Program-made: the position numbers and the translations under genes
Notes under the pieces: generated by a model
Seen by the model: the letters and a program-made list of their open reading frames with translations, nothing else
Told to the model about the DNA's origin: nothing
The model's database searches: none
From: Roseiflexus sp. RS-1
GTDB lineage: Bacteria > Chloroflexota > Chloroflexia > Chloroflexales > Roseiflexaceae
Assembly: GCF_000016665.1 (NCBI RefSeq)
Contig: NC_009523.1
Location: 5,641,501-5,705,500 of the forward strand
Reading direction: 5' to 3'
Length of the DNA: 64,000 bases
Shown here: positions 1 through 64,000 of the stretch, one piece after another
Layout: each line of letters begins with the position of its first letter
Numbering within the stretch: position 1 is the stretch's first letter

Positions 1-565
1 GAAAGGTGTTCACCATTTCCGTCAATGCGTCAACCGGCAGATCAGCTGTCTCAGGCCCAACTTGAATCCATATATCGAAAATATACCGGTCAACAGGAAT
101 GAGTGCGTGTTGTGCCCACCAGCGACGCTGATCTCCGACCGGGTAGGAGTGTTCTAACATATACACCCGTCCTTCTCCCGCCGGTGAGGTCACGGCTTTC
201 ATGGCGAGGTCGGTGCTATGATTGGGCAGCACACAAGCATACATCTGGTCAACGGTTGACGCATTCGAACACTGGTCAAGAATATTGACCCCTCCGATAT
301 ATGCCTGATCGTCACTGGGATCAAGGGGAGTTGCAGGCGCCATAGCTTCCTGGAAGCGCAGCTCTGCTCCATCTCCGCGTACCAGCATCCATGTTGCGGG
401 CACTGTCAGCGTATAGGTCAGGCTGTCTGTATCTGTATTCACTGTGTACGTTTGCGTTACAGTACGAGTTGCGCTGGTGGTTGTACCTGGCCGCTCTCCA
501 CTTGTTCCGCTCACGTAACAGCCTGTGAGTCCTATTACGAACAAGAGGGCTACTCCCCATCTCAT
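1..565 (-). CDS. Putative lipoprotein, cut by the window start
   Basis: The frame runs without a stop from an ATG at 565 to the window edge, giving at least 188 residues. The N-terminus MRWGVALLFVIGLTGC is a short lipoprotein signal with an LTGC lipobox, so the mature protein should be anchored to the outer face of the membrane through Cys16. A Thr/Ser-rich stretch follows, then a folded region with Cys and Trp residues and no domain I recognise. The start is supported by AAGGAG about 8 nt upstream. It lies upstream of two other exported proteins on the same strand but is separated from them by about 500 bp. Function unknown. Confidence 0.7.
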   Translation of the reverse strand, partial: MRWGVALLFVIGLTGCYVSGTSGERPGTTTSATRTVTQTYTVNTDTDSLTYTLTVPATWMLVRGDGAELRFQEAMAPATPLDPSDDQAYIGGVNILDQCSNASTVDQMYACVLPNHSTDLAMKAVTSPAGEGRVYMLEHSYPVGDQRRWWAQHALIPVDRYIFDIWIQVGPETADLPVDALTEMVNTF

Positions 566-681
566 ATCCAATCTCCTTCAGATATGGACAATCGTTCTAC
601 CCATTTGCAGCTCCATGATTTGGTTGATGAAAGAGCCATCAGAAACAGTAATGATGTGACTGTCCTCGGCTAAGACGACAG

Positions 682-950
682 TCACATCAGTGCACGAGTA
701 ATTATGGACAATATCCACCGCCCGGCAACATCACGGCCAGTACGTCGCTCGGTGACGTTCACCGTGCGCCAGCCCTGCAGGGGGTCGATCAACATATATG
801 GCGATTGGCAACCCCGCACCGTTCGTATGCGTCGTTCTCCTAGCAGCGGTTGACCCGGCTCCATCGGCACGGCGCATCGGGGGCGTGGCGTGCAGATCTT
901 TGCTTGCCTCATCCAGACGCACGACCAGGCGTCGTCCGCTACCACCCCAC
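682..950 (-). pseudogene. Frameshifted remnant of an IS630-type transposase
   Basis: One minus-strand frame reads VRLDEASKDLHATPP. After a single frameshift, another reads PMEPGQPLLGERR and then DPLQGWRTVNVTERRTGRDVA. In order, these resemble the segment around the first catalytic Asp of IS630-family DDE transposases (typical pattern: MDEASKQL, RPGQPERYDYE, EPLRGWRQVRVTDRRT). Only about 90 residues remain, with no start or third catalytic residue, so it is a dead fragment. The family call rests on recalled motif similarity. Confidence 0.55.
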
Positions 951-1025
951 TCTCTGCTGGCGTCACTGATACGTGGAGTCTACAACGACAGCAGAGCGGT
1001 GTCTATCAGGGAACAACCCTGAATT
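928..1025 (+). repeat. 98-bp repeat, copy 1 of 2
   Basis: This stretch is nearly identical to 3329-3426. It shares GGCGTCGTCCG at the left, then ACTCTCTGCTGGCGTCACTG, TACGTGGAGTCTACAACGAC and GGGAACAACCCTGAATT at the right. Only a few bases differ. It abuts the IS630 remnant, so it may be part of that dead element or its target. The rest of 566-1072 holds nothing else I recognise. Confidence 0.7.
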
Positions 1026-1072
1026 TGGGATCGTGTTTTACAGACAGGCGAACCTTATCCACACCAGTTCCG

Positions 1073-2413
1073 TTACTCCTGCGTGAGTGGCGGGAAGAAC
1101 GGAATCCAGTCACGACTGGGAACCACTGGAACGACGCGCGCACTCCGCGGATCCATCGCCAGAGTCAACCAATCGGGTTGGGGACCGTCGAAGTATTGCG
1201 ACGGCAAAAATGGCAAAAACGTGACGAAAGCGGAGATAGTATGAACATAGCCATCGTCTGGTATAGGCAGATCAATCGGAATACGGTACAGCTCGCCAGG
1301 GTGTACATCGAAGAAATAGGCGAACGTTCCGGCAATGGGAACTTGCTGATCATCGAGAAAGACGCTGAGCATCGCCTGCGTCTGCTGCAATTGCGGATCG
1401 CCCGCTACCGGATCGTATGTAACAAAGGCATAGAGCCGTCCTGCTTCGTCAGCCGCCAGCACATGGCTTTCGATTCCCGTAATGGCATCACCCGGATTGC
1501 TGGAACGCGAGAGTTTGAGCCGTCCGTGCAAGTAGTTTGTTGGAATGGGCAGACGATCAGGATGCTGAAGATCAATCGCAGGCAGCCGGGCATCAGCGCC
1601 GACACGCAGTGGGATCGTCCATGCGTACGGCGCGGAAAGCGGCAGCCAGCGTCCTGTCAGACCCCGCCGCCCTCGTGCGAGATACATGTCTTGCACGGCA
1701 TACGAGGTGTAGAGACCAGTCGGGTCATACATCAGTACAATAGTCAACGTATGGTTACCTGGGGGAAGCCGGTCAGGAATGGCAAAATCATACAGCACGC
1801 CCCGATCCTGCGGGATGCGAACCACGTGCGCCCGCGCCGTCATCCCGCCGAGCGTTACTTCAATCTGCTGATAATCGAACAGCACTATCACCCCAAGGTC
1901 ATGCATTGGACCGTGCACGTGGAATGATCCTTCGATCGCCAGTACGCCGCGGAGCGGTTGCTCAGGATCGAGATGCAGAGTCCGGGTCATATCACGCCGA
2001 TCCAGGGCTGACTCCTGGTACGGGATGATCGTTGCCGTGATCCGTCCACCGAACTGAAACGGCGAGCGCGATGGAGGAACGAACGGTGCTGGCGTGGGAT
2101 GGGGCGAGAGTTGAACCAGTTCTGCAGATCGGAGATAGATTGACGGTTGATTGTGTTCCAGATGCAGGCGCTGCCGAATCTGCGGATCATTCTGCACGCG
2201 GGGATCATCAACTGCCAGCGGTGGCGGCGGTTGTGGCCATGCATCTGGCGCCTCCAGGACACGAACAGGCAACGGTCCAGGCAACTCCGGCGCCGGTTGC
2301 GCACAGCCTTGCAAGATTCCGACGATCAGAATCACGGTGATGAAACGGCGACGGAGCAAACCTGCACTGTGTGCGGTGAGAAAACAGCTATGACCCATCG
2401 GTGTGTCAGTCAT
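1073..2413 (-). CDS. Putative lipoprotein, unknown function
   Basis: The protein has 446 residues. After a polar N-terminus come a hydrophobic stretch ITVILIVGIL and a lipobox LQGC around residues 34-37, so a lipid-anchored extracytoplasmic protein is expected. A proline-rich linker (APELPGPLP, PPPPLAVDDP) follows, then a long region with repeated beta-strand-like patterns such as RGVLAIEGSFHVHGPMHDLG and LPPGNHTLTIVLMYDPTG, which suggests beta-sandwich modules. No catalytic motif was seen. The ATG at 2413 has GAGGAG about 8 nt upstream. The unusually long pre-sequence before the hydrophobic core leaves a later start possible. It lies 79 bp downstream of another exported protein on the same strand. 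Confidence 0.65.
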   Translation of the reverse strand: MTDTPMGHSCFLTAHSAGLLRRRFITVILIVGILQGCAQPAPELPGPLPVRVLEAPDAWPQPPPPLAVDDPRVQNDPQIRQRLHLEHNQPSIYLRSAELVQLSPHPTPAPFVPPSRSPFQFGGRITATIIPYQESALDRRDMTRTLHLDPEQPLRGVLAIEGSFHVHGPMHDLGVIVLFDYQQIEVTLGGMTARAHVVRIPQDRGVLYDFAIPDRLPPGNHTLTIVLMYDPTGLYTSYAVQDMYLARGRRGLTGRWLPLSAPYAWTIPLRVGADARLPAIDLQHPDRLPIPTNYLHGRLKLSRSSNPGDAITGIESHVLAADEAGRLYAFVTYDPVAGDPQLQQTQAMLSVFLDDQQVPIAGTFAYFFDVHPGELYRIPIDLPIPDDGYVHTISAFVTFLPFLPSQYFDGPQPDWLTLAMDPRSARVVPVVPSRDWIPFFPPLTQE

Positions 2414-2492
2414 TAATCAACTCCTCGATCTTTCGAGTGACTGGAGCAGGGAGGGCGATCTCAAGCGATAACTCTACTCTGGAGCACGTGCA

Positions 2493-3026
2493 TCACCAAT
2501 ATATATCGACTACGGTGGGGAGTTTGTGAGAATTACCCCCCGGCTCGACGATTGCTACATGCTGATCACCGATGCATTGAAGGTACTGTTCTCCAAAACC
2601 GGTAAAAAATCGACCGTTGTACCAGCTGTAGAACGAGATGTTGCGGTAATCTCTCCGATAATCGGTTACCGAACTGACAATCCTGTAATCAATAATCCAG
2701 AGACCTTTTTCGAGATACAACTGCCATACACGATCGTAAGTGTACGACTTAACCTCGCAATCGGCAGCACCGTATTCATAAAGATTGATAGTTGAGGAAA
2801 CAATCCATTGAATAGTCCCGCCACCGGGCGCGGGTAAGGAAGCATTTGGCTCAATTCGACCGTCTTCGTATGTGAATACCCGAGAAAGGGTGACTTGTCG
2901 GCGATTTGTTACCACTTTGACCGGTTCATCATCATACCGTTGACCTTCAGCACGAAGAGGGGTAGATGAGAATGCTGAGAATATCAGTACCAGAATAAAA
3001 ACGATCACAGACGTACGTCTCATCAT
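2493..3026 (-). CDS. Small secreted protein, unknown function
   Basis: The protein has 177 residues. The N-terminus MMRRTSVIVFILVLIFSAFS followed by STPLRA is a classical Sec signal peptide with likely cleavage after LRA (about residue 26). The mature part is rich in Tyr and Trp, with two Cys (in AADCEVK and YLQCIGD) that could form a disulfide. No family is recognised. The ATG has GAGGAGG 7-8 nt upstream. It precedes the lipoprotein gene at 1073-2413 on the same strand, so the two may be co-transcribed. Confidence 0.6.
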   Translation of the reverse strand: MMRRTSVIVFILVLIFSAFSSTPLRAEGQRYDDEPVKVVTNRRQVTLSRVFTYEDGRIEPNASLPAPGGGTIQWIVSSTINLYEYGAADCEVKSYTYDRVWQLYLEKGLWIIDYRIVSSVTDYRRDYRNISFYSWYNGRFFTGFGEQYLQCIGDQHVAIVEPGGNSHKLPTVVDIYW

Positions 3027-3328
3027 ATTCGAACCTCCTCTGACCTGCAGCGGGACACTCCGCGGCGAGTAGCACAGCAGATAGTGCGCCCTGGTTCAAC
3101 AGCATCTGGATCGAGCCTCAGCCTGTGAGCAGCGCCCAATCGCTGTTGTTACGTGTGGAGACGTGCCCCAACAGGCGGGCGATGCGCAACCGACCGGTTG
3201 CCAGTGACGCTGGCGGGCGTGAGAGCAGACACGTCGATCAGCCCGGCTCGCTCCCAGGTACAGATACCCGGCACACGCGCTATCACCATAACCCGCAGTA
3301 CCGTCAACCAATCGCAGAGCGAGTGGAG

Positions 3329-3426
3329 GGCGTCGTCCGGCGCCCTCCCACTCTCTGCTGGCGTCACTGATACGTGGAGTCTACAACGACAACAGAGCAG
3401 TGTCTATTAGGGAACAACCCTGAATT
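3329..3426 (+). repeat. 98-bp repeat, copy 2 of 2
   Basis: Second copy of the repeat at 928-1025, same orientation, about 2.4 kb away. Here the sequence left of it does not encode the IS630-like residues seen at copy 1. The two copies therefore share only this block. Confidence 0.7.
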
Positions 3427-3530
3427 GCGGAGAGTCTTTACAGCGCGCAGCGCGCACGAACCGGTCGATAGCGCTGCCAGCCCGGTCTTCTGCGCCGACA
3501 GCGGGCAGAGAATGAACTGAATTCAGGGTT

Positions 3531-3646
3531 TATGGAGATTGAGAATTTATTCCGCTCTACCGCGCTAGCCGTGGGGCTTCGCCTCGGCTAGCCAGGGCGA
3601 AGCCCGCCTGCACGGGCTGTAGCGGATTATTTACTCAAAGACCATA
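3531..3646 (+). repeat. Dispersed intergenic repeat (about 115 bp)
   Basis: It starts at TATGGAGATTGAGAA, runs through a palindromic core around AAGCCCGCCTGCACGGGCT, and ends at ATTTACTCAAAGACCATAA. Related copies occur at 7055-7154, 21904-21996 (partial) and 33265-33384, all intergenic. The core can fold into stem-loops. The stretch 3027-3712 has no gene; it holds this copy, the 98-bp repeat, and unassigned sequence. Confidence 0.75.
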
Positions 3647-3712
3647 ACCCTGAAGACATCCGCCTGTCGCGTATGGTACAGTATGGTCGGATACGGGCGG
3701 ATGAGGGTTCCC

Positions 3713-4888
3713 ATGGGCGTATGGCAGGCGTTGCATCGCTCCCTGGCGCAGCGGGAAATTGGGCTGATGTGGCTGCTGCTGTTTCGCTGGGCGGCGTTGA
3801 GCCTGGCGCTGGTGCAGAGTTTTCTGATTGAAGCGGAACGTCTGCCGCAGGCGATCCCGCACCTGATCCTGGTTGCGATCTACACATTGGGCTGGACGAT
3901 CCTGGCGCTGCGTCCGACGCAGGAAGCAACGACAATCATGCATCGCCGCTGGTTCGTCGGCGGCGACGCCATCGCCCTGATCACGCTCAACCTGGCGACC
4001 GGCGGCTGGCATAGCCCGCTGTATCGCTACACCTTTGCGGCGCTCACGATGCCGCCCTATCTCTTTGGGCGACGCGGCTTGTGGTGGAGCCTGGCGCTCC
4101 TCGTCGCCTGGCACGGCGGGATCGCGTGGCAACAGCGCCTGCCTGCGCACGTGATCACAGCGCTGGCGCTCGATGGGATGATGTTCGGCGGGTTGCTGAC
4201 CCTGAGCGCCTACGCCCTGCATCTGGTCGAAGCGCAACGACGGCTCGCCGTGCAGCGCGCCGCTGCCGAGGAGCGCCTGCGCATCGCGCGCGATCTCCAC
4301 GACGACGCGGTGCAGCAGGTGTATAGTATCGTGCTGCTGCTCAAGGGGGCGCTTCGCCACAGCGCCGATGAAGGGGGACGCCAGGAGGTGCAGCGCGTCT
4401 ATGCGCAGGCGGTGCAGGCCTGGGAAGGGTTGCGCCGCTACCTGCGCGACCTGCGCGATCCGCTCGATACGCGCACATTCAGCGAGCGACTGCGGCAAGG
4501 GGCGGACGCCTTCACCCGTCTGACCGGCATTCCGGTCGACCTCGATCTCGACGAGGTGGATCTGCCGGAAGAAACGGGGCTTCAGATGCTGGCGATCACA
4601 CGCGAAGCGCTGAGCAATGTGTATCGTCACGCACGGGCGCGGTCGGTTGCACTGCGGCTCAGGGTTGTGGGTGAAACGCTCGTTCTGGAGATCGCCGATG
4701 ACGGCGTCGGGTTCGACCCGCAGGCAGTCACTGCGCTGGATGGCGGGTACGGCTTGCGCGGCATTGCCGAACGGGTGGCTCTGCTCGACGGCGCGTGGAG
4801 CATCGTCAGCCAACCGGGGCAGGGAACGCGCGTGCAGGTGCGCCTGCCGTGTCCGGCGCCGCTGGAGGAGGAAGAAAAGGCGGAATAG
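3713..4888 (+). CDS. Sensor histidine kinase, NarL/DesK (HisKA_3) type
   Basis: Membrane sensor kinase of a two-component system, partner of the regulator at 4925. The N-terminal 170 residues hold about five hydrophobic segments and no obvious extracellular sensor domain, so sensing is probably within the membrane. The HisKA_3 box is RIARDLHDDAVQQVY with the phospho-acceptor His near residue 196. The HATPase region has an N-box REALSNVYRHA and G-boxes DDGVGFDP and GYGLRGIAERV. It ends in an acidic tail EEEEKAE. I prefer the ATG at 3713, which has AGGG 5 nt upstream, over in-frame ATGs at 3683 and 3701. The length of 391 residues is normal for the class. Stimulus unknown. Confidence 0.88.
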   Translation: MGVWQALHRSLAQREIGLMWLLLFRWAALSLALVQSFLIEAERLPQAIPHLILVAIYTLGWTILALRPTQEATTIMHRRWFVGGDAIALITLNLATGGWHSPLYRYTFAALTMPPYLFGRRGLWWSLALLVAWHGGIAWQQRLPAHVITALALDGMMFGGLLTLSAYALHLVEAQRRLAVQRAAAEERLRIARDLHDDAVQQVYSIVLLLKGALRHSADEGGRQEVQRVYAQAVQAWEGLRRYLRDLRDPLDTRTFSERLRQGADAFTRLTGIPVDLDLDEVDLPEETGLQMLAITREALSNVYRHARARSVALRLRVVGETLVLEIADDGVGFDPQAVTALDGGYGLRGIAERVALLDGAWSIVSQPGQGTRVQVRLPCPAPLEEEEKAE

Positions 4889-4924
4889 GCGCCGGGCGCA
4901 GCAGACGCGAAGGGGGTTCGGCGG

Positions 4925-5590
4925 ATGGTGCGTATTTTGATTGTGGACGATCACCCGCTGGTGCGGAGCGGTTTGCGCGCAGAGATCGAAGTGCACGAGG
5001 GGATGCAGGTAGTAGCGGAAGCCGGGACTGCGGCGGAAGCGCTGGAGCGCCTGGCGGTTGAGCGTCCACATGTCGCCGTGATCGACGTCCGGTTAGGCGA
5101 CGAGTGCGGGATCGACCTTGGACGCCGCATCGTTGCGCAATCGCCGTGCGCGGCGGTGTTGCTGACAGCGTTCGATTGGGATGTCTACCTGGTGCGAGCG
5201 TGGGAGGCAGGCGCGGCGGCGTTCGTCACCAAGAGCGACGATACGACGGCGCTGGTCGAGGCGATTCGGGGCGCAGCAGATGGCGCACGCGTCTTCAGTG
5301 CGGAACAGCGCACGCGCATCGACGCCTGGCAGCGCAATATAGCAGCGCCCCTGGCGCTGTTGAGCGAACGGGAAAGCGCCGTCCTGCGTCTTATGGTGGA
5401 AGGCGCAACCAATCGGGAGATTGCCGTCGAACTGGGGCTGGCGGTCAAGACGGTTGAAGCGCACGTGCATAGCATCCTGCGCAAACTGCGCCAGCCGTCG
5501 CGCCGGGCAGCGCTGGTATGGGCGCGACGACATCGGATTACAGAATATGCACCCTCGAAAACGCCGTTGCACCGTCGTTTCCCGTGGTAA
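4925..5590 (+). CDS. NarL/FixJ-family response regulator
   Basis: The protein has 221 residues. The receiver domain (about 1-120) starts with ILIVDDHPLVRSG; its acidic pair is D8/D9 and the likely phospho-acceptor is Asp54 in VIDVRLGD. A K in FVTKSDD marks the conserved receiver Lys. The C-terminal LuxR-type helix-turn-helix is LSERESAVLRLMVEGATNRE followed by IAVELGLAVKTVEAHVHSIL. It lies 36 bp behind the kinase on the same strand, so the two form an operon. A G-rich SD precedes the ATG. The nearest downstream gene is convergent, so there is no adjacent obvious target. Confidence 0.92.
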   Translation: MVRILIVDDHPLVRSGLRAEIEVHEGMQVVAEAGTAAEALERLAVERPHVAVIDVRLGDECGIDLGRRIVAQSPCAAVLLTAFDWDVYLVRAWEAGAAAFVTKSDDTTALVEAIRGAADGARVFSAEQRTRIDAWQRNIAAPLALLSERESAVLRLMVEGATNREIAVELGLAVKTVEAHVHSILRKLRQPSRRAALVWARRHRITEYAPSKTPLHRRFPW

Positions 5591-5603
5591 ACAACAACAA
5601 AAA

Positions 5604-5629
5604 GCGACTGGAACAATCGTTCCAGCCGC
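5604..5629. terminator. Bidirectional terminator-like hairpin
   Basis: The stem CTGGAAC / GTTCCAG with loop AATC is extended by GCG / CGC around one mismatch. It lies between the convergent response regulator and the membrane-protein gene at 5653. An A-rich stretch is on one side and CTTTCT on the other. Confidence 0.6.
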
Positions 5630-5652
5630 CTATCCCTTTCTATTCAGCAATG

Positions 5653-6219
5653 TTACGCTTTCGCAGGGGAGCGCGTCTCGAAGTGAATATACGGCGCAGA
5701 GCGGAATGCCGCGTAGGTCATGCCAAGGATCATACCGTAGACCATATTCTGAATGAGGAACGACGGCGCGTAGATTTCCAGCAGCAGCGGATTGACAACC
5801 GGCAGAACGACAAAGTACGCAACCAGCCAGATTGCCAGCCCATACACAAATCCGAACACCACCGGCGCACCGTAGTCGAGCGGCATCTTCCAGATCCGGC
5901 AGGAGAGCACCCCATACAGCACGCCGAACAGCGCCGAAAGCGCCAGGTGGATCAGACTGCCGATAATCACCGGCAGGACAACGAAGCCTGTACCGGCAGT
6001 TGCGCCCAAGCCAAGCACGAAGGTTGCGATCAGTTTCGGCGCCTTCCACAGATCTGCACCCATGGCAATCGCCAGGATTGCACCTACGACTGCCATCGTG
6101 ACGCCCCCAACCAGACCGGCAATCGCGCCACTCACTTCGATCTTTGTCAGAAGCGGCGCTGCTGAGACCCGTACAACCTGCGCTGTCGCCGAACGGTCAA
6201 TCCGCAACTGCGTGCTCAT
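5653..6219 (-). CDS. Multi-pass membrane protein, paralogue of 7156-7734
   Basis: The protein has 188 residues. A short polar N-terminus is followed by about five hydrophobic segments (GLVGGVTMAVVGAILAIAMG, VIIGSLIHLALSALFGVLYG, PVVFGFVYGLAIWLVAYFVV and a C-terminal one near QNMVYGMILGMTYAAF). The pattern DLWKAPKLIATFVLG and the IWKMP loop are shared with the paralogue about 0.9 kb away. The family has no function I can name. I chose the ATG at 6219 (MSTQLRID) because AAGGAGG lies 8 nt upstream; a longer frame to 6357 has no such support. Confidence 0.75.
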   Translation of the reverse strand: MSTQLRIDRSATAQVVRVSAAPLLTKIEVSGAIAGLVGGVTMAVVGAILAIAMGADLWKAPKLIATFVLGLGATAGTGFVVLPVIIGSLIHLALSALFGVLYGVLSCRIWKMPLDYGAPVVFGFVYGLAIWLVAYFVVLPVVNPLLLEIYAPSFLIQNMVYGMILGMTYAAFRSAPYIHFETRSPAKA

Positions 6220-7155
6220 TGCGTTCCTCCTTAAACGAACGTATCCGCCAGACCGGTGTTCCTGTTTGTGCTGTGAAAACGGAGAAGCAGTCCAAGAGGT
6301 TGGAAAAAAGTATAGCAGGTTGGGCAAAACCTGTGCATGTCCATAAGTCGAGATCACGCCTCACCAATGTACCAGGCCATCCCCGCCGTTCGACGGGTTT
6401 GTGGCGCGCTTCACGTGAGGATTATCACGAGAACTGCAAACCGGAGGAGAGAGGACCAGAGGAACAGGAAATGAGACGCAGACCAGGTATCGGTGCGTCC
6501 GACACCAGGGCGCCGTGCTAAGCACGACGTCCAGTGCAGGAACCCGGATGATGGCGTGCGAGCGCCCTTAAACCTGTGGCAATTCAATTCAGGTCGGACA
6601 TACTGAGAATTATAGCAGTTCTCAGATACGTTGACCCGTGCCTGGATTTCTACAGCGAAGTGCAAAACAGTTGACCTTCGGAATTGCGCGCTTCATACGG
6701 TCATGCGGGCGAGACGCCCGCGCACCCGGCACGCACGTGGCTCAATCATTTTGCATTTCGCTATAGAGCGTTCCATCGTCGTGCGCCTCAGCTGGCTGAA
6801 GCCCTGGCTGAGGTCGGGCAAGCCCTGCGGGCTGGATCAACCCGACGCCCCCGGCACGGGGAAAGGTGAAGGACACGCCAGCCCCGCAGGGGCTTCCACG
6901 CGCTCAGGGAGGGCTTTAGCCCGCACGAGCGAATCACGCCCGACGATGGGGCGCATGTCTTCTCTCCGACCGCCACGCAAGGCGGTCGCCGCATTGGGAA
7001 CGCGCGCATGACTGCGCTTGTCCGAGGAGGTTCAACCTCTATGAGAACCGCTATAATCCGGTATGCGCCGCGTGCCGTCGGGCTGAAGCCCTCGGCTATG
7101 CGAGGCGAAGCCCGCCTGCGCGGGCTACGGCGGAATAATTACTCAAAGACCATAC
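6220..7155. other. Gene-free stretch with dispersed repeat fragments
   Basis: No supported gene. It holds two pieces of a repeat marked by TTATAGCAGTTCTCA followed by TTGA (plus strand near 6611; minus strand near 7028-7057), REP-like inverted repeats around 6780-6930 (GGCTGAAGCCCTGGCTGAGG and similar), and a full copy of the 115-bp repeat at 7055-7154. Short frames here look like translated repeats. Confidence 0.6.
7055..7154 (+). repeat. Dispersed intergenic repeat, copy 2
   Basis: It shares AATCCGGTATGCGCC, GGCTGAAGCCCTCGGCTATG, AGCCCGCCTGCGCGGGCT and ATTACTCAAAGACCATA with the copies at 3531, 21904 and 33265. It ends at the stop codon of the membrane protein gene on the opposite strand. 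Confidence 0.75.
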
Positions 7156-7734
7156 TTAACGAGCCGTCTTCACCTCCCCGCGCTGCAGGCGTCGCCCCGC
7201 CGTGATCTCACTGCGCGACGATGCATGCAGCAAGCCATACGCCAGACCAACCGATATGCCATAGGTCAGGTTCTGGATCAGGAACGACGGCGCATAGATT
7301 TCCAGGATCAACGGGTTGAGGAGTGGGAGCACGATAAAGTACGCAATCAGCCAGATCGCCAGCCCATACACAAACCCGAACACCATCGGAGCGCCATACG
7401 CAAGCGGCATCTTCCAGATGCGTGTCGTCAGGATGCCAAACCCAACCCCAAAGAGCACCGAAAGCGCCAGGTGGATCATGCTCCCGATAATCACCGGACC
7501 GGCAAGAAAGCCGGGCGCAGCCACCGAATCCGGGCTGACGACGAACGTGGCGATCAATTTTGGCGCCTTCCAGAGATCATCGCCGATCGCAAGCGCAAGA
7601 ATCGCACCAACAATCGCCATCATCACTCCGCCGACCAACCCGGCGAGCGCACCGCTCATTTCGACGCTTGTGCGATCCGAGCGTGTCGCCTTCGTCTCGA
7701 TGTCCATCCCGTCCAGGCTTCGTTTCGCGTTCAT
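7156..7734 (-). CDS. Multi-pass membrane protein, paralogue of 5653-6219
   Basis: The protein has 192 residues and about five hydrophobic segments. It shares GALAGLVGGVMMAIVGAILA, DDLWKAPKLIATFVV, GSMIHLALSVLFGVGFG, RIWKMPLAYGAPMVFGFVYG and YAPSFLIQNL with its paralogue, clear evidence of gene duplication. A polar N-terminus (MNAKRSLDGMDIETKATRSD) and a basic C-terminus flank the membrane part. The start has GGAGG about 6 nt upstream. A strong sigma-70 type promoter lies about 95 bp upstream. Function unknown. Confidence 0.78.
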   Translation of the reverse strand: MNAKRSLDGMDIETKATRSDRTSVEMSGALAGLVGGVMMAIVGAILALAIGDDLWKAPKLIATFVVSPDSVAAPGFLAGPVIIGSMIHLALSVLFGVGFGILTTRIWKMPLAYGAPMVFGFVYGLAIWLIAYFIVLPLLNPLILEIYAPSFLIQNLTYGISVGLAYGLLHASSRSEITAGRRLQRGEVKTAR

Positions 7735-7823
7735 GGGGAACCTCCTTTGATCGGCGCGTGATCGGCGCGCAGTTGACGTATCGATGCGACAGGTCGGAGG
7801 CAGGGCGGAGTGCAGTCATTTCA

Positions 7824-7853
7824 ATTATAGAAAATAACAATAAACTATGTCAA
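7824..7853 (-). promoter_or_regulatory. Sigma-70 type promoter of the 7156-7734 gene
   Basis: On the minus strand, TTGACA (7853-7848) and TATAAT (7829-7824) are separated by 18 nt, both perfect consensus hexamers. It lies in an unusually AT-rich patch directly upstream of the membrane-protein gene. Confidence 0.75.
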
Positions 7854-7930
7854 GTTTGTTCAAAAATGTACAAGTGGATATAACCACAAAAGCGCCACAT
7901 ACACGCAACGATAGCAGGATATAATTTAGG

Positions 7931-8371
7931 ATGTCAGAAGTCGAGAGATGTCGCCATCCGGCTGCTATGAGCAGAGAACGTTTCATTGAGCGTCAGAGGC
8001 AGGTTCGAGAGGCTGCTGCCCGTCTCGCTGAGGCAGTGGCTCAACCCGAAACCGACATAGCGCGTGATGCAACGATCAAGCGCTTCGAGTTTACCTTTGA
8101 AGTCGCCTGGAAAGCGCTGCGACTCTTCCTTGAGCATCAGGGGCACGAATGCAACAGTCCACGCAGCACCATCAAAACGGCATTTGTTGAGGGACTGATT
8201 GCAACACCGGAAGAGGCTGATGTCTGGTTGCGGATGCTCGAAGACCGCAATCTGACGAGTCAAACGTATAACGAGGCGTTAGCGCGCCGCACCTATAATG
8301 CTATCGTTGAGGAGTATGCGGTCAGGCTGAGCGCGATGGCAACAACAATACAGAGCCTTGCATGGGAGTGA
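7931..8371 (+). CDS. HEPN-like nucleotidyltransferase partner (HI0074 family)
   Basis: The protein has 146 residues and is largely helical. The segment TIKRFEFTFEVAWKALRLFL is typical of the nucleotidyltransferase substrate-binding (HI0074) family, which has a HEPN-like four-helix fold and pairs with small MNT-type nucleotidyltransferases. The next gene (8375) is such an MNT protein, 3 bp away, so they form a two-gene module. HI0074-type partners usually lack the RNase motif R-x4-6-H of toxic HEPNs, and I see no clear one here. The ATG lies only 5 nt after a TATAAT hexamer, so the mRNA may be nearly leaderless; an internal ATG at 7967 is an alternative. Confidence 0.8.
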   Translation: MSEVERCRHPAAMSRERFIERQRQVREAAARLAEAVAQPETDIARDATIKRFEFTFEVAWKALRLFLEHQGHECNSPRSTIKTAFVEGLIATPEEADVWLRMLEDRNLTSQTYNEALARRTYNAIVEEYAVRLSAMATTIQSLAWE

Positions 8372-8374
8372 TCA

Positions 8375-8686
8375 ATGGCAACGGTCATGCTGCGCCTCGA
8401 CGACCTGACCACTCTGCGCACCATTTTGCGTCGGTTTCCGGCGGTCAGGCAGGCGCGCATCTTCGGGTCGCGCGCTACCGGCCACACCCGCCGCGCATCT
8501 GATATCGACCTGGCAATTTCTGCGCCGGACATCAGTGCGGCTGAGTGGCACGATCTGTGCGAGGCGCTCGAGTGCGCACCGATCATCTATGAACTGGATA
8601 TTGTGCGGGAAGAAGATGTGATCGATGAGCAATTGCGCGCTGCCATTCAGCGTGACGGGATCGTGGTGTATCGTTCAGACGAGTAG
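8375..8686 (+). CDS. Minimal nucleotidyltransferase (MNT, HI0073 type)
   Basis: The protein has 103 residues. The pol-beta-type nucleotidyltransferase signature is ARIFGSRATGHTRRASDIDL: GSR...G then D-x-D, the two metal-binding Asp. A third acidic position is plausible in YELDIV. MNT proteins of toxin-antitoxin pairs transfer nucleotides onto their HEPN partner or onto RNA; here the partner is the HI0074-like protein just upstream. The start overlaps the usual short spacing (TGATCAATG). rtcB follows 73 bp later on the same strand. The substrate is not predictable. Confidence 0.88.
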   Translation: MATVMLRLDDLTTLRTILRRFPAVRQARIFGSRATGHTRRASDIDLAISAPDISAAEWHDLCEALECAPIIYELDIVREEDVIDEQLRAAIQRDGIVVYRSDE

Positions 8687-8759
8687 CTACAGAAGAACCG
8701 GGCGCAGCGCGCGAAAATCATTGTCTTTGATGCTTCTGAAAGAGAAAGAAGGTACGCCT

Positions 8760-9986
8760 ATGTTTCGCATGATTGATGGCATTCCTGTCTGGGGTGAACA
8801 CGATGAGGGAACCATCGAGCAGATCAAACGGTGCGCCAGCGACCGGGAAGCGGTCAAGGCTGCACTGATGGCTGATGGGCACCTCGGATACAGCATGCCG
8901 ATCGGCGGCGTCGTCGCATACCGCGATGCCGTCAGTCCCAGCGGCGTGGGGTACGACATTTCATGCGGCATCAAAGGTGTGCGCACCAACCTGCGCGCCG
9001 ACGACATTCGCAAGGATATCAAACGCATCATGGATCAGGTTGCGCGCGAGGTGGTTTTCGGTCTTGGCGGAACGAGCGGTAAGGCTGCCGATCATCCACT
9101 CTTCGACGATCCCACATGGCGCGATCTGCCGCAGGTCGGCAAACTGCGCCAGCTGGCGCGTGAGCAACTCGGTACGGTTGGTTCAGGCAACCATTGGGTC
9201 GATATTCTTGAGGACGAAGAGGGGTGGGTGTGGGTCGCCGCCCATTTTGGCAGCCGCGGTCTCGGTCATCGCATCGCCAGCGGCTTCCTCAACCTGGCGC
9301 ACGGGAAACCGTTCGACGCGCCCGCGCCGGGTGAGTCGATGCAGCAACCAGCAACGGTCATCTCGCTACGCAGCGACCTGGGACAGGCATACTGGCAGGC
9401 GATGACCCTCGCCGGGCGTTATGCCTATGCGGGACGCGATTTTGTGGTGCAGCAGGTGCTCGACATTCTCGGCGCACAGGTAACGGAAGAGGTTCACAAT
9501 CACCACAACTACGCCTGGAAAGAAAAGGTGAACGGCGAGGAGTTGATCGTTGTGCGCAAGGGCGCCACACCTGCCTGGCCCGGTCAGCGCGGGTTCGTCG
9601 GCGGTTCGATGGGCGACATTAGCGTGGTCGTCGAGGGGGTCGAGAGCGACGAATCACGCCTGGCGCTGCACAGCACCATCCATGGCGCAGGGCGCGTGAT
9701 GAGTCGCATCCAGGCGGCTGGCAAGCGGCGCTGGGTCCGGCGCAACGGACGGCGGGTGCAGGAGGTCGTCAAACCGGGTAAAATCTCCCGTGAAATGATG
9801 CTCGAAGCAGTACGGCGCGCAGGGGTCGAACTGCGCGGCGGCGGTACAGACGAAAGCCCGCACGTCTACCGACCGCTGCAGGAGGTGCTGGCGCACCACG
9901 CCAACACTATCAAGATCGTCCATACGCTCAAGCCGATGGGGGTGGCGATGGCGGGTGAAGATGTGTTCGACCCCTACAAAGATTGA
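8760..9986 (+). CDS. rtcB: RNA-splicing ligase RtcB
   Basis: RtcB joins RNA 2',3'-cyclic phosphate or 3'-phosphate ends to 5'-OH ends using GTP and Mn2+. Family motifs are present in order: ADGHLGYSMPIGGV, SPSGVGYDISCGIKG (metal-binding Asp/Cys), TVGSGNHWVDIL, AAHFGSRGLGH, NHHNY, RKGATPAWPGQRG, FVGGSMGDIS and the guanylylation His in STIHGAGRVMSR. The length is about 408 residues, slightly short for the family. I chose the ATG at 8760 (MFRMIDG) with AGAAGG upstream; an earlier in-frame start would overlap the MNT gene. Its place behind a HEPN/MNT module suggests, but does not prove, RNA repair linked to RNA damage. Confidence 0.93.
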   Translation: MFRMIDGIPVWGEHDEGTIEQIKRCASDREAVKAALMADGHLGYSMPIGGVVAYRDAVSPSGVGYDISCGIKGVRTNLRADDIRKDIKRIMDQVAREVVFGLGGTSGKAADHPLFDDPTWRDLPQVGKLRQLAREQLGTVGSGNHWVDILEDEEGWVWVAAHFGSRGLGHRIASGFLNLAHGKPFDAPAPGESMQQPATVISLRSDLGQAYWQAMTLAGRYAYAGRDFVVQQVLDILGAQVTEEVHNHHNYAWKEKVNGEELIVVRKGATPAWPGQRGFVGGSMGDISVVVEGVESDESRLALHSTIHGAGRVMSRIQAAGKRRWVRRNGRRVQEVVKPGKISREMMLEAVRRAGVELRGGGTDESPHVYRPLQEVLAHHANTIKIVHTLKPMGVAMAGEDVFDPYKD

Positions 9987-10380
9987 TACCAGATATCAAA
10001 TCACAATCGAACAGGATGTAGCCTGGGGGCGCAGGCGTCCCGCCCGCACGCTTGTCTGGGGGCGCGGGCGTCCCGCCCGCACAGCCCCTGGGTACGCACT
10101 CTCAAGGGTCGATTTCTTGAAAGAGATGCGTGATTTTCTGCATTCCGGTGCGCTTTTGCCCCTCACCCCCCTGCTCGCAAGGGTAGAGTTTTTGGGAGAG
10201 ATGAGCAACGTTCTGCATTCCCGTACGCCTTTGCCCCTCATCCCCCCGACCCCCTTCTCCCACAAGGGGTTGAAAGGGGGGGGATTCGCAGGCAGATTGT
10301 CAACCGTTTCCGTTCCACCGAACGCACGGGCCGATCCGTCGGTATCATGATCATGGAAGGATCGCGAGACACGGAGGATG
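9987..10380. repeat. Gene-free stretch of REP-like repeats
   Basis: Near 10021-10085 a palindromic unit GCGTCCCGCCCGCAC occurs twice. It is followed by two diverged copies of a block containing GAGATG, TTCTGCATTCC and CCCCTCA (around 10115-10160 and 10185-10235) and a C-rich/G-rich hairpin (CCCCCTTCTCCC...AAGGGG). No coding region is supported. Confidence 0.6.
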
Positions 10381-10469
10381 GAATGGCCCGCACGCCCACG
10401 GAACGGTTCTTTTGGCATCGTTGATCCCCCTCGCATAGAACGAATGGCCCGCACGCCCACGGAACGGTT
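10381..10469 (+). repeat. 28-bp direct duplication at the transposase 5' end
   Basis: The sequence GAATGGCCCGCACGCC followed by CACGGAACGGTT occurs at 10381-10408 and again at 10442-10469. The first copy opens the same peptide (MARTPTER) but runs into a stop about 14 codons later. The second copy starts the transposase proper. Confidence 0.8.
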
Positions 10470-11697
10470 GCTGCAGCAGCAGATCCAGACCCTCTTCCCG
10501 CGCTTGTCGCGTCACCGGCGCCGCGCCCTGGCCCGCTGGGTCTTGGGCGCCCTCTTGGCGGGGAGCGCCAATCGTCCCGCGCTGGCGCCGGCGCTCGCCA
10601 CTGCCGGGATCGCCCGCGCCGCCACCCTGGCGGACGCCTGGGATGCCTGGATCGCCGCCCCGGCCCATCGCATTGACACCGCCGACCCACCCGCAGCGGG
10701 TGCGCCACCGGTGGTCAGTCCGCTGGCGTGCGGCGCCGACCTGCTCCGCTGGATTCGCGCGCACTGGACCGGCGGACCGCTGGCGCCTGGGCTGGATGCC
10801 TCCCATCGGCGCGCTGACGTCGTTCTGCTGCGCATGAGCGTCCTCTATCGGGGCACCGCCCTGCCGGTCGCCTGGGTGATCGTCCCGGCGAACCAACCGG
10901 GTGCGTGGGAACCGCACTGGGAGCGGATGCTGCGCTGGGCCCGCAGCGCGCTGCCGCGCGACCAGGAGGTCCTCACGCTGGCGGATCAGGGGTTGTGGAG
11001 CCCCCGGCTGTGGCACGCCATCCGGTCGCAGCAGGTCCATCCCATCATGCGGGTGCGTCCCACGTCGACCTTCGCGCCGACCGGTCAGGCGCGCCAGTCG
11101 GTGCTGCGCCTGGCGCCCGGACCGGGGCATGGATGGGTGGGCGTGGGGGTCGCCTTCAAGCACGCACCCAAGCGGATTGCGGGCACGCTGGCGGTGGCGT
11201 GGGGCGCCGACCATGCGGAACCGTGGGCGCCGCTCGTCGAGCGTTCAGCCGCGCGGGTGGATGCCGCGTGGTATGCCCTGCGCAGTTGGGACGAGGCGGG
11301 CTTCCGCCAAAGTACGTCGATGGGCTGGGACTGGCAACGCGGTCAGTTGACGGACCCGGATGCAGTCGCCTGGCAGTATCTGGTAGTGGCGACGGTCACG
11401 CTGTGGACGGTGGCCGTCGGCACGCGGATCGAAGATGCAGAACAGCAGGGGGTTCCGCCCGGTCGCCTGAAGCGGGCGCCGCCGACGACCGGCGCGCCGC
11501 CGCGCCGTCGCTGGAGCGGCACGGCGCAGCGGGTGATCAGCCTGCTCCGGCGGGGGGCAGGTCGGCGCCTGCGCTGGTTGCTGGCGCAAGGGCGTTGTTG
11601 GGTCCGCTTGTGGTTGCGCCCGGAGCCCTTGCCCAAAATAGGTGACAGCGTAACCATGCATATCTATGACCCGTCCCAATGCCTGAAATCGCCCTAA
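10444..11697 (+). CDS. DDE transposase, IS4-like
   Basis: The protein has about 417 residues. The likely catalytic Asp are in LDASHRRADVVLLRM and LTLADQGLWSPRLW. Near the C-terminal third, YALRSWDEAGFRQST follows the IS4-type Y-x2-R-x3-E-x6-K spacing, with the last position T here instead of K. The catalytic Glu is in that motif. The C-terminus is Arg-rich. I saw no convincing terminal inverted repeats, so the borders of an element cannot be placed; it may be immobile. The start MARTPTER lacks a strong SD. It lies between repeat-rich regions. Confidence 0.75.
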   Translation: MARTPTERLLQQQIQTLFPRLSRHRRRALARWVLGALLAGSANRPALAPALATAGIARAATLADAWDAWIAAPAHRIDTADPPAAGAPPVVSPLACGADLLRWIRAHWTGGPLAPGLDASHRRADVVLLRMSVLYRGTALPVAWVIVPANQPGAWEPHWERMLRWARSALPRDQEVLTLADQGLWSPRLWHAIRSQQVHPIMRVRPTSTFAPTGQARQSVLRLAPGPGHGWVGVGVAFKHAPKRIAGTLAVAWGADHAEPWAPLVERSAARVDAAWYALRSWDEAGFRQSTSMGWDWQRGQLTDPDAVAWQYLVVATVTLWTVAVGTRIEDAEQQGVPPGRLKRAPPTTGAPPRRRWSGTAQRVISLLRRGAGRRLRWLLAQGRCWVRLWLRPEPLPKIGDSVTMHIYDPSQCLKSP

Positions 11698-12480
11698 ATC
11701 CCCCCCCTTTCAACCCACACGGGGAGAAGGGGGAGGTTGGGCGTCCTGACGGCTGAAATGGGAGATGGCGCGCAGGGGCTTGCCAAAAAACCCACCCTTG
11801 TAAGCTGGGGGGCGCAGGCATCTCCCCCACCAGCACGCCTGGGTGCGCGGGCGTCCCGCCCGCACGCAGCCCTGCGCCCCTTCACGGGGACGCAGGCATC
11901 TCCCCCACCAGCACGCCTGGGTGCGCGGGCGTCCCGCCCGCACGCAGCCCTGCGCCCCTTCACGGGGACGCAGGCATCTCCCCCGCACGCAGCCCTGGGT
12001 GCGCGGGCGTCTCGCCCGCACGCAGCCCTGCGCCCCTTCACGGGGACGCAGGCATCTCCCCCGCACGCAGCCCTGGGTGCGCGGGCGTCCCGCCCGCACG
12101 CAGCCCTGCGCCCCTTCACGGGGACGCAGGCATCTCCCCCGCACGCGGCCCTGGGTGCACAGGCGTCTCGCACAGTCGCAGATGTACGCACGACTTGCTC
12201 AAGCACAGCCCCTGGGTGCGCGGGCGTCCCGCCCGCACGCAGCCCTGCGCCCCTTCACGGGGACGCAGGCATCTCCCCCGCACGCAGCCCTGGGTGCGCG
12301 GGCGTCCCGCCCGCACGCAGCCCTGCGCCCCTTCACGGGGACGCAGGCATCTCCCCCGCACGCAGCACCGCCCCATCACGAATGCGCAAGCGTCTCGCCC
12401 GCACAGCCCCTGGGTGCGCGGGCGTCCCGCCCGCACGCAGCCCTGCGCCCCTTCACGGGGGCGCGAGCATCACGTCCTCG
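11698..12480 (+). repeat. 78-bp tandem repeat array
   Basis: The phrase GGGTGCGCGGGCGTC recurs at 11841, 11919, 11997, 12075 and 12153, exactly 78 bp apart. It recurs again at 12214, 12292 and 12412 after two irregular spacers. Each unit carries the palindromic GCGGGCGTCCCGCCCGC and CTGCGCCCCTTCACGGGG. Two unit types differ in the joint (CCCACCAGCAC or CCCGCACGCAG). Because 78 is a multiple of 3, frames stay open on both strands, but the predicted peptides are only repeat translations. The stretch 11698-12561 has no supported gene. Confidence 0.88.
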
Positions 12481-12561
12481 ACCGCCCCGTGAGGATGTCA
12501 CCCCTCGCTCCATGGCAAACAGCGCAGATCGGGAACAAGCACCATCGTACGGCGCATATGG

Positions 12562-13959
12562 TTATACCAGATGTGCTATCAGGCGCGCCAGACTGGCTGT
12601 GATGAACGTTACCAGAAATGCCATCCCCAGCGTAATCACCACACTCATCGCCGCCCACTTATACGAACGGGTTTCCTTATAGATTGTGAGGATCGTCGTG
12701 CCGCACGGATTGTGGAGCAACGAGAAGAGCATCAGGTTCACCGCCGTCAGCAGCGACCATCCGTGCTGCTCCACGAGTAACGCACGAATTGCTTCGCTAC
12801 TGCCCGGACCTTCGACCATTGTGCTGGCGCCGGTGTACATCATCATCATGGTCGGCACGACGATCTCGTTGGCGGGAATGGCGATAATGTAGGCGAGCAG
12901 GATCACGCCGTCGAGACCGAAGATCCGCCCAAACCCATCGAGCCACCCGGCAATGGCGATTGCCAGGTTCGCGTCACCGAACGGAATGTTCGCCAGCAGC
13001 CAGATGACCGCACCCGCTGGCGCTGCCGTCAGCATCGCGCGCCAGAGTACAAAGATCGTCCGGTCGATCAGCGATGTGTACAGAATGCGCAGGACGTTCG
13101 GGCGGCGATAGGGCGGGAGTTCGAGCGTAAAGGCGGAAGCTTCCCCTTTGAGCACTGTTCGCGACAGCAGCCACGACATGAAGAATGTGAATGCCACGCC
13201 GATCAACACGACCCCCACTACCGCGCCAGCAGCGATGAACGAGGCGGTCACACCGCTAAAACCAGCCGCCACAAAGACAGTCGCCAGCATGATCAGCGTC
13301 GGGAAGCGCCCGTTGCACGGAACGAAATTATTCGTCAGGATGGCGATCAACCGCTCACGCGGCGAGTCGATCACCCGTGTCGCCACCACGCCAGCTGCGT
13401 TACACCCGAACCCCATCATCATCGTGAGCGACTGCTTGCCATGGGCGCCTGCTTTTTTGAACAGCCAGTCGAGGTTGAACGCCACGCGCGGCAGGTATCC
13501 AAGGTCTTCCAGCAGCGTGAACGCCGGAAAGAAGATCGCCATCGGCGGGAACATCACCGATACAACCCACGCCAGACAGAGATAGACGCCGTCCCAGATA
13601 AAGCCGGTGATCCACCACGGAACTCCCCAGCTGACGAACAGCGCGCGCGCCCAATCGCCAAACCCGAACAGGACGGCAGCTAGCATCTCTGAAAAAACAT
13701 TTGCGCCCGCAACGGTCATCCAGATAACGACGGTGAGCAACAACAGCATGATCAGCAAGCCGCTGACCGGCGCAGTCACCAGGCGATCAATCCGCTGATC
13801 GAGATCGTACTTCCGATCAGCAGCGGCTTTGACGGCGCGATGCGCAATGCGCTCCGCTTCCGCGTAGAGCGATTGCACCACCTCGTCGCGGAACCCGGAT
13901 GGCAGGCTGTTGCGCAGCGCCTCGGCTCTGGCAAGGACATCCTCCGGTGTCGCCATCAT
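12562..13959 (-). CDS. feoB: FeoB permease half (ferrous iron transport)
   Basis: The membrane part of the Fe(II) transporter, encoded separately from its G domain. The 465 residues begin with a soluble segment (helical region and RAEALRNSLPSG) and then hold the Gate/core helices. Diagnostic motifs are LLEDLGYLPRVAFNLD, MMMGFGCNAAGVVATR (conserved Cys of the first Gate motif), IAILTNNFVPCNGRFP (second conserved Cys) and AIPANEIVVPTMMMMY. The C-terminus includes HNPCGTTILTIYKET. Its start overlaps the stop of the G-domain gene by 4 nt (ATGA), so translation is coupled. The proteins probably act as a two-subunit FeoB. Confidence 0.93.
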   Translation of the reverse strand: MMATPEDVLARAEALRNSLPSGFRDEVVQSLYAEAERIAHRAVKAAADRKYDLDQRIDRLVTAPVSGLLIMLLLLTVVIWMTVAGANVFSEMLAAVLFGFGDWARALFVSWGVPWWITGFIWDGVYLCLAWVVSVMFPPMAIFFPAFTLLEDLGYLPRVAFNLDWLFKKAGAHGKQSLTMMMGFGCNAAGVVATRVIDSPRERLIAILTNNFVPCNGRFPTLIMLATVFVAAGFSGVTASFIAAGAVVGVVLIGVAFTFFMSWLLSRTVLKGEASAFTLELPPYRRPNVLRILYTSLIDRTIFVLWRAMLTAAPAGAVIWLLANIPFGDANLAIAIAGWLDGFGRIFGLDGVILLAYIIAIPANEIVVPTMMMMYTGASTMVEGPGSSEAIRALLVEQHGWSLLTAVNLMLFSLLHNPCGTTILTIYKETRSYKWAAMSVVITLGMAFLVTFITASLARLIAHLV

Positions 13960-14786
13960 TGCCTCCCGACAACAGCCATCGTGCTGCTCAATCGTTCTTC
14001 CGGCGATCGCTGCCGCCTGACAATATCCGCCAGTTCACCGCTGCGGATCGCGTGCTGCACCCGCACGTCGCCTTCAAGCAGGCGAATGGCGAGCCAGCGC
14101 GCATTTGGAATACCGGGCGCCAGTTGCTCGATCAGCGGCGTCAGTTCGCGGATCGCCTTTTGAAACGCAGGCGTTCCCTCAACCCGACGCGGACTGGTGG
14201 CGATGCGCCCTTCGATAACATCGGCAACAGTTGAGAGAAGCGTCATAATACCCTCACCGTTGCGGGCGGAGATTGGCACGGCTGGCACACCCAGATCACG
14301 ACTGAGCACACGTGTGTCCACCTCAATTCCCTTCCGGCGCGCCTCGTCCATCAGGTTCACCGCTACTACCGCCTTATCGGTGATTTCCAGCACCTGCAAC
14401 ACCAGATTCAGATTGCGTTCGAGCGCCGTCGCATCGGTGACCACAATCGTGCAATCTGGTTGACCGAACAGCAGAAAATCGCGCGCCACCTCCTCATCCT
14501 GCGATGTGGAGAGGAGCGAATAGGTCCCCGGCAGATCGACCAGTTTGTACCGGACGCCGTTGAACTGATACCCCCCCTCGGCGCGCGTGACGGTCTTACC
14601 GGGCCAGTTGCCGGTATGCTGTTTCAACCCGGTCAGGGTATTGAAGAGGGTGGACTTGCCGGTGTTGGGATTGCCGGCAAGCGCCACCACCCGGTCGAAT
14701 GTATCCATCTTAATGCCCATCCGCTCCAGATGCGCATACGCCGGGCAGGTCGCACACGGATCGGCAGGCGGCGTTCGTGTCGTCAT
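13956..14786 (-). CDS. feoB: FeoB GTPase half
   Basis: The cytoplasmic G protein of the ferrous iron transporter, 276 residues. G1 is GNPNTGKST, G3 DLPGTYSL, G4 NLMDEA, G5 SARNG; the FeoB-type switch is HTGNWPGKTV. After the G domain comes the helical regulatory segment (about 190-270). The N-terminal extension has CATCPAYAHLERMG, a Cys pair that could bind metal. The start has GGAGGTGAGC upstream. It is the middle gene of a three-gene operon with the DtxR/FeoA regulator 34 bp upstream and the permease overlapping downstream. Confidence 0.94.
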   Translation of the reverse strand: MTTRTPPADPCATCPAYAHLERMGIKMDTFDRVVALAGNPNTGKSTLFNTLTGLKQHTGNWPGKTVTRAEGGYQFNGVRYKLVDLPGTYSLLSTSQDEEVARDFLLFGQPDCTIVVTDATALERNLNLVLQVLEITDKAVVAVNLMDEARRKGIEVDTRVLSRDLGVPAVPISARNGEGIMTLLSTVADVIEGRIATSPRRVEGTPAFQKAIRELTPLIEQLAPGIPNARWLAIRLLEGDVRVQHAIRSGELADIVRRQRSPEERLSSTMAVVGRQ

Positions 14787-14820
14787 GGAATGCTCACCTC
14801 CAGTTTCACCGCTGATTTGG

Positions 14821-15831
14821 TCAATTCGAACGATGGGGCCTGACCCAGATACGATCGGCCTGATCCCGTCGGAGTGCGATCAACGTCCCGCGCACGCGGT
14901 AGGCGCGCGGATCGGCGAAAACATTCTGCAATTCAGGGTACACCACTGCACCAGGCGTCAACCCCAGGTCGAGCAACCGGCGCCGGGTAAACCCTTGCAG
15001 TGCGTCATCCAGCGCGACGATCTCAGCCGATTGGTGCAGGGGCACGTCGCTCAGCGGGATCGCGTGGTTACGAGCCGCCTCCTCTTCCGTCAGCGGCGCC
15101 AGCGTGACATTGACCGCGACAGCAGGCGCCAGACGGTACTCATGCTCGCCGTCGCTCAACACCAGGCGCTCCGGTGTCCGCTCCAGCACCCGCACAACCT
15201 GCCCCAGGCGCAGACCAACCGCCAGAATCTGCGCATAGGCAATCGCCGGTTCGTCCTCCAGATGCACAATGCGTCCCGGCGTGTCGAGGGGCCAGGCGGT
15301 AAGCGGAATTCCTGCCACATCGGACAACGACCCCTCACGGTTCGGGATCGGGTCGCCGTGCGGATCGCGCCGGGGATAGCCCATCGCCGCTTCCAGTTCG
15401 TCCAGTTGCGCCGCGGTCAACGTATGTTCGCGCCGCTGCGCCTCATCGTGCACCCGCGCCAGCGGCATGCGCGCTTCGTCCGCCAGATAGCGTTCCCAGA
15501 GCCGATGCGCGCGCACCACGTGCAGCGCCCAACGCTCGCCTTCTGGCGTCAGGTGCAGTTCTGCGCCGCGCGTTTCAAGCAAACCCTGTGCTTCCATCTT
15601 TTCGATCAGGCGCATACTCCGCGCACGTGGCAGCGCCAGCGCCCCACTGAGCGACTCCGGCGTGGCATGACGCCCCTGATGCTCGCGGTTGAGCAGATAC
15701 TTGAGCGCATCCTCAACCAGTTCCCGCTCGCGCGTCGCCCGCCAGGTGCGGTAGAACGCAAGCAGACCGATTCTGGGAAGCGCCATCCATACGATGCCGC
15801 ACAGGAGAATCAACACAACCCATCCATTCAT
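14821..15831 (-). CDS. Membrane-anchored DtxR-like regulator with FeoA domains
   Basis: The protein has 336 residues. MNGWVVLILLCGIVWMALP is a transmembrane segment. A winged-helix region follows (about 30-100: EDALKYLLNREHQGRHATPE, ALPRARSMRLIEKMEAQG, ELHLTPEGERWAL) and then a DtxR-type dimerisation segment with H/E residues (VRAHRLWERYLADEA, HDEAQRREHTLT). Two FeoA/SH3-like segments end the protein; the last carries the FeoA hallmark RRRLLDLGLTPGAVV and RAYRVRGTLIALRRDQA. I chose the ATG at 15831 with GAGGAA upstream. As first gene of the feo operon it is the likely iron-responsive repressor, or a hybrid FeoA subunit. A membrane-tethered DtxR homologue is unusual. Confidence 0.82.
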   Translation of the reverse strand: MNGWVVLILLCGIVWMALPRIGLLAFYRTWRATRERELVEDALKYLLNREHQGRHATPESLSGALALPRARSMRLIEKMEAQGLLETRGAELHLTPEGERWALHVVRAHRLWERYLADEARMPLARVHDEAQRREHTLTAAQLDELEAAMGYPRRDPHGDPIPNREGSLSDVAGIPLTAWPLDTPGRIVHLEDEPAIAYAQILAVGLRLGQVVRVLERTPERLVLSDGEHEYRLAPAVAVNVTLAPLTEEEAARNHAIPLSDVPLHQSAEIVALDDALQGFTRRRLLDLGLTPGAVVYPELQNVFADPRAYRVRGTLIALRRDQADRIWVRPHRSN

Positions 15832-15898
15832 CGCGTTCCTCAGCAAGACCGGTGTTGCATAACACTGGGTCGTTGGCGCATGCAGCACATTAATGTAA

Positions 15899-15914
15899 TT
15901 TAGGCATTCCTAAA
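15899..15914. promoter_or_regulatory. DtxR-like operator palindrome
   Basis: TTTAGGCATTCCTAAA is a perfect 6-4-6 inverted repeat. It resembles half-sites of DtxR/IdeR boxes (TTAGG...CCTAA). It sits just downstream of the -10 hexamer, over the expected transcription start of the feo operon, where a bound repressor would block initiation. Confidence 0.65.
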
Positions 15915-15917
15915 ATA

Positions 15918-15946
15918 AATATACTGCTGGCAGAAACTTTTGTCAA
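15918..15946 (-). promoter_or_regulatory. Promoter of the feo operon
   Basis: On the minus strand, TTGACA (15946-15941) and TATATT (15923-15918) lie 17 nt apart. The transcript would begin near 15911, inside the palindrome, about 80 nt before the regulator gene. Confidence 0.75.
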
Positions 15947-16039
15947 GCAATGCGCAGCCGGGACGCCTGCACCGGACAACGCGCGTCGTGGTATGATGAT
16001 AGGCACAGAACCAGTGCAGCGATTGTGACACACATGTTC

Positions 16040-16068
16040 TTGACCTGATTTCGGATAAATGGTATACT
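16040..16068 (+). promoter_or_regulatory. Promoter of the DNA methyltransferase gene
   Basis: TTGACC (16040-16045), a 17-nt spacer and TATACT (16063-16068). The predicted start of transcription near 16075 lies after the ATG-like codon at 16059, which argues for translation from 16116. Confidence 0.65.
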
Positions 16069-16115
16069 CCTCCCAGAAATGCAGCGTCTGTGGATTTCTC
16101 GGTGGAGCGACAGAT

Positions 16116-16955
16116 ATGGCTGACGACCTGACACTCACGCGATTGAACCGGATTATCCAGGGCGATTGTATGGAGGAACTTGCCGCACTCAGCGACGAGT
16201 CGATCGATCTCACCCTGTTTTCACCGCCGTATGATGGTATTCGAGACTACAAGAAGAACTGGTCGTTCGACATTGTCGAACTCGGCGACCAACTGTACCG
16301 GGTGACAAAAGACGGCGGCGTGGTTGTGGTCATTATCGGCGACGGAACCAGGCAATTCGCCAAATCACTGACATCCTTCCGTCTGGCAGTCTCATGGGTT
16401 GATGAAATCGGCTGGAAACTCTTTGAGTGCGTGATCTATCATCGCGATGGCAACCCCGGCGCGTGGTGGAATCAGCGGTTCCGTGTCGATCACGAGTACG
16501 TGCTGATCTTTTTTAAAGGAGAGCGACCGAAAACATTTCAGAAAGATCACCTTATGGTTCCAAGCAAACACGCCGGGAAAATCTACTCAGGGACGGATCG
16601 CCTGACCAATGGCGGATTCAAGCGCATCACCCCCAAAGCAGTCAATCCTTTGAAATGCAGAGGGACGGTCTGGCGATACGCAACCAGCAACACGGAGGGC
16701 AATCGTCTGAAACTGCAACATCCGGCAACCTTTCCCGATAAACTCGCAGAGGACATTATTCTCTGCTTTTCCCAACCGGGGGACATCGTTCTGGATCCAA
16801 TGTGTGGGAGCGGAACGACGTGCGTCATGGCGCGGAACCATCAGCGTCACTTTATCGGAATCGAGATAAGTCCAGAGTATTGTGAGATTGCCGGAAAACG
16901 CCTGGCAATGGAGCATCAGCCTGCCGAACAGCAAACTCTGTTCTATGGAATTTGA
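16116..16955 (+). CDS. DNA methyltransferase (N4/N6, beta-class), orphan
   Basis: The protein has 279 residues. The amino-methyltransferase catalytic motif IV is LTLFSPPYDG near the N-terminus. The SAM-binding motif I is near the C-terminus in QPGDIVLDPMCGSGTTCVMA. This order (IV before I) is that of the beta class. Between them lie a target-recognition region (GAWWNQRFRVDHEYVLIFFK and WRYATSNTEGNRLKLQHPAT) and the FPDKLAEDII segment common in these enzymes. The start at 16116 has GGAG 9 nt upstream and follows the promoter at 16040. No restriction enzyme gene is adjacent, so it is an orphan or regulatory methylase. Confidence 0.9.
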   Translation: MADDLTLTRLNRIIQGDCMEELAALSDESIDLTLFSPPYDGIRDYKKNWSFDIVELGDQLYRVTKDGGVVVVIIGDGTRQFAKSLTSFRLAVSWVDEIGWKLFECVIYHRDGNPGAWWNQRFRVDHEYVLIFFKGERPKTFQKDHLMVPSKHAGKIYSGTDRLTNGGFKRITPKAVNPLKCRGTVWRYATSNTEGNRLKLQHPATFPDKLAEDIILCFSQPGDIVLDPMCGSGTTCVMARNHQRHFIGIEISPEYCEIAGKRLAMEHQPAEQQTLFYGI

Positions 16956-17281
16956 GGGCGAAAGCCATTATAGCAGTTCTCATGGAGGTTGAACCAATTG
17001 GACAGGGTTGAACGCTCCCAGAATCGCGCTCCCGACACGGTGACCGAAATGAATTTCGGTCTACGCTTTGCCGAAAACGGAGCGTCTCGCGTGACACGGC
17101 AGACCTGGACGACGATCAATGAATCTGAAGAACTGCTGTAAATCAATCATGACTTCGCTGCAAAAACGCACCGCAGCGACGCCGAGGGCGCAGAGAACCC
17201 TGAAAACGAACCATGATGGATGCATGGCGGAGCATGCGAGTGCGTGATGCGCACGAGAATCTTCCTCTGCGAACGCTGCGT
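16956..17281. other. Intergenic repeats upstream of IS110 copy A
   Basis: No gene. It holds TTATAGCAGTTCTCATGGAG followed by TTGAAC elements (16973-17035) and the palindrome CCGAAATGAATTTCGG (about 17044). A very similar succession precedes the second IS110 copy at 22100-22200. At 17151-17201 (minus strand) lies an intact copy of the sequence into which IS110 copy B inserted. Confidence 0.65.
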
Positions 17282-17289
17282 CTAGTATA

Positions 17290-17430
17290 ATCTAACGGGA
17301 CACGGTATACCGTTCTGCGCCAGGTTCACGAGATCGCCGCGGAGTGTTGGGTAGCCGTGTCCTTCAACGCGACCAAGCCGAACAGTTATCTGGGCCCTCA
17401 AACCCGCATATGCTAGCAAGGCTGGCGCCG
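17290..17430 (+). ncRNA. Predicted IS110 bridge (seek) RNA, copy A
   Basis: Two stem-loops lie in the leader. The first is closed by GGACACGG (17298-17305) and CCGTGTCC (17355-17362). Inside it TTCTGCGCC resembles the left target, and CCGCGGAG (17337-17344) pairs with the right target CTCTGCGG with one G-T wobble. The second is closed by CCAAGCC (about 17373-17379) and GGCTGG (about 17420-17425). Inside it ACAGTTATCT (17382-17391) matches the element's right end ACAGTTACT, and TATGCTAG (17409-17416) pairs with the left end CTAGTATA with one G-T wobble. Pairings were found by eye; expression is not shown. Confidence 0.65.
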
Positions 17431-17452
17431 TTTTCCTCAGGAGGTTCTGTGT

Positions 17453-18415
17453 ATGGCTTCCCGTGAGTCGCTCTTTATCGGCATTGATGTCTCCAAACAG
17501 ACGCTGGATGTGGCGTTTGGCGCCGACCCGCACGCGCCACGCGAGACGATACCGTCTACCGACGAAGGTGTCCAGCTCCTGGTCACGCGACTCCAGCGCC
17601 TGCAGCCGACCCTGATTGTGCTGGAGGCGACCGGCGGGCTGGAGCGCATGGTGTTCGCCCAACTGCTCCAGGCTGGCGTGCCGACGGCGCGGGTGCAGCC
17701 ACGCCGCGTGCGCGCCCTGGCGCACGCGGAAGGACGCCAGGCGAAGACCGACCGCCTGGATGCCCGGTTGCTCGCCCGCTTTGCCGAACGGGTGCGCCCG
17801 CCGCACCACCAAGCGACGGACGAGCAGCGCGCATCCTTGCGCGACCTGCTGGTCCGGCGGGAGCAGTTGATTCAGATGCGGACGGCTGAGATCAATCGGT
17901 TGACGGCTGCCGCGCCGAACCTCCGCCCGGGCATCCAGCAGCATATTGATTGGCTGGATCAGGAGATCCGTGCGCTTGAGCAGGAACGCGACAACGAGGC
18001 GGAGCGCACCGACGAGGTGCGCCGGAAACGGGAGCTGCGCGACAGCGTGCCCGGCATCGGCGCGATCACCGCACTGAACCTGCTGCTCCGCCTGCCCGAA
18101 CTGGGGACCATCAAGCGCACGGAAGCGGCGGCCGTTGTGGGCGTTGCGCCGTATGCCAATCAGAGCGGCGCACAGCACAAACCCCGGCATATCTCCGGCG
18201 GCAGGAGGGATGTGCGCAGCGTGTTGTACATGGCGACCCTGGCGGCCACGCGGCGCCGTCTGGTCAGGCGCGCCTTCTATCAGCGCCTGTGTCAAGCTGG
18301 CAAGCCGCGCAAGGTCGCCATCGTCGCTGCGATGCGCAAGCTGCTGACTATTCTCGGCGCAATATTGCGTCAGCAAAAGCCCTGGGATCCGGCTGTGCAT
18401 ACGAGCGCCCCTTGA
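17453..18415 (+). CDS. IS110-family DEDD recombinase, copy A
   Basis: The protein has 320 residues. The N-terminal RuvC-like domain has the four acidic residues of DEDD transposases: IGIDVSKQTLDVA, VLEATGGLE and KTDRLDARLLARFAER. The C-terminal Transposase_20 domain has DSVPGIGAITALNLLLRLPE, GVAPYANQSGAQ (likely nucleophilic Ser in QSG) and ISGGRRDVRSVLYMATLAA, then FYQRL and KVAIVAAMRKLLTIL. The start follows AGGAGG. The sequence keeps consensus residues at the three positions where copy B differs, so this copy is the better candidate for activity. Confidence 0.94.
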   Translation: MASRESLFIGIDVSKQTLDVAFGADPHAPRETIPSTDEGVQLLVTRLQRLQPTLIVLEATGGLERMVFAQLLQAGVPTARVQPRRVRALAHAEGRQAKTDRLDARLLARFAERVRPPHHQATDEQRASLRDLLVRREQLIQMRTAEINRLTAAAPNLRPGIQQHIDWLDQEIRALEQERDNEAERTDEVRRKRELRDSVPGIGAITALNLLLRLPELGTIKRTEAAAVVGVAPYANQSGAQHKPRHISGGRRDVRSVLYMATLAATRRRLVRRAFYQRLCQAGKPRKVAIVAAMRKLLTILGAILRQQKPWDPAVHTSAP

Positions 18416-18544
18416 CAAGCAACACAGTTACTCTGCGGTGAAATACCTTTTGCAGCGTTCTCAATCATACATATACCATCAAGGGCGAAACAGCAATGGA
18501 AATCCCCGTCTACCGAAGTACATGCTGGATTATGTTCTGGTTGA

Positions 18545-20740
<2,196 letters not shown>

Positions 20741-20752
20741 GCGGAGATGTCA

Positions 20753-21685
20753 ATGGCCGGTCATCTTCCTGATCCAGTCGAGCGCCTGTTCGATCCCCTT
20801 TCTTACGCGATGGTGCCGCTGGTTGACGGGCTGGCGCGCCACGCACTCGAGCGCCTGGGCGCCTTCGAACAGACGCGGCGCATCAACGGGGTTCCGATCC
20901 ACTACTATCTGATACCATGTCGCCGGCTGGCGCCGTTGCCGGTGCTCTTCATTCACGGTATGGGCGATAGCGCCGTCACCTGGAGCCTGGTTGCACCGCT
21001 CGTCGCTCGCCGCCACGATGCCTTCCTGATCGACCTGCCCGGCTATGGTCTCTCGGGCCTGCCGCCGGGGAAATCGTTCGCCTCGATCGCCGATATGACC
21101 GCGATTGTCAGCGCTTTTGTGCGCGATGTCATCGCCCGACCGACACTGCTCGTCGGTAATTCGATGGGCGGGTGGATCGCAATACGGGTTGCGGAAACGC
21201 ACCCCGATATGGTGCGTGGCGTTGTGTTGATGAATGCTGGCGGGGCGCTGCTGGACGGTCATCGCTCATGGGACCCGTTCATCGAACTGTTATCGCCAGC
21301 CGATGCGCATCAGGCGCGGCAGGTGGCGCGGATGGTCTTCGGCGCAATTCCGCCGCCGGTCAGAGAACTCAGCGCGCGCGGCATGATCAATCTCTTTGCG
21401 CGGCAGGTGGTGCGCGACTTTATCAGTGCCACCGATGAGCATGACTTCCTGAACGCTGACGAACTGCGCCAGGTGCCGACGCCAACCGCGCTGCTGTGGG
21501 GAGAGCGTGATCGCTTCCTGCCACCCGGTTCCTTCGAGTTCTTCTGCAACCATCTGTCCCAACCGTATACGCGCGTGCTTAAACATTGCGGTCACCTCCC
21601 GCAACGCGAACGTCCGCTGGCGACGGCGCGCTTCATCAAGCACTTTGCACAGCGTATCGCTCCTGCTGTACAACCGGAGAACTGA
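20753..21685 (+). CDS. Alpha/beta hydrolase
   Basis: The protein has about 310 residues. The oxyanion strand is PVLFIHGMGDSAVTWS, the nucleophile elbow VGNSMGGW, the likely acid WGERDRFLP and the base His CGHLPQRE, so the triad is complete. A cap region lies between about 155 and 230. No substrate can be named. I prefer the second ATG (MAGHLPDP, 20753) because GGAG lies 7 nt before it; the ATG at 20747 is too close to the SD. It is 12 bp downstream of ligA and probably co-transcribed with it. Confidence 0.85.
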   Translation: MAGHLPDPVERLFDPLSYAMVPLVDGLARHALERLGAFEQTRRINGVPIHYYLIPCRRLAPLPVLFIHGMGDSAVTWSLVAPLVARRHDAFLIDLPGYGLSGLPPGKSFASIADMTAIVSAFVRDVIARPTLLVGNSMGGWIAIRVAETHPDMVRGVVLMNAGGALLDGHRSWDPFIELLSPADAHQARQVARMVFGAIPPPVRELSARGMINLFARQVVRDFISATDEHDFLNADELRQVPTPTALLWGERDRFLPPGSFEFFCNHLSQPYTRVLKHCGHLPQRERPLATARFIKHFAQRIAPAVQPEN

Positions 21686-22345
21686 GCATCGGGAAGCAGA
21701 AACCCAGAGCGTGATCGAAAACCTGCACAGGTGGAGTCATAACGGCGTCCGTTCCATCGTTCCAGGGTAACCGCCCGACCGGTACCGCTCTTAAAGAGGA
21801 CGTAATGAAACACGTTGCACGCTTCCGCTGGCGCCGGAGGCGTGCTGGCTGATGAGTGAAGTTGAACACTCCCGGAATCGCGCATCCCTCGCGGCGACCG
21901 AAATGAGATTGAGCGCTTAATCCGGTATGCGCCGCAAGCCGTCGGGCTAAAGCCCTCGGCTATCCGCAGCAAAGCCCGCCTGCGTGGGCTATGGCGTTCG
22001 CACCGCTTAGAGCGACAGGCGGCGTGACTGAACCACGCGCGTCCTGGGTGCGCGGGCGTCCCCGCCCGCATGCCGTCGGGCTGATGAAGATTGAGCATTT
22101 ATAGCAGTTCTCACAGCGATTGAACCCAACGGACAAGGTTGAACACTCCCGGAGTCATGCCCACCACGCAGCGCCCGAAATTCATTTCGGTCTACGAGAG
22201 AAGTACGCCGAAATGTATTTCGGCACATTGCAGTTCTCCCAGAAGGGAGAACGCCCCGCAGGAAGCGAGCGTCGCGCGCTGCGGCACGTACAGACAAGCG
22301 TCAATGCGTCCGCGAATGCGTAATACCCCTTGCCCCTCCGCGTTA
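21686..22345. other. Gene-free repeat cluster before IS110 copy B
   Basis: No supported gene. It contains a partial copy of the 115-bp dispersed repeat (21904-21996), a REP-like unit GCGCGGGCGTCCCCGCCCGC near 22050, TTATAGCAGTTCTCA with TTGAACCC (22100-22130), and two CCGAAAT-type palindromes (CCGAAATTCATTTCGG and CCGAAATGTATTTCGG) near 22178-22225. Confidence 0.6.
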
Positions 22346-22353
22346 CTAGTATA

Positions 22354-22494
22354 ATCTAACGGGACACGGTATACCGTTCTGCGCCAGGTTCACGAGATCG
22401 CCGCGGAGTGTTGGGTAGCCGTGTCCTTCAACGCGACCAAGCCGAACAGTTATCTGGGCCCTCAAACCCGCATATGCTAGCAAGGCTGGCGCCG
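22354..22494 (+). ncRNA. Predicted IS110 bridge (seek) RNA, copy B
   Basis: Same sequence as in copy A: closing stem GGACACGG (22362) with CCGTGTCC (22419), target-like segments TTCTGCGCC and CCGCGGAG, then donor-like segments ACAGTTATCT and TATGCTAG in a second stem-loop. The pairing with this copy's own right target (CTCGGCG) is weaker than for copy A. Confidence 0.6.
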
Positions 22495-22516
22495 TTTTCC
22501 TCAGGAGGTTCTGTGT

Positions 22517-23479
22517 ATGGCTTCCCGTGAGTCGCTCTTTATCGGCATTGATGTCTCCAAACAGACGCTGGATGTGGCGTTTGGCGCCGACCCGCACGCG
22601 CCACGCGAGACGATACCGTCTACCGACGAAGGTGTCCAGCTCCTGGTCACGCGACTCCAGCGCCTGCAGCCGACCCTGATTGTGCTGGAGGCGACCGGCG
22701 GGCTGGAGCGCATGGTGTTCGCCCAACTGCTCCAGGCTGGCGTGCCGACGGCGCGGGTGCAGCCACGCCGCGTGCGCGCCCTGGCGCACGCGGAAGGACG
22801 CCAGGCGAAGACCGACCGCCTGGATGCCCGGTTGCTCGCCCGCTTTGCCGAACGGGTGCGCCCGCCGCACCACCAAGCGACGGACGAGCAGCGCGCATCC
22901 TTGCGCGACCTGCTGGTCCGGCGGGAGCAGTTGATTCAGATGCGGACGGCTGAGATCAATCGGTTGACGGCTGCCGCGCCGAACCTCCGCCCGGGCATCC
23001 AGCAGCATATTGATTGGCTGGATCAGGAGATCCGTGCGCTTGAGCAGGAACGCGACAACGAGGCGGAGCGCACCGACGAGGTGCGCCGGAAACGGGAGCT
23101 GCGCGACAGCGTGCCCGGCATCGGCGCGATCACCGCACTGAACCTGCTGCTCCGCCTGCCCGAACTGGGGACCATCAATCGCACGGAAGCGGCGGCCGTT
23201 GTGGGCGTTGCGCCGTATGCCAATCAGAGCGGCGCACAGCACAAACCCCGGCATATCTCCGGCGGCAGGAGGGATGGGCGCAGCGTGTTGTACATGGCGA
23301 CCCTGGCGGCCACGCGGCGCCGTCTGGTCAGGCGCGCCTTCGATCAGCGCCTGTGTCAAGCTGGCAAGCCGCGCAAGGTCGCCATCGTCGCTGCGATGCG
23401 CAAGCTGCTGACTATTCTCGGCGCAATATTGCGTCAGCAAAAGCCCTGGGATCCGGCTGTGCATACGAGCGCCCCTTGA
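22517..23479 (+). CDS. IS110-family DEDD recombinase, copy B
   Basis: 320 residues with the same DEDD and QSG motifs as copy A. It differs by K to N (TINRTEA), V to G (RRDGRSVLY) and Y to D (RAFDQRL). The last two hit positions that are usually conserved in the family (VR before LYM; FYQRL), so this copy may be impaired. Confidence 0.93.
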   Translation: MASRESLFIGIDVSKQTLDVAFGADPHAPRETIPSTDEGVQLLVTRLQRLQPTLIVLEATGGLERMVFAQLLQAGVPTARVQPRRVRALAHAEGRQAKTDRLDARLLARFAERVRPPHHQATDEQRASLRDLLVRREQLIQMRTAEINRLTAAAPNLRPGIQQHIDWLDQEIRALEQERDNEAERTDEVRRKRELRDSVPGIGAITALNLLLRLPELGTINRTEAAAVVGVAPYANQSGAQHKPRHISGGRRDGRSVLYMATLAATRRRLVRRAFDQRLCQAGKPRKVAIVAAMRKLLTILGAILRQQKPWDPAVHTSAP

Positions 23480-23572
23480 CAAGCAACACAGTTACTCGGC
23501 GTCTCGGCGGTGCGTTTTTGCAGCGAAGTCACTATTGCAAAACCCACACAGACGGGAAAAGCAGGACGCTCA

Positions 23573-23735
23573 GTTCCCAGTTCTCAGTTCCTGGTTCCCG
23601 GTTCCCGGTTCTCAGTTCCTGGTTCCCGGTTCTCAGTTCCTGGTTCCTGGTTCTCAGTTCCTGGTTCTCAGTTCCTGGTTCTTGGTTCTCAGTTCCTGGT
23701 TCCTGGTTCTCAGTTCTCAGTTCTCAGTTCTCGCT
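23573..23735 (+). repeat. Short direct repeat array (TTCTCAGTTCC type)
   Basis: Alternating TTCTCAG and TTCC(T/C)GG units run for about 160 bp. On the minus strand they read GAGAACTGAGAACC. The array ends inside the 3' end of the glycosyltransferase gene and supplies its stop codon. Small arrays of the same unit occur at 40573-40612 and 57390-57424. Confidence 0.85.
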
Positions 23736-24750
23736 CCTCCGCCAGTTTTTGCTCGATCTGATCGAGACGCGTCCGCACCTCACGCCGCCACGCCAGGTCA
23801 TCGATTTCCTGGGAGCGAACACGGTAGAGCACCTCCTCGATGAGCCGCCGCGTCCCGCCGATCCGGTCTGCCAGCAGTCCGATCAGGAAAATGATGAAGC
23901 CAAGAATGAGCGCCGTGCTGCCAACCGCCAGCGATTGGGCATTATCCTGCGGGAAGTTGTTGACGAGCTGGCGCATGACATACACGTACAGCGCGCGCCC
24001 TAAAAAAATGACGCCTGTGATCAGGAAAGGAAGCGCAATGTACGTGAACGTTCTGAGCGGCTCATATGCCGTATAGGTGCGCACAATCGTCGAAGCCTGG
24101 CGCTTGATGAAGTTCCAGTTGCCGGTGTGCAGCCGCGACGCACGACGCACCGGATTGGTTGCAATCGGCACCGTCTGGATCGTCAGACGACGCTTGCCCG
24201 CCTGGATCAGGTTCTCTACCGTGTACGAGAAATCGCTGGTCACAAATGTACGCAGCGCCGCTTCGCGTGACAGTGCGCGGAAGCCGCTGACCGTATCGGG
24301 AACATTGGTGCCAGACGCCCAGCGCACCACGCCGCTCCCGATAACCTGAAGGGTCTTTTTCAGCGGTGGAAAGTGCGCATTATTCTCGATCTGGCGATCC
24401 CCAATCACCATATCCGCCTGACCGGCGAGGATCGGGGCGACCAGGCGCGGAATCTCATACCCCGGATACTGATTGTCGCCATCGGTGTTGACAATAATAT
24501 CGGCGCCGAGCCGGAGCGCCGTATCGATGCCGGTCTGATACGCGGTCGCCAGCCCTTTGCGACTGGTGTGCCGCACCACGTGATCGGCGCCGTGCGCCAG
24601 TGCGACAGCGATGGTATCATCGGTGCAACCATCGTCGATGATCAGCACCTCGACGCTATCAACACCGGGAATATCGCGCGGGATGTCGGCGAGGACGCGC
24701 GCGATCGACTCGGCTTCGTTAAGCACGGGGATCTGGACAATCAGTTTCAT
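23710..24750 (-). CDS. Family 2 glycosyltransferase with two C-terminal TM helices
   Basis: The protein has 346 residues. The GT-A domain starts with LIVQIPVLNEAESIARVLAD. The nucleotide-binding Asp are in VLIIDDGCTDDT, the metal-binding DXD-like site in VNTDGDNQY, and an acceptor-site motif DTVSGFRALSREAA follows. Two membrane helices (about 240-262, 280-305) and a coiled-coil-like tail follow. This is the layout of dolichol/polyprenol-phosphate mannose synthase-like and GtrB-like enzymes, so transfer of a sugar to a polyprenyl phosphate is likely. The last residues RTEN come from the repeat array. It is divergent from the LCP gene. Confidence 0.88.
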   Translation of the reverse strand: MKLIVQIPVLNEAESIARVLADIPRDIPGVDSVEVLIIDDGCTDDTIAVALAHGADHVVRHTSRKGLATAYQTGIDTALRLGADIIVNTDGDNQYPGYEIPRLVAPILAGQADMVIGDRQIENNAHFPPLKKTLQVIGSGVVRWASGTNVPDTVSGFRALSREAALRTFVTSDFSYTVENLIQAGKRRLTIQTVPIATNPVRRASRLHTGNWNFIKRQASTIVRTYTAYEPLRTFTYIALPFLITGVIFLGRALYVYVMRQLVNNFPQDNAQSLAVGSTALILGFIIFLIGLLADRIGGTRRLIEEVLYRVRSQEIDDLAWRREVRTRLDQIEQKLAEERELRTEN

Positions 24751-24786
24751 TTGTGTTACGAATGTGTTATCTTGCTGTGCAGTGCG

Positions 24787-24815
24787 ATTCTAGCCGAGTA
24801 TGCCATAATTGTAAA
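24787..24815 (-). promoter_or_regulatory. Promoter of the glycosyltransferase gene
   Basis: On the minus strand, TTTACA (24815-24810), a 17-nt spacer and TAGAAT (24792-24787), about 37 bp upstream of the start codon. Confidence 0.5.
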
Positions 24816-24852
24816 GTGAAGCCGGGTGATTGAAGAATGATGTCGGGGTGGT

Positions 24853-26370
24853 ATGGATCGCCAGACCCTGGAGTGTCGTGAAGCGCGCCAGTTGATCGAT
24901 TGGGGCGTCTCTCCCGGTTCAACGCGACCCGAACGTCGCGCGCTTGGATTTCACCTGGCGCGCTGCGCGGCGTGTCGCGCATACCGCGCGCAGCAGAATG
25001 ACACATTGCTTGCCACGTTGCTGGACACGCCACCCTGCCACACGTTGCCGCCATCGGCAGATCACAGGCGATCGCCGCATCCGATCCGCCTGATCCGCGC
25101 GATCAGCCTGACCCTGACGGGCATTGCCGCTGTGCTGACCCTCATCTTCGTGGGTCGGATGGCGGTGGCATTCGCTGCCATTCTTGGTCATATGGACGCA
25201 ATGACGGGAAATGCCGGGCAGACCCTGGCAGGATCGTCACCGGGAACACTGCCGACCGAACTGGCGACACTCATTCCGCCGACACTGCCTCCCCCCGCCT
25301 GGGCTTCCGAAGAAACTTCGACGACCTCCACTCCTCCGGCGACTGCGACAGTTGCAGAAACCACAGCGCCGACGACGCCAACCGCCGCGTCAGACGAGAT
25401 GCCGCCTGCGTCGGTTACTCCAGAGGAACCATCGCCAACCATCGTTGCAGCATCGCCGGTTTTGCCAACGATCACACCCATTCCGCTCCGACCTGACTAT
25501 CGACCAGGCGCGCCGACGCCAGCGCTTGCTCCGCTTCCCATACTGCCCGACGGGTATCAACGCGCCCCGCCAGCAGGTCAGGCAATCACCGTCCTTCTGC
25601 TGGGAATCGACCGACGACCGGGTGAGACGTTCCCTTCACGCGCCGATGCAATTCTCATTGCGCGGATCGAACCGGAGCGTCGACGCATTGCGCTCCTCTC
25701 GCTACCACGCGACCTGGTTGTGCCGATTCCCGGATGGGGATGGTCGCGGATCAACGCAGCAATGGTCTATGGTGACCTGGATCCCGCGCTCGGAGGCGGG
25801 ATCGCGCTCACCCGCCGCACAGTCAGCGAGTTTCTTTCTGTTCCCATCGATTACACGGTCATCGTCGATTTTACCGGCTTCATCGGCGCAATCGACGCCA
25901 TTGGCGGCGTTACCATCGATGTACCGGTCGAACTCTACGATCCGCTCTATCCAACCATGGATTACGGATACACTGTCGCGCATTTTCGTCCCGGCATCCA
26001 GCACATGGATGGGGGGCGCGCCTTGATGTACGCGCGCATCCGGCACATGGACAGCGACTGGGAACGGATGAAGCGCCAGCAGACGGTGATTATCGCCGCG
26101 CTCAACCAGGTGCGTGAACGTAACACTCTCGGACAGATTGAGAGCATCGCCGCGCTGACCGGAGCGTTGCGCGGTTTTGTCATTACCGATATTCCTGAAA
26201 CGCAACTCCTCGGTCTGGCATGGGCATTCCGTGACTTCGCGCCGGATCAGGTTGAGCGTTATGCGCTCGACGCCAGTTCTGTCAGCATCGGCGCACCAGG
26301 CGACCCATATGCGCAGTACGCTCTGCCGGGCGCCATCGAGCGCCTGCGCGATCGATTGCTGGGACGTTAG
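24853..26370 (+). CDS. LytR-CpsA-Psr (LCP) protein with N-terminal zinc finger
   Basis: The protein has 505 residues. Residues about 8-50 contain GFHLARCAACRAYRAQQ, an H-x3-C-x2-C motif as in zinc-finger anti-sigma factors. A membrane helix (about 85-115, ISLTLTGIAAVLTLIFVG) and a Thr/Pro-rich linker (about 120-230) follow. The LCP domain then has LLLGIDRRPGE, RADAILIARIEP, ALLSLPRDLVVPIP, RINAAMVYGD and the Arg-rich ALMYARIRHMDSDWERMKRQ. LCP enzymes attach glycopolymers to the cell wall from polyprenyl carriers. The neighbouring polyprenyl-type glycosyltransferase fits. The zinc-finger fusion is odd and suggests a sigma-factor or partner-binding role. Confidence 0.88.
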   Translation: MDRQTLECREARQLIDWGVSPGSTRPERRALGFHLARCAACRAYRAQQNDTLLATLLDTPPCHTLPPSADHRRSPHPIRLIRAISLTLTGIAAVLTLIFVGRMAVAFAAILGHMDAMTGNAGQTLAGSSPGTLPTELATLIPPTLPPPAWASEETSTTSTPPATATVAETTAPTTPTAASDEMPPASVTPEEPSPTIVAASPVLPTITPIPLRPDYRPGAPTPALAPLPILPDGYQRAPPAGQAITVLLLGIDRRPGETFPSRADAILIARIEPERRRIALLSLPRDLVVPIPGWGWSRINAAMVYGDLDPALGGGIALTRRTVSEFLSVPIDYTVIVDFTGFIGAIDAIGGVTIDVPVELYDPLYPTMDYGYTVAHFRPGIQHMDGGRALMYARIRHMDSDWERMKRQQTVIIAALNQVRERNTLGQIESIAALTGALRGFVITDIPETQLLGLAWAFRDFAPDQVERYALDASSVSIGAPGDPYAQYALPGAIERLRDRLLGR

Positions 26371-26529
26371 GTTCCATTCCGCTCTTTTGTTTTGAGAAGA
26401 TCATCTGCCTGCCTGGATACCGGTCACACAGAACGGCGCCCTGACTGTTCCTCGTATCTCGCATTGCTATGATACACAGCAGAGCCAGGTATGAGCGCCC
26501 TTCCATACGAAACCGGGGAGGTCATCGGT

Positions 26530-27060
26530 ATGGACGAAGATCACAGCTACCGTCGCATCGAAATGACTGTTCTGATGACGCCGGATATGGCGAATTTCGC
26601 CGGACGGGTGCACGGCGGCTCGATTCTGAAACTGCTCGACCAGGTGGCATACGCCTGCGCCGCGCGCTACTCCGGCTCATATGTGGTTACAGTTTCGGTT
26701 GACCAGGTGGTCTTCCACGAGCCGCTCTATGTCGGCGAGCTGGCGACATTTCTGGCGTCGATCAATTACACCGGCACCAGTTCGATGGAGGTTGGCATCC
26801 GGGTCATGGCGGAAAACATCCAGGCGCGCAGTGAGCGTCATGTGATGACCTGCTACTTCACAATGGTAGCGGTTGACGAACACGGCAGACCACACCGCGT
26901 TCCCAAATTCACACCCACGACGCCTGTCGAGCAGCGGCGCTGGAAAGCAGCGCAACTGCGGCGCGAGTTCCGCCGCGAGATCGAGCGACGCAGCCTCGAT
27001 ATTCGTCTGCACCCCGACGAACTGGCATCAGAACAGCACAGCCAGGAGACGCACCAATAG
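26530..27060 (+). CDS. Acyl-CoA thioesterase, hotdog fold
   Basis: About 176 residues. The hotdog motif with the catalytic Asp is NFAGRVHGGSILKLLDQVAY, followed by VDQVVFHEPLYVGE and GTSSMEVGIRV, as in YciA/BFIT-type acyl-CoA hydrolases. The C-terminal 50 residues are charged and helical. I chose the ATG at 26530 because GGGGAGG lies 8 nt upstream; a longer start at 26491 adds 13 residues. The chain-length preference cannot be read from sequence. Confidence 0.87.
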   Translation: MDEDHSYRRIEMTVLMTPDMANFAGRVHGGSILKLLDQVAYACAARYSGSYVVTVSVDQVVFHEPLYVGELATFLASINYTGTSSMEVGIRVMAENIQARSERHVMTCYFTMVAVDEHGRPHRVPKFTPTTPVEQRRWKAAQLRREFRREIERRSLDIRLHPDELASEQHSQETHQ

Positions 27061-27528
27061 TATCAAATCTTGATCGATAGGTGCATTCTCGCCAGATCGC
27101 CATTCGTCGTTCTGGAATGTTCCTGGCACGCTGGAACGGTTCGAGGACGCACACGTGCCAGGGTGCGCGGGCGTCTCGCCCGCACCCAGCGATGCGACTG
27201 AATTCTCCGTCAGTCTCTCCATGTCGCCCCTTAAGGTGCGCCAGCGTCTCGCCCGCATGCGGCGATGCGCCCCATCACGGTAGCGCAGGCATCACGCCAT
27301 CGACCGCCCCGCGCGGGCAGAACACCTGCGCTCCATAGCAACCGGCGTGGAAGGTGAATAAACACCAGTAGACGGTGCATATCCCAGGTTTGTGTCAGTT
27401 GTTTTTGGTGGTTACATTCCAGCCAGCCTGTGCAGCCCAAAAACCGCCCTCGGAGAATCCAACAATCTTCCGCTTGACAGCGTGTGGTATGCTGGCACAC
27501 GACAGATTGGAAAGGGGATATTCCAGAG
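27061..27528. other. Gene-free stretch with REP-like units
   Basis: It holds GCGCGGGCGTCTCGCCCGCA near 27160 and a related unit near 27240-27320 that matches the irregular part of the 78-bp array (GCCCCATCACG, GCGCAGGCATCACG). A TTGACA at 27474 has no well-placed -10, so I do not call a promoter. Confidence 0.55.
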
Positions 27529-28392
27529 ATGCGACTCTACGGCGCTCAAAGCATGATCGCGCCGCTCCGCCGTGTACTGGTGCGGCGCCCGGATGAGTCA
27601 TTCGGTGAAGCGGATCCGCAACGCTGGCACTACACAGCGCGCCCCGATCTGAAACGCGCCCAGGACGAGCACGACGCCCTGGTCGCCATCCTGCACAGCG
27701 CCGGAGTCGAGGTGCTGTACCACGATATTCCGCTGCCCGGGCGAGCGGACTCCATCTTCGTGTTCGATCCGGCAATTGTCACCCATGCTGGCGCAATTAT
27801 TCTGCGCATGGGTAAAGACCTGCGGCGCGGCGAAGAGGAGGCGATGGCGCAGCGCTTCGTTCAACTCGATATTCCGATCCTGGCAAGGCTCGATGGCGCA
27901 GCGCTCGCCGAGGGTGGCGATTTGCTCTGGCTCGACGAAGAAACCCTTGCCGTCGGGATAGGCTTCCGCACCAACGCCGAGGGATTTCGCCAGTTGACCG
28001 CTGCCCTGACGCCGCCTGGCATCCGCACCTTGCCGGTGGAACTTCCATACCACCACGGACCGGAGGCCTGCCTGCACCTCCTTTCACTCATCAGTATCGT
28101 CGATGAACGTCTGGCAGTCGTCTACCCGCCGCTGATCTCCGTGCCGTTCTACCAGGAATTGCACCGCCGCGGGTTTCGCCTGGTCGAAGTTCCCGACTCC
28201 GAGTTTCCAACAATGGGACCGAACGTGCTGGCGCTGGCGCCGGGTCAGTGTCTGATGCTCGAAAACAACCCTCTGACGAAGCAGCGCCTGGAAGCAGCAG
28301 GGTGTGAGGTGTTGACCTACTGCGGCAACGAAATCTCACTCAAGGCAGAGGGGGGCGCGACATGTCTGACCCGTCCGATTTTGCGAGGGTAA
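27529..28392 (+). CDS. Dimethylargininase-like guanidino-modifying hydrolase
   Basis: About 287 residues, matching the DDAH branch of the arginine deiminase/amidinotransferase superfamily. The N-terminal pattern is KRVLVRRP-like (RRVLVRRPDESF). The substrate pocket segments include FVFDPAIVTHAGAII and ALAEGGDLLWLDEE. The catalytic His is in ACLHLLSLIS, and the nucleophilic Cys near the end is in EGGATCLTRPIL. Such enzymes hydrolyse N-methylarginines or arginine to citrulline. The ATG at 27529 has AAGGGG upstream. The M20 peptidase gene begins 4 bp after the stop, so the two are coupled. Confidence 0.85.
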   Translation: MRLYGAQSMIAPLRRVLVRRPDESFGEADPQRWHYTARPDLKRAQDEHDALVAILHSAGVEVLYHDIPLPGRADSIFVFDPAIVTHAGAIILRMGKDLRRGEEEAMAQRFVQLDIPILARLDGAALAEGGDLLWLDEETLAVGIGFRTNAEGFRQLTAALTPPGIRTLPVELPYHHGPEACLHLLSLISIVDERLAVVYPPLISVPFYQELHRRGFRLVEVPDSEFPTMGPNVLALAPGQCLMLENNPLTKQRLEAAGCEVLTYCGNEISLKAEGGATCLTRPILRG

Positions 28393-28396
28393 CCAT

Positions 28397-29683
28397 ATGA
28401 CCGGCATGCATCTACTCGAACGCGCCGTTATCGATGCCATCGATACCGACGGCTTACTGGCGTTTCTCGGCGATCTGGTCGCTCTTCCAAGCCTCGACGG
28501 ATCACCCGACGAACAGGCGGCGCAGGAGTATGTTGCGGCATTCCTGGAACGCCAGGGGTTCGAGATGGATGTCTGGGAGATCGACTTCGACACGTTGCGT
28601 CGTCATCCGTCATTTTCGGCAGAGGTGGAACGTCAGCGCGGATCGGGCGTCGTTGGAATGCTGGGAATGGGAGAAGGACCGACGTTGATCTTCAACGGAC
28701 ACGTCGATGTTGTACCGGCTGGTGATCAGGCGCTCTGGCGTTTTCCACCCTGGCGGACGACAATCGCTGACGGCTTTGTGTACGGACGTGGCGCGCTCGA
28801 TATGAAGGGGGGGCTGGCCTGCGCAGTGTTTGCCGCGAAAGCCATCCGTGACGCCGGTGTTCGCCTGAAGGGGCGTCTGCTGATCCAGAGCGTCATTGGC
28901 GAGGAAGATGGCGGGTGCGGCACGCTTGCCACAGTGCTGCGCGGTCACACCGGTGATGGCGCGATTGTGGTCGAACCGACCGGACTGTGCATTGCGCCGG
29001 CACAGGCGGGCGCGCTCAACTTTCGCCTGACCGTACCCGGCGCTGCGGCGCACGGCTGTGTGCGTGAAGAAGGAGTCAGCGCGATTGAACTGTTCATCCC
29101 TCTTTACCGGGCATTGATGGATCTTGAAGCCAGGCGCAACGCCGAAGCGCGGCGCAGAGACGATGCGGTCAGCCGTCTCTACGCCCGCTACACCACGCCC
29201 TACGCTCTGAGCATCGGCGTGGTGCGCGCTGGCGAATGGGCATCGACCGTCGCCGAAACCCTGGTTGCTGAAGGACGGTACGGCGTTGCGGTGGGTGAAA
29301 ACCTGGCAGAAGCGCGGCGGATGCTGGAGGAAACTGTTGCGCACGCTGCCCAGGCAGACCCCTGGCTTCGTGAGCATCTACCGCATCTGGAGTGGTGGGG
29401 AGGTCAGTTCGCCCCGGCAAGCACGCCGCTCGACCATCCCCTGGTTGAAACGACCGCCGCAGCATTCGCAGCGATCACCGGCGTACCGGCAACCCTGGAA
29501 GGCATGACCTACGGCGCCGACATGCGGTTACTGGTTCACGACGGGCGCACCCCGACCATTCTGTTCGGACCGGGGGATGTGCGCGATGCGCATCGCCCCA
29601 ATGAGCGCGTCGCAATCGCCGACCTGGAGACCGCGACGCGCACACTGGCGTTGACGGCGCTACGCTTCTGCGGGGTTGGATAG
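28397..29683 (+). CDS. M20 family metallopeptidase/deacetylase (ArgE/DapE type)
   Basis: The protein has 428 residues. Metal ligands are in FNGHVDVVP (His, Asp), GRGALDMKGG (bridging Asp), and the catalytic Glu pair in VIGEEDGGCG. The dimerisation domain lies at about 205-330. A C-terminal metal His region is in RDAHRPNERVAIADLE. The family removes acyl or peptide groups from amino acids (acetylornithine, succinyl-diaminopimelate and related). Coupling to the DDAH-like gene suggests arginine-derivative catabolism, but the exact substrate is open. Confidence 0.87.
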   Translation: MTGMHLLERAVIDAIDTDGLLAFLGDLVALPSLDGSPDEQAAQEYVAAFLERQGFEMDVWEIDFDTLRRHPSFSAEVERQRGSGVVGMLGMGEGPTLIFNGHVDVVPAGDQALWRFPPWRTTIADGFVYGRGALDMKGGLACAVFAAKAIRDAGVRLKGRLLIQSVIGEEDGGCGTLATVLRGHTGDGAIVVEPTGLCIAPAQAGALNFRLTVPGAAAHGCVREEGVSAIELFIPLYRALMDLEARRNAEARRRDDAVSRLYARYTTPYALSIGVVRAGEWASTVAETLVAEGRYGVAVGENLAEARRMLEETVAHAAQADPWLREHLPHLEWWGGQFAPASTPLDHPLVETTAAAFAAITGVPATLEGMTYGADMRLLVHDGRTPTILFGPGDVRDAHRPNERVAIADLETATRTLALTALRFCGVG

Positions 29684-29749
29684 CAGCGCCTTTCGCCATC
29701 TCATCGTCAGCGCGCTATCTCCCGTTTCAGGCATCAGAACGACCAAACT

Positions 29750-29778
29750 CCCCCTTCTCCCCTTGTGGGAGAAGGGGG
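29750..29778. terminator. Terminator-like hairpin between convergent genes
   Basis: CCCCCTTCTCCC and GGGAGAAGGGGG form a perfect 12-bp stem with loop CTTGT. It lies between the M20 gene and convergent bioY. The same C-rich motif recurs near 10250 and 11700, so it may also be a dispersed REP. Confidence 0.6.
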
Positions 29779-29821
29779 TTGGGGGATGAAGGCAAAGGCG
29801 CACGGGCATGCAGATTACTCT

Positions 29822-30442
29822 TTACTCCTGCGAACCACCTTTCTCACTCCTGTCGGTGCGTCCCACAAGCCGCCAGGCGCCCGGCAGAAGCAGTGCAGCG
29901 ATCGCCATCTTCACCAGATCGCCGGGGATGAACGGGAACGCACCTTTTGCGAGCGCATCAGCCATACTCGTCTGCAGCACGATTGCCAGCCACGTCGAAC
30001 CCAACCCCAGGATGAGGATCGAGCAGAGCGCCATTGAACCAGCCATCCACAGCGGATGACGGTCAACGCCAAAACGCTGCACCATCCAGCCCATCAGCGC
30101 CGCAGCCAGTGGAAATGCCACCAGATACCCTCCCGTTGGTCCAAGCAGGCGCGCCAGGCCCGCAGCGCCGCCCGCGAACACTGGCAGTCCCGCAACACCC
30201 GACACCACATAGGCTGCCAGGGTGAGAAAACCCAGGCGAAAGCCATACGTTGCTCCGATCAGGATGACCCCCAGCGTTTGACCGGTAATTGGCACGGGCG
30301 TAAACGGCAGCACAATCCGTATCTGCGCCAGCAGCGCAACAAACACAACTCCCCCGACGACGAGCAGTAGATCGCGCAACCAGGAGACGCCTGGGAAGAC
30401 GACCTGCGCAAGCGATGGATGCCGAATGGATGGCGTGACCAT
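29822..30442 (-). CDS. bioY: Biotin ECF transporter S component BioY
   Basis: The membrane-embedded biotin-binding subunit, about 206 residues with six hydrophobic segments. Family motifs are [20 protein letters not shown] and [10 protein letters not shown]; the segment [14 protein letters not shown] is diagnostic of BioY. The ATG at 30442 has AAGGAG 7 nt upstream; an upstream start at 30478 lacks one. No ECF ATPase genes (bioM/bioN) are nearby, so it uses shared ECF modules or works alone. A hairpin lies just upstream. Confidence 0.92.
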
Positions 30443-30468
30443 GCATTTCTCCTTTCCAGCAACAGTCT

Positions 30469-30488
30469 GGCTCAGCACAGACTGAGCC
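30469..30488. promoter_or_regulatory. Inverted repeat upstream of bioY
   Basis: GGCTCAGCACAGACTGAGCC is a 7-6-7 inverted repeat lying 27 bp before the bioY start and 123 bp before the divergent WecA-like gene. It does not resemble the BirA or BioR operators I know. An operator or short hairpin are both possible. Confidence 0.35.
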
Positions 30489-30610
30489 TACATCCTGACT
30501 TCCAACAAAGCGTGGTATGGTTTATAGTATCGTATACGAGTTACAAACTCTTATCTTTCGCAAGCGATGATGTAGCCTCCTGCCCGACAACTCCGAACAC
30601 AGGTGATACA

Positions 30611-31621
30611 ATGGCACAAATCCTCCTGATCTTCATCACGGCGCTGCTGTTTTCCGCCCTGGCGACGCCTGTAGCGCGGCGAGTGGCGCTCCGCACCGGC
30701 GTGGTCGATGCGCCTGCCGCGCGTAAACTGCAACTCGTGCCGGTGCCATTGCTCGGTGGTGCGGCAATCTATAGTGCGTTCGTGGTTGCACTCATCCTGT
30801 TCGGCGATCGGGCGTATGTGCGCGAACTGATCGGCATTCTGCTCGGCGCAACACTGGTATCACTCTTCGGGCTGGCAGACGACCGCTGGGGACTGAACGC
30901 TTACCTGAAACTGGGCGGGCAGGCGCTGGCAGGCGCCATTCTGATCCTCGGCGGCACCCAGGTGCGCCTCTTTCCACAAGAATGGATGAACTGGGCAATG
31001 ACTCTCATCTGGGTAGTTGGTATCACGAATGCGCTCAATCTCCTCGACAATATGGATGGTCTCTCAGCCGGAGTGACGACCGTTGCAGCGGCGTATTTCC
31101 TGCTGCTGGCTGCTATGAGCGGGCAGTACCTGGTAGGCGCGATGGCTGCCGCCCTGATCGGCGCGTGCGTCGGCTTCCTGCGCTACAATCTCAATCCGGC
31201 CACCATTTTCATGGGCGACGCAGGATCGCTCTTTCTGGGTTTTCTGCTGGCTGCGCTGGCAATCAAACTACGCTTCCCGTCGAATGTCCCGTGGATCACC
31301 TGGCTGGTGCCGGTCTGTGTGCTGGCAGTGCCGATTTTTGACACCTCGCTCGTCTTTGTCTCCCGTCTGCGGCGGGGGAAGAACCCATTGACCACCCCTG
31401 GCAAGGATCATGTTTCGCACCGCCTGACCGCACTTGGTCTGACACGACGCGAAGCGGTGTTGATCTGCTACCTGCTGGGATGCGCAGCAGGTATGGTGGC
31501 GGTCTATATCTCGCAGGCGCGCGCGCTGGATGCGTATGTCGCCGCAGCGATGCTTGGTATGGCGATGGTTGCAGGAATCATCTGGTTCGAACAACGCACA
31601 GAATGGCGTGATCCTCGCTAA
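30611..31621 (+). CDS. Polyprenyl-phosphate sugar-1-phosphate transferase (WecA/MraY family)
   Basis: About 336 residues with ten or so membrane helices. Motifs: the DD pair in [49 protein letters not shown] and the cytoplasmic HHR-like loop [13 protein letters not shown]. The missing MraY-specific insert favours the WecA/TagO branch, which loads GlcNAc-1-P (or similar) on undecaprenyl phosphate to start cell-surface glycan synthesis. The ATG at 30611 has AGGTGA upstream. The stop codon lies at the border of an 80-bp MITE-like element. With the LCP protein and glycosyltransferase at 23.7-26.4 kb it fits a wall-glycan theme. Confidence 0.9.
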
Positions 31622-31700
31622 GAGCCTATTCGAATAACCCGGCGGCACGCACGGCAATCACGCCGCAGGCGAAAAGGTTACAGTTTTGCGGATAGGCTCT
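31621..31700 (+). repeat. 80-bp MITE-like element, copy 1
   Basis: The ends AGAGCCTATTCG and CGGATAGGCTCT form near-perfect 12-bp terminal inverted repeats (one mismatch). The interior, starting AATAACCCGGCGGCACGC, is identical to copy 2. Its first base is the last base of the WecA-like gene's TAA stop. Confidence 0.8.
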
Positions 31701-31880
31701 TGGCACACCGGGTCACATGACTGTTTCGAGTGTCGGAACGACGAACCTGGTGCGACAGGGTGGTTCCGCTCGCCGCCTGGCGACTGAAGTCGCGGCTGGC
31801 AGGCGGGAAGCCCGCCTGCGCGGGCGTGAGGGGGCGCATCCCGCTCGCCTGTAGACCAGTCCGTCGGACTTCCACGTCTT
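31701..31880. other. Spacer between the two 80-bp elements
   Basis: 180 bp with a REP-like palindrome (AAGCCCGCCTGCGCGGGC near 31808) and GACTGAAGTCGCGGCT. No gene is seen. Together with its flanking elements it forms a composite-like unit. Confidence 0.5.
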
Positions 31881-31960
31881 AGAGCCTATCCGAATAACCC
31901 GGCGGCACGCACGGCAATCACGCCGCAGGCGAAAAGGTTACAGTTTTTCGGATAGGATCT
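31881..31960 (+). repeat. 80-bp MITE-like element, copy 2
   Basis: Same orientation as copy 1, ends AGAGCCTATCCG and CGGATAGGATCT. It differs from copy 1 at about three positions. It lies 20 bp before the next gene and may carry or disrupt its promoter. Confidence 0.8.
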
Positions 31961-31980
31961 AAGCACGAGGATATACAGAT

Positions 31981-33144
31981 ATGCAGCACCAACAGACAAC
32001 GTTCGATCCTGCAACAACTGACAGACAGCGGATTCTGCCCGCGATTGCGTCCGCAACGCTGACGATCTACCAGTTCTTCGACATTGGCGATGCCATCGAT
32101 CTGGATCATGCGCAACGCTGCCTGAACAACCCGTCGGAACGGCGCGTCCGGTTGCGCGCGCGTCAGTCCGAGAGTATCCGCATTGCGCAGCCGCCCTTGC
32201 GGATCGACCTCGGTTCACTGACGGTTTTGCTGGCTGATACCGCTTTTGAGGGTGTGCTACGCGCCGTCGTCTACGACCTGGGAGCGGTCGAAATGGCGGT
32301 TGAGATGCGCCCCGCCGTACCGCTCTCATGGGAAGACGCCGCCACGCTGTTCGCTGCAGTGCAGGAATTGCCGCCAGCGCTTAGCGGACGCATCGCAACT
32401 GCGCTCAATGATCTGGAGATGCTCATTCGCCCGGCAATCTCCCGCCCGCAACGTTCGCCAGTGGTTGAAGACTACTGTGTGCTCATTGTGGATCGACTCG
32501 ACCCGCCATGCACCGTTGCCGACCTGGCCGATCATCCGGTGGTGCGCGCCACACTGCTCGGCGAGCGCCGTCCGCTCAGTGCCGATGCGTCGCGCCTGGT
32601 GACAGCGATCAGTTACTACCTTGACGATCTGGCGCTTCTGAGCTGGAATGGCGCGCTGTTGATCGAACCCGACGCCGCTGCGGCTGCAACTGCCGCAGAA
32701 ATCATCGCATTTGCGAATGTCGAACTCTTACTGATCCGTTCCTACGATGCGGCGCTCGACGCGCGCCTGCCGGAAGTTCATCGCCGGATCGCGCAGGCGC
32801 AACGCCACTTTACGATGCCGCTCGTGCGTCGCTACAGTCAGTTGCTCAGCGATGTGCAACGTCTGGTCGCCGAGGTTACCGAAGTCACCGAACAGATCGA
32901 CAACGCGCTCAAAGTCACCGATGATGTCTACTGGAACCGTCTCTACAGCGCAGCGCTCGGCGTGTTGCGTGTGCGTGTCTGGCGCGACGGGGTCGATCAT
33001 AAACTGGCGCTCCTGCGCGAGACGTATGCCATGCTCCACGCCGACGCCGACTCGGAGCGCGCAGCGGCGCTGGAATGGGCTATCGTGCTGCTGATCGTCT
33101 TCGAGATCGTGATGGCGCTGCTGGAGCGCAGCGGCGTGATATAG
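31981..33144 (+). CDS. RMD1/DUF155 (RMND1-like) protein
   Basis: The protein has 387 residues. The C-terminal half has the family pattern: EIIAFANVELLLIRSYDAAL, then KVTDDVYWNRLYSAAL, VRVWRDGVDHKLALLRETYA and a terminal membrane helix in ALEWAIVLLIVFEIVMALL. In mitochondria, members of this family are inner-membrane proteins needed for translation; bacterial roles are not established. The N-terminal part is poorly conserved. A weak SD (AAGCACGAGG) precedes the ATG. It follows the second 80-bp element. Confidence 0.72.
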   Translation: MQHQQTTFDPATTDRQRILPAIASATLTIYQFFDIGDAIDLDHAQRCLNNPSERRVRLRARQSESIRIAQPPLRIDLGSLTVLLADTAFEGVLRAVVYDLGAVEMAVEMRPAVPLSWEDAATLFAAVQELPPALSGRIATALNDLEMLIRPAISRPQRSPVVEDYCVLIVDRLDPPCTVADLADHPVVRATLLGERRPLSADASRLVTAISYYLDDLALLSWNGALLIEPDAAAAATAAEIIAFANVELLLIRSYDAALDARLPEVHRRIAQAQRHFTMPLVRRYSQLLSDVQRLVAEVTEVTEQIDNALKVTDDVYWNRLYSAALGVLRVRVWRDGVDHKLALLRETYAMLHADADSERAAALEWAIVLLIVFEIVMALLERSGVI

Positions 33145-33264
33145 CGCCAGAGACGCATGCTCGCGTCGACGACGATGCACCTGATGTCCGAAGAGTGGAC
33201 GAAGGCGCTGCCTTCGTCCAACCATGGCGCGAAACTTCAATCCATGCACAGTTCTGAGTCGTAA

Positions 33265-33384
33265 TGATGGAGATTGAGAAATACATCCGGTATGCGCCCT
33301 TGCCGTGGGGCTGAAGCCCTCGGCTATGGAATGCAAAGCCCGCCTGCGCGGGCTATGGCGGATTATTTACTCAAAGACCATAAT
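33265..33384 (+). repeat. Dispersed intergenic repeat, copy 3
   Basis: It has the same order of motifs as at 3531-3646: GATGGAGATTGAGAA, TCCGGTATGCGCC, GGCTGAAGCCCTCGGCTATG, AGCCCGCCTGCGCGGGCT and GATTATTTACTCAAAGACCA. It lies about 30 bp before the VOC gene. Confidence 0.75.
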
Positions 33385-33416
33385 TATACACATCGAGAAA
33401 CACGAAGAATGTGATC

Positions 33417-34367
33417 ATGAATCTCACAGGTTTGCACCATGTGACCGCTGTAACCGGCAACGCATCCCTGAATCTCCACTTCTACACGCAGACTCTTGGG
33501 TTGCGCCTGGTCAAGAAAACCGTCAATCAGGACGATGTATCAGCATATCATCTCTTCTACGGCGATGAGATCGGCAGTGCGGGAACCGAGGTCACTTTCT
33601 TCGACTGGCCCCACGCCGGTCCCAACGTACCCGGCATCGGCAGCCTGACCGACATTGCACTGCGCGTGCCGGGACGCGCAGCGCTGGAGTGGTGGGTGCA
33701 GCGCTTCGATAACCTGAACGTGCGCCACAGCGGGATCATCGAGCGTGATGGGCGCGCTGCCATCGCGTTCACCGATCCCGAAGGTCAGCGTCTGATCCTG
33801 GTGGACGACGACGGCGCACCAGGCGGCGCGCCATGGCGCGATAGTCCCGTGCCGCCAGAGTATGCGATCCGCGGTCTCTTCTCGATCACGATCATTGCAC
33901 GTCAACCTGAGCCGCTGGCGAACACCCTCACTCAGGCGCTCGGCATGCGGATGGCAGGCGAGTACATCCAGACGGATAACCTGGAACGGCGTGTCCTGGT
34001 CTTTGCGATAGGGGAAGGGGGTCCTGGCGCGGAAGTGCACGTTGTGATCCATCCCGATCTGCCACCTGCGCAGGTGGGGATCGGCGGCATTCACCATGTC
34101 GCCTTTCGCGTCCCCGATGATGAGACACACCTGCACTGGCAGCAGCGCCTGACGTCGCTTGGACTGCGCCCGACGCCGGTGATTGATCGCTACTACTTCC
34201 GGTCGCTGTATTTCCGCGTGTCACCCGGCGTGTTGTTCGAGATCGCGACCGACGGTCCCGGCTTTGCCACCGATGAGGATCCGGCGCACCTCGGCGAGCG
34301 TCTGGCGCTCCCGCCATTTCTGGAGCCGCACCGCGCCCGGATTGAGGCGGGGTTGAAGCCGTTGTGA
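33417..34367 (+). CDS. Ring-cleaving dioxygenase-like VOC protein (MhqO type)
   Basis: About 316 residues made of two glyoxalase/bleomycin-type modules. The metal ligands expected in this family are His in LTGLHHVTAV, His in GIGGIHHVAFRVP and Glu in GVLFEIATDGPGF. The segment RLVKKTVNQDD is typical of the MhqO/LinE-like subgroup of hydroquinone or quinone-detoxifying dioxygenases. The ATG at 33417 is used; a GTG 6 nt upstream is also possible. It is monocistronic and flanked by a dispersed repeat upstream. Confidence 0.85.
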   Translation: MNLTGLHHVTAVTGNASLNLHFYTQTLGLRLVKKTVNQDDVSAYHLFYGDEIGSAGTEVTFFDWPHAGPNVPGIGSLTDIALRVPGRAALEWWVQRFDNLNVRHSGIIERDGRAAIAFTDPEGQRLILVDDDGAPGGAPWRDSPVPPEYAIRGLFSITIIARQPEPLANTLTQALGMRMAGEYIQTDNLERRVLVFAIGEGGPGAEVHVVIHPDLPPAQVGIGGIHHVAFRVPDDETHLHWQQRLTSLGLRPTPVIDRYYFRSLYFRVSPGVLFEIATDGPGFATDEDPAHLGERLALPPFLEPHRARIEAGLKPL

Positions 34368-34439
34368 GCGGCAGGGACGGAATGCACACGGCGAAGGATA
34401 CGCGTCGTTCCTGGGCGCCATTGTTAAGCAGGATGCCTC

Positions 34440-36455
34440 TCAACACGCATCAATTTCGACCGGCGCGCGAAGGGGGACCTGCTGCGTCACCCCAACTGCG
34501 TCCGTTTTCGTGCAGAGCGCATGCACCGCCCGGCGCTGTTCGAGCGTTCCCCACACAGCCAGCCGGTCGCCAGCAAGCAGAAGCGCTTCGGCGCCGGGAT
34601 TGGCAATCACCGCAGATCCGCGCTCGATAGCAACAATGGTGGCGCCGGTGCGCCAGCGGATGTGGTTCTCCCCTATCGTCTTTCCGTCGAGCGGCGACCC
34701 GGCTTCGACCGTCATCCAGGCAAGACTGGTCGCTGCGGCAGACTGACGCAGCAGCCGCAGCAACACCTCTTCCTGCCCCGGCAAACGGAGCGGACGATAC
34801 CCCTGGATGCGCACGGCATCGCTCAACGTATCGATCGCCTCCGGCGGCACATCGCAGCGTAACAGCGCCTGGCGCACCATTTCGATGCCCGCCTCGAACT
34901 CCGGTTGCACAATTTCGTCCACCCCAAGCGGTTGCAATTCTTCGATCTGCGCCACATTCGCCGCACGCGCAACCAGTGGCACGGTTGCATTCAACCGGCG
35001 CACCTGACGCACTACCTGCTCAACATCGACCCCCCCGGCGACGACGACCAGCACCAGGCGCGCATGCATCAGACCAGCCGCTTCCAGCACGACCGGACTG
35101 GCGCCATCGCCGTAGATCACCGGCAACCCTGCCTTCTTCGCCCGCTCGACCGCATTGTAGTCCTGATCGATCACCACGCACGGCAACTGGAGTTGTTGCA
35201 GGATTTCGGCGGTATACCGTCCGACGCGCCCGTAGCCGATAATGATAATATGATCACGCAATGGCTGTTCCGCAGCCAGGTGTGCTTCGAGCGTAGCGCG
35301 GGTGCGTCGCAGACGCGCTGACAGCGTATCGGCGCCACGCACCGCGAATGGCGTCAACACCATCGTCACAACTGCCGTCGCCAGAACGAGGGTGAATGTT
35401 TCCTGACGAATGGCGCTGGCATTCAGACCAACTTCCGCCAGCACGAAGGCAAACTCGCCAATCTGAAACATGCCCAGCCCAACCAGGATCGGAATACCAT
35501 CAGTATATCCAAAAGCGCGCGAGATCACGCCAAAGATCAGCATTTTCCCAAACGCAACCAGCGCAACCACCAGCAACACAATTCCCAGATGGTCGATCAG
35601 GAACGCCGGATCGATCAGCATACCGATTGAAACGAAGAACAACAAGCCAAACAGATCACGGAGCGGACCGATGTCATTGAGCGCCTGATGACTGTGCTCC
35701 GACTCACTTAGCACCATCCCGGCAACAAATGCGCCAAACGCAAACGACAGCCCTGCCAGATAAGTCGCATACCCGACGCCAAGACCGATAGCAACGACTG
35801 CGATCAAATAGAGTTCGCGCGAATTCCAGGCGGCGATCCGCTGCAGAACCACCGGGATCAGGCGTGTGCCGCCGTAGATCATTAAGGCAAGGAAGAGCGC
35901 CGCACGCACAACCGCCCACGCGAGCGTCGTCAGCCCAGCTGCCGGGTCTTGCAAGGTTGGCAGGATGATGAGCATCGGAACAACCGCCAGGTCCTGGACG
36001 ATCAGCATGCTCATCATAATGCGCCCTGCCAGCGAACCGAGCCGCCCCTGCTCCAGCAGCGTTTTGAGAATGACCATGGTGCTCGAAAGTGCCACAATTG
36101 CGCCAAACCAGAGCGATTCATACGCGGGCCAACCGAGCAACTGCCCGACACCAAACCCGAACACCATCGTCACCAGGATCTGAATCGTCGTACCGGCGAG
36201 CGCAATAGCGCGCACTTTACCAAGACGGTTCAGATTGAATTCGAGTCCCAGGGCAAACAGGAGCAGCGCCACACCAATTTCCGCCAGCAATTCGATATCA
36301 TGGATATTGCTGATGGTAATACCGCCGGTATGGGGACCCACAACCACGCCAGCGAGAATGTACCCCAAAATGAGCGGCTGACCAAACCGCTGCGCCACAA
36401 ACCCGCCGATCAGTGCGGCAACGACGATAATGGCAATATCTGCTGCAATTCCCAT
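34440..36455 (-). CDS. Kef-type CPA2 cation:proton antiporter with RCK domains
   Basis: The protein has 671 residues. A membrane domain of about 12 helices (1-385) has [37 protein letters not shown] and [18 protein letters not shown]. An RCK-N domain follows with a Rossmann motif [17 protein letters not shown] and an acidic residue after the second strand (VVIDQDYN), so NAD(H) binding is likely. An RCK-C (TrkA-C) domain ends it at about 575-645. It probably exports K+ or Na+ in exchange for protons. The start has AAGGAGG. No KefF/KefG-like partner is nearby. Confidence 0.9.
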
Positions 36456-36798
36456 ATGCGCCTCCTTGCGCAGGTTTCCTTTTGTACAATCGATGCGGTC
36501 ACCCGCACCTGTGGGATAGACGGCGCAGACTTCTCCTGGGGAAACCGCTCACCACCCTGTCTGGAGCGCAGGCGCGTGGCCTGATCTGGATACGGTGCAC
36601 GGCTTTGTCATAGACAACGGACACGGGCGTCTGCCTGCATCATTATACATTGTCCAGATGGAGAGCGTCTTTGATGGTGAACATATCCATGCGGCGCCGG
36701 TGTTGCACGCGCAGTGCAGCGCATCGTTGAAGTTCCATTGACTCCAACGATCAGGAGATGCTTGACAACGGTTTTCTCCTGCACCTATACTGAGCGGA
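36456..36798. other. Intergenic stretch upstream of the MNT/HEPN module
   Basis: No firm gene. A plus-strand frame near 36519-36740 (stop-free, ending TGA) reads like protein in part (VIDNGHGRLPASLYIVQ) but lacks a good start and SD; it could be a decayed gene. The promoter of the MNT gene is at its right end. Confidence 0.4.
36762..36791 (+). promoter_or_regulatory. Promoter of the MNT/HEPN module
   Basis: TTGACA (36762-36767), an 18-nt spacer and TATACT (36786-36791). The predicted transcription start falls at about 36798, right at the GTG start codon of the first gene. Confidence 0.7.
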
Positions 36799-37281
36799 GT
36801 GGCACAAACACTGGATGGCATTATGTCAATGACAGATCAACTCGAACAGGCGCGCGATCTGCTGGCTTCCCACGACGCGATCCTCTTTGCCCTTCTCTTC
36901 GGCTCGATGGCAACAGGGCACGCCCATCCGTGGAGTGATGTGGATATTGGCGTCTATGTCACAACCCCGCTATCGCTGCTGGAGGCAGGAAAGCTTACAG
37001 CAACCCTGGAGCGCCTTATTGAACGAGACGTAGACCTCCTGGTTTTGAACGATGCGCTGGAACGCAATCCAGCTCTGGCGTACAGCGTTATTGCCGAAGG
37101 CATCCTGCTGTTCTGCAAAGATGAGAACGCTTTCGTGTCGTTCAAGACCAGCGCCATCCTGCGGTATCTGGACACAGCCTTCCTCCGGGCAATGGTCACC
37201 CAGGCGTTTTACGAACGCCTGGAAGCCGGTCGGTTCGGAAAGGAGAACGAGTGCAATGCAGGCGCGGTTGCAGCGACTTGA
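36799..37281 (+). CDS. MNT-type nucleotidyltransferase, antitoxin candidate
   Basis: 160 residues from a GTG that coincides with the predicted transcription start. The nucleotidyltransferase signature is ALLFGSMATGHAHPWSDVDI: GS...G with D-x-D; a third Asp lies in RDVDLLVLND. In HEPN/MNT toxin-antitoxin pairs this protein nucleotidylates and silences the HEPN RNase. Its 3' end overlaps the HEPN gene by 26 nt, and the C-terminal segment (FGKENECNAGAV) is encoded in the overlap. ATGs at 36823 and 36829 are alternative starts if a leader exists. Confidence 0.88.
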   Translation: MAQTLDGIMSMTDQLEQARDLLASHDAILFALLFGSMATGHAHPWSDVDIGVYVTTPLSLLEAGKLTATLERLIERDVDLLVLNDALERNPALAYSVIAEGILLFCKDENAFVSFKTSAILRYLDTAFLRAMVTQAFYERLEAGRFGKENECNAGAVAAT

Positions 37282-37654
37282 AGCGAATGTGCGCGAGCTT
37301 CAGCGTTTCCGACAGACATATGCGCTGGAAACCATCAACCGTGATCTGCACCTGCAATGGGCTTTGCGGTATGGTCTTCTCGAAGCGATTCAGATTGTCA
37401 TCGACACCAGTTGTCATGTCGTAAGCCGGAAGAATCTGGGAACACCTGCGACATACGCCGAATGCATTGAGTTGCTTCATCGTGCCGGATACCTTGATGA
37501 CAATCTCGCCAGTGTTCTCTCCGGCATGATTGGACTGCGGAATATTCTGGTGCACGAATATGCATCGATCCAGATCGAACGGTTGTATGGATTGCTGGAT
37601 CGATTGGATGACTTCCGTGATTTTGCCAGGCAGATCGGGCAACACCTGCGGTGA
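37256..37654 (+). CDS. HEPN-domain RNase-like toxin (DUF86 type)
   Basis: 132 residues, all helical. The HEPN catalytic signature R-x4-6-H is in SGMIGLRNILVHEYASI (Arg-Asn followed by His), as in DUF86/HepT toxins. An upstream helix carries RDLHLQWALRYGLLEAIQIV. The ATG at 37256 overlaps the MNT gene; AAGGAG lies 11 nt before it. With the MNT partner it forms a complete type VII-like module, unlike the HI0073/HI0074-like pair at 7.9 kb whose HEPN-like partner shows no such motif. Confidence 0.88.
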   Translation: MQARLQRLEANVRELQRFRQTYALETINRDLHLQWALRYGLLEAIQIVIDTSCHVVSRKNLGTPATYAECIELLHRAGYLDDNLASVLSGMIGLRNILVHEYASIQIERLYGLLDRLDDFRDFARQIGQHLR

Positions 37655-37765
37655 GACATCTCGCACAGGCTGCCTGTAAGGAACATCAGGCGCTGTTGCG
37701 CTGGCGTAATCCTCACGAACGTTCAAACCGTTACTGTCCAACCCGCCTGCCCCGCGACCGATTGC

Positions 37766-37789
37766 AACCTTTTCATTATTGCACTCGTC
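37766..37789 (+). promoter_or_regulatory. Possible ECF-sigma autoregulated promoter
   Basis: CAACC (AAC at 37766-37768) and CGTC (37786-37789) are 17 nt apart, like the -35 GGAAC and -10 CGTC of many ECF promoters. It lies about 70 bp before the sigma gene. A sigma-70 type alternative (TTGCAC and TATATT, 18 nt apart) overlaps it. Confidence 0.3.
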
Positions 37790-37859
37790 ATGTCCTATTG
37801 AGTATATTGTATGCGCCGGTTTGCCGTGTGTCATATCGGCGCTGCGAGGGAGTAGAACG

Positions 37860-38534
37860 GTGGCTGAGCCATCTGCTGAACTCATCCGGCGCGCACAGGC
37901 TGGTGATCCAGAGGCGTTGACGCACCTCGTTCTCAGTCAGCAGCAGTATATCTACAGCATTGCGATGAGCGTGTTGAAAAATCCTGATGATGCTGCCGAC
38001 CTGACGCAGGAAGCGTTCATCCGTCTCTTCCGCGCGCTACCACAATATAATGGTGAGAGTCGCTTTACGACATGGCTGTACCGCCTGGTGGTCAACCTGG
38101 GTCGCGACGAGTTGCGTCGTCGCGGGCGGCAGGCGCCGCTGGTATCCGTGCCGGAAAGCGATGAGGATTTCGATGCGATCGGCACAATTGCCGACGACGA
38201 TCGCTGGTCGGATCCGGAAGTGGCGCTCGACTCGCAGGAGTTGCGCCAGGAAGTTCGACGTGCCCTGGATCAACTTGAGGAGCATTACCGCCTGGTGTTG
38301 ACGCTGTACTACTTTGAGGATATGAAGTATACCGACATCGCCGAAATCCTCGATCTGCCGCTCAACACTGTCAAAAGCCACATTCGGCGCGGGAAGGAGC
38401 GATTGGCTGCGATTCTTCAGGAACGCGAGCAACCACCCGCAGCGCGGGCGTTGCCTGTGCCGAAGCAACCGGAGACCGGCAGCAGTCCCTTCAGCCCATT
38501 TATGCGATTGCCTGCGCCGGTTGGAGGGAGGTAG
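37860..38534 (+). CDS. ECF RNA polymerase sigma factor
   Basis: 224 residues from a GTG with GGGAG 8 nt upstream. Region 2 has NPDDAADLTQEAFIRLFRAL and TTWLYRLVVNLGRDELRRRG. Region 4 has LEEHYRLVLTLYYFEDMKYT, DIAEILDLPLNTVKSHIRRG and KERLAAIL, a helix-turn-helix for the -35 element. A Pro-rich tail of about 30 residues follows. The anti-sigma gene starts 5 bp downstream. Such pairs respond to envelope or oxidative stress, but the inducer is not evident here. Confidence 0.92.
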   Translation: MAEPSAELIRRAQAGDPEALTHLVLSQQQYIYSIAMSVLKNPDDAADLTQEAFIRLFRALPQYNGESRFTTWLYRLVVNLGRDELRRRGRQAPLVSVPESDEDFDAIGTIADDDRWSDPEVALDSQELRQEVRRALDQLEEHYRLVLTLYYFEDMKYTDIAEILDLPLNTVKSHIRRGKERLAAILQEREQPPAARALPVPKQPETGSSPFSPFMRLPAPVGGR

Positions 38535-38539
38535 GCGCT

Positions 38540-39082
38540 ATGTTGAGTTGCGATGAAGTCCGCGCATTGCTGGCGCTTCACGCCGATGCGGAAATCAATG
38601 ACGCAGCACTCCACGATCATCTCGCCAGGTGCCCGGCGTGCGCCGCATACTACCGGCGCAATCGCGTGATCGACCGAACGTTGCGCGAAGAACTTCGCTG
38701 GGACGTGCCATCGGTGCTGACGGCGCAGTTGATGGCAATCGCATTGCAGTCTGCCGCCTTCTCCACCGCGCCGCGTCCCCGTCGCTGGTATGTCGTGACC
38801 GTCTATACGCTGACGGCGATGGTTCTGGCGGTATCGCTGGCGGTCGCCTGGACGTTTGGCGGGAGCCTGGTGATGCAGATCGGGTTGAATGATGCACTGG
38901 CGTGGGTGTTCGACACACCGGCTCAGTGGCTGGCACAGGTGATGCCGATGCAAACCGGGTCGCAGTGGGTTCTTGAGTTTGCACTGCGGGTGCGCGATCA
39001 ACTCCTCTGGTTGCTGCTGGCGGCGATCCTCTGGGCGATCCTTGATCGTTCGCCTCGTTCTGCGCTTGCCCAAACGGAGTAG
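38540..39082 (+). CDS. Membrane anti-sigma factor with zinc finger
   Basis: 180 residues. The cytosolic N-terminus has the zinc-finger motif HDHLARCPACAAYY (H-x3-C-x2-C), followed by about three membrane helices (WYVVTVYTLTAMVLAVSLAV near 82-105 and others near the C-terminus). It should bind the sigma factor encoded 5 bp upstream. Signal input is probably through the membrane or the short outer loops. The start codon directly follows GGAGGTAGGCGCT. Confidence 0.85.
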   Translation: MLSCDEVRALLALHADAEINDAALHDHLARCPACAAYYRRNRVIDRTLREELRWDVPSVLTAQLMAIALQSAAFSTAPRPRRWYVVTVYTLTAMVLAVSLAVAWTFGGSLVMQIGLNDALAWVFDTPAQWLAQVMPMQTGSQWVLEFALRVRDQLLWLLLAAILWAILDRSPRSALAQTE

Positions 39083-39084
39083 GG

Positions 39085-39265
39085 GCGCTGCGGCGCCCTG
39101 CCTCGATGGGCGCTGCGGCGCCATGCTCCGACGGGCGCTGCGGCGCCATGCTCCGACGGGCTGCAGCGCAGCGCCCCTACTGTATCGGCGTCATGCGCCG
39201 CAGATGGGCTGCGGCGCAGCGCCCCTACTGTATCGGCGTCATGCGCCGCAGCGCCCCACCGTCGG
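39085..39265. repeat. GC-rich repeat cluster between convergent genes
   Basis: GGGCGCTGCGGCGCC and variants occur three times near 39085-39160. They are followed by two copies of GGGCTGC(A/G)GCGCAGCGCC with CCTACTGTATCGGCGTCATG. Inverted repeats could act as a terminator for the anti-sigma gene and eno. Confidence 0.7.
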
Positions 39266-39269
39266 CGAT

Positions 39270-40682
<1,413 letters not shown>

Positions 40683-40693
40683 CTATTCCTCGT

Positions 40694-41767
40694 TCACACC
40701 CGCACCAACCCCAATTGATCATACAGGCGGTCAAAGTCGAACGATTCGTCGAGCATCTGGCTAAAGCGGGCGATTTTGGCTGCCTGTTTGAAACGAATGT
40801 GCCCAAAGACGCGTTCACTGCGTTCAACGGTTGTCAGGGTGTCGTCGGCGACGATGATGACCGGCACCTTCTGCTCTTCCGCCTTATCCAGCACAGTCGC
40901 GGGCGGGCGGATATTGCCCGTCAGCACCAGCACCGAAGTTGAGGTCTCCAGTGCTGCAAGTTGCAGGTCGGCGCGGTCGCCGCCGGTGATAACCGCTTTA
41001 TTGGCGCGACGACGGAAGTGCGAGAGGGCTGCGGCGCTGCCCATCGCGCCGATCACCAGGTGTTCCACCTGTCGCTCGCACCACTCCGGTCGCCCGATCA
41101 TCTGCCCGCCCAGGAACTCGAACAGATCGGCGACGGTCACGCTGGCGAGTTGCGGGTCGTGCTGAAGGACGGCGAAAACCGGCACGCCGCGCTGCTCCAG
41201 GAACGGCGCCACCCGATTCTTCACGAAGTCGATCTTCGGCGCTTCGACTTCGTTGATCAACACCCCCAGCAACCGGTCGCCCAGGTAGCGTTGCACTGCC
41301 AGAATCGCGTCGAGCGAGAGCGGTGACCGATAGAGCGTCACGAGCAGAACCGGCGCTTCCAGCATATCGGAGACCTGATCGGCGGAGAGATCGACAACCG
41401 ACCCTTCTGCCCAGGTATTGGCGCCTTCCACCACCACCAGGTCGCGATCGCGCGAGATAGCCAGATAGGCGTCACGCAACCGCCGCGCAAAGTCGATAGT
41501 TGTCTGCCCGCGCATAATCTGTTCGACCACCCCCTGCGTCACGAGCACCGGCGCTACCCGTTCCAGCGGATCAGGCAGCGCGAAGTGATCGCGAATGAAC
41601 GCTGCATCATCGTCGTGCACTCCGGTTTCGGTGCGGATCACCGAAACGCTGACCGGTTTCATATAGCCGATCCTGAATCCATCGCGCTGCGCGCGCGTGA
41701 GCAACCCCACGCACGTGGCGCTTTTGCCGACAAATGTTTCGGTCGATGCAACGTAGAGGGTAGCCAT
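40694..41767 (-). CDS. BioD-like/DRTGG-domain protein (Pta-like regulatory subunit)
   Basis: 357 residues. The N-terminal half is a P-loop domain like dethiobiotin synthetase and the N-terminal part of long phosphotransacetylases: LYVASTETFVGKSATCVGLL, DLVVVEGANTWAEGS and GVLINEVEAPK. The C-terminal half is a DRTGG domain (about 210-320: KAVITGGDRADLQLAALETS). Catalytic Pta domain is absent, so a regulatory or CoA/nucleotide-sensing role is likely. It lies 44 bp downstream of the ADP-forming acyl-CoA synthetase gene and shares its strand, a pairing I recall in other Chloroflexota. Confidence 0.82.
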   Translation of the reverse strand: MATLYVASTETFVGKSATCVGLLTRAQRDGFRIGYMKPVSVSVIRTETGVHDDDAAFIRDHFALPDPLERVAPVLVTQGVVEQIMRGQTTIDFARRLRDAYLAISRDRDLVVVEGANTWAEGSVVDLSADQVSDMLEAPVLLVTLYRSPLSLDAILAVQRYLGDRLLGVLINEVEAPKIDFVKNRVAPFLEQRGVPVFAVLQHDPQLASVTVADLFEFLGGQMIGRPEWCERQVEHLVIGAMGSAAALSHFRRRANKAVITGGDRADLQLAALETSTSVLVLTGNIRPPATVLDKAEEQKVPVIIVADDTLTTVERSERVFGHIRFKQAAKIARFSQMLDESFDFDRLYDQLGLVRV

Positions 41768-41811
41768 CGCCTGTCTCCTTGCCGAACGAACACGGGCACG
41801 CGCCTTCTATT

Positions 41812-43908
41812 TCAACCGCGCAGAATGATCCGCGCGTCGAGCACGATTGCACCTTCGCCCTGGTTGTACACCACCAGCGGATTGATGTCCATCTCGACGA
41901 TCTCAGGAAAATCGGTGACCAGTTGCGCAACGCGCAGGATGATCTCCTCAGCGGTGGCGATGTCGGCAGGCGGTTCGCCGCGAACACCGCGCAGGATCGG
42001 AAAGGCGCGAATGGAACGTACCTGCTCTGCCGCTTCCTGACGCGAAACAGGCGCAAGCCGGAAGGCGACATCTTTGAGCGCTTCGACATAGATGCCACTC
42101 AACCCAAACGCAATCAACGGACCGAACTGCGGATCGCGGCTGACGCCGACCAGCACTTCCCGTCCTTTGCGCACCTGTTCCTGCACCAGCACCCCCCAGA
42201 TACGCGCTTCACGACTGTACTTGCGGGCGCGGTATTCGATCAATTCATAGGCGTCACGCGCCTCGTCAGGATCCCGGATGCCGAGTTTCACGCCGCCAAT
42301 GTCGCTCTTATGCAGAATGTCGGGCGACGAGATCTTCATAACAACCGGGAAACCCAGATGCGCAGCGATCTCTGCCGCTTCTTCCGGCGACTGCGCCAGC
42401 AGTGACCGGGGCAACCGCATCCCGTAGGCTTCGATCACCTGGCGCGCTTCGAGTTCGCCAAGTTCGACGCGCCCTTCGCTGCGCACCCGCGCGAAAAGCG
42501 CACGTACCCGTTCCCTATCGACATCGAAGTGCACATACTCGCCGGGTGGACGATCAACCCAGCGCCGCTGCGCTACCATTGCACCCAGCGCAGCGACGGC
42601 GCGTTCAGGAAAGGGGTAGTTCGGTATCTTATGATCGTTCAGAGTACGTAACGCTTCACCAATGCTTGCCGCACCCATGAAACTCGTTGCAACCGGTTTG
42701 GGACTCCCGGCAGACAGTTCCACAATCACGCGCGCGGTTTCTTCCGGCTCGCTGCCCGCCTGCGGCGTAAACAGAACGAGCACGGCATCGACGTTTGGAT
42801 CATCGAGCGCTGCGCGCAGCGCGACGCGGTACCGGTCCGCGCGCGCGTCACCGATGATATCGATTGGATTATAGACACTGGCAGCCGATGGCAGCGCTGC
42901 CCGCAACGCCGCAATGGTGGCGGGCGCGAGTTCCGCCAACCGCAACCCGCAGTGGACAGCAGCGTCGGTGGCAATGATACCCGGACCACCGGCATTGGTA
43001 ACAATCGCCAGACGATCTCCGGGAATAAGGGGTTGATACGCAAACGCCAGCGCAAAATCGAACAGTTCCTGCATCGAGCGCGCACGCAGCACGCCGCACT
43101 GATCGAAGGCGGCTTCGTAGGCATGCTCAGCGCCTGCCAGCGCGCCGGTGTGCGATGACGCAGCGCGTGCGCCTGCCTGCGTTGCGCCGCTCTTGATCGC
43201 AATCACCGGAATATGCTTCGTGACCTGACGCGCAACAGCGACAAACTCATCACCGTTACCGATCCCTTCGAGATATGCCAGAATAACCCGATTGTGCACC
43301 TTGTCGCATCCCCACGCCTGAAGCAGGGTGACTTCATCCACATCCGCCTTGTTGCCCAGGCTGACGAAGCGCGAGAAGCCGATCCCCTGCACCCTGCTCC
43401 AGTCGAGGATTGCCGTGCAGAGCGCCCCCGACTGCGACATGAACGCGATCTGCCCGGCATGCGGGTAGAGCGCCGCAAACGACGCATTGAGGCGCGTGGT
43501 GGTATCGATCACCCCCAGACAGTTGGGACCGATCATGCGCATGTTGTAGCGGCGCGTGATCTCCAGCAGACGCTCCTCCAGGACGCGACCCTCCGGTCCG
43601 ATCTCTTTGAAACCCGCACTGATCACAACCAGCCCGCGAACACCACGTTTGCCGCATGCTTCCGCCACTTCCAGCGTCACGGCAGCCGGCACAACAACCA
43701 CAGCCAGATCGATCGGTTCTGGAACCTGTTCGACCGACGGGTAGGCTGGAAGGTTCAGAATCTGCGTTGCTCGCGGATGGATGGGAAAGATGCGACCGGA
43801 ATACCCCGCATCGAGAATATTCTTGAGGATGCGATGTCCCAGTTTCGCCGGGTCAGGTGATGCACCGACAACAGCAACAGATCGCGGCGCGAAGATCGCC
43901 TCCAGCAT
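41812..43908 (-). CDS. ADP-forming acetyl-/acyl-CoA synthetase, fused alpha-beta
   Basis: 698 residues. CoA-binding domain VAVVGASPDPAKLGHRIL; succinyl-CoA ligase-like domain with MIGPNCLGVID and FMSQSGALC; phospho-His in ARAASSHTGALAG; a second flavodoxin-like part with NAGGPGIIATDAA; then an ATP-grasp domain (about 485-698) with GFPVVMKISSPDILHKSDIG and VEMDINPLVVYN. It converts acyl-CoA, ADP and Pi to acid, CoA and ATP (reversible). The start has AGGAAGG. With the BioD-like/DRTGG protein it likely handles acetate or other short acids. Confidence 0.93.
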   Translation of the reverse strand: MLEAIFAPRSVAVVGASPDPAKLGHRILKNILDAGYSGRIFPIHPRATQILNLPAYPSVEQVPEPIDLAVVVVPAAVTLEVAEACGKRGVRGLVVISAGFKEIGPEGRVLEERLLEITRRYNMRMIGPNCLGVIDTTTRLNASFAALYPHAGQIAFMSQSGALCTAILDWSRVQGIGFSRFVSLGNKADVDEVTLLQAWGCDKVHNRVILAYLEGIGNGDEFVAVARQVTKHIPVIAIKSGATQAGARAASSHTGALAGAEHAYEAAFDQCGVLRARSMQELFDFALAFAYQPLIPGDRLAIVTNAGGPGIIATDAAVHCGLRLAELAPATIAALRAALPSAASVYNPIDIIGDARADRYRVALRAALDDPNVDAVLVLFTPQAGSEPEETARVIVELSAGSPKPVATSFMGAASIGEALRTLNDHKIPNYPFPERAVAALGAMVAQRRWVDRPPGEYVHFDVDRERVRALFARVRSEGRVELGELEARQVIEAYGMRLPRSLLAQSPEEAAEIAAHLGFPVVMKISSPDILHKSDIGGVKLGIRDPDEARDAYELIEYRARKYSREARIWGVLVQEQVRKGREVLVGVSRDPQFGPLIAFGLSGIYVEALKDVAFRLAPVSRQEAAEQVRSIRAFPILRGVRGEPPADIATAEEIILRVAQLVTDFPEIVEMDINPLVVYNQGEGAIVLDARIILRG

Positions 43909-44046
43909 ATGCAGCCTTCCTGCTCAGCGACGCCACCGGCGACGCCGGTTCCAGAAGCGGAGTGACGGATCGTCGGGCGTTGCGGATGGCGTATCTTCGT
44001 CTCGCTGTCACCGCCACTTTTCGTCAACGCACCCGCTGACCGCGCA

Positions 44047-44079
44047 CATATGCCGGAAACGAACTATTCCCGGCGTATG
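44047..44079 (-). terminator. Terminator-like hairpin after leuS
   Basis: CATATGCCGG and CCGGCGTATG pair over 10 bp with one G-T pair around a 13-nt loop. It lies directly after the leuS stop on the minus strand. Confidence 0.5.
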
Positions 44080-44080
44080 C

Positions 44081-46795
<2,715 letters not shown>

Positions 46796-46836
46796 GTGTC
46801 CCTCCGCTGAATGATGTGCACGATTGTAAAATTCTC

Positions 46837-47616
46837 CTATTTCCTGGTAAGCCGGGCAACCATGATCAGCCGTTCCGGCAGGTCATCGTCTGCGAGGATG
46901 CGCCCGGTGACATCCAGGCACGCAACGAATTCAAGACCGGCATCAGCAAGCGCCTGCCGGATCTCGGCATCGCTCCAGGCGCGTTCGACGTGCGTTTCCT
47001 CGCCGCGCCGCCAGAGCGTCTTGTTGCCGCGCACGAACCAGACAATTCTGCCAATGCCGAGGCGTGTCGCCGGATTGTATCCCAGTCGATTGTACACCAG
47101 GCAGTTGTCGCTCTCAAAGATAACCAGGTCGCTTTCGTCCCATCGGGCGAACGCCGCCTCTGTGTTGACATCAAATACTGCATATCCGCCTGGCGATAGT
47201 ACACGCCGGATGCCGCCAAACACCTGGCGCAGATCGCGGTCGTCCGTCAGGTAGTTGATCGAGTCGCCAAAGCAGGTCACCAGTTCAAAACAGCCAGCGT
47301 GGGCAGGTTCCACATTCTCCAGATGGCGCATATCCGCTGCAACAAACGGAACCGTAAGACCCACCTCCTGCGCCCGACGGCGCGCGATCCGCAGCATTGC
47401 CGGTGAACGATCAACGCCCATTGTGTCGATCCCTGCCGCTGCGAGCGCGAGGGTTGCGCCACCCGTTCCACACGCCAGGTCGAGCGCACGGCGCGGTGCA
47501 ACCTGGCGTGCGCGCAACCACGTCAACGTCAGATTCGCCAGATAGGCGCCGAAGCGATCCTGACCGGTTCGTTCGTAGATCGGTGCGTATGCGTCATAGA
47601 TCAGGTCAGCGTCCAT
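46837..47616 (-). CDS. Class I SAM-dependent methyltransferase
   Basis: 259 residues. SAM-binding motif I is [20 protein letters not shown], motif II the acidic [15 protein letters not shown], motif [11 protein letters not shown], then [12 protein letters not shown] and [15 protein letters not shown]. It resembles small-molecule or tRNA-type methyltransferases of the YdaC/UbiE-like fold; the substrate is unknown. I use the ATG at 47616 (MDADLIYD); a TTG at 47640 is a weaker alternative. It is the gene upstream of leuS on the same strand. Confidence 0.82.
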
Positions 47617-47773
47617 CGATGGAACGTCCAGCCTGCGCAACGCCGGAATCCCCTTCGGCTGCGTTCAGGGACAGGTGGACAGATATGCTGTCCGCTGCCA
47701 GACCTGGCAGAGAGGTGCTGTGACGCCCCGCCCAGTTTTACCTTCGCTACAGGATAAAGTATACCACACCGCA

Positions 47774-48757
47774 TCAGCACGCCAGCGAGCGCGGCGGAAA
47801 AATCGTATGCACTGAGACGCCGCTATGAATACGCTGAATCACCTCCGCCAGCAGTGGCGCCACCGTCAGAATGCGCAATCCGGGCCACGACTTCTCTGCT
47901 GGCACTGGTAGCGTATCGGTCGTCACCAGTTCGCGGATCGCGCTGTTGCGCAGCCGTTCTGCGCCATCCCCCCCCAACACCGGATGCACGATAGCTGCGT
48001 ACACCTCGCGTGCGCCACGGCGCTCCAGCAGTTCCGCCGCATTGATCAGCGACCTGCCGGTGTTTACTTCGTCGTCCACCAGAATGCACCGCTTCCCTGC
48101 CACATCGCCGATCAGTGATACCGCATCGCCGCCCTCCTCGCCATCGGTGTCGGCGCGCGCAGTATGCCGCTTCTCGACAATTGCCAGCGGTGCACCGAGT
48201 TGTTCGGCGAAGTTGCGCGCCCGTTTGGCAAATCCGATGTCCGACGACACCACCACCACGTCGTCCCACCCGCGATCACGAAAGTAGCGCACCAGCAACC
48301 CCATGCAGCTCAACTCATCGACAGGAATGCTGAAGAAGCCCTGGATCTGACCGGCATGCAGGTCGATGGTGACCAGTTGTTGCGCTCCAGCAACCTGGAT
48401 CATGTCCGCCAGCAGGCGCGCTGTGATCGGCACGCGCGGCTGGTCGCGCTTGTCGGTGCGCCCATAGGCGTAGAACGGCACAACCGCCGTCACCCGCCCG
48501 GCAGAGGCGCGCCGGCATGCGTCGAGCATAATCAGCAGTTCAAGAATGCGGTCACTCAACGGCGACGCCAGCGATTGGATGACGAAGACATCTTTCTCGC
48601 GCACACTTTCATTCAGACGCACAAAAATGTTTTCATTGGCAAAACGGGTAATTGTCACATCGCCCAGGCGCACCCCCAGACGGTTGCATATCGCCTGTGC
48701 CAGCGCGGGATTGCCATTTCCCGACAGAATGCGAAGTTCATCGAAGCGGCTGCTCAT
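47774..48757 (-). CDS. prs: Ribose-phosphate pyrophosphokinase
   Basis: Makes PRPP from ribose 5-phosphate and ATP; 327 residues. N-terminal RILSGNGNPALAQAIC; FANENIFVRLNESVREKDVF; AVVPFYAYGRTDKRDQPRVP; the metal-binding VTIDLHAGQIQGFF; and the PRPP loop region CILVDDEVNTGRS. The loop is divergent from the usual VDDMIDTGGT, and there is an extra acidic insertion (ARADTDGEEGGDA), so it is an atypical branch or has altered control. The ATG at 48757 follows AGGAGG. It may represent the Chloroflexota version of the class. Confidence 0.9.
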   Translation of the reverse strand: MSSRFDELRILSGNGNPALAQAICNRLGVRLGDVTITRFANENIFVRLNESVREKDVFVIQSLASPLSDRILELLIMLDACRRASAGRVTAVVPFYAYGRTDKRDQPRVPITARLLADMIQVAGAQQLVTIDLHAGQIQGFFSIPVDELSCMGLLVRYFRDRGWDDVVVVSSDIGFAKRARNFAEQLGAPLAIVEKRHTARADTDGEEGGDAVSLIGDVAGKRCILVDDEVNTGRSLINAAELLERRGAREVYAAIVHPVLGGDGAERLRNSAIRELVTTDTLPVPAEKSWPGLRILTVAPLLAEVIQRIHSGVSVHTIFPPRSLAC

Positions 48758-49072
48758 GTCTCCTCCTGACGCCCCGCCTGACAACGGTTCGGAATCTCGA
48801 TCCAGATATACTTCGGACAGGTCGGCAAAGCGCGCCCGACTCCAGGGTCGCCTGCTGGCTGCGTGTCTCGCCAGAGCGCAGGACGAAGAGAACCCGAACA
48901 TTGGGCGCTCTTCCCGGATATCCGTACAGGTCACAAGCGAAACGGTGCGCCACGGTGGCAACCTCGCGCGTATTGTAGTCCAACCATCCGCTGAGATCAA
49001 AGTGGTACAATGGCAATATCTCTAGAAATGGTTGTGACGTGGCGCAGTTGCCGCGTCGCAGGGGAGGACGCT

Positions 49073-50044
49073 ATGCAGTACGCACGACTTGGACGCACCG
49101 GCTTGCGCGTGAGCCGGCTTTGCCTCGGCACGATGAACTTCGGTCCCCTGACGAGCGAAGCCGATAGTTTCGCCATCATGGATCGGGCGCTGGAGTTGGG
49201 GATCAATTTCTTCGACACTGCGAACGTCTATGGCTGGAAAATGGGCGAAGGGATTACCGAGCAGATCATCGGTCGCTGGTTCGCCCAGGGCGGCGGACGG
49301 CGCGAGAAGGTTGTGCTCGCTACCAAAGTCTACGGCAAAATGGGCGACTGGCCCAACGAGTCGCGCCTCTCGGCGCTGCACATCAGGCGCGCCTGCGAAG
49401 CAAGCCTGCGGCGCTTGCAGACCGACTATATCGACCTCTACCAGATGCACCATATCGACCGCGACACGCCGTGGGAGGAGATCTGGCAGGCGATGGAGCA
49501 ACTGGTGCGCGAAGGGAAAGTGCTGTACGTCGGCAGCAGCAACTTCGCCGGATGGCATATCGCGCAGGCAAACGAAGCGGCGCAACGTCGTAACTTCATG
49601 GGTCTGGTATCGGAGCAGAGTCTGTACAATCTGTCAGCGCGCATGATCGAACTCGAGGTCATTCCGGCGTGCCAGAGTTATGGGGTCGGCATTATTCCCT
49701 GGAGTCCGCTCGGCGGTGGGCTGCTCGGCGGAGTCTTGCAGAAAGTCGCCGAAGGACGACGCGCCGATGCGCGGATGCAGGAACGCATCGAGAAACATCG
49801 CGCCCAACTGGAGGCATACGAAGGGTTCTGCCGCGAAATCGGCGAACGTCCTGCCGATGTGGCGCTGGCATGGCTGCTCCAGCAACCTGCCGTGACTGCG
49901 CCGATCATCGGTCCGCGCACGCTCGACCAGTTGAACGGCAGTCTGCGCGCACTGGAGATCACATTGAGCGACGAGGCGCTGGCGCGACTCGACGCGATCT
50001 GGCCCGGTCCGGGCGGTCCGGCGCCGGAAGCATACGCCTGGTAA
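49073..50044 (+). CDS. Aldo/keto reductase
   Basis: 323 residues, (beta/alpha)8 barrel. Tetrad: Asp and Tyr in NFFDTANVYGWKMG, Lys in VVLATKVYGKMG and His in DLYQMHHIDRDTP. The NADP-binding C-terminal loop region includes AVTAPIIGPRTLDQLNG. It resembles the general-stress or YajO/YhdN-like group. The ATG at 49073 follows GGGGAGGACGCT. It stands 315 bp from the divergent prs gene; substrate unknown. Confidence 0.9.
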   Translation: MQYARLGRTGLRVSRLCLGTMNFGPLTSEADSFAIMDRALELGINFFDTANVYGWKMGEGITEQIIGRWFAQGGGRREKVVLATKVYGKMGDWPNESRLSALHIRRACEASLRRLQTDYIDLYQMHHIDRDTPWEEIWQAMEQLVREGKVLYVGSSNFAGWHIAQANEAAQRRNFMGLVSEQSLYNLSARMIELEVIPACQSYGVGIIPWSPLGGGLLGGVLQKVAEGRRADARMQERIEKHRAQLEAYEGFCREIGERPADVALAWLLQQPAVTAPIIGPRTLDQLNGSLRALEITLSDEALARLDAIWPGPGGPAPEAYAW

Positions 50045-50132
50045 TGGCACAGGTGTGCGGATGTGGCGGCAAACTGCCACATCCGCCAGTGCGGAGCGCC
50101 GGAAGCGACAGAATGCAGTCAGGAGCATGAAT

Positions 50133-50945
50133 ATGGGCGCACGCTTCTCACGTCCTCGCCTGATCGATGAGCACGATCCACGCTATCGCGCGCACGTCGA
50201 GCAGATGAAACTGCTGCGGATCAATCAGCGCGCCATCCGTCCGCCGCGCGCGCGCGACCTGTTCGGCAGCGAGGCGGAAGCGGCGCTCCGCGACTGGCTG
50301 GCGCAGCAGGTTCCGCTTTCGGAACGCCGGATCGTTGAATACCTGGAACATCGCGGGCGACAGGCGATCACCAAATATCGTGAACTCGACGCCGTATGGC
50401 TGCCGGAACCGAAAACCATCCACGTCTTCGAGATCAAAGCCAGCATGAAGGCGACCAGCCTGCGCCGCGCGGTCCGTCAGTTGCGCGATACGCAGACTAT
50501 TCTGCGCATGCTGTTTCCCCGCGTGCATACAACGATCCTGTTGGTCGATACCGGCATCCCGCAGACGCCGGAAGAGGCAGCAGCGCAACGTGCTGAGTGG
50601 ATCGCAAAGCACCCGGATCGCCAGCCGCCAGCCGACCCGCCGCCCACGCTTGCCGGGGTCCTGGCAAGCCTCTCGCAGGTGCGTCTGGTCGATACGCTCG
50701 CTGAACTGCCGGACAATCCCGATCTCGTCGGGTTGATCCGCTTTTCGGTCGACGACATTATCGCGCTGGCAGGCGCGGAGAATCTGCACCTGGACTGGGA
50801 CGAGGAAGAAGACGAGGAAGAAGACGCCGACGAAGAACCTGGCGCAACCGGTCAGTATTTCTACTCGTCGGAATCCGAAACAGACGAAGAGGAGAATCCC
50901 ATTGCGGCTGCGCTGCGGAAGGCGCTGGAAGGACGTAATACGTAG
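50133..50945 (+). CDS. PD-(D/E)xK nuclease-like protein, unknown function
   Basis: 270 residues. A basic N-terminus (RPPRARDLFGSEAEAALRDW) precedes YRELDAVWLPEPKTIHVFEI and KASMKATSL. The Asp in ELDAV followed by E-x-K in FEIKAS, with a conserved hydrophobic strand pattern, is the layout of the PD-(D/E)xK fold. A middle part ends with a strongly acidic tail (DWDEEEDEEEDADEE). No known restriction or recombination protein is recognised. The ATG at 50133 has AGGAG 7 nt upstream. It is 88 bp after the aldo/keto reductase and is followed by a perfect hairpin. Confidence 0.6.
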   Translation: MGARFSRPRLIDEHDPRYRAHVEQMKLLRINQRAIRPPRARDLFGSEAEAALRDWLAQQVPLSERRIVEYLEHRGRQAITKYRELDAVWLPEPKTIHVFEIKASMKATSLRRAVRQLRDTQTILRMLFPRVHTTILLVDTGIPQTPEEAAAQRAEWIAKHPDRQPPADPPPTLAGVLASLSQVRLVDTLAELPDNPDLVGLIRFSVDDIIALAGAENLHLDWDEEEDEEEDADEEPGATGQYFYSSESETDEEENPIAAALRKALEGRNT

Positions 50946-50972
50946 CGACGTTGCAGTACAACGTCGCTACGT
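50940..50972. terminator. Perfect 14-bp hairpin between convergent genes
   Basis: ACGTAGCGACGTTG and CAACGTCGCTACGT flank the 5-nt loop CAGTA. It begins inside the stop region of the nuclease-like gene and ends 10 bp before the EF-G-like gene's stop. It probably terminates both, although no T-run follows. Confidence 0.65.
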
Positions 50973-50982
50973 CACCATCGTA

Positions 50983-53088
50983 TCAGTGCCCGGAATTGTG
51001 CTCCTTCTTCCGCGCTTCGATCAACGCCTGCATCAGATGCGGCGGCACGTCTTCGTAGTGATCGAAGGTCATTGAAAAACGCCCGCGCCCCTGCGTCAAT
51101 GAACGCAGGTCGGTTGCGTACCGGAGCACCTCCACGAGCGGCGCCTGCGCCGTGATCGTCGTGCGCCCGCCCTCCGCCGGCATCATGCCCATCACGCGCC
51201 CGCGCCGGGTGTTCATATCGCTGATGACATCGCCAGCGTACTGCTCCGGAACCGTAATCTCCAACTGATAGATCGGCTCCATGATCGTCGGATTCGCCTT
51301 TTGCGCCGCGATCTTGAACGCTTCGTGCCCGGCGATCTGGAACGCGATGTCTTTGCTGTCCACCGGGTGCATCTTGCCATCAAACAGTTCGACGCGCACA
51401 TCGACCATCGGGTTGCCGGAGATAACCCCCTCCGCCATCGCAGCGCGCACCCCCTTCTCGACCGAGGGAATGAACACTTTGTCGATGACGCCGCCGACGA
51501 TCGAGTTGACGAACTCCAGCGGATCGGTGCGGTTGGGATCGTGCGGGAGCGGTTCGATGCGAATGCTCACATCGGCGAATTGACCGGCGCCGCCTGTCTG
51601 CTTCTTGTGGCGATACTGCGCCTCAGCTTTGCCGCGGATCGTTTCACGGTACGGCACGCGCGGCAGGTCTAGTTCGACTTCCACACCAAACTTGCGCTTC
51701 ATACGCTCGGCAATGATCTGGAGATGCGACTCTCCCAACCCGGAAAGCAGACTCTCGCCGGTGTCGGGGTCACGCGAGACGCGCACGCTGGGGTCTTCTT
51801 CGACGACGTTGTGCAGCGCATTGCCGAGTTTGTCGAGATCGGCGCGCGTCTTCGGCTTGACCGTCGCCGTGAATGCCGGCGCCGGAAAATCGATCGGCGC
51901 GAGTTGCAGCGGTCGATCACGCGAACAGAGGGTATCATTCGTGCTCACATCGCCAAGCTTGGCGGCGACGCCGATGTCGCCGGGACCAATGGCGGCGACG
52001 GCGGTCTGCTCCCTGCCGCGTACCATGTAGAGTTGCCCGATCCGCTCGTCTTTGCCCGTCCGTGGGTTGAAGACCGTCGAGTTGGCGCTGAGTTCGCCGC
52101 TAAACACGCGGATGTACGACATTTTGCCGTAAGGATCGACGATGGTCTTGAACACCAGCGCGCTGAGCGGCCCGGCAGCGGCGGCTTTCAGCGTGATGTC
52201 TTTGCCGTTGATCAGGTCGCGCGCCTGCACCGGCTTGCGCGCCGCTGCAGGGATGCTATCGAGGATGCCGTTGAGCAACTGCGCCATACCGGCGACCTGC
52301 AGCGCCGATCCGCAGAAGACCGGAACAATTGAGCCGTTGGCAATGCCAGCGCGCAGACCGCGGTTCAGTTCCTCCTGCGTCAGCGCATCTGCACCGCCAT
52401 CGAGATACTTCTCGATCAGGTCATCGTTGGTTGCGGCAATCCGGTCGATCAGTTTTTCACGCCATTCCTGTTCCAGATCGATCAGTTCGGGCGGAATGTC
52501 GGCTTCGACAAAGCCGCCATCGTGCTTTTCGGAGATCAGCCAGGCACGTTGACGACGCAACGAGATGATGCCGGCAAACTCGCGCTGTTCGCCGATCGGC
52601 AACTGCATCGGCACAACCGCCTCGTCAAGAATCTGACGCGCCTGTTCGATGCATCGGAAGAAATTTGCATTCTCACGGTCGAGTTTGTTGATGAACAGCA
52701 ACGTCGGCACACCCGCCTTGCGTGCCATTTCCCACACAAGTTCCGTGCCGACCTCAACCCCGCCCGCGGCGTCAACGACGATGATCGCCCCGTCCACCAC
52801 GCGCATCGCGGCAGCCATTTCGCCGACCAGGTCGGCGTAGCCGGGAACGTCGATCAGATTGATCTTGTTGTCGTGCCATTCAACCGGTGCGACCGCCAGA
52901 TTGATCGACATGCGGCGCCGCTGCTCTTCGGGATCGTAGTCGGAAACGGTATTTCCGTCTTCGACGCGCCCCGCGCGGGAAATCGCCCTGGCGGTGAGCA
53001 GCAGCGCCTCGGTCAGCGTCGTCTTCCCGCAGCCGCCATGGCCGAAGAGACCGATGGTATAAATGTGTTCCGGACCGTATGCTCGCAT
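50983..53088 (-). CDS. EF-G-like translational GTPase
   Basis: 701 residues. P-loop GHGGCGKTT at 16-24, G3 LIDVPGYADL, G4 INKLD. Domains II to V follow, with the domain IV/V patterns QYRHKKQTGGAGQFADVSIR and EPIYQLEITVPEQYAGDVIS, and GRVMGMMPAEGGRTTI. The effector region reads RRRMSINLAV instead of RGITI, so this is an EF-G-like paralogue (EF-G2 type) and not the main EF-G. The start has AAGGAGG 8 nt upstream. Such paralogues act in ribosome disassembly or stress in some bacteria; here the role is open. Confidence 0.9.
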   Translation of the reverse strand: MRAYGPEHIYTIGLFGHGGCGKTTLTEALLLTARAISRAGRVEDGNTVSDYDPEEQRRRMSINLAVAPVEWHDNKINLIDVPGYADLVGEMAAAMRVVDGAIIVVDAAGGVEVGTELVWEMARKAGVPTLLFINKLDRENANFFRCIEQARQILDEAVVPMQLPIGEQREFAGIISLRRQRAWLISEKHDGGFVEADIPPELIDLEQEWREKLIDRIAATNDDLIEKYLDGGADALTQEELNRGLRAGIANGSIVPVFCGSALQVAGMAQLLNGILDSIPAAARKPVQARDLINGKDITLKAAAAGPLSALVFKTIVDPYGKMSYIRVFSGELSANSTVFNPRTGKDERIGQLYMVRGREQTAVAAIGPGDIGVAAKLGDVSTNDTLCSRDRPLQLAPIDFPAPAFTATVKPKTRADLDKLGNALHNVVEEDPSVRVSRDPDTGESLLSGLGESHLQIIAERMKRKFGVEVELDLPRVPYRETIRGKAEAQYRHKKQTGGAGQFADVSIRIEPLPHDPNRTDPLEFVNSIVGGVIDKVFIPSVEKGVRAAMAEGVISGNPMVDVRVELFDGKMHPVDSKDIAFQIAGHEAFKIAAQKANPTIMEPIYQLEITVPEQYAGDVISDMNTRRGRVMGMMPAEGGRTTITAQAPLVEVLRYATDLRSLTQGRGRFSMTFDHYEDVPPHLMQALIEARKKEHNSGH

Positions 53089-53263
53089 AATGTCCTCCTT
53101 GACGATGGTTGGAGCGGAAGAGCGCCTGCGTGCCTGCAGTGCGCATCAGATTCGATGGGGTGGAAGCATTGCACGATGCGGACGCAGTATAACCCGCCTT
53201 TCCAGTGGAACAGCAGAAGGTTAAGAGGCAATTATACGCATTTTCACAGGCAGGTCAACCTGC

Positions 53264-54625
53264 TCAGTCGCGTTCTTGCGCCAGACCCAGCGCCTCGCGC
53301 GCTGCGGCGACGATGAACAGTGAACCGGTGACACAGATCAGATCGTCGTCAGTAGCATATGCGCGCGCATGCGCCAGCGCTTCTGCCGGATCCAGAACGA
53401 TGTCGATCGTCACACCTTCGCGCACCAGCGGGATAAACCGCTGCCGCAATTCGTCGAGCGCAACCAGCGCGCGCGGATGGCGCGACGCGGTCAGCACAAG
53501 CGCATCAACCGCCGGCGCCAGTTCGGGAAGCATACGCTCCAGGTCTTTGTCGCGCGATGCGCCAAACACAACGACGTAGCGCCTGTTCGGGAAGAGACAG
53601 CGCAGCGATTGCACCAGTTGACGCATCGACTCGCCATTGTGTGCGCCGTCGAGCACAATTGGCGGCGCACCGTCGATAATCTCCATCCGTCCGGGCCAGC
53701 GCGCGTCAGCCAGACCACGGGCAATGGCATCGTCGGCTATCGGCAGACCTGCATCGCGGAGAAGCAGCGCTGCGCCGGTCGCCAGGCGCGCGTTCACCTT
53801 CTGGAACACACCGGGGAGCGACGGCGCGATGTCAAAAAGGATGCGCTGCTGCGGCTCAATGTCCAGACCCTGTCCGGCAGGTATGGGCCAGGCGCCGGTG
53901 GAATGATCGTCCTGGATTGCCGAAGGCGCCAGCGTATCACGCACGAAATACAGCGGCGCGCCGATCTCCGCAGCGCAACGGATCAGCGTTTCACGCGCTT
54001 CCGGATGTTGCGGTGCACTGATGACAGGAACGCCCGGCTTCATAATGCCCGCCTTCTCCCACGCGATCTGCGCCAATGTATCCCCCAGCAGGTCCATATG
54101 GTCGTAACTGATCGGTGTTATCACGCTGAGAATCGGCGTCACCACTGCCGCGCTATCGAAACGCCCGCCCACACCGACTTCGAGGATCGCCAGATCGACG
54201 GCGTGTTCGGCGAAATAGCGCAGCGCCAGGGCAAATCCAATCGCAAATGTCACTGGCGCGCCGACAGGTCCGCTCATCATCGATTCGATAACCGGCTGGA
54301 TCGACTCAACCGCACGGACCAGTTCGTCACGGGTCATCGGAGTACGGTTGACCTGAATCCGCTCACGGTAGGTATGCAGGTGCGGCGATGTCCACAGTCC
54401 GGTGCGCAACCCGGCTGCGCGCACAATTGCTTCCAGCAGTGCAGCGGTCGAACCTTTGCCTTTGGTGCCAGCGATGATCACGGACGGCATTGCGTGGTGC
54501 GGATTACCGAGCGCCGCCAGGAGCGCACGCGTGCGCACCAGGTTCATCATCGGCGGCGGGCGCGACGCGCCCTGTTGTCCGGCAATGAATGAGTAGAGAT
54601 AATCGAGCGCTTGCTGGTAGTCCAT
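53264..54625 (-). CDS. folC: Folylpolyglutamate/dihydrofolate synthase
   Basis: Adds glutamate to folates (and may join dihydropteroate to glutamate); 453 residues. ATP-binding loop IIAGTKGKGSTAALLEAIV; omega-loop GLWTSPHLHTYRERIQVNRT; Mur-ligase-type DLAILEVGVGGRFDSA; metal-binding SYDHMDLLG; IVLDGAHNGESM in the C-terminal domain. A Cys-poor insertion around 210-240 is not typical. The ATG at 54625 has GAGAGGA upstream. The reading frame continues far upstream across the molybdo-enzyme gene on the other strand, but that part is a shadow. Confidence 0.93.
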   Translation of the reverse strand: MDYQQALDYLYSFIAGQQGASRPPPMMNLVRTRALLAALGNPHHAMPSVIIAGTKGKGSTAALLEAIVRAAGLRTGLWTSPHLHTYRERIQVNRTPMTRDELVRAVESIQPVIESMMSGPVGAPVTFAIGFALALRYFAEHAVDLAILEVGVGGRFDSAAVVTPILSVITPISYDHMDLLGDTLAQIAWEKAGIMKPGVPVISAPQHPEARETLIRCAAEIGAPLYFVRDTLAPSAIQDDHSTGAWPIPAGQGLDIEPQQRILFDIAPSLPGVFQKVNARLATGAALLLRDAGLPIADDAIARGLADARWPGRMEIIDGAPPIVLDGAHNGESMRQLVQSLRCLFPNRRYVVVFGASRDKDLERMLPELAPAVDALVLTASRHPRALVALDELRQRFIPLVREGVTIDIVLDPAEALAHARAYATDDDLICVTGSLFIVAAAREALGLAQERD

Positions 54626-54766
54626 GCAATCCTCTCTGCAAACAGTGCAGGGCGTGAGGATAGCGCAGCGCGCGCCCTGCGTCAAGCAGCACAAACTCTT
54701 GCCCTGGTTCGGCTTTCGGGTTAGAATGCAGCCATAGTAGGGTTTCATAACGAAACGGCATATGGC

Positions 54767-56878
54767 ATGAACGCATCCACTCCTTCCCACCACGAGGGCG
54801 TCCGCCTGGTGCGCGGCGCCTGCCCGCACGACTGTCCTGACACCTGCGCCACAATCACCGAGGTGCAGGGTGATCGCGCGGTACGCTTCTACGCCGATCC
54901 GACGCATCCGTTTACTAATGGCTGGCTGTGCGCCAAAGTGCGCCCATATCTGGAACGGGTCTACGCCCCCGACCGGCTTCTCTACCCGCTGCGGCGCGCC
55001 GGTCCGAAGGGCAGCGACCGATGGGAGCGCGTGTCGTGGGAAGCGGCAATCGACGAGATTGCGATGCGCTGGAAGGAGATCATCGCACGCTACGGCGCCG
55101 CTGCCATCCTCCCGTACTCCTACAGCGGCACGCTCGGTCTGCTGCAACTCGTGATCTGCAATGCCCGCCTGTGGAACCGGATGGGAGCGAGCGGGTTGCA
55201 GCGCAGCATTTGCGGCGCCGCAGCCGAAGCCGCCGTCGAAGCGACCCTCGGCGCACGCCTGGCGCCCGATCCGGCGGATGTGCTCCATAGCAACCTGGTG
55301 CTGATCTGGGGGCATAACCCCGCCAGTACCGGTCCACACTTCATGCCGTTGCTGCGGCAGGCGCAGAAACGCGGCGCGTATGTCGTCGTGATCGACCCAC
55401 GCCGTACCCTGACGGCACGCAGCGCCGATGAGCATATCCGCCCGCGCCCGGCAACCGATGGCGCGCTGGCGCTCGGTTTGATGCACGTGATCTTCAGCGA
55501 AGGACTGCACGACGAAGCCTGGCTGGAGCGGCATACCATCGGATGGCGCGACCTGCGCGACCGCGCCGCTGCGTATCCACCCGACCGCGTGGCAGCCATC
55601 ACCGGCGTTCCGCAGGATACGATCATTGCGCTTGCCCGTCGTTATGCCACAACCCGACCTGCCCTGCTGAAAACCGCCGACGGTGTGCAGCGCCACGGGA
55701 ATGGCGGGCAGACGTTCCGCGCCCTCTGCTGCCTGCCGGCGGTCGTCGGGCAGTATGGCGTGCGTGGCGGAGGGCTGGCGTACAGTACGAGCGGCTATGT
55801 CCGCTGGGATGCCGAAGCGGTCGGGCATGCCTCGGAGTGCCCGCCAACACCGCGCGTGGTGAATATGAACCGCCTGGGCGCCGCACTGACCGGCGAGGTG
55901 ACCGACCCGCCGATCATGGCGCTGTTCGTCTTCTGCGCCAACCCGGTGACATCCTCGCCACATGCGGGGCTGATCATCGAAGGGTTGCTGCGCGACGATC
56001 TGTTTACTGTCGTGCATGAGCAATTCATGACCGATACTGCGCGCTACGCCGATATTGTGCTGCCGGCAACCACCCAACTGGAGCATATCGATCTGCACAA
56101 GGCGTATGGGCATCGCTACCTCCAGTACAACCACGCGGCAGTTCCGCCGCCCGGCGAATGCAAGAGCAACTGGGATGTGATGCGACTGCTGGCGCGCGCC
56201 ATGGGGTACACCGAACCCTGGCTGCACGAGGATGCCGAAGAAGCGATCCGCGGCGTCCTCGACGCGACGCGCGCCCGCAACCCGTTCCTGGAGGGCATAA
56301 CGCTGGAGCGCCTCCAGGCGGAAGGAACAGTAGCGCTGCATTTTTCTCCCGGACGCGAGGTTCCCTTCGCCGATGGATATTTCCCAACCCCGTCGGGAAA
56401 AGTGGAGTTGCGCTGCGAAGCGCTGCGCGCCCACGGTCTCGACCCGCTGCCGGAGTACGTCCCGCCCGCCGAGTTCCAGGCAGCGAGCAACGTGCATGGC
56501 GCCGATCAACATTCACCGTTTCTCGTGCTCATCTCCGGCGCATCCCACCATTACGTCTCGTCGAGTTTTGCCAATCAACCGGGGCTGCGCGCAAAAGAAG
56601 GTCCGCCGTTCATTGAAATCAATCCGGAAGATGCCGCAACACGCGGCATTCGCCACGGTGATGATGTGCACGTCGAAAACGCGCGCGGATGGTGTCGGCT
56701 GCGCGCTGTCGTCACCGACGATGTACCGCCTGGCGTGGTTGTGGCGCCCAAAGGTCCGTGGGCAAGCCTCTCGCCCGACGGTCGCAACGTCAACTGGCTG
56801 ACGCCCGACGCACTGGCGGATCTCGCCGGGCAAAGCACGTTCCATAGCAATCTGGTGCAGGTACGGCGGGTGATATGA
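54767..56878 (+). CDS. Molybdopterin oxidoreductase with an N-terminal 4Fe-4S site
   Basis: 703 residues, no twin-Arg signal, so cytoplasmic. The iron-sulfur ligands are CPHDCPDTCATI and GWLCAKV. Mo-bis-MGD pocket segments: ICGAAAEAAVE (possible Cys ligand), LVLIWGHNPASTGPH, RTLTARSADEHIRPRPATDG, FVFCANPVTSSPH. C-terminal molydopterin-dinucleotide domain near 590-703. It resembles the formate-dehydrogenase/thiosulfate-reductase-like group but has no partner subunits beside it, so substrate and electron acceptor are unknown. It overlaps aroK by 4 nt. Confidence 0.88.
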   Translation: MNASTPSHHEGVRLVRGACPHDCPDTCATITEVQGDRAVRFYADPTHPFTNGWLCAKVRPYLERVYAPDRLLYPLRRAGPKGSDRWERVSWEAAIDEIAMRWKEIIARYGAAAILPYSYSGTLGLLQLVICNARLWNRMGASGLQRSICGAAAEAAVEATLGARLAPDPADVLHSNLVLIWGHNPASTGPHFMPLLRQAQKRGAYVVVIDPRRTLTARSADEHIRPRPATDGALALGLMHVIFSEGLHDEAWLERHTIGWRDLRDRAAAYPPDRVAAITGVPQDTIIALARRYATTRPALLKTADGVQRHGNGGQTFRALCCLPAVVGQYGVRGGGLAYSTSGYVRWDAEAVGHASECPPTPRVVNMNRLGAALTGEVTDPPIMALFVFCANPVTSSPHAGLIIEGLLRDDLFTVVHEQFMTDTARYADIVLPATTQLEHIDLHKAYGHRYLQYNHAAVPPPGECKSNWDVMRLLARAMGYTEPWLHEDAEEAIRGVLDATRARNPFLEGITLERLQAEGTVALHFSPGREVPFADGYFPTPSGKVELRCEALRAHGLDPLPEYVPPAEFQAASNVHGADQHSPFLVLISGASHHYVSSSFANQPGLRAKEGPPFIEINPEDAATRGIRHGDDVHVENARGWCRLRAVVTDDVPPGVVVAPKGPWASLSPDGRNVNWLTPDALADLAGQSTFHSNLVQVRRVI

Positions 56879-57405
56879 CAGGCATTCCAGAACGGATTGC
56901 ACTGGTCGGACTCAGCGGCAGCGGGAAATCGACTGTCGCGCGGTTGCTGGCGGGGCGTCTCGGCTGGCATATGTGCGATACCGACGCGATGGTGGAGCAG
57001 ATGACGGGACGGTCGATCCCTGCCCTGTTTGCGGAGGAGGGAGAAGCCGCCTTCCGCGAATGTGAATCGGCAGCACTCGCGGCTGCGCTCGCCAGAACGC
57101 CGGTCGTTATTGCAACCGGCGGCGGCATTGTGGTACGCGAGTCCAACCGCGTACTGCTGAAAGATCAGGCGCTGGTCGTATGGCTCGATGCGCCAACCGC
57201 CGTGTTGATCGCGCGCCTGCGCACCCATGAGGAGGAACGCCCGTTGCTGGCGGGAGATGACCCGGCGGTGCGCCTCGAAGCGCTGCGCGCTGCGCGTTTA
57301 CCGTTCTATCGCCAGGTGGCGCATCTGATCCTCGACACATCGCAGATGTCCCCATTGCAGGTGGCGGAACGCATTATTGCGGTGGTGACGAGGACTGAGA
57401 ACTGA
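56875..57405 (+). CDS. aroK: Shikimate kinase
   Basis: 176 residues. P-loop IALVGLSGSGKSTVARLLA; shikimate-binding DTDAMVEQMTGRSIPALFA and FRECES; ATGGGIVVRESNR; the lid Arg region RTHEEERPLLAGD. It phosphorylates shikimate on O3. The start ATGA overlaps the stop of the molybdo-enzyme gene. The C-terminal residues RTEN and the stop codon come from a GAGAACT-type repeat. aroB, earlier in the same pathway, lies 1.2 kb downstream behind a lipoprotein gene. Confidence 0.95.
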   Translation: MTGIPERIALVGLSGSGKSTVARLLAGRLGWHMCDTDAMVEQMTGRSIPALFAEEGEAAFRECESAALAAALARTPVVIATGGGIVVRESNRVLLKDQALVVWLDAPTAVLIARLRTHEEERPLLAGDDPAVRLEALRAARLPFYRQVAHLILDTSQMSPLQVAERIIAVVTRTEN

Positions 57406-57424
57406 GAACTGAGAACCGGGAGCC
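57390..57424 (+). repeat. GAGAACT-type repeat at the aroK 3' end
   Basis: GACTGAGAACTGAGAACTGA followed by GAACCGGG. It supplies the last codons and the TGA stop of aroK, as the array at 23573-23735 does for the glycosyltransferase on the other strand. Confidence 0.75.
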
Positions 57425-57567
57425 GGTCATTGAGAAAAAGGCAGGTAAGAAATTATTCGCAGGCGCTTCTTCGTTTGCACATCGCAATCCGGTGAAGGCG
57501 CGCTGGCGTTCCCCTCTCGCGCGCTGCAACAGAAGAGGGCGAATCCTCTACTCAAAGGAGACACTGC

Positions 57568-58512
57568 ATGAACATCAGGCATCTTCTCCTGCTCACCGTG
57601 CTGATGCTGGCGCTTGCCGGGTGCGGCATCATCGGCGTGGCGCCGACGCCGACCCCCGTTCCGCCCACCAATACCCCACTGCCAACACCCACGCCGCGCC
57701 CGACCGCCACGCCACGACCCACGCCCACGCCTGTTCCGCCAACCCAACCGCCCGCATCGGCATCAGCCGATGTCATTCAGAGCGGGTTGCTCGCTGCGAC
57801 AAGCGCCGATACCTACCGCATCGAACTCTCCTTCAAAACGAAGGGGGAAATGGGTGAAGGGGCGCCAGCGGCATCGGCGGACGGCATGATTGAAATCATC
57901 AGTCTGAAAGGCGAGGTCGCAGGCAAAAATTCGCGGATGGTATTGAGTGGACTCTTCGCTGCCCTGCTGTCCGGCAATCCAGAGAAAGGCACAGAATTCC
58001 TGACCGTCGATGGCAAATCCTACATCCGCGGACCGGCGCCGCTGTTCGGTGCGCCTGATGATGCCTGGTACGAACTTCCGCCCGGTCAGCAATCACCCGC
58101 AGAAACGGTTGATCCCGATCAGATCACCGGCTCGCTGCGCGGCAGCAACGTCGATCTGTCCCGCTTCAAACCCGGCGGCTCTGAAACGCTCGATGGTCAG
58201 CGCTGCGCCATCTTTGTTGGTGACAGGGAGACGACGACCAACCTGCTCACCGGCGTTAATCAGGAGGGAACGTTGCCGCTTGCGCTTCAGAACATCGACC
58301 AGGCGGAAACGCGCCTGTCGATCTGCGAAGACGGGCGTCTGCACAAGATGACCATCGATGTGACCGGTACGGCGGAGGGTCAGACGGAACCGACATCGTT
58401 CAGTATGCTGCTCCGGTTGTTCGACTTCAACAGTGCGATCCGGATCGTTGCGCCGACCGATGCCAGACCGCTGGAACCTCCATCGTTTACGGTTCCAACC
58501 CCGTCGCCGTAG
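57568..58512 (+). CDS. Putative lipoprotein, LppX/LolA-like
   Basis: 314 residues. Signal and lipobox: MNIRHLLLLTVLMLALAGC (Cys19). A Thr-Pro linker (PTPTPVPPTNTPLPTPTP, about 26-60) projects the mature domain from the membrane. The globular part contains SADTYRIELSFKTKG, YIRGPAPLFGAPDDAWYELP and ETLDGQRCAIFVGD, a pattern like outer-surface LppX/LolA-fold carriers, which I offer tentatively. The start has AAGGAG upstream. It lies between aroK and aroB on the same strand but its product seems unrelated to the shikimate pathway. Confidence 0.7.
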   Translation: MNIRHLLLLTVLMLALAGCGIIGVAPTPTPVPPTNTPLPTPTPRPTATPRPTPTPVPPTQPPASASADVIQSGLLAATSADTYRIELSFKTKGEMGEGAPAASADGMIEIISLKGEVAGKNSRMVLSGLFAALLSGNPEKGTEFLTVDGKSYIRGPAPLFGAPDDAWYELPPGQQSPAETVDPDQITGSLRGSNVDLSRFKPGGSETLDGQRCAIFVGDRETTTNLLTGVNQEGTLPLALQNIDQAETRLSICEDGRLHKMTIDVTGTAEGQTEPTSFSMLLRLFDFNSAIRIVAPTDARPLEPPSFTVPTPSP

Positions 58513-58583
58513 CCGTGTCGATTGCCAGAGTCACGTCCATCAATGGTCCGGTCGCCAGAGAACAAGTATCAGGAGAGACGGAA

Positions 58584-59690
58584 TTGCACGACGCTCCACT
58601 CCGTGTCACCACCCCCGGAGGCGCATACGACGTGATCATCGCGCACGGGGCGCTCGACTGTCTGCCAGATCACCTGAACCGCATCGGTCTGCGCGGCGCG
58701 CTGTGGATCATCAGCGACGACCAGGTCTTCCCGCAGTATGCGCCTCCGTTGATCGAACGGTTGCGTGCAGCCGGGTACGACGTCCAGGGATCCACCGTAC
58801 CTTCCGGCGAGACGAGCAAAGACCTGGCGATGGTTGCGCGCCTCTACGACTGGTTGATCGGCGGGGGGGTCGAACGGCGCGATGCAGTGCTGGCGCTGGG
58901 CGGCGGAGTCGTCGGCGACCTGGCGGGATTCGTTGCGGCGACGGTTCTGCGCGGCATTGCGCTTGTTCACCTGCCAACCACCTTGCTGGCGATGGTCGAC
59001 TCGGCAATCGGCGGCAAAACCGGGGTGAACCATCCGCTCGGCAAGAACCTGATTGGCGCGTTTCACCAACCGCGCCTGACGCTCGCCGATACCGCAACCC
59101 TGCGCACGCTTCCGCCACGTGAACTGCGCGCCGGTTGGGCGGAGGTCATCAAACACGCTGTCATCCGCGACGCTGATCTGTTCGTGCGTCTGGAAACGAT
59201 CGCAGGCGCCGAGCCGGACTCGCTTCAGGGTGATGCGCTGGCAGCGATCATCCGCCAGGCCGCCAGGGTCAAGATCGACATTGTGAACGCCGATGAGCGC
59301 GAAACCGGTGAACGGATGCTGCTCAACTACGGGCACACGCTGGGGCATGCCATCGAAGCAGCGAGCGGCTACGGCGACCTGCTCCACGGCGAGGCGGTTG
59401 CCATCGGGATGCACCTGGAAGCGCAGATCGCCTGCCGCATGGGGATGGTCGAACCAGACTTCGTGGAACGCCAGGAGCGCCTGTTGCACGCCTGGGGTCT
59501 GCCCACCGCCCTGCCGCCCGCGCTCGATATTGATGACCTGCTCGAACGCACCCTGCGCGACAAGAAGGTGCGGGCAGGAAAGGTGCGCTGGGCGCTGCCG
59601 CTGGGGATCGGGTCGGCGACCGTGCGCGACGATGCACCCGAAACACTGGTGCGCGCCGTGCTGGAAGAGGCGTATGCGCGATCACCATAA
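58584..59690 (+). CDS. aroB: 3-dehydroquinate synthase
   Basis: Second step of the shikimate pathway (DAHP to 3-dehydroquinate), about 368 residues. NAD-binding DAVLALGGGVVGDLAGFVAA, LPTTLLAMVDSAIGGKTGVN, Zn-binding GWAEVIKHAVI, LLNYGHTLGHAIEAA and DLLHGEAVAIGM are all present. I chose the TTG at 58584 because AGGAGA lies 8 nt upstream and the length then fits the family; a GTG at 58515 would add 23 residues without an SD. It follows the lipoprotein gene. Confidence 0.94.
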   Translation: MHDAPLRVTTPGGAYDVIIAHGALDCLPDHLNRIGLRGALWIISDDQVFPQYAPPLIERLRAAGYDVQGSTVPSGETSKDLAMVARLYDWLIGGGVERRDAVLALGGGVVGDLAGFVAATVLRGIALVHLPTTLLAMVDSAIGGKTGVNHPLGKNLIGAFHQPRLTLADTATLRTLPPRELRAGWAEVIKHAVIRDADLFVRLETIAGAEPDSLQGDALAAIIRQAARVKIDIVNADERETGERMLLNYGHTLGHAIEAASGYGDLLHGEAVAIGMHLEAQIACRMGMVEPDFVERQERLLHAWGLPTALPPALDIDDLLERTLRDKKVRAGKVRWALPLGIGSATVRDDAPETLVRAVLEEAYARSP

Positions 59691-59715
59691 CAGCCATTGA
59701 TCGCGCGGGAGTGTA

Positions 59716-59750
59716 CCAGAGCGGGGCATCCGCTCGTAACCCCGCTCTGG
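59716..59750. terminator. Bidirectional terminator-like hairpin
   Basis: CCAGAGCGGGG and CCCCGCTCTGG form a perfect 11-bp stem with a 13-nt loop between convergent aroB and the surface-protein gene. Confidence 0.7.
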
Positions 59751-59757
59751 CAGTTGC

Positions 59758-61830
59758 TCAGCGTATCACAAGCGGGAGAAACGCGCGCTCTGTCAGGCAG
59801 ATGGCAGTGAAATCCTGAGCGTCTTGATCTGGCGGCAGCGTCACCGCGCGCTGCGCCGGCTCAATAAGACAACCCGGTTTCTCTGCGCGAAGTGCATAAA
59901 CCCCTGATGAAAGACCGCTGAGCGCGTAGAACCCGTTCGCGTCGGTCGTCGCGCTGCGCTCACCCGCGCTCACCGTCACCCCCGCCACCCCGTTGCCCGC
60001 GCCGTCCGTCACCCGTCCGCTAATCGTGTAGGTCAGCAGCGTGGCGGTAAAATCCTGACCGCTGAGATGATCGCTGACCGTCACCGTCCGGCTTGCCGGG
60101 GTGATCTGGTAGCCGCTGCGCGTCGCCGTCAGCGTGTAGACGCCTGTCGGCAGACCGCTGATCGTGTAGAACCCGGTCGCATCGGTCGTCGCGCTGCGCG
60201 CGCCTGCGCTCACCGTCACCCCCGCCACTCCGTTGCCTGCGCCGTCCGTCACCCGTCCGCTGATAGTGCAGCGATTGGGGTCGATAAGAAGGGTATACAG
60301 ATTGGTCTGCGATGTTATAAACACCTGACCGCAGATCACAGCGCGAGCATACGCCCACTCCGACAGCAACTGGACTGTCCCCTCTTCCGTTCCATCCGAA
60401 CGCCAGAACCCGAATTTATCCCTATGAGCGAAATCATCATCGACGTTGAAGAAGAGCATGGTATGCAGGGCGGTCAGGCTTGCGCCAATACTCAGACTGC
60501 TCAGATTGGAACGCCAGAGGTCGTTAGTAATAATATCTTTGACCATAACCGTGCCTGCTGCCGTGCCGTCGCTCCTCCACAACTCGCGCCCGTGAACGCC
60601 GTCCTCGGCAATGAAGAAGAGCGTCCCGTTCAAGACGACAAAAGGAGTCGGGTACAGCGCATGCCCCGAACCCTCGTCAATGTCTTTGACCATAACCGTG
60701 CCTGCTGCCGTGCCATCGCTCTTCCACAACTCACGCCCGTGAATGCCGTCATTAGCGTTGAAAAAGAGTGTATTGCTCACGACTGTCAGGTGCGAGAAAT
60801 ACCCCAGTCCACCGGCAGGAAGGTCAGATTCAGATGAGCGGATGTCTTTGACCATAAATGTACCTTCTGGGGTTCCATCACTGCGCATGAGTTCGGTATC
60901 ACACCCCATAAACCATCCCTCGCGCCGCTCACCACCGACGAAGAAGAGCACACCGTTCATGAACGCGAAGTGTGTCAGACCGGTATCAATACAGAGCCTG
61001 TCCCTGACCAGCACTGTGCCTTCCGGCGTTCCATCGCTCTTCCAGAGACTGTCGTAGGTTGCAATGAAGAGCGTACCGTTGTTGACCAGTAGCGCGCTCC
61101 AATAGTCTAATCCGCCATTTCTGATCAGGAAAGTTCCTTCGTATGTTCCGTCACTGCGCCACAAACCGACCTCGCCGCTATTGGCGATGAAGTACAGCGT
61201 ATCATTCATAACCGCCAGCGTTTCGTTTCCTGTGAGCGCGCTTCCCGGTCCTGGATGAATATCCCGCACCAGCATCGTACCGTCGGGCGTGCCGTCGCTG
61301 CGCCATAACTCGAAACCATGCACCCCGTCATTCGCAATGAAGAAGAGCGCGTTCCCCACACCGATCAATTGGACATCCCCATATACTCCGGCGTGGAAAC
61401 TCCCCTGGCTCCCGACGCGAATATCCCGCACCAGCGTCGTACCGTCGGGCGTACCGTCGCTGCGCCATAACTCGAAACCATGCACTCCATCATCGGCGAC
61501 AAAAAAGAGGGTATCGCCGACAACCCGAAATCCCAGAATTTCATTGCTTCCCGGACCGTGACGAATGACCCTGACCAGTTGGGTTCCGCCGGGTGTGCCG
61601 TCGCTGCGCCACAACCCGAAACCGTGGACCCCGTCATTGGCGGCGAAGAAGAACATGCCACGAAAGACTGTTGCTCTCGAGAACTGCGAAAATGTCTTGA
61701 GCAGAAGAGGCTCGTTTGCGTATGCAACCGGATCGGACGATGGAACGAGAAGCGTTACGGAGAAGATAAGCGTGAGAAGTACGACGAGACTGCGGATGAA
61801 AAACCGGCTGTGTTGCTGGCTGCGATGCAT
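59758..61830 (-). CDS. Surface protein with ELWxxDGT repeats and carboxypeptidase-like domains
   Basis: 690 residues. A long signal peptide (FFIRSLVVLLTLIFSVTLLV, cleavage probably after AYA) is followed by about ten repeats of about 45 residues with the core HGFELWRSDGTPDGTTLVRD (variants LWRSDGTPGGTQLVR, RELWKSDGTAAGTVMVKD). These are predicted beta-propeller-like blades. The C-terminus has two carboxypeptidase-regulatory-like beta-sandwiches (ISGRVTDGAGNGVAGVTVSA, twice, at about 530-600 and 605-680). It ends FLPLVIR, a short tail that I recall in related secreted proteins. The start has AGGAGG. Function unknown, extracellular. Confidence 0.85.
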   Translation of the reverse strand: MHRSQQHSRFFIRSLVVLLTLIFSVTLLVPSSDPVAYANEPLLLKTFSQFSRATVFRGMFFFAANDGVHGFGLWRSDGTPGGTQLVRVIRHGPGSNEILGFRVVGDTLFFVADDGVHGFELWRSDGTPDGTTLVRDIRVGSQGSFHAGVYGDVQLIGVGNALFFIANDGVHGFELWRSDGTPDGTMLVRDIHPGPGSALTGNETLAVMNDTLYFIANSGEVGLWRSDGTYEGTFLIRNGGLDYWSALLVNNGTLFIATYDSLWKSDGTPEGTVLVRDRLCIDTGLTHFAFMNGVLFFVGGERREGWFMGCDTELMRSDGTPEGTFMVKDIRSSESDLPAGGLGYFSHLTVVSNTLFFNANDGIHGRELWKSDGTAAGTVMVKDIDEGSGHALYPTPFVVLNGTLFFIAEDGVHGRELWRSDGTAAGTVMVKDIITNDLWRSNLSSLSIGASLTALHTMLFFNVDDDFAHRDKFGFWRSDGTEEGTVQLLSEWAYARAVICGQVFITSQTNLYTLLIDPNRCTISGRVTDGAGNGVAGVTVSAGARSATTDATGFYTISGLPTGVYTLTATRSGYQITPASRTVTVSDHLSGQDFTATLLTYTISGRVTDGAGNGVAGVTVSAGERSATTDANGFYALSGLSSGVYALRAEKPGCLIEPAQRAVTLPPDQDAQDFTAICLTERAFLPLVIR

Positions 61831-61931
61831 TGCACGTCCTCCTGGTTGTGTCGAAATGTGGGTTGGGTCGGCAGAAAGATAGCAATTGTTTCAATATGGT
61901 CACTCCATGTAACGTTGAGAAGCGTAACAGG

Positions 61932-61960
61932 TTGCACCCGATCTGCTGGCATGGTATACT
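61932..61960 (+). promoter_or_regulatory. Promoter of the PP2C gene
   Basis: TTGCAC (61932-61937), a 17-nt spacer and TATACT (61955-61960), about 40 bp before the start codon of the phosphatase gene. Confidence 0.6.
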
Positions 61961-61998
61961 TGCGCGTCAATGATGGATGCCTCCCGCCGGAGGAGCCT

Positions 61999-63411
61999 AT
62001 GAAACTGCGCCATAGCGCTCGCACTGACGTTGGCAGAACGCGCGATCATAATGAAGACGATTTCGGCGTTGGCGAAGGCGCAGGGGTCGAGCAGTACGGC
62101 GAATTGCTGATCGTCTGCGACGGCATGGGAGGGCATGCCGCCGGTGAAGTTGCCAGCCGGCTCGGTGTCGAGACGATCCTCAGCACCTACTACAGTGATG
62201 CCTCCCCTGATCGCGTCGATGTGTTGCGCCGCGCATTCGAGCGCGCCAATGCACGCATTCACGCCGAAGGGCGCGGCGCAATGGGCACCACCGGCGTTGC
62301 AGCCCTGTTCTACCAGGGGATGCTGCACGTCGCCAATGTTGGCGACAGTCGCGCCTATCTGATCCGCAACGACGAGATCTGCCAGGTCTCACGCGACCAT
62401 TCGCTGGTCGGTGAGCAGGTGGCAGCCGGGGTGATCACCGCCGACCAGGCGCGGTCGAGTTACTATCGCAATGTGATTACCCGCGCTCTGGGGTATCAGT
62501 CCGAGGTGCAGGTCGATCTGTTCCATCTGCCGCTCCAGGCGGGTGATATGGTGATCCTCTGCTCCGACGGGTTGCACGGTCTGGTCGGCGATGAAGAGAT
62601 CTGCGAGATTGTGCGCTCGATGCCCCTCGCCGATGCAGTTGATCGGTTGATCGATCTGGCGAACGAACGTGGCGGAACGGATAACATCACCGCAATTGTC
62701 GCGCAAGTCGACGAACTCGACGCGCTTCCAGCGACGACCGACGATGCTGAACCCGAACGCGCAACCGTCGAACTGCCGACAACGGTAACGAGCGCAACTG
62801 TCGAGTTCCCTGCAACTGCCCGATTTCCGGCGGAACCTGCCACCGAACGCATCTCACCGCCCCCTGCCGCCCCCCCAACCGCTCCTCCTCCACCTGCACT
62901 TCCACCACAACGTGAGTCTGTGCCCCGACGGATGAACTGGTTGGGGGCGACACTGGCGACGGCGCTCTTTGCCGGGCTTGTGGCAGTGACCCTCTTTGTG
63001 GCATATCCGTCGGTGCTGGCGCCGGGTCCGGCGAATCTTGCGCCCGCCGAACCGCAGCCAACGATTGCAGCAACCCAGGCGCCGCCAGCTAACGTTCCCC
63101 CGACCGATATTCCCACCCTCCAACCGCCAACTCAGAACCCCGCCATCATTCCTGCCACACCGTCAACACCATCACCTTCGGCAACACAACCGACTATGGC
63201 AACACCTTCACCTTCCGCAGCACAACCAGGTACAGCAACACCTTCACCTTCCGCGACACAACCGGGTACGGCGTCGCCATCACCCGGCGTTACCGACACG
63301 ATTGCGCCAGCAGTCACCGCAACGCCAGGGGCGTCGCCAGCGACGCTCATTGCCACCCCGACGCGCACTCCGATACCGTTGACGCCGCTGACACGCACCC
63401 CGACGCCATAG
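61999..63411 (+). CDS. PP2C-family protein phosphatase with C-terminal TM helix
   Basis: 470 residues. The catalytic domain (about 1-240) has RTDVGRTRDHNEDDFGV, LLIVCDGMGGHAAGEVASR, VANVGDSRAYLI, SRDHSLVGEQVAAG, VILCSDGLHGLV and ERGGTDNITAIV, with the metal-binding Asp all in place. A Pro-rich linker, one membrane helix (NWLGATLATALFAGLVAVTL, about 313-335) and a Thr/Pro/Ser-rich outer tail of about 130 residues follow. The start has GGAGGAG 5 nt upstream. Bacterial members of this type reverse Ser/Thr kinase signalling; no kinase gene is in the window. Confidence 0.92.
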   Translation: MKLRHSARTDVGRTRDHNEDDFGVGEGAGVEQYGELLIVCDGMGGHAAGEVASRLGVETILSTYYSDASPDRVDVLRRAFERANARIHAEGRGAMGTTGVAALFYQGMLHVANVGDSRAYLIRNDEICQVSRDHSLVGEQVAAGVITADQARSSYYRNVITRALGYQSEVQVDLFHLPLQAGDMVILCSDGLHGLVGDEEICEIVRSMPLADAVDRLIDLANERGGTDNITAIVAQVDELDALPATTDDAEPERATVELPTTVTSATVEFPATARFPAEPATERISPPPAAPPTAPPPPALPPQRESVPRRMNWLGATLATALFAGLVAVTLFVAYPSVLAPGPANLAPAEPQPTIAATQAPPANVPPTDIPTLQPPTQNPAIIPATPSTPSPSATQPTMATPSPSAAQPGTATPSPSATQPGTASPSPGVTDTIAPAVTATPGASPATLIATPTRTPIPLTPLTRTPTP

Positions 63412-63468
63412 TGCGCCGGAGTATGGTACAATACTCGCATACGTGTTCGCATGCAGGGCAGGGTCGCT

Positions 63469-64000
63469 ATGCCAATACGGGTGCTCGACGCGACAGTAGC
63501 CGCTCAGATCGCCGCCGGCGAGGTGATCGAACGCCCCGCTTCGGTGGTGCGTGAACTGGTCGAAAATGCGCTCGACGCCGGCGCGCGCCGCATTGCCGTG
63601 GAAGCGCGCGGCGGCGGGTTGCGTGAAATCCGGGTGCAGGACGATGGGTGCGGCATTCCCGCCGATGAAGTCGAACTTGCATTCGCGCGCCACGCCACCT
63701 CGAAATTGTCCACCGCCGACGATCTGTGGTCGATCTCAACCCTCGGCTTCCGCGGCGAGGCGCTCCCGTCCATCGCCGCCGTTGCACAGGTAATCTGCAT
63801 CACCCGCGCTGCGGGGGCGGACGTCGGCGTTGAGCTGCGGATCGCAGGCGGCGAGGTGCAGGCGATCATGCCGCGCGGATGTTCGCCGGGCACGACGATC
63901 AGCGTGCGCAACCTGTTCTACAATACGCCGGTTCGGCGTGAGTTCCTCCGCTCCGACGCCACCGAGTCGGCTGCAATTACGGCGGTCGTCACCCAGTATG
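63469..64000 (+). CDS. mutL: DNA mismatch repair protein MutL, N-terminal part
   Basis: 177 residues are visible; the gene leaves the window. The GHKL ATPase motifs are QIAAGEVIERPASVVRELVE, NALDAGARRIAVEA, VQDDGCGIPADEVELAFARH, the lid ATSKLSTADDL and STLGFRGEALPSIAAVA, then the SPGTTISVRNLFYNTPVR segment. Start: ATG at 63469 with AGGG upstream; an in-frame ATG at 63451 would add six residues. It belongs to MutS-dependent mismatch repair. Confidence 0.96.
   Translation, partial: MPIRVLDATVAAQIAAGEVIERPASVVRELVENALDAGARRIAVEARGGGLREIRVQDDGCGIPADEVELAFARHATSKLSTADDLWSISTLGFRGEALPSIAAVAQVICITRAAGADVGVELRIAGGEVQAIMPRGCSPGTTISVRNLFYNTPVRREFLRSDATESAAITAVVTQY

Follow-up and report, generated by a model that had tools for sequence, protein, structure and literature searches.

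Genes and domains of the feo operon

The window, that is, the whole stretch of DNA that we analyzed, comprises 64,000 nucleotides from Roseiflexus sp. RS-1, and all positions below are counted within it unless stated otherwise. On its minus strand, a feo operon begins with a gene that encodes a 336-aa protein (14821..15831). A first-pass annotation had described this protein as a transmembrane helix joined to a DtxR-like module and a FeoA part, and the open reading frame and its architecture are confirmed by Pfam (Fe_dep_repr_C, 1.9e-22; FeoA, PF04023, 6.3e-21) and by an AlphaFold model built with 60 homologs (mean pLDDT of 96). The start codon is the ATG at 15831, which lies 5′ of the hydrophobic segment, is preceded at a distance of 4 nt by the ribosome-binding site GAGGAA (15836..15841, minus strand), and opens an N-terminus that is kept in orthologs. 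Hydropathy and conservation of this N-terminal segment place a transmembrane helix at about residues 2–22 (15766..15828, minus strand), modeled as a helix at residues 2–16, which bears out the proposed membrane anchoring. The positive-inside rule predicts an N-out/C-in topology.

The remaining domains follow on the same strand. A winged helix-turn-helix spans residues 23–95 (15547..15765); its recognition helix, residues 69–81, has diverged, and the Pfam search gave no match to PF01325 for this domain. The metal-binding and dimerization domain PF02742 (15337..15546) supplies the ligands H109, E113, H128, E135 and H136, which are joined by D41. A first SH3/FeoA domain (15091..15318) carries a clade-specific H190-x-E-D-E-P motif, and a second, C-terminal FeoA domain, PF04023, occupies 14833..15066. 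The model arranges the chain as helix 2–16, helix 23–51, winged helix, metal/dimer domain, SH3 domain and one more FeoA domain, with an intact DtxR fold across residues 33–247. Residues 38–247 align structurally with the manganese-dependent repressor 5ZR6 (Z score of 24.7, rmsd of 1.5 over 206 residues), and consequently the first of the two domains that had been called FeoA-like is the normal SH3 domain of DtxR. The second retains that description; judging from the model, this last FeoA domain is the only one that is extra relative to DtxR.

The operon continues with two genes that together encode FeoB. The first, feoB-N (13956..14786, minus strand), contains the FeoB G-protein domain with an N-terminal CxxC, and the second, feoB-C (12562..13959, minus strand), contains the membrane part with the motifs GFGCNAAGV and PCNGRFP; the two genes overlap by 4 bp. 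The earlier description of a feo operon led by the anchored DtxR–FeoA gene is correct, with the amendment that feoB is split. The Pfam matches to FeoB are PF02421 (6.3e-60), PF07670 (1.7e-27) and PF07664 (3.4e-15). The operon has no second feoA gene inside it, and it holds the same complete set of parts as the Feo ferrous-iron system (FeoA, FeoB), namely a G domain, a gate domain and a FeoA domain. It differs from that system in that FeoB is split in two, FeoA is fused to a transmembrane DtxR module, and the gate reads GFGCNAAGV and PCNGR[FWY]P, whereas the ordinary FeoBs of sister genomes have GFGCNVPA and are about 27–31% identical to this FeoB across the membrane part. Within the set of papers covered by a literature search, nothing specific turned up on a membrane-anchored DtxR–FeoA protein or on a FeoB split in two.

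Directly 3′ of feoB-C lie GC-rich tandem repeats of 78 bp (4.7 copies, 95% match, 11808–12471), which adjoin a transposase-like ORF at 10378–11697. On the other side, a DNA methyltransferase-like gene (16059–16955) diverges from the operon under its own sigma-70-like promoter, TTGACC-17-TATACT at 16040, and is followed by a transposase-like gene that resembles IS110 (17453–18415).

Promoter and operator

The operon's promoter consists of a −35 hexamer TTGACA (15941..15946, minus strand), which does not vary among six genomes of the genus, and a −10 hexamer TATATT (15918..15923, minus strand), separated by a 17-nt spacer and together matching the consensus at 11 of 12 positions. An operator, TTTAGG-N4-CCTAAA (15899..15914), covers the predicted start of transcription; read on the minus strand, it is the palindrome TTTAGGAATGCCTAAA at 15914–15899, 3′ of TATATT. 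Promoter and palindrome thus lie where the first-pass annotation had put them.

The palindrome occurs exactly twice in the whole 5.80-Mb genome, and loosening the arms to TTTAGN6CTAAA or allowing one mismatch revealed no further operators anywhere in the genome. All six genomes of the genus have exactly the same two sites, and at the feo operon both arms are invariant across them while the 4-nt center varies. This rarity and invariance indicate that the palindrome is not a chance occurrence. The second copy lies 12 bp 5′ of a soluble 237-aa DtxR gene that has its own promoter. Its product has manganese-dependent MntR as its best NCBIfam model, at 224 bits against a curated cut-off of 350 that it does not reach. 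In relatives of the same order that have no anchored gene, the palindrome precedes mntH (Nramp), genes for metal ABC substrate-binding proteins, or soluble dtxR, as named from their translations. Elsewhere in the Chloroflexota, one family has a soluble dtxR as the first gene of the operon, preceded by TTGACA and a palindrome of similar form, ATTTAG-N6-CTAAAT. The textbook DtxR box contains TTAGG-N4-CCTAA. Given the copy before the soluble dtxR, the genus-wide pair of sites, and the relatives in which the palindrome occurs without an anchored gene, the operator most likely belongs to the separate soluble MntR-like DtxR.

The earlier proposal had been that the repressor acting on this palindrome could be the metal-loaded anchored protein, which would in addition touch FeoB. 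Many members of the DtxR family regulate their own genes, and the model leaves the DtxR fold intact, the winged helix included. The sharing of the site with a soluble regulator, and its presence where the anchored gene is missing, nonetheless argue against such a role, as does the sequence of the recognition helix, to which we turn below.

A separate observation comes from one relative (locus L108, upstream of 5214): there, an operator-like TTTAGCCTAGCCTAAA reaches right up to the start codon, ATG, of the anchored gene, as if the transcript had no leader.

Distribution of the anchored family and its linkage to feoB

A phylum search and a scan of genome contigs recovered orthologs in Chloroflexota, Bacteroidota (including Flavobacteriia, Cytophagia and Ignavibacteria), Acidobacteriota, Gemmatimonadota, Planctomycetota, Verrucomicrobiota, Myxococcota and Calditrichota, and in one record named Chlorobiota. 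The count of about nine phyla is approximate, as names are those on the records, which are mostly metagenome bins; many of the genomes compared are drafts of this kind. Among 78 twin-FeoA loci, 68 encode a clear N-terminal hydrophobic segment. The transmembrane helix is missing from two Bacteroidales members (L214, L215) and from L152, L191, L195 and L199, so that membrane anchoring is not universal in the family. In a tree made without the recognition-helix and wing columns, the anchored proteins and the two Bacteroidales members that lack the helix form one clade (support 0.997).

A feoB lies directly downstream in all 77 testable loci, split in 54 of them and a single ORF in 23 (one, L166, counted by inspection). 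The FeoA part therefore appears suited to a putative contact with FeoB, as had been suggested, since every testable locus has feoB in the next position and the operon has no other feoA. In 30 of the 78 loci, the twin-FeoA gene is immediately preceded by a soluble dtxR read from the same strand, and the ends of the two genes often overlap. Of 20 sampled draft genomes without an adjacent one, 15 have a soluble DtxR elsewhere, and a complete separate soluble DtxR was not found in the other five.

Other Chloroflexota contain untethered twin-FeoA DtxRs (L113–L117) that keep a canonical recognition helix and are followed by a single-ORF FeoB. TTAGGN4CCTAA boxes lie directly 5′ of two of these genes, two boxes in L114 (1229–1257) and one in L116 (4459).

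Conservation of metal ligands and divergence of the recognition helix

We compared the conservation of the metal site with that of the DNA-recognition helix. In DtxR numbering, the ligands D10, H79, E83, H98, E105 and H106 vary little or not at all among 88 anchored proteins; part of the loci were retrieved by the patterns DPHGDPIP or RAHRL[WL]ERY, which include the H79, E83 and DPHG columns and bias their conservation upward, whereas D10, H98, E105, H106 and the HxEDEP motif lie outside these patterns. The H-x-E-D-E-P motif, within the first SH3/FeoA domain, is likewise invariant or nearly so across phyla. Position 102 of the primary site is E, Q, D, H, N, C or S, and is Q in the window protein; as many members have Q, H, D or N here, their metal affinity may be altered. 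This degeneracy is what one might expect if the DtxR module were a relic that anchors or dimerizes the FeoA domain and senses no metal. The near-invariance of the other ligands and of HxEDEP across phyla, however, exceeds what a passive scaffold would require, and we regard a purely structural role as quite unlikely.

The recognition helix behaves differently. In the same 37 genomes, its pairwise identity is 0.21 among anchored proteins versus 0.54 among their soluble partners, whereas the metal domain has nearly equal values, 0.51 and 0.53. The T/S7 and M9 signature of the helix is found in none of 90 anchored proteins, in all 42 soluble ones, and in all five untethered twin-FeoA DtxRs. PF01325 matches 8 of 60 anchored proteins versus 29 of 29 soluble proteins, and PF02742 matches all 60 anchored members. 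The mean charge of the helix in anchored proteins stays positive. From this pattern, we infer that the anchored protein has probably lost DNA binding and would no longer read operator DNA. Soluble MntR/DtxR repressors (5ZR6; DR2539, 8PVT/8PW0) share the fold of residues 38–247 and the metal ligands; unlike the anchored protein, they have the recognition-helix signature and match PF01325, and they have neither the membrane anchor nor the extra FeoA domain.

The closest characterized relative of the anchored protein is PgMntR of Porphyromonas gingivalis, a DtxR with twin FeoA domains encoded in an operon with FB2/FeoB2, a reported manganese transporter (PMC4805248). The two proteins share the DtxR module, two FeoA domains, an operon with a FeoB, and HxxDE ligands at identical spacing: H104, H112, D132, H134, H166, D169 and E170 of PgMntR correspond to H128, H136, D156, H158, H190, D193 and E194 here, at a constant offset of 24. 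They differ in that no transmembrane segment is described for PgMntR (D19 versus D41 here) and in that its position 102 is Cys rather than Q. Judged from the published residue numbers, PgMntR is apparently a member of the anchored clade without the transmembrane helix. They differ also in the DNA binding in vitro shown for PgMntR: in gel shifts at high nanomolar concentration, it bound the promoter of the FB2 operon to which it belongs, already as the apo form and more strongly when Mn2+ was present (PMC4805248).

Because PgMntR binds promoter DNA in vitro, the anchored clade may still bind DNA, and the tethered-repressor proposal gains from this untethered relative. Against it stand the shared operator, an unconstrained recognition helix whose signature is lost, the mostly lost PF01325 match, and the soluble dtxR that shares the operon in 30 of the 78 loci. 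Overall, we consider repression by the tethered protein unlikely.

Juxtamembrane cleavage could also release the DtxR module, which would then act on DNA. In Chlamydia, cleavage of YtgCR frees its DtxR-like part. There, as here, a DtxR-like module is physically joined to a metal importer at the membrane; the repressor, YtgR, is described as DtxR-like and as linked to the permease of an ABC system (PMC7755916, PMC5599777). In contrast to the Feo-type operon, YtgCR is part of an ABC system, and its DtxR part acts on DNA. In the anchored family, the recognition helix has diverged, a soluble repressor is already present, and no conserved cleavage site was noticed, which together make proteolytic release very improbable.

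A probable tethered sensor for a FeoB-type importer

We consider it probable that the operon encodes a FeoB-type importer whose tethered DtxR–FeoA protein senses metal and modulates FeoB, with a soluble DtxR controlling transcription. The divalent-metal importer would be assembled from two gene products, a GTPase part and a membrane part, and its FeoA subunit would be fused to a membrane-anchored, metal-binding DtxR module. When metal is replete, the separate soluble MntR-like DtxR would bind the palindrome and thereby control the operon's transcription. The tethered protein would sense cytoplasmic metal at the membrane through its conserved ligands, and its C-terminal FeoA domain would modulate FeoB, most likely by turning it off once metal is abundant. 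The putative contact with FeoB, and the direction of its effect, draw on a report that FeoA stabilizes GTP-bound FeoB in Bacteroides fragilis (PMC8980893).

The finding bears on how FeoA controls FeoB and on how cells stop FeoB at high metal supply: with a metalloregulator-type sensor built into FeoA, metal feedback on the importer becomes a directly testable proposal.

Metal cargo

Elsewhere in this genome (G000:C1:684000-690000) lies another feo operon, of the ordinary kind, with a DtxR-like regulator, a separate FeoA and a FeoB. This regulator has iron-type ligands, M10 and C102, and has lost the ancillary ligands; the soluble regulator tied to the anchored-gene operon has manganese-type ligands, D10 and E102. 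A search of six genomes of the genus found no Nramp gene and two or three ZnuA-type matches. Because of the MntR-type ligands, the missing Nramp, the PgMntR/FB2 parallel and the FeoB gate motifs, Mn2+ is about as likely a cargo as Fe2+, and is perhaps slightly favored. The earlier claim that the anchored protein reads iron is therefore doubtful, manganese being at least as likely.

A broader evolutionary reading is more tentative. In about nine phyla, a DtxR repressor may have been exapted as an anchored sensor that does not bind DNA and serves as the FeoA subunit of a distinct, Mn2+-importing FeoB subfamily; the soluble copy would then govern transcription and the tethered copy post-translational feedback, often from the same operon. 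The sequence signature described here is offered for this possibly manganese-transporting subfamily. Many phyla have proteins whose annotation as DtxR or MntR transcriptional regulators may mislead, in that they may not be repressors that bind DNA. The Roseiflexus genome encodes two further DtxR-like paralogs, at G000:C1:5706812-5707318 and 4470645-4471010, the latter of which has lost most of its metal ligands.

Follow-up and report, generated by a model that had tools for sequence, protein, structure and literature searches.

RNA-guided systems of the bridge-RNA kind have been known since 2024. In Roseiflexus sp. RS-1, which belongs to a lineage known for hot-spring bacteria, a 64,000-nt stretch of the chromosome (the window, analysed here at its full length) contains two copies of an IS110-type insertion sequence that may be heat-stable and whose recombinase gene is preceded by a long noncoding leader. 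An initial annotation of this DNA had read the leader as a complete bridge RNA, with target and donor guides carried by two stem-loops. All of the strings that it quoted were found at their positions, and the leaders of the two copies are identical. The question raised by this locus is whether the leader specifies an RNA that guides the recombinase and, if so, to which sites. It was addressed by comparing the copies of the element with one another, with their insertion sites and with homologous elements from other Chloroflexota.

An IS110-type element present in 40 copies

Copy A occupies positions 17282..18432 of the forward strand and is 1151 bp long, from a core CT at 17282-17283 to a second core CT at 18431-18432. 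These bounds were defined by the 40 copies of the same length in the genome, whose flanks diverge beyond them. Copy B (22346..23496, forward strand) is the same element and differs from copy A by three nucleotides only, all inside the gene (K221N, V254G and Y276D), the first 300 nt being 100% alike. The genome is a single contig of 5,801,598 bases. Searching the whole of it with each end, allowing up to three mismatches, returned 40 left ends and 40 right ends, with none for the reversed control; all 40 copies are exactly 1151 bp long, have intact ends and lie at 40 different sites. A PF02371 search of the genome (E 0.001, all 81 candidates scored) gave 40 domains and therefore no IS110-type gene beyond the 40 copies. 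Plasmid records yielded short or weak matches only, none spanning 80% of the element.

The gene (17453..18415, forward strand), which is preceded by an AGGAGG ribosome-binding site at 17439..17444 of the same strand, encodes a 320-residue recombinase. PF01548 (3.7e-25) and PF02371 (1.6e-14) both score above their cut-offs, giving a DEDD RuvC-like domain and a Tnp domain with the catalytic serine. The closest solved chains by sequence are the ISCro4 recombinase (9t56, E 6.2e-44), compared here by its protein, and IS621 (E 5.6e-41). In an alignment read by eye, D12, E58, D100, D103 and S238 stand opposite D11, E60, D102, D105 and S241 of IS621, as its catalytic residues are named in the excerpts of PMC11208158. 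The open reading frame is intact, and the five catalytic residues (DEDD and S) are kept, in 40 of the 40 copies. There are 171 noncoding nt at the left end and 17 nt at the right end, and the predicted RNA region lies in the longer left end, as in the IS110 group. Assignment to the IS1111 group was rejected, since a long noncoding region downstream of the gene would be expected there and here only 17 nt separate the stop codon from the right end, the long noncoding region being upstream.

Two of the insertions have unusual junctions. At genome positions 2815343-2817658 (L002) there is a tandem pair of copies with 6 bp between cores, the second insertion having used a target adjoining the first. 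The copy at 5748461-5749611 (L017) has AT as its left core and CT as its right core. The excerpts of PMC11208158 report recombination with AT cores as well, and a top-strand cut that falls behind the core. With such a cut the core on the left would be that of the target, so that the AT of L017 possibly comes from its target, the alternative being a later mutation.

Other repeats were observed in the window. The Rfam CRISPR-DR28 matches at 7104-7127, 21968-21991 and 33332-33355 each correspond to one isolated member of the 86-nt dispersed repeat D8, which, judged from the repeat table, does not look like a CRISPR array. A tandem array of GC-rich units of about 78 bp lies at 11760-12488, with relatives near 10020 and at 27123-27310. 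Two 89-nt copies, 93% alike and 260 nt apart (31618-31706 and 31878-31966), are possibly a small mobile repeat.

Comparative evidence for a two-stem-loop RNA

A related-locus search in genome contigs gave one distant locus only (25% identical), so homologues were taken from a multi-genome search that covered a draw of 400 Chloroflexota genomes out of a larger group. A recombinase homologue at E 1e-30 or better was found in 39 of the 400, this genome included. The best one elsewhere is L103 of genome G072 (58-59% identical protein), and in the four same-genus genomes of the draw none of the five candidates scored in each, out of 14 to 21, reached E 1e-30. The 82 homologue loci examined, some of them the same place twice, provided 46 distinct leaders with a recognised left end, and 33 were aligned with the window leader; the remaining 13, set aside on visual inspection because they were long, distant or near-duplicates, are L108, L110, L130, L163, L175, L180, L184, L188, L189, L190, L191, L192 and L196. 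Left ends were located by pattern, the choice being named in the script for L108, L111, L113, L121, L163 and L166. The left flank of L121 repeats its own leader, as in a misassembly; this locus was excluded from the guide-target counts and from the blind model, and kept in the donor-guide and stem counts.

From the 33 homologous leaders and the window leader, RNAalifold predicted two stem-loops with internal loops, comprising 27 pairs, 17 of which have double changes; both stem-loops are common to the leaders of the Chloroflexota homologues, with compensatory changes. A count of the stems on the same alignment gave 94.9% paired cells, and 0 of 500 shuffles reached any of five measures. Structures slid along the alignment gave 34-52%, a control that leans toward the predicted structure because the latter was derived from the same alignment. 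A covariance model blind to the element, built from 32 leaders without the window element and L121, matched the window at 17294-17428 and 22358-22492 (E 3.4e-12), the next match being at 0.36, with E-values from a short, rough calibration. The two stem-loops of the initial annotation are thus borne out by compensatory change and by a model that finds both leaders unaided.

The predicted bridge RNA of copy A, placed by the alignment structure and the covariance model, would span 17298..17434 of the forward strand, from about 7 nt past the −10 box described below to the run of T that follows the last stem, with start and end predicted. That of copy B would correspond to the model match at 22358..22492, also on the forward strand. 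The folding energy of the single leader is ordinary (z −0.08; 90 of 200 shuffles fold equally well), no better than chance, so the structure rests on comparison and not on stability. At its gathering threshold Rfam has no match to the leader, and a permissive Rfam scan of 17200-18500 returned two weak matches only, both within the gene. The comparison strongly supports the leader as a bridge-RNA gene, the RNA itself being a prediction.

Target guides and the choice of insertion sites

The targets of the element are dispersed CTCYGCG-type repeats. Copy A is flanked by AACGCTGCGT on the left (17272..17281) and by CTGCGG on the right (18433..18438), both on the forward strand and delimited by the element bounds from the 40 copies. 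With the C of the core set as position 0, all 40 aligned sites share C at +2 and G at both +4 and +6, and +5 is C in 36 and T in 4. Sorting by the right flank assigns 13, 6, 6 and 5 sites to four repeat families and leaves 10 sites outside them. Within this genome there are 32 occurrences of the pattern TCYGCGYCTCYGCGK (control 1), some of which touch a copy; of 20 relatives, this genome among them, 13 contain it. G034 and G043, from a different family in the order, have 162 and 151 occurrences (control 0 in both), and the same-genus G330 has 15 (control 0). The other four same-genus genomes have 0 to 2 occurrences, the reversed control being commoner (5 to 15), and G012 has 3 against 83 for the control. 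None of the five candidates scored in each of G034, G043 and G330 is a homologue of the recombinase, which argues that the target repeat type is independent of the element.

About 85 bp to the left of copy A, at 17180-17197 of the minus strand, there is an apparently empty target, TTCTCTGCGCC-CT-CGGCG, with the flank type of copy B (inverted repeat I2). A search for an empty orthologous site in same-genus genomes found that the neighbouring genes align and the target point itself does not.

In the first stem-loop, the right target guide (RTG; CCGCGGAG, 17337..17344, forward strand) forms one G-U in its pairing with CTCTGCGG of copy A, and its terminal AG pairs with the core CT. The 7 nt at its end match 92% of positions across the 40 right targets (96% with wobble), which places them first among all leader 7-mers and offsets for pairing with the top strand; the top value on another alignment is 72%, and among the listed windows clear of the RTG the highest is 67%. 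The pairing with the right target of copy A, one wobble included, had been pointed out in the initial annotation, and the scan of the 40 sites confirms it.

The left target guide (LTG; TTCTGCGCC, 17313..17321, forward strand) pairs with the bottom strand of the left target, as the RTG does with the top strand of the right one. A fixed-offset scan in this genome alone gives no unique winner for it, because the targets are periodic, and its support comes from site choice and from the homologues. Of the 40 occupied sites, 35 have YGCG at a distance of 1 or 2 nt to the left of the core, versus 3 of 68 CTCNGCG sites elsewhere in the window outside both copies (Fisher p 1.6e-19, the repeats being non-independent draws and the background a single window). 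GCG is 1 nt before the core in 25 sites and 2 nt before it in 12; the sorting was done on GCG itself, whose agreement is there by construction. Outward of GCG, the bases match T, C and T of the LTG at 18, 21 and 9 of the 25 sites in the 1-nt register and at 12, 11 and 8 of the 12 in the 2-nt register. These matches suggest two working registers for the left guide. With strict pairing the element's own LTG is the best at the 40 sites (4.67); with wobble, the LTG of homologue L103 scores higher (5.60/6) than the own one (5.20/6).

These observations leave some room for a reading in which the RNA guides, yet only the RTG and the core set site choice, and the LTG match reflects the repeat family that hosts suitable right halves. 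The right half is indeed near-invariant over the 40 sites and the left half occurs in two registers. Against this stand the enrichment of the left motif at occupied sites, with the limits of its background given above, and the covariation of the LTG with the left target over 33 elements (see below), and we consider a role of the RTG alone improbable. The same two results uphold the likeness between the LTG and the left target flank that had first been seen in copy A.

Donor guides and the circle junction

In the second stem-loop, comparison with the element ends places the left donor guide (LDG) ACAGTTA at 17382..17388 and the right donor guide (RDG) TATGCTAG at 17409..17416, both on the forward strand. 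The LDG equals the right end at 7 of 7 positions, in the sequence ACAGTTA-CT formed by the left donor and the core (18424..18432, forward strand). This match had been described as a gapped 10-mer; the match is real, and the 7-nt ACAGTTA describes it better. The RDG pairs with the left end CTAGTATA (core CT and right donor, 17282..17289, forward strand) with one wobble, exactly as proposed earlier, and contains a CTAG tetramer that is complementary to the left end. Both donor guides can therefore pair with the joined element ends, as in the IS110 group. In three of the 40 copies (L002, L022 and L024), a T to G change at the LDG position equivalent to 17386 breaks a pair with the right end.

Joining the right and left ends brings together a −35 box, TTGACA, which overlaps the stop codon (18412..18417, forward strand), and a −10 box, TATAAT (17286..17291, forward strand), at a spacing of 17 nt. 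The resulting TTGACA-17-TATAAT has 12 of 12 consensus bases and arises only where the right end abuts the left end, so that a circle junction would create a strong promoter. Among the homologues with both ends, 22 of 33 score at least 9/12 for a junction promoter in a best-of-range search made without a chance control. A promoter of this kind is reconstituted at the junction of IS621, as described in the excerpts of PMC11208158.

Covariation of guides with targets and element ends

Guide-target scoring used two registers for the RTG and three for the LTG, for own and foreign targets alike. With strict pairing, the RTG agrees with its own target at 123 of 140 positions (28 elements including copy A; shuffle maximum 86) and the LTG at 159 of 198 (33 elements; shuffle maximum 122), totals that 0 of 20000 shuffles reach. 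When only distinct guides are counted, the strict totals are 94 for 21 RTGs (shuffle maximum 66) and 131 for 27 LTGs (shuffle maximum 101). The own target is then the best or joint best for 20 of 21 RTGs (19 of 21 with wobble) and for 20 of 27 LTGs (18 of 27 with wobble). For the donor guides, LDG agreement over 30 elements is 207 of 210 (best shuffle 197) and the RDG tetramer is present in 32 of 34 elements (best shuffle 30), again with 0 of 20000 shuffles reaching either value. The misfits, with wobble allowed, are the LTG of L111 (3/6), the RTG of L166 (3/5) and the LTGs of L104, L131, L162 and L179 (4/6 each); for the donor guides, L105, L112 and L167 have one LDG mismatch each and L183 is without the RDG tetramer. 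L170 has no tetramer in the columns tested, and a matching ATACTAG was seen by eye elsewhere in its leader. The target guides of the homologues change along with their own targets, and the donor guides follow the element ends.

The closest homologue provides a direct comparison. L103 also has a short leader, with 15 nt before the target-loop stem and no room for a 5′ stem-loop; its right donor end is the same, its left end nearly the same, and it too sits in a tandem repeat, of a style close to that of the targets here. It differs in its LTG (GTTTGTGTCC, one nt longer), its RTG (TCACGAAG) and its target (CCTTTGTGTC-CT-TTGTG). Inspected by eye, C-to-T and G-to-A changes relative to the element studied here affect both guides and the target, in step. 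From this one pair of elements we infer that L103 is a naturally retargeted relative on the same repeat style.

Covariation also bears on the idea of a conventional structured 5′ untranslated region, through which the leader would regulate the recombinase; target recognition would then fall to the protein alone, and the guide matches would be coincidence or a by-product of GC-rich repeats. The leader does sit directly ahead of the start codon, where a ribosome-binding site is present, its folding energy is unexceptional, and GC-rich periodic target repeats offer easy matches within one genome. However, the guides of the homologues follow their own target flanks beyond every shuffle and the donor guides track the element ends, which makes this idea very hard to maintain. 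An RNA encoded by the leader very probably directs the recombinase to genomic repeats. Co-variation of stems and guides among homologues, and a covariance model of their leaders, had been named in the initial annotation as checks of its proposal; both came out in its favour, the first in the doubly changed pairs and the guide counts above, the second in the recovery of both window leaders.

Variation among the copies

The 40 copies have 27 variable sites, of which 22 are G-T/A-C transversions (one being the core base of L017) and 5 are transitions, with no other kind. Between the window and the near relative G330, by comparison, there are 1923 transitions, 247 G-T/A-C changes and 179 others (p 2e-16 for the two spectra, core site omitted). 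By eye, the homologues often point to A/T as the ancestral allele, from which the direction was taken: A:T to C:G changes seem to dominate among the copies. Among the 191 chromosomal changes on the branch leading to the window (8359 sites), 6 are A:T to C:G. A second multicopy insertion sequence, with a PF01609 match (e.g. L238-L254), is near-identical in the 17 of 21 equal-scoring copies examined, with one variable site among the positions covered by at least 10 copies. Alleles are shuffled among the IS110 copies: 96 of 136 informative site pairs show all four combinations, with slight linkage below 60 bp.

The G-T/A-C excess looks like an 8-oxo-dGTP mutator mark, as in mutT mutants, or an assembly effect. 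Mutagenesis by IS110 transposition itself is disfavoured, the closest copy pairs in G106, G074 and G372 (1 to 18 differences) having mostly transitions. Codon differences from the consensus are 154 nonsynonymous versus 5 synonymous, with some radical replacements. Selection was dropped as the cause of this excess, since 91% of the possible A/T to C/G changes in the gene are nonsynonymous, against 19 of the 19 G-T/A-C coding sites seen.

A degenerate relic, multiplied through genome duplication or inter-repeat recombination and not by active guided insertion, is a scarcely credible reading of the element, for, although the variable protein and the shuffled alleles would suit such a history, reading frames, catalytic residues, length and ends are preserved in all 40 copies at as many different sites, and the result for the four same-genus genomes, within the candidates scored, fits recent arrival and expansion.

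Comparison with known IS110 elements

Bridge RNAs are predicted in 85.7% of IS110s according to the excerpts of PMC11208160, so an RNA in this element is expected rather than surprising. In the published group (PMC11208160, PMC11208158 and PMC11187229, as excerpted), the target loop precedes the donor loop, left guides address bottom strands and right guides address top strands. Loop order, guide order and strand sense are the same here, so the earlier assignment to the known arrangement stands. ISEc21 and other seekRNA IS110-type elements, likened here by their description in excerpts of PMC11187229, likewise have a noncoding region upstream of the gene and an RNA complementary to both target strands.

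IS621 of Escherichia coli (8wt6 and others) shares with the present element the DEDD and Tnp domains with five catalytic residues, the CT core, a long RNA-bearing left end with a short right end, the order LTG/RTG then LDG/RDG with equal strand sense, the circle-junction promoter, and genomic repeats as targets, these being REP elements for IS621 in the excerpts of PMC11208160. The guides, the target and the host, here a member of the Chloroflexota, are different. A further difference is the 5′ stem-loop of IS621, for which there is no room here, as only 16 nt precede the target-loop stem (17 in L170; median 45 in 34 leaders). This stem-loop is not treated as essential, since IS621 deprived of it bound the RNA more weakly and recombined slightly less (PMC11208158, excerpts). 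The predicted RNA, at about 135-140 nt (about 137), is shorter than the 177 nt given for IS621 in the same excerpts. As to the core dinucleotide, all four guide pairings of IS621 include it; here the AG of the RTG and the AG of the RDG pair with both core bases, the LTG pairs with the first at most, leaving the second unpaired in either register, and the LDG is followed by TC, not CT, and has no core match.

A literature search, with supplements and subscription journals outside its scope, found no paper combining IS110 and Roseiflexus, and among the matches listed no title was on a Chloroflexota bridge RNA. The element is clearly supported, by these sequence comparisons, as a compact and unusually short bridge-RNA member of the IS110 family, IS110 group.

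Proposed mechanism and significance

With near certainty, we hold that a two-loop bridge RNA encoded by the leader would guide the recombinase into CTCYGCG-type repeats, with transcription, RNA ends and protein binding as predictions and the reaction itself drawn by homology to IS621. The element would be excised as a circle, whose joined ends would form the TTGACA-17-TATAAT promoter and transcribe the leader and then the recombinase gene. In the first loop, LTG and RTG would pair with both strands of the target TCYGCG-N(1-2)-CT-CNGCG, and in the second, LDG and RDG would pair with the joined element ends. Recombinase dimers on both loops would then meet, cut beside the CT core and exchange strands, so that the element would enter the dispersed repeats.

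A broader proposal is offered tentatively, at somewhat less than even confidence. The element would then have a minimal bridge RNA of natural origin, with no 5′ stem-loop and with an LTG that accepts GCG one or two nt from the core, so that one guide pair may use imprecise tandem repeats in two phases; related elements may have tracked the same kind of repeat as base composition drifted, both guides changing in step.

Bridge RNAs are the basis of programmable DNA insertion, inversion and excision. The element described here offers 40 natural insertion sites for one guide pair, together with a predicted natural short RNA that is without a 5′ stem-loop, and its 59% identical relative, with guides that appear naturally retargeted, adds a comparison. 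Two questions are thereby made testable: which register slips of the left guide are tolerated, and whether natural bridge RNAs can do without the 5′ stem-loop.
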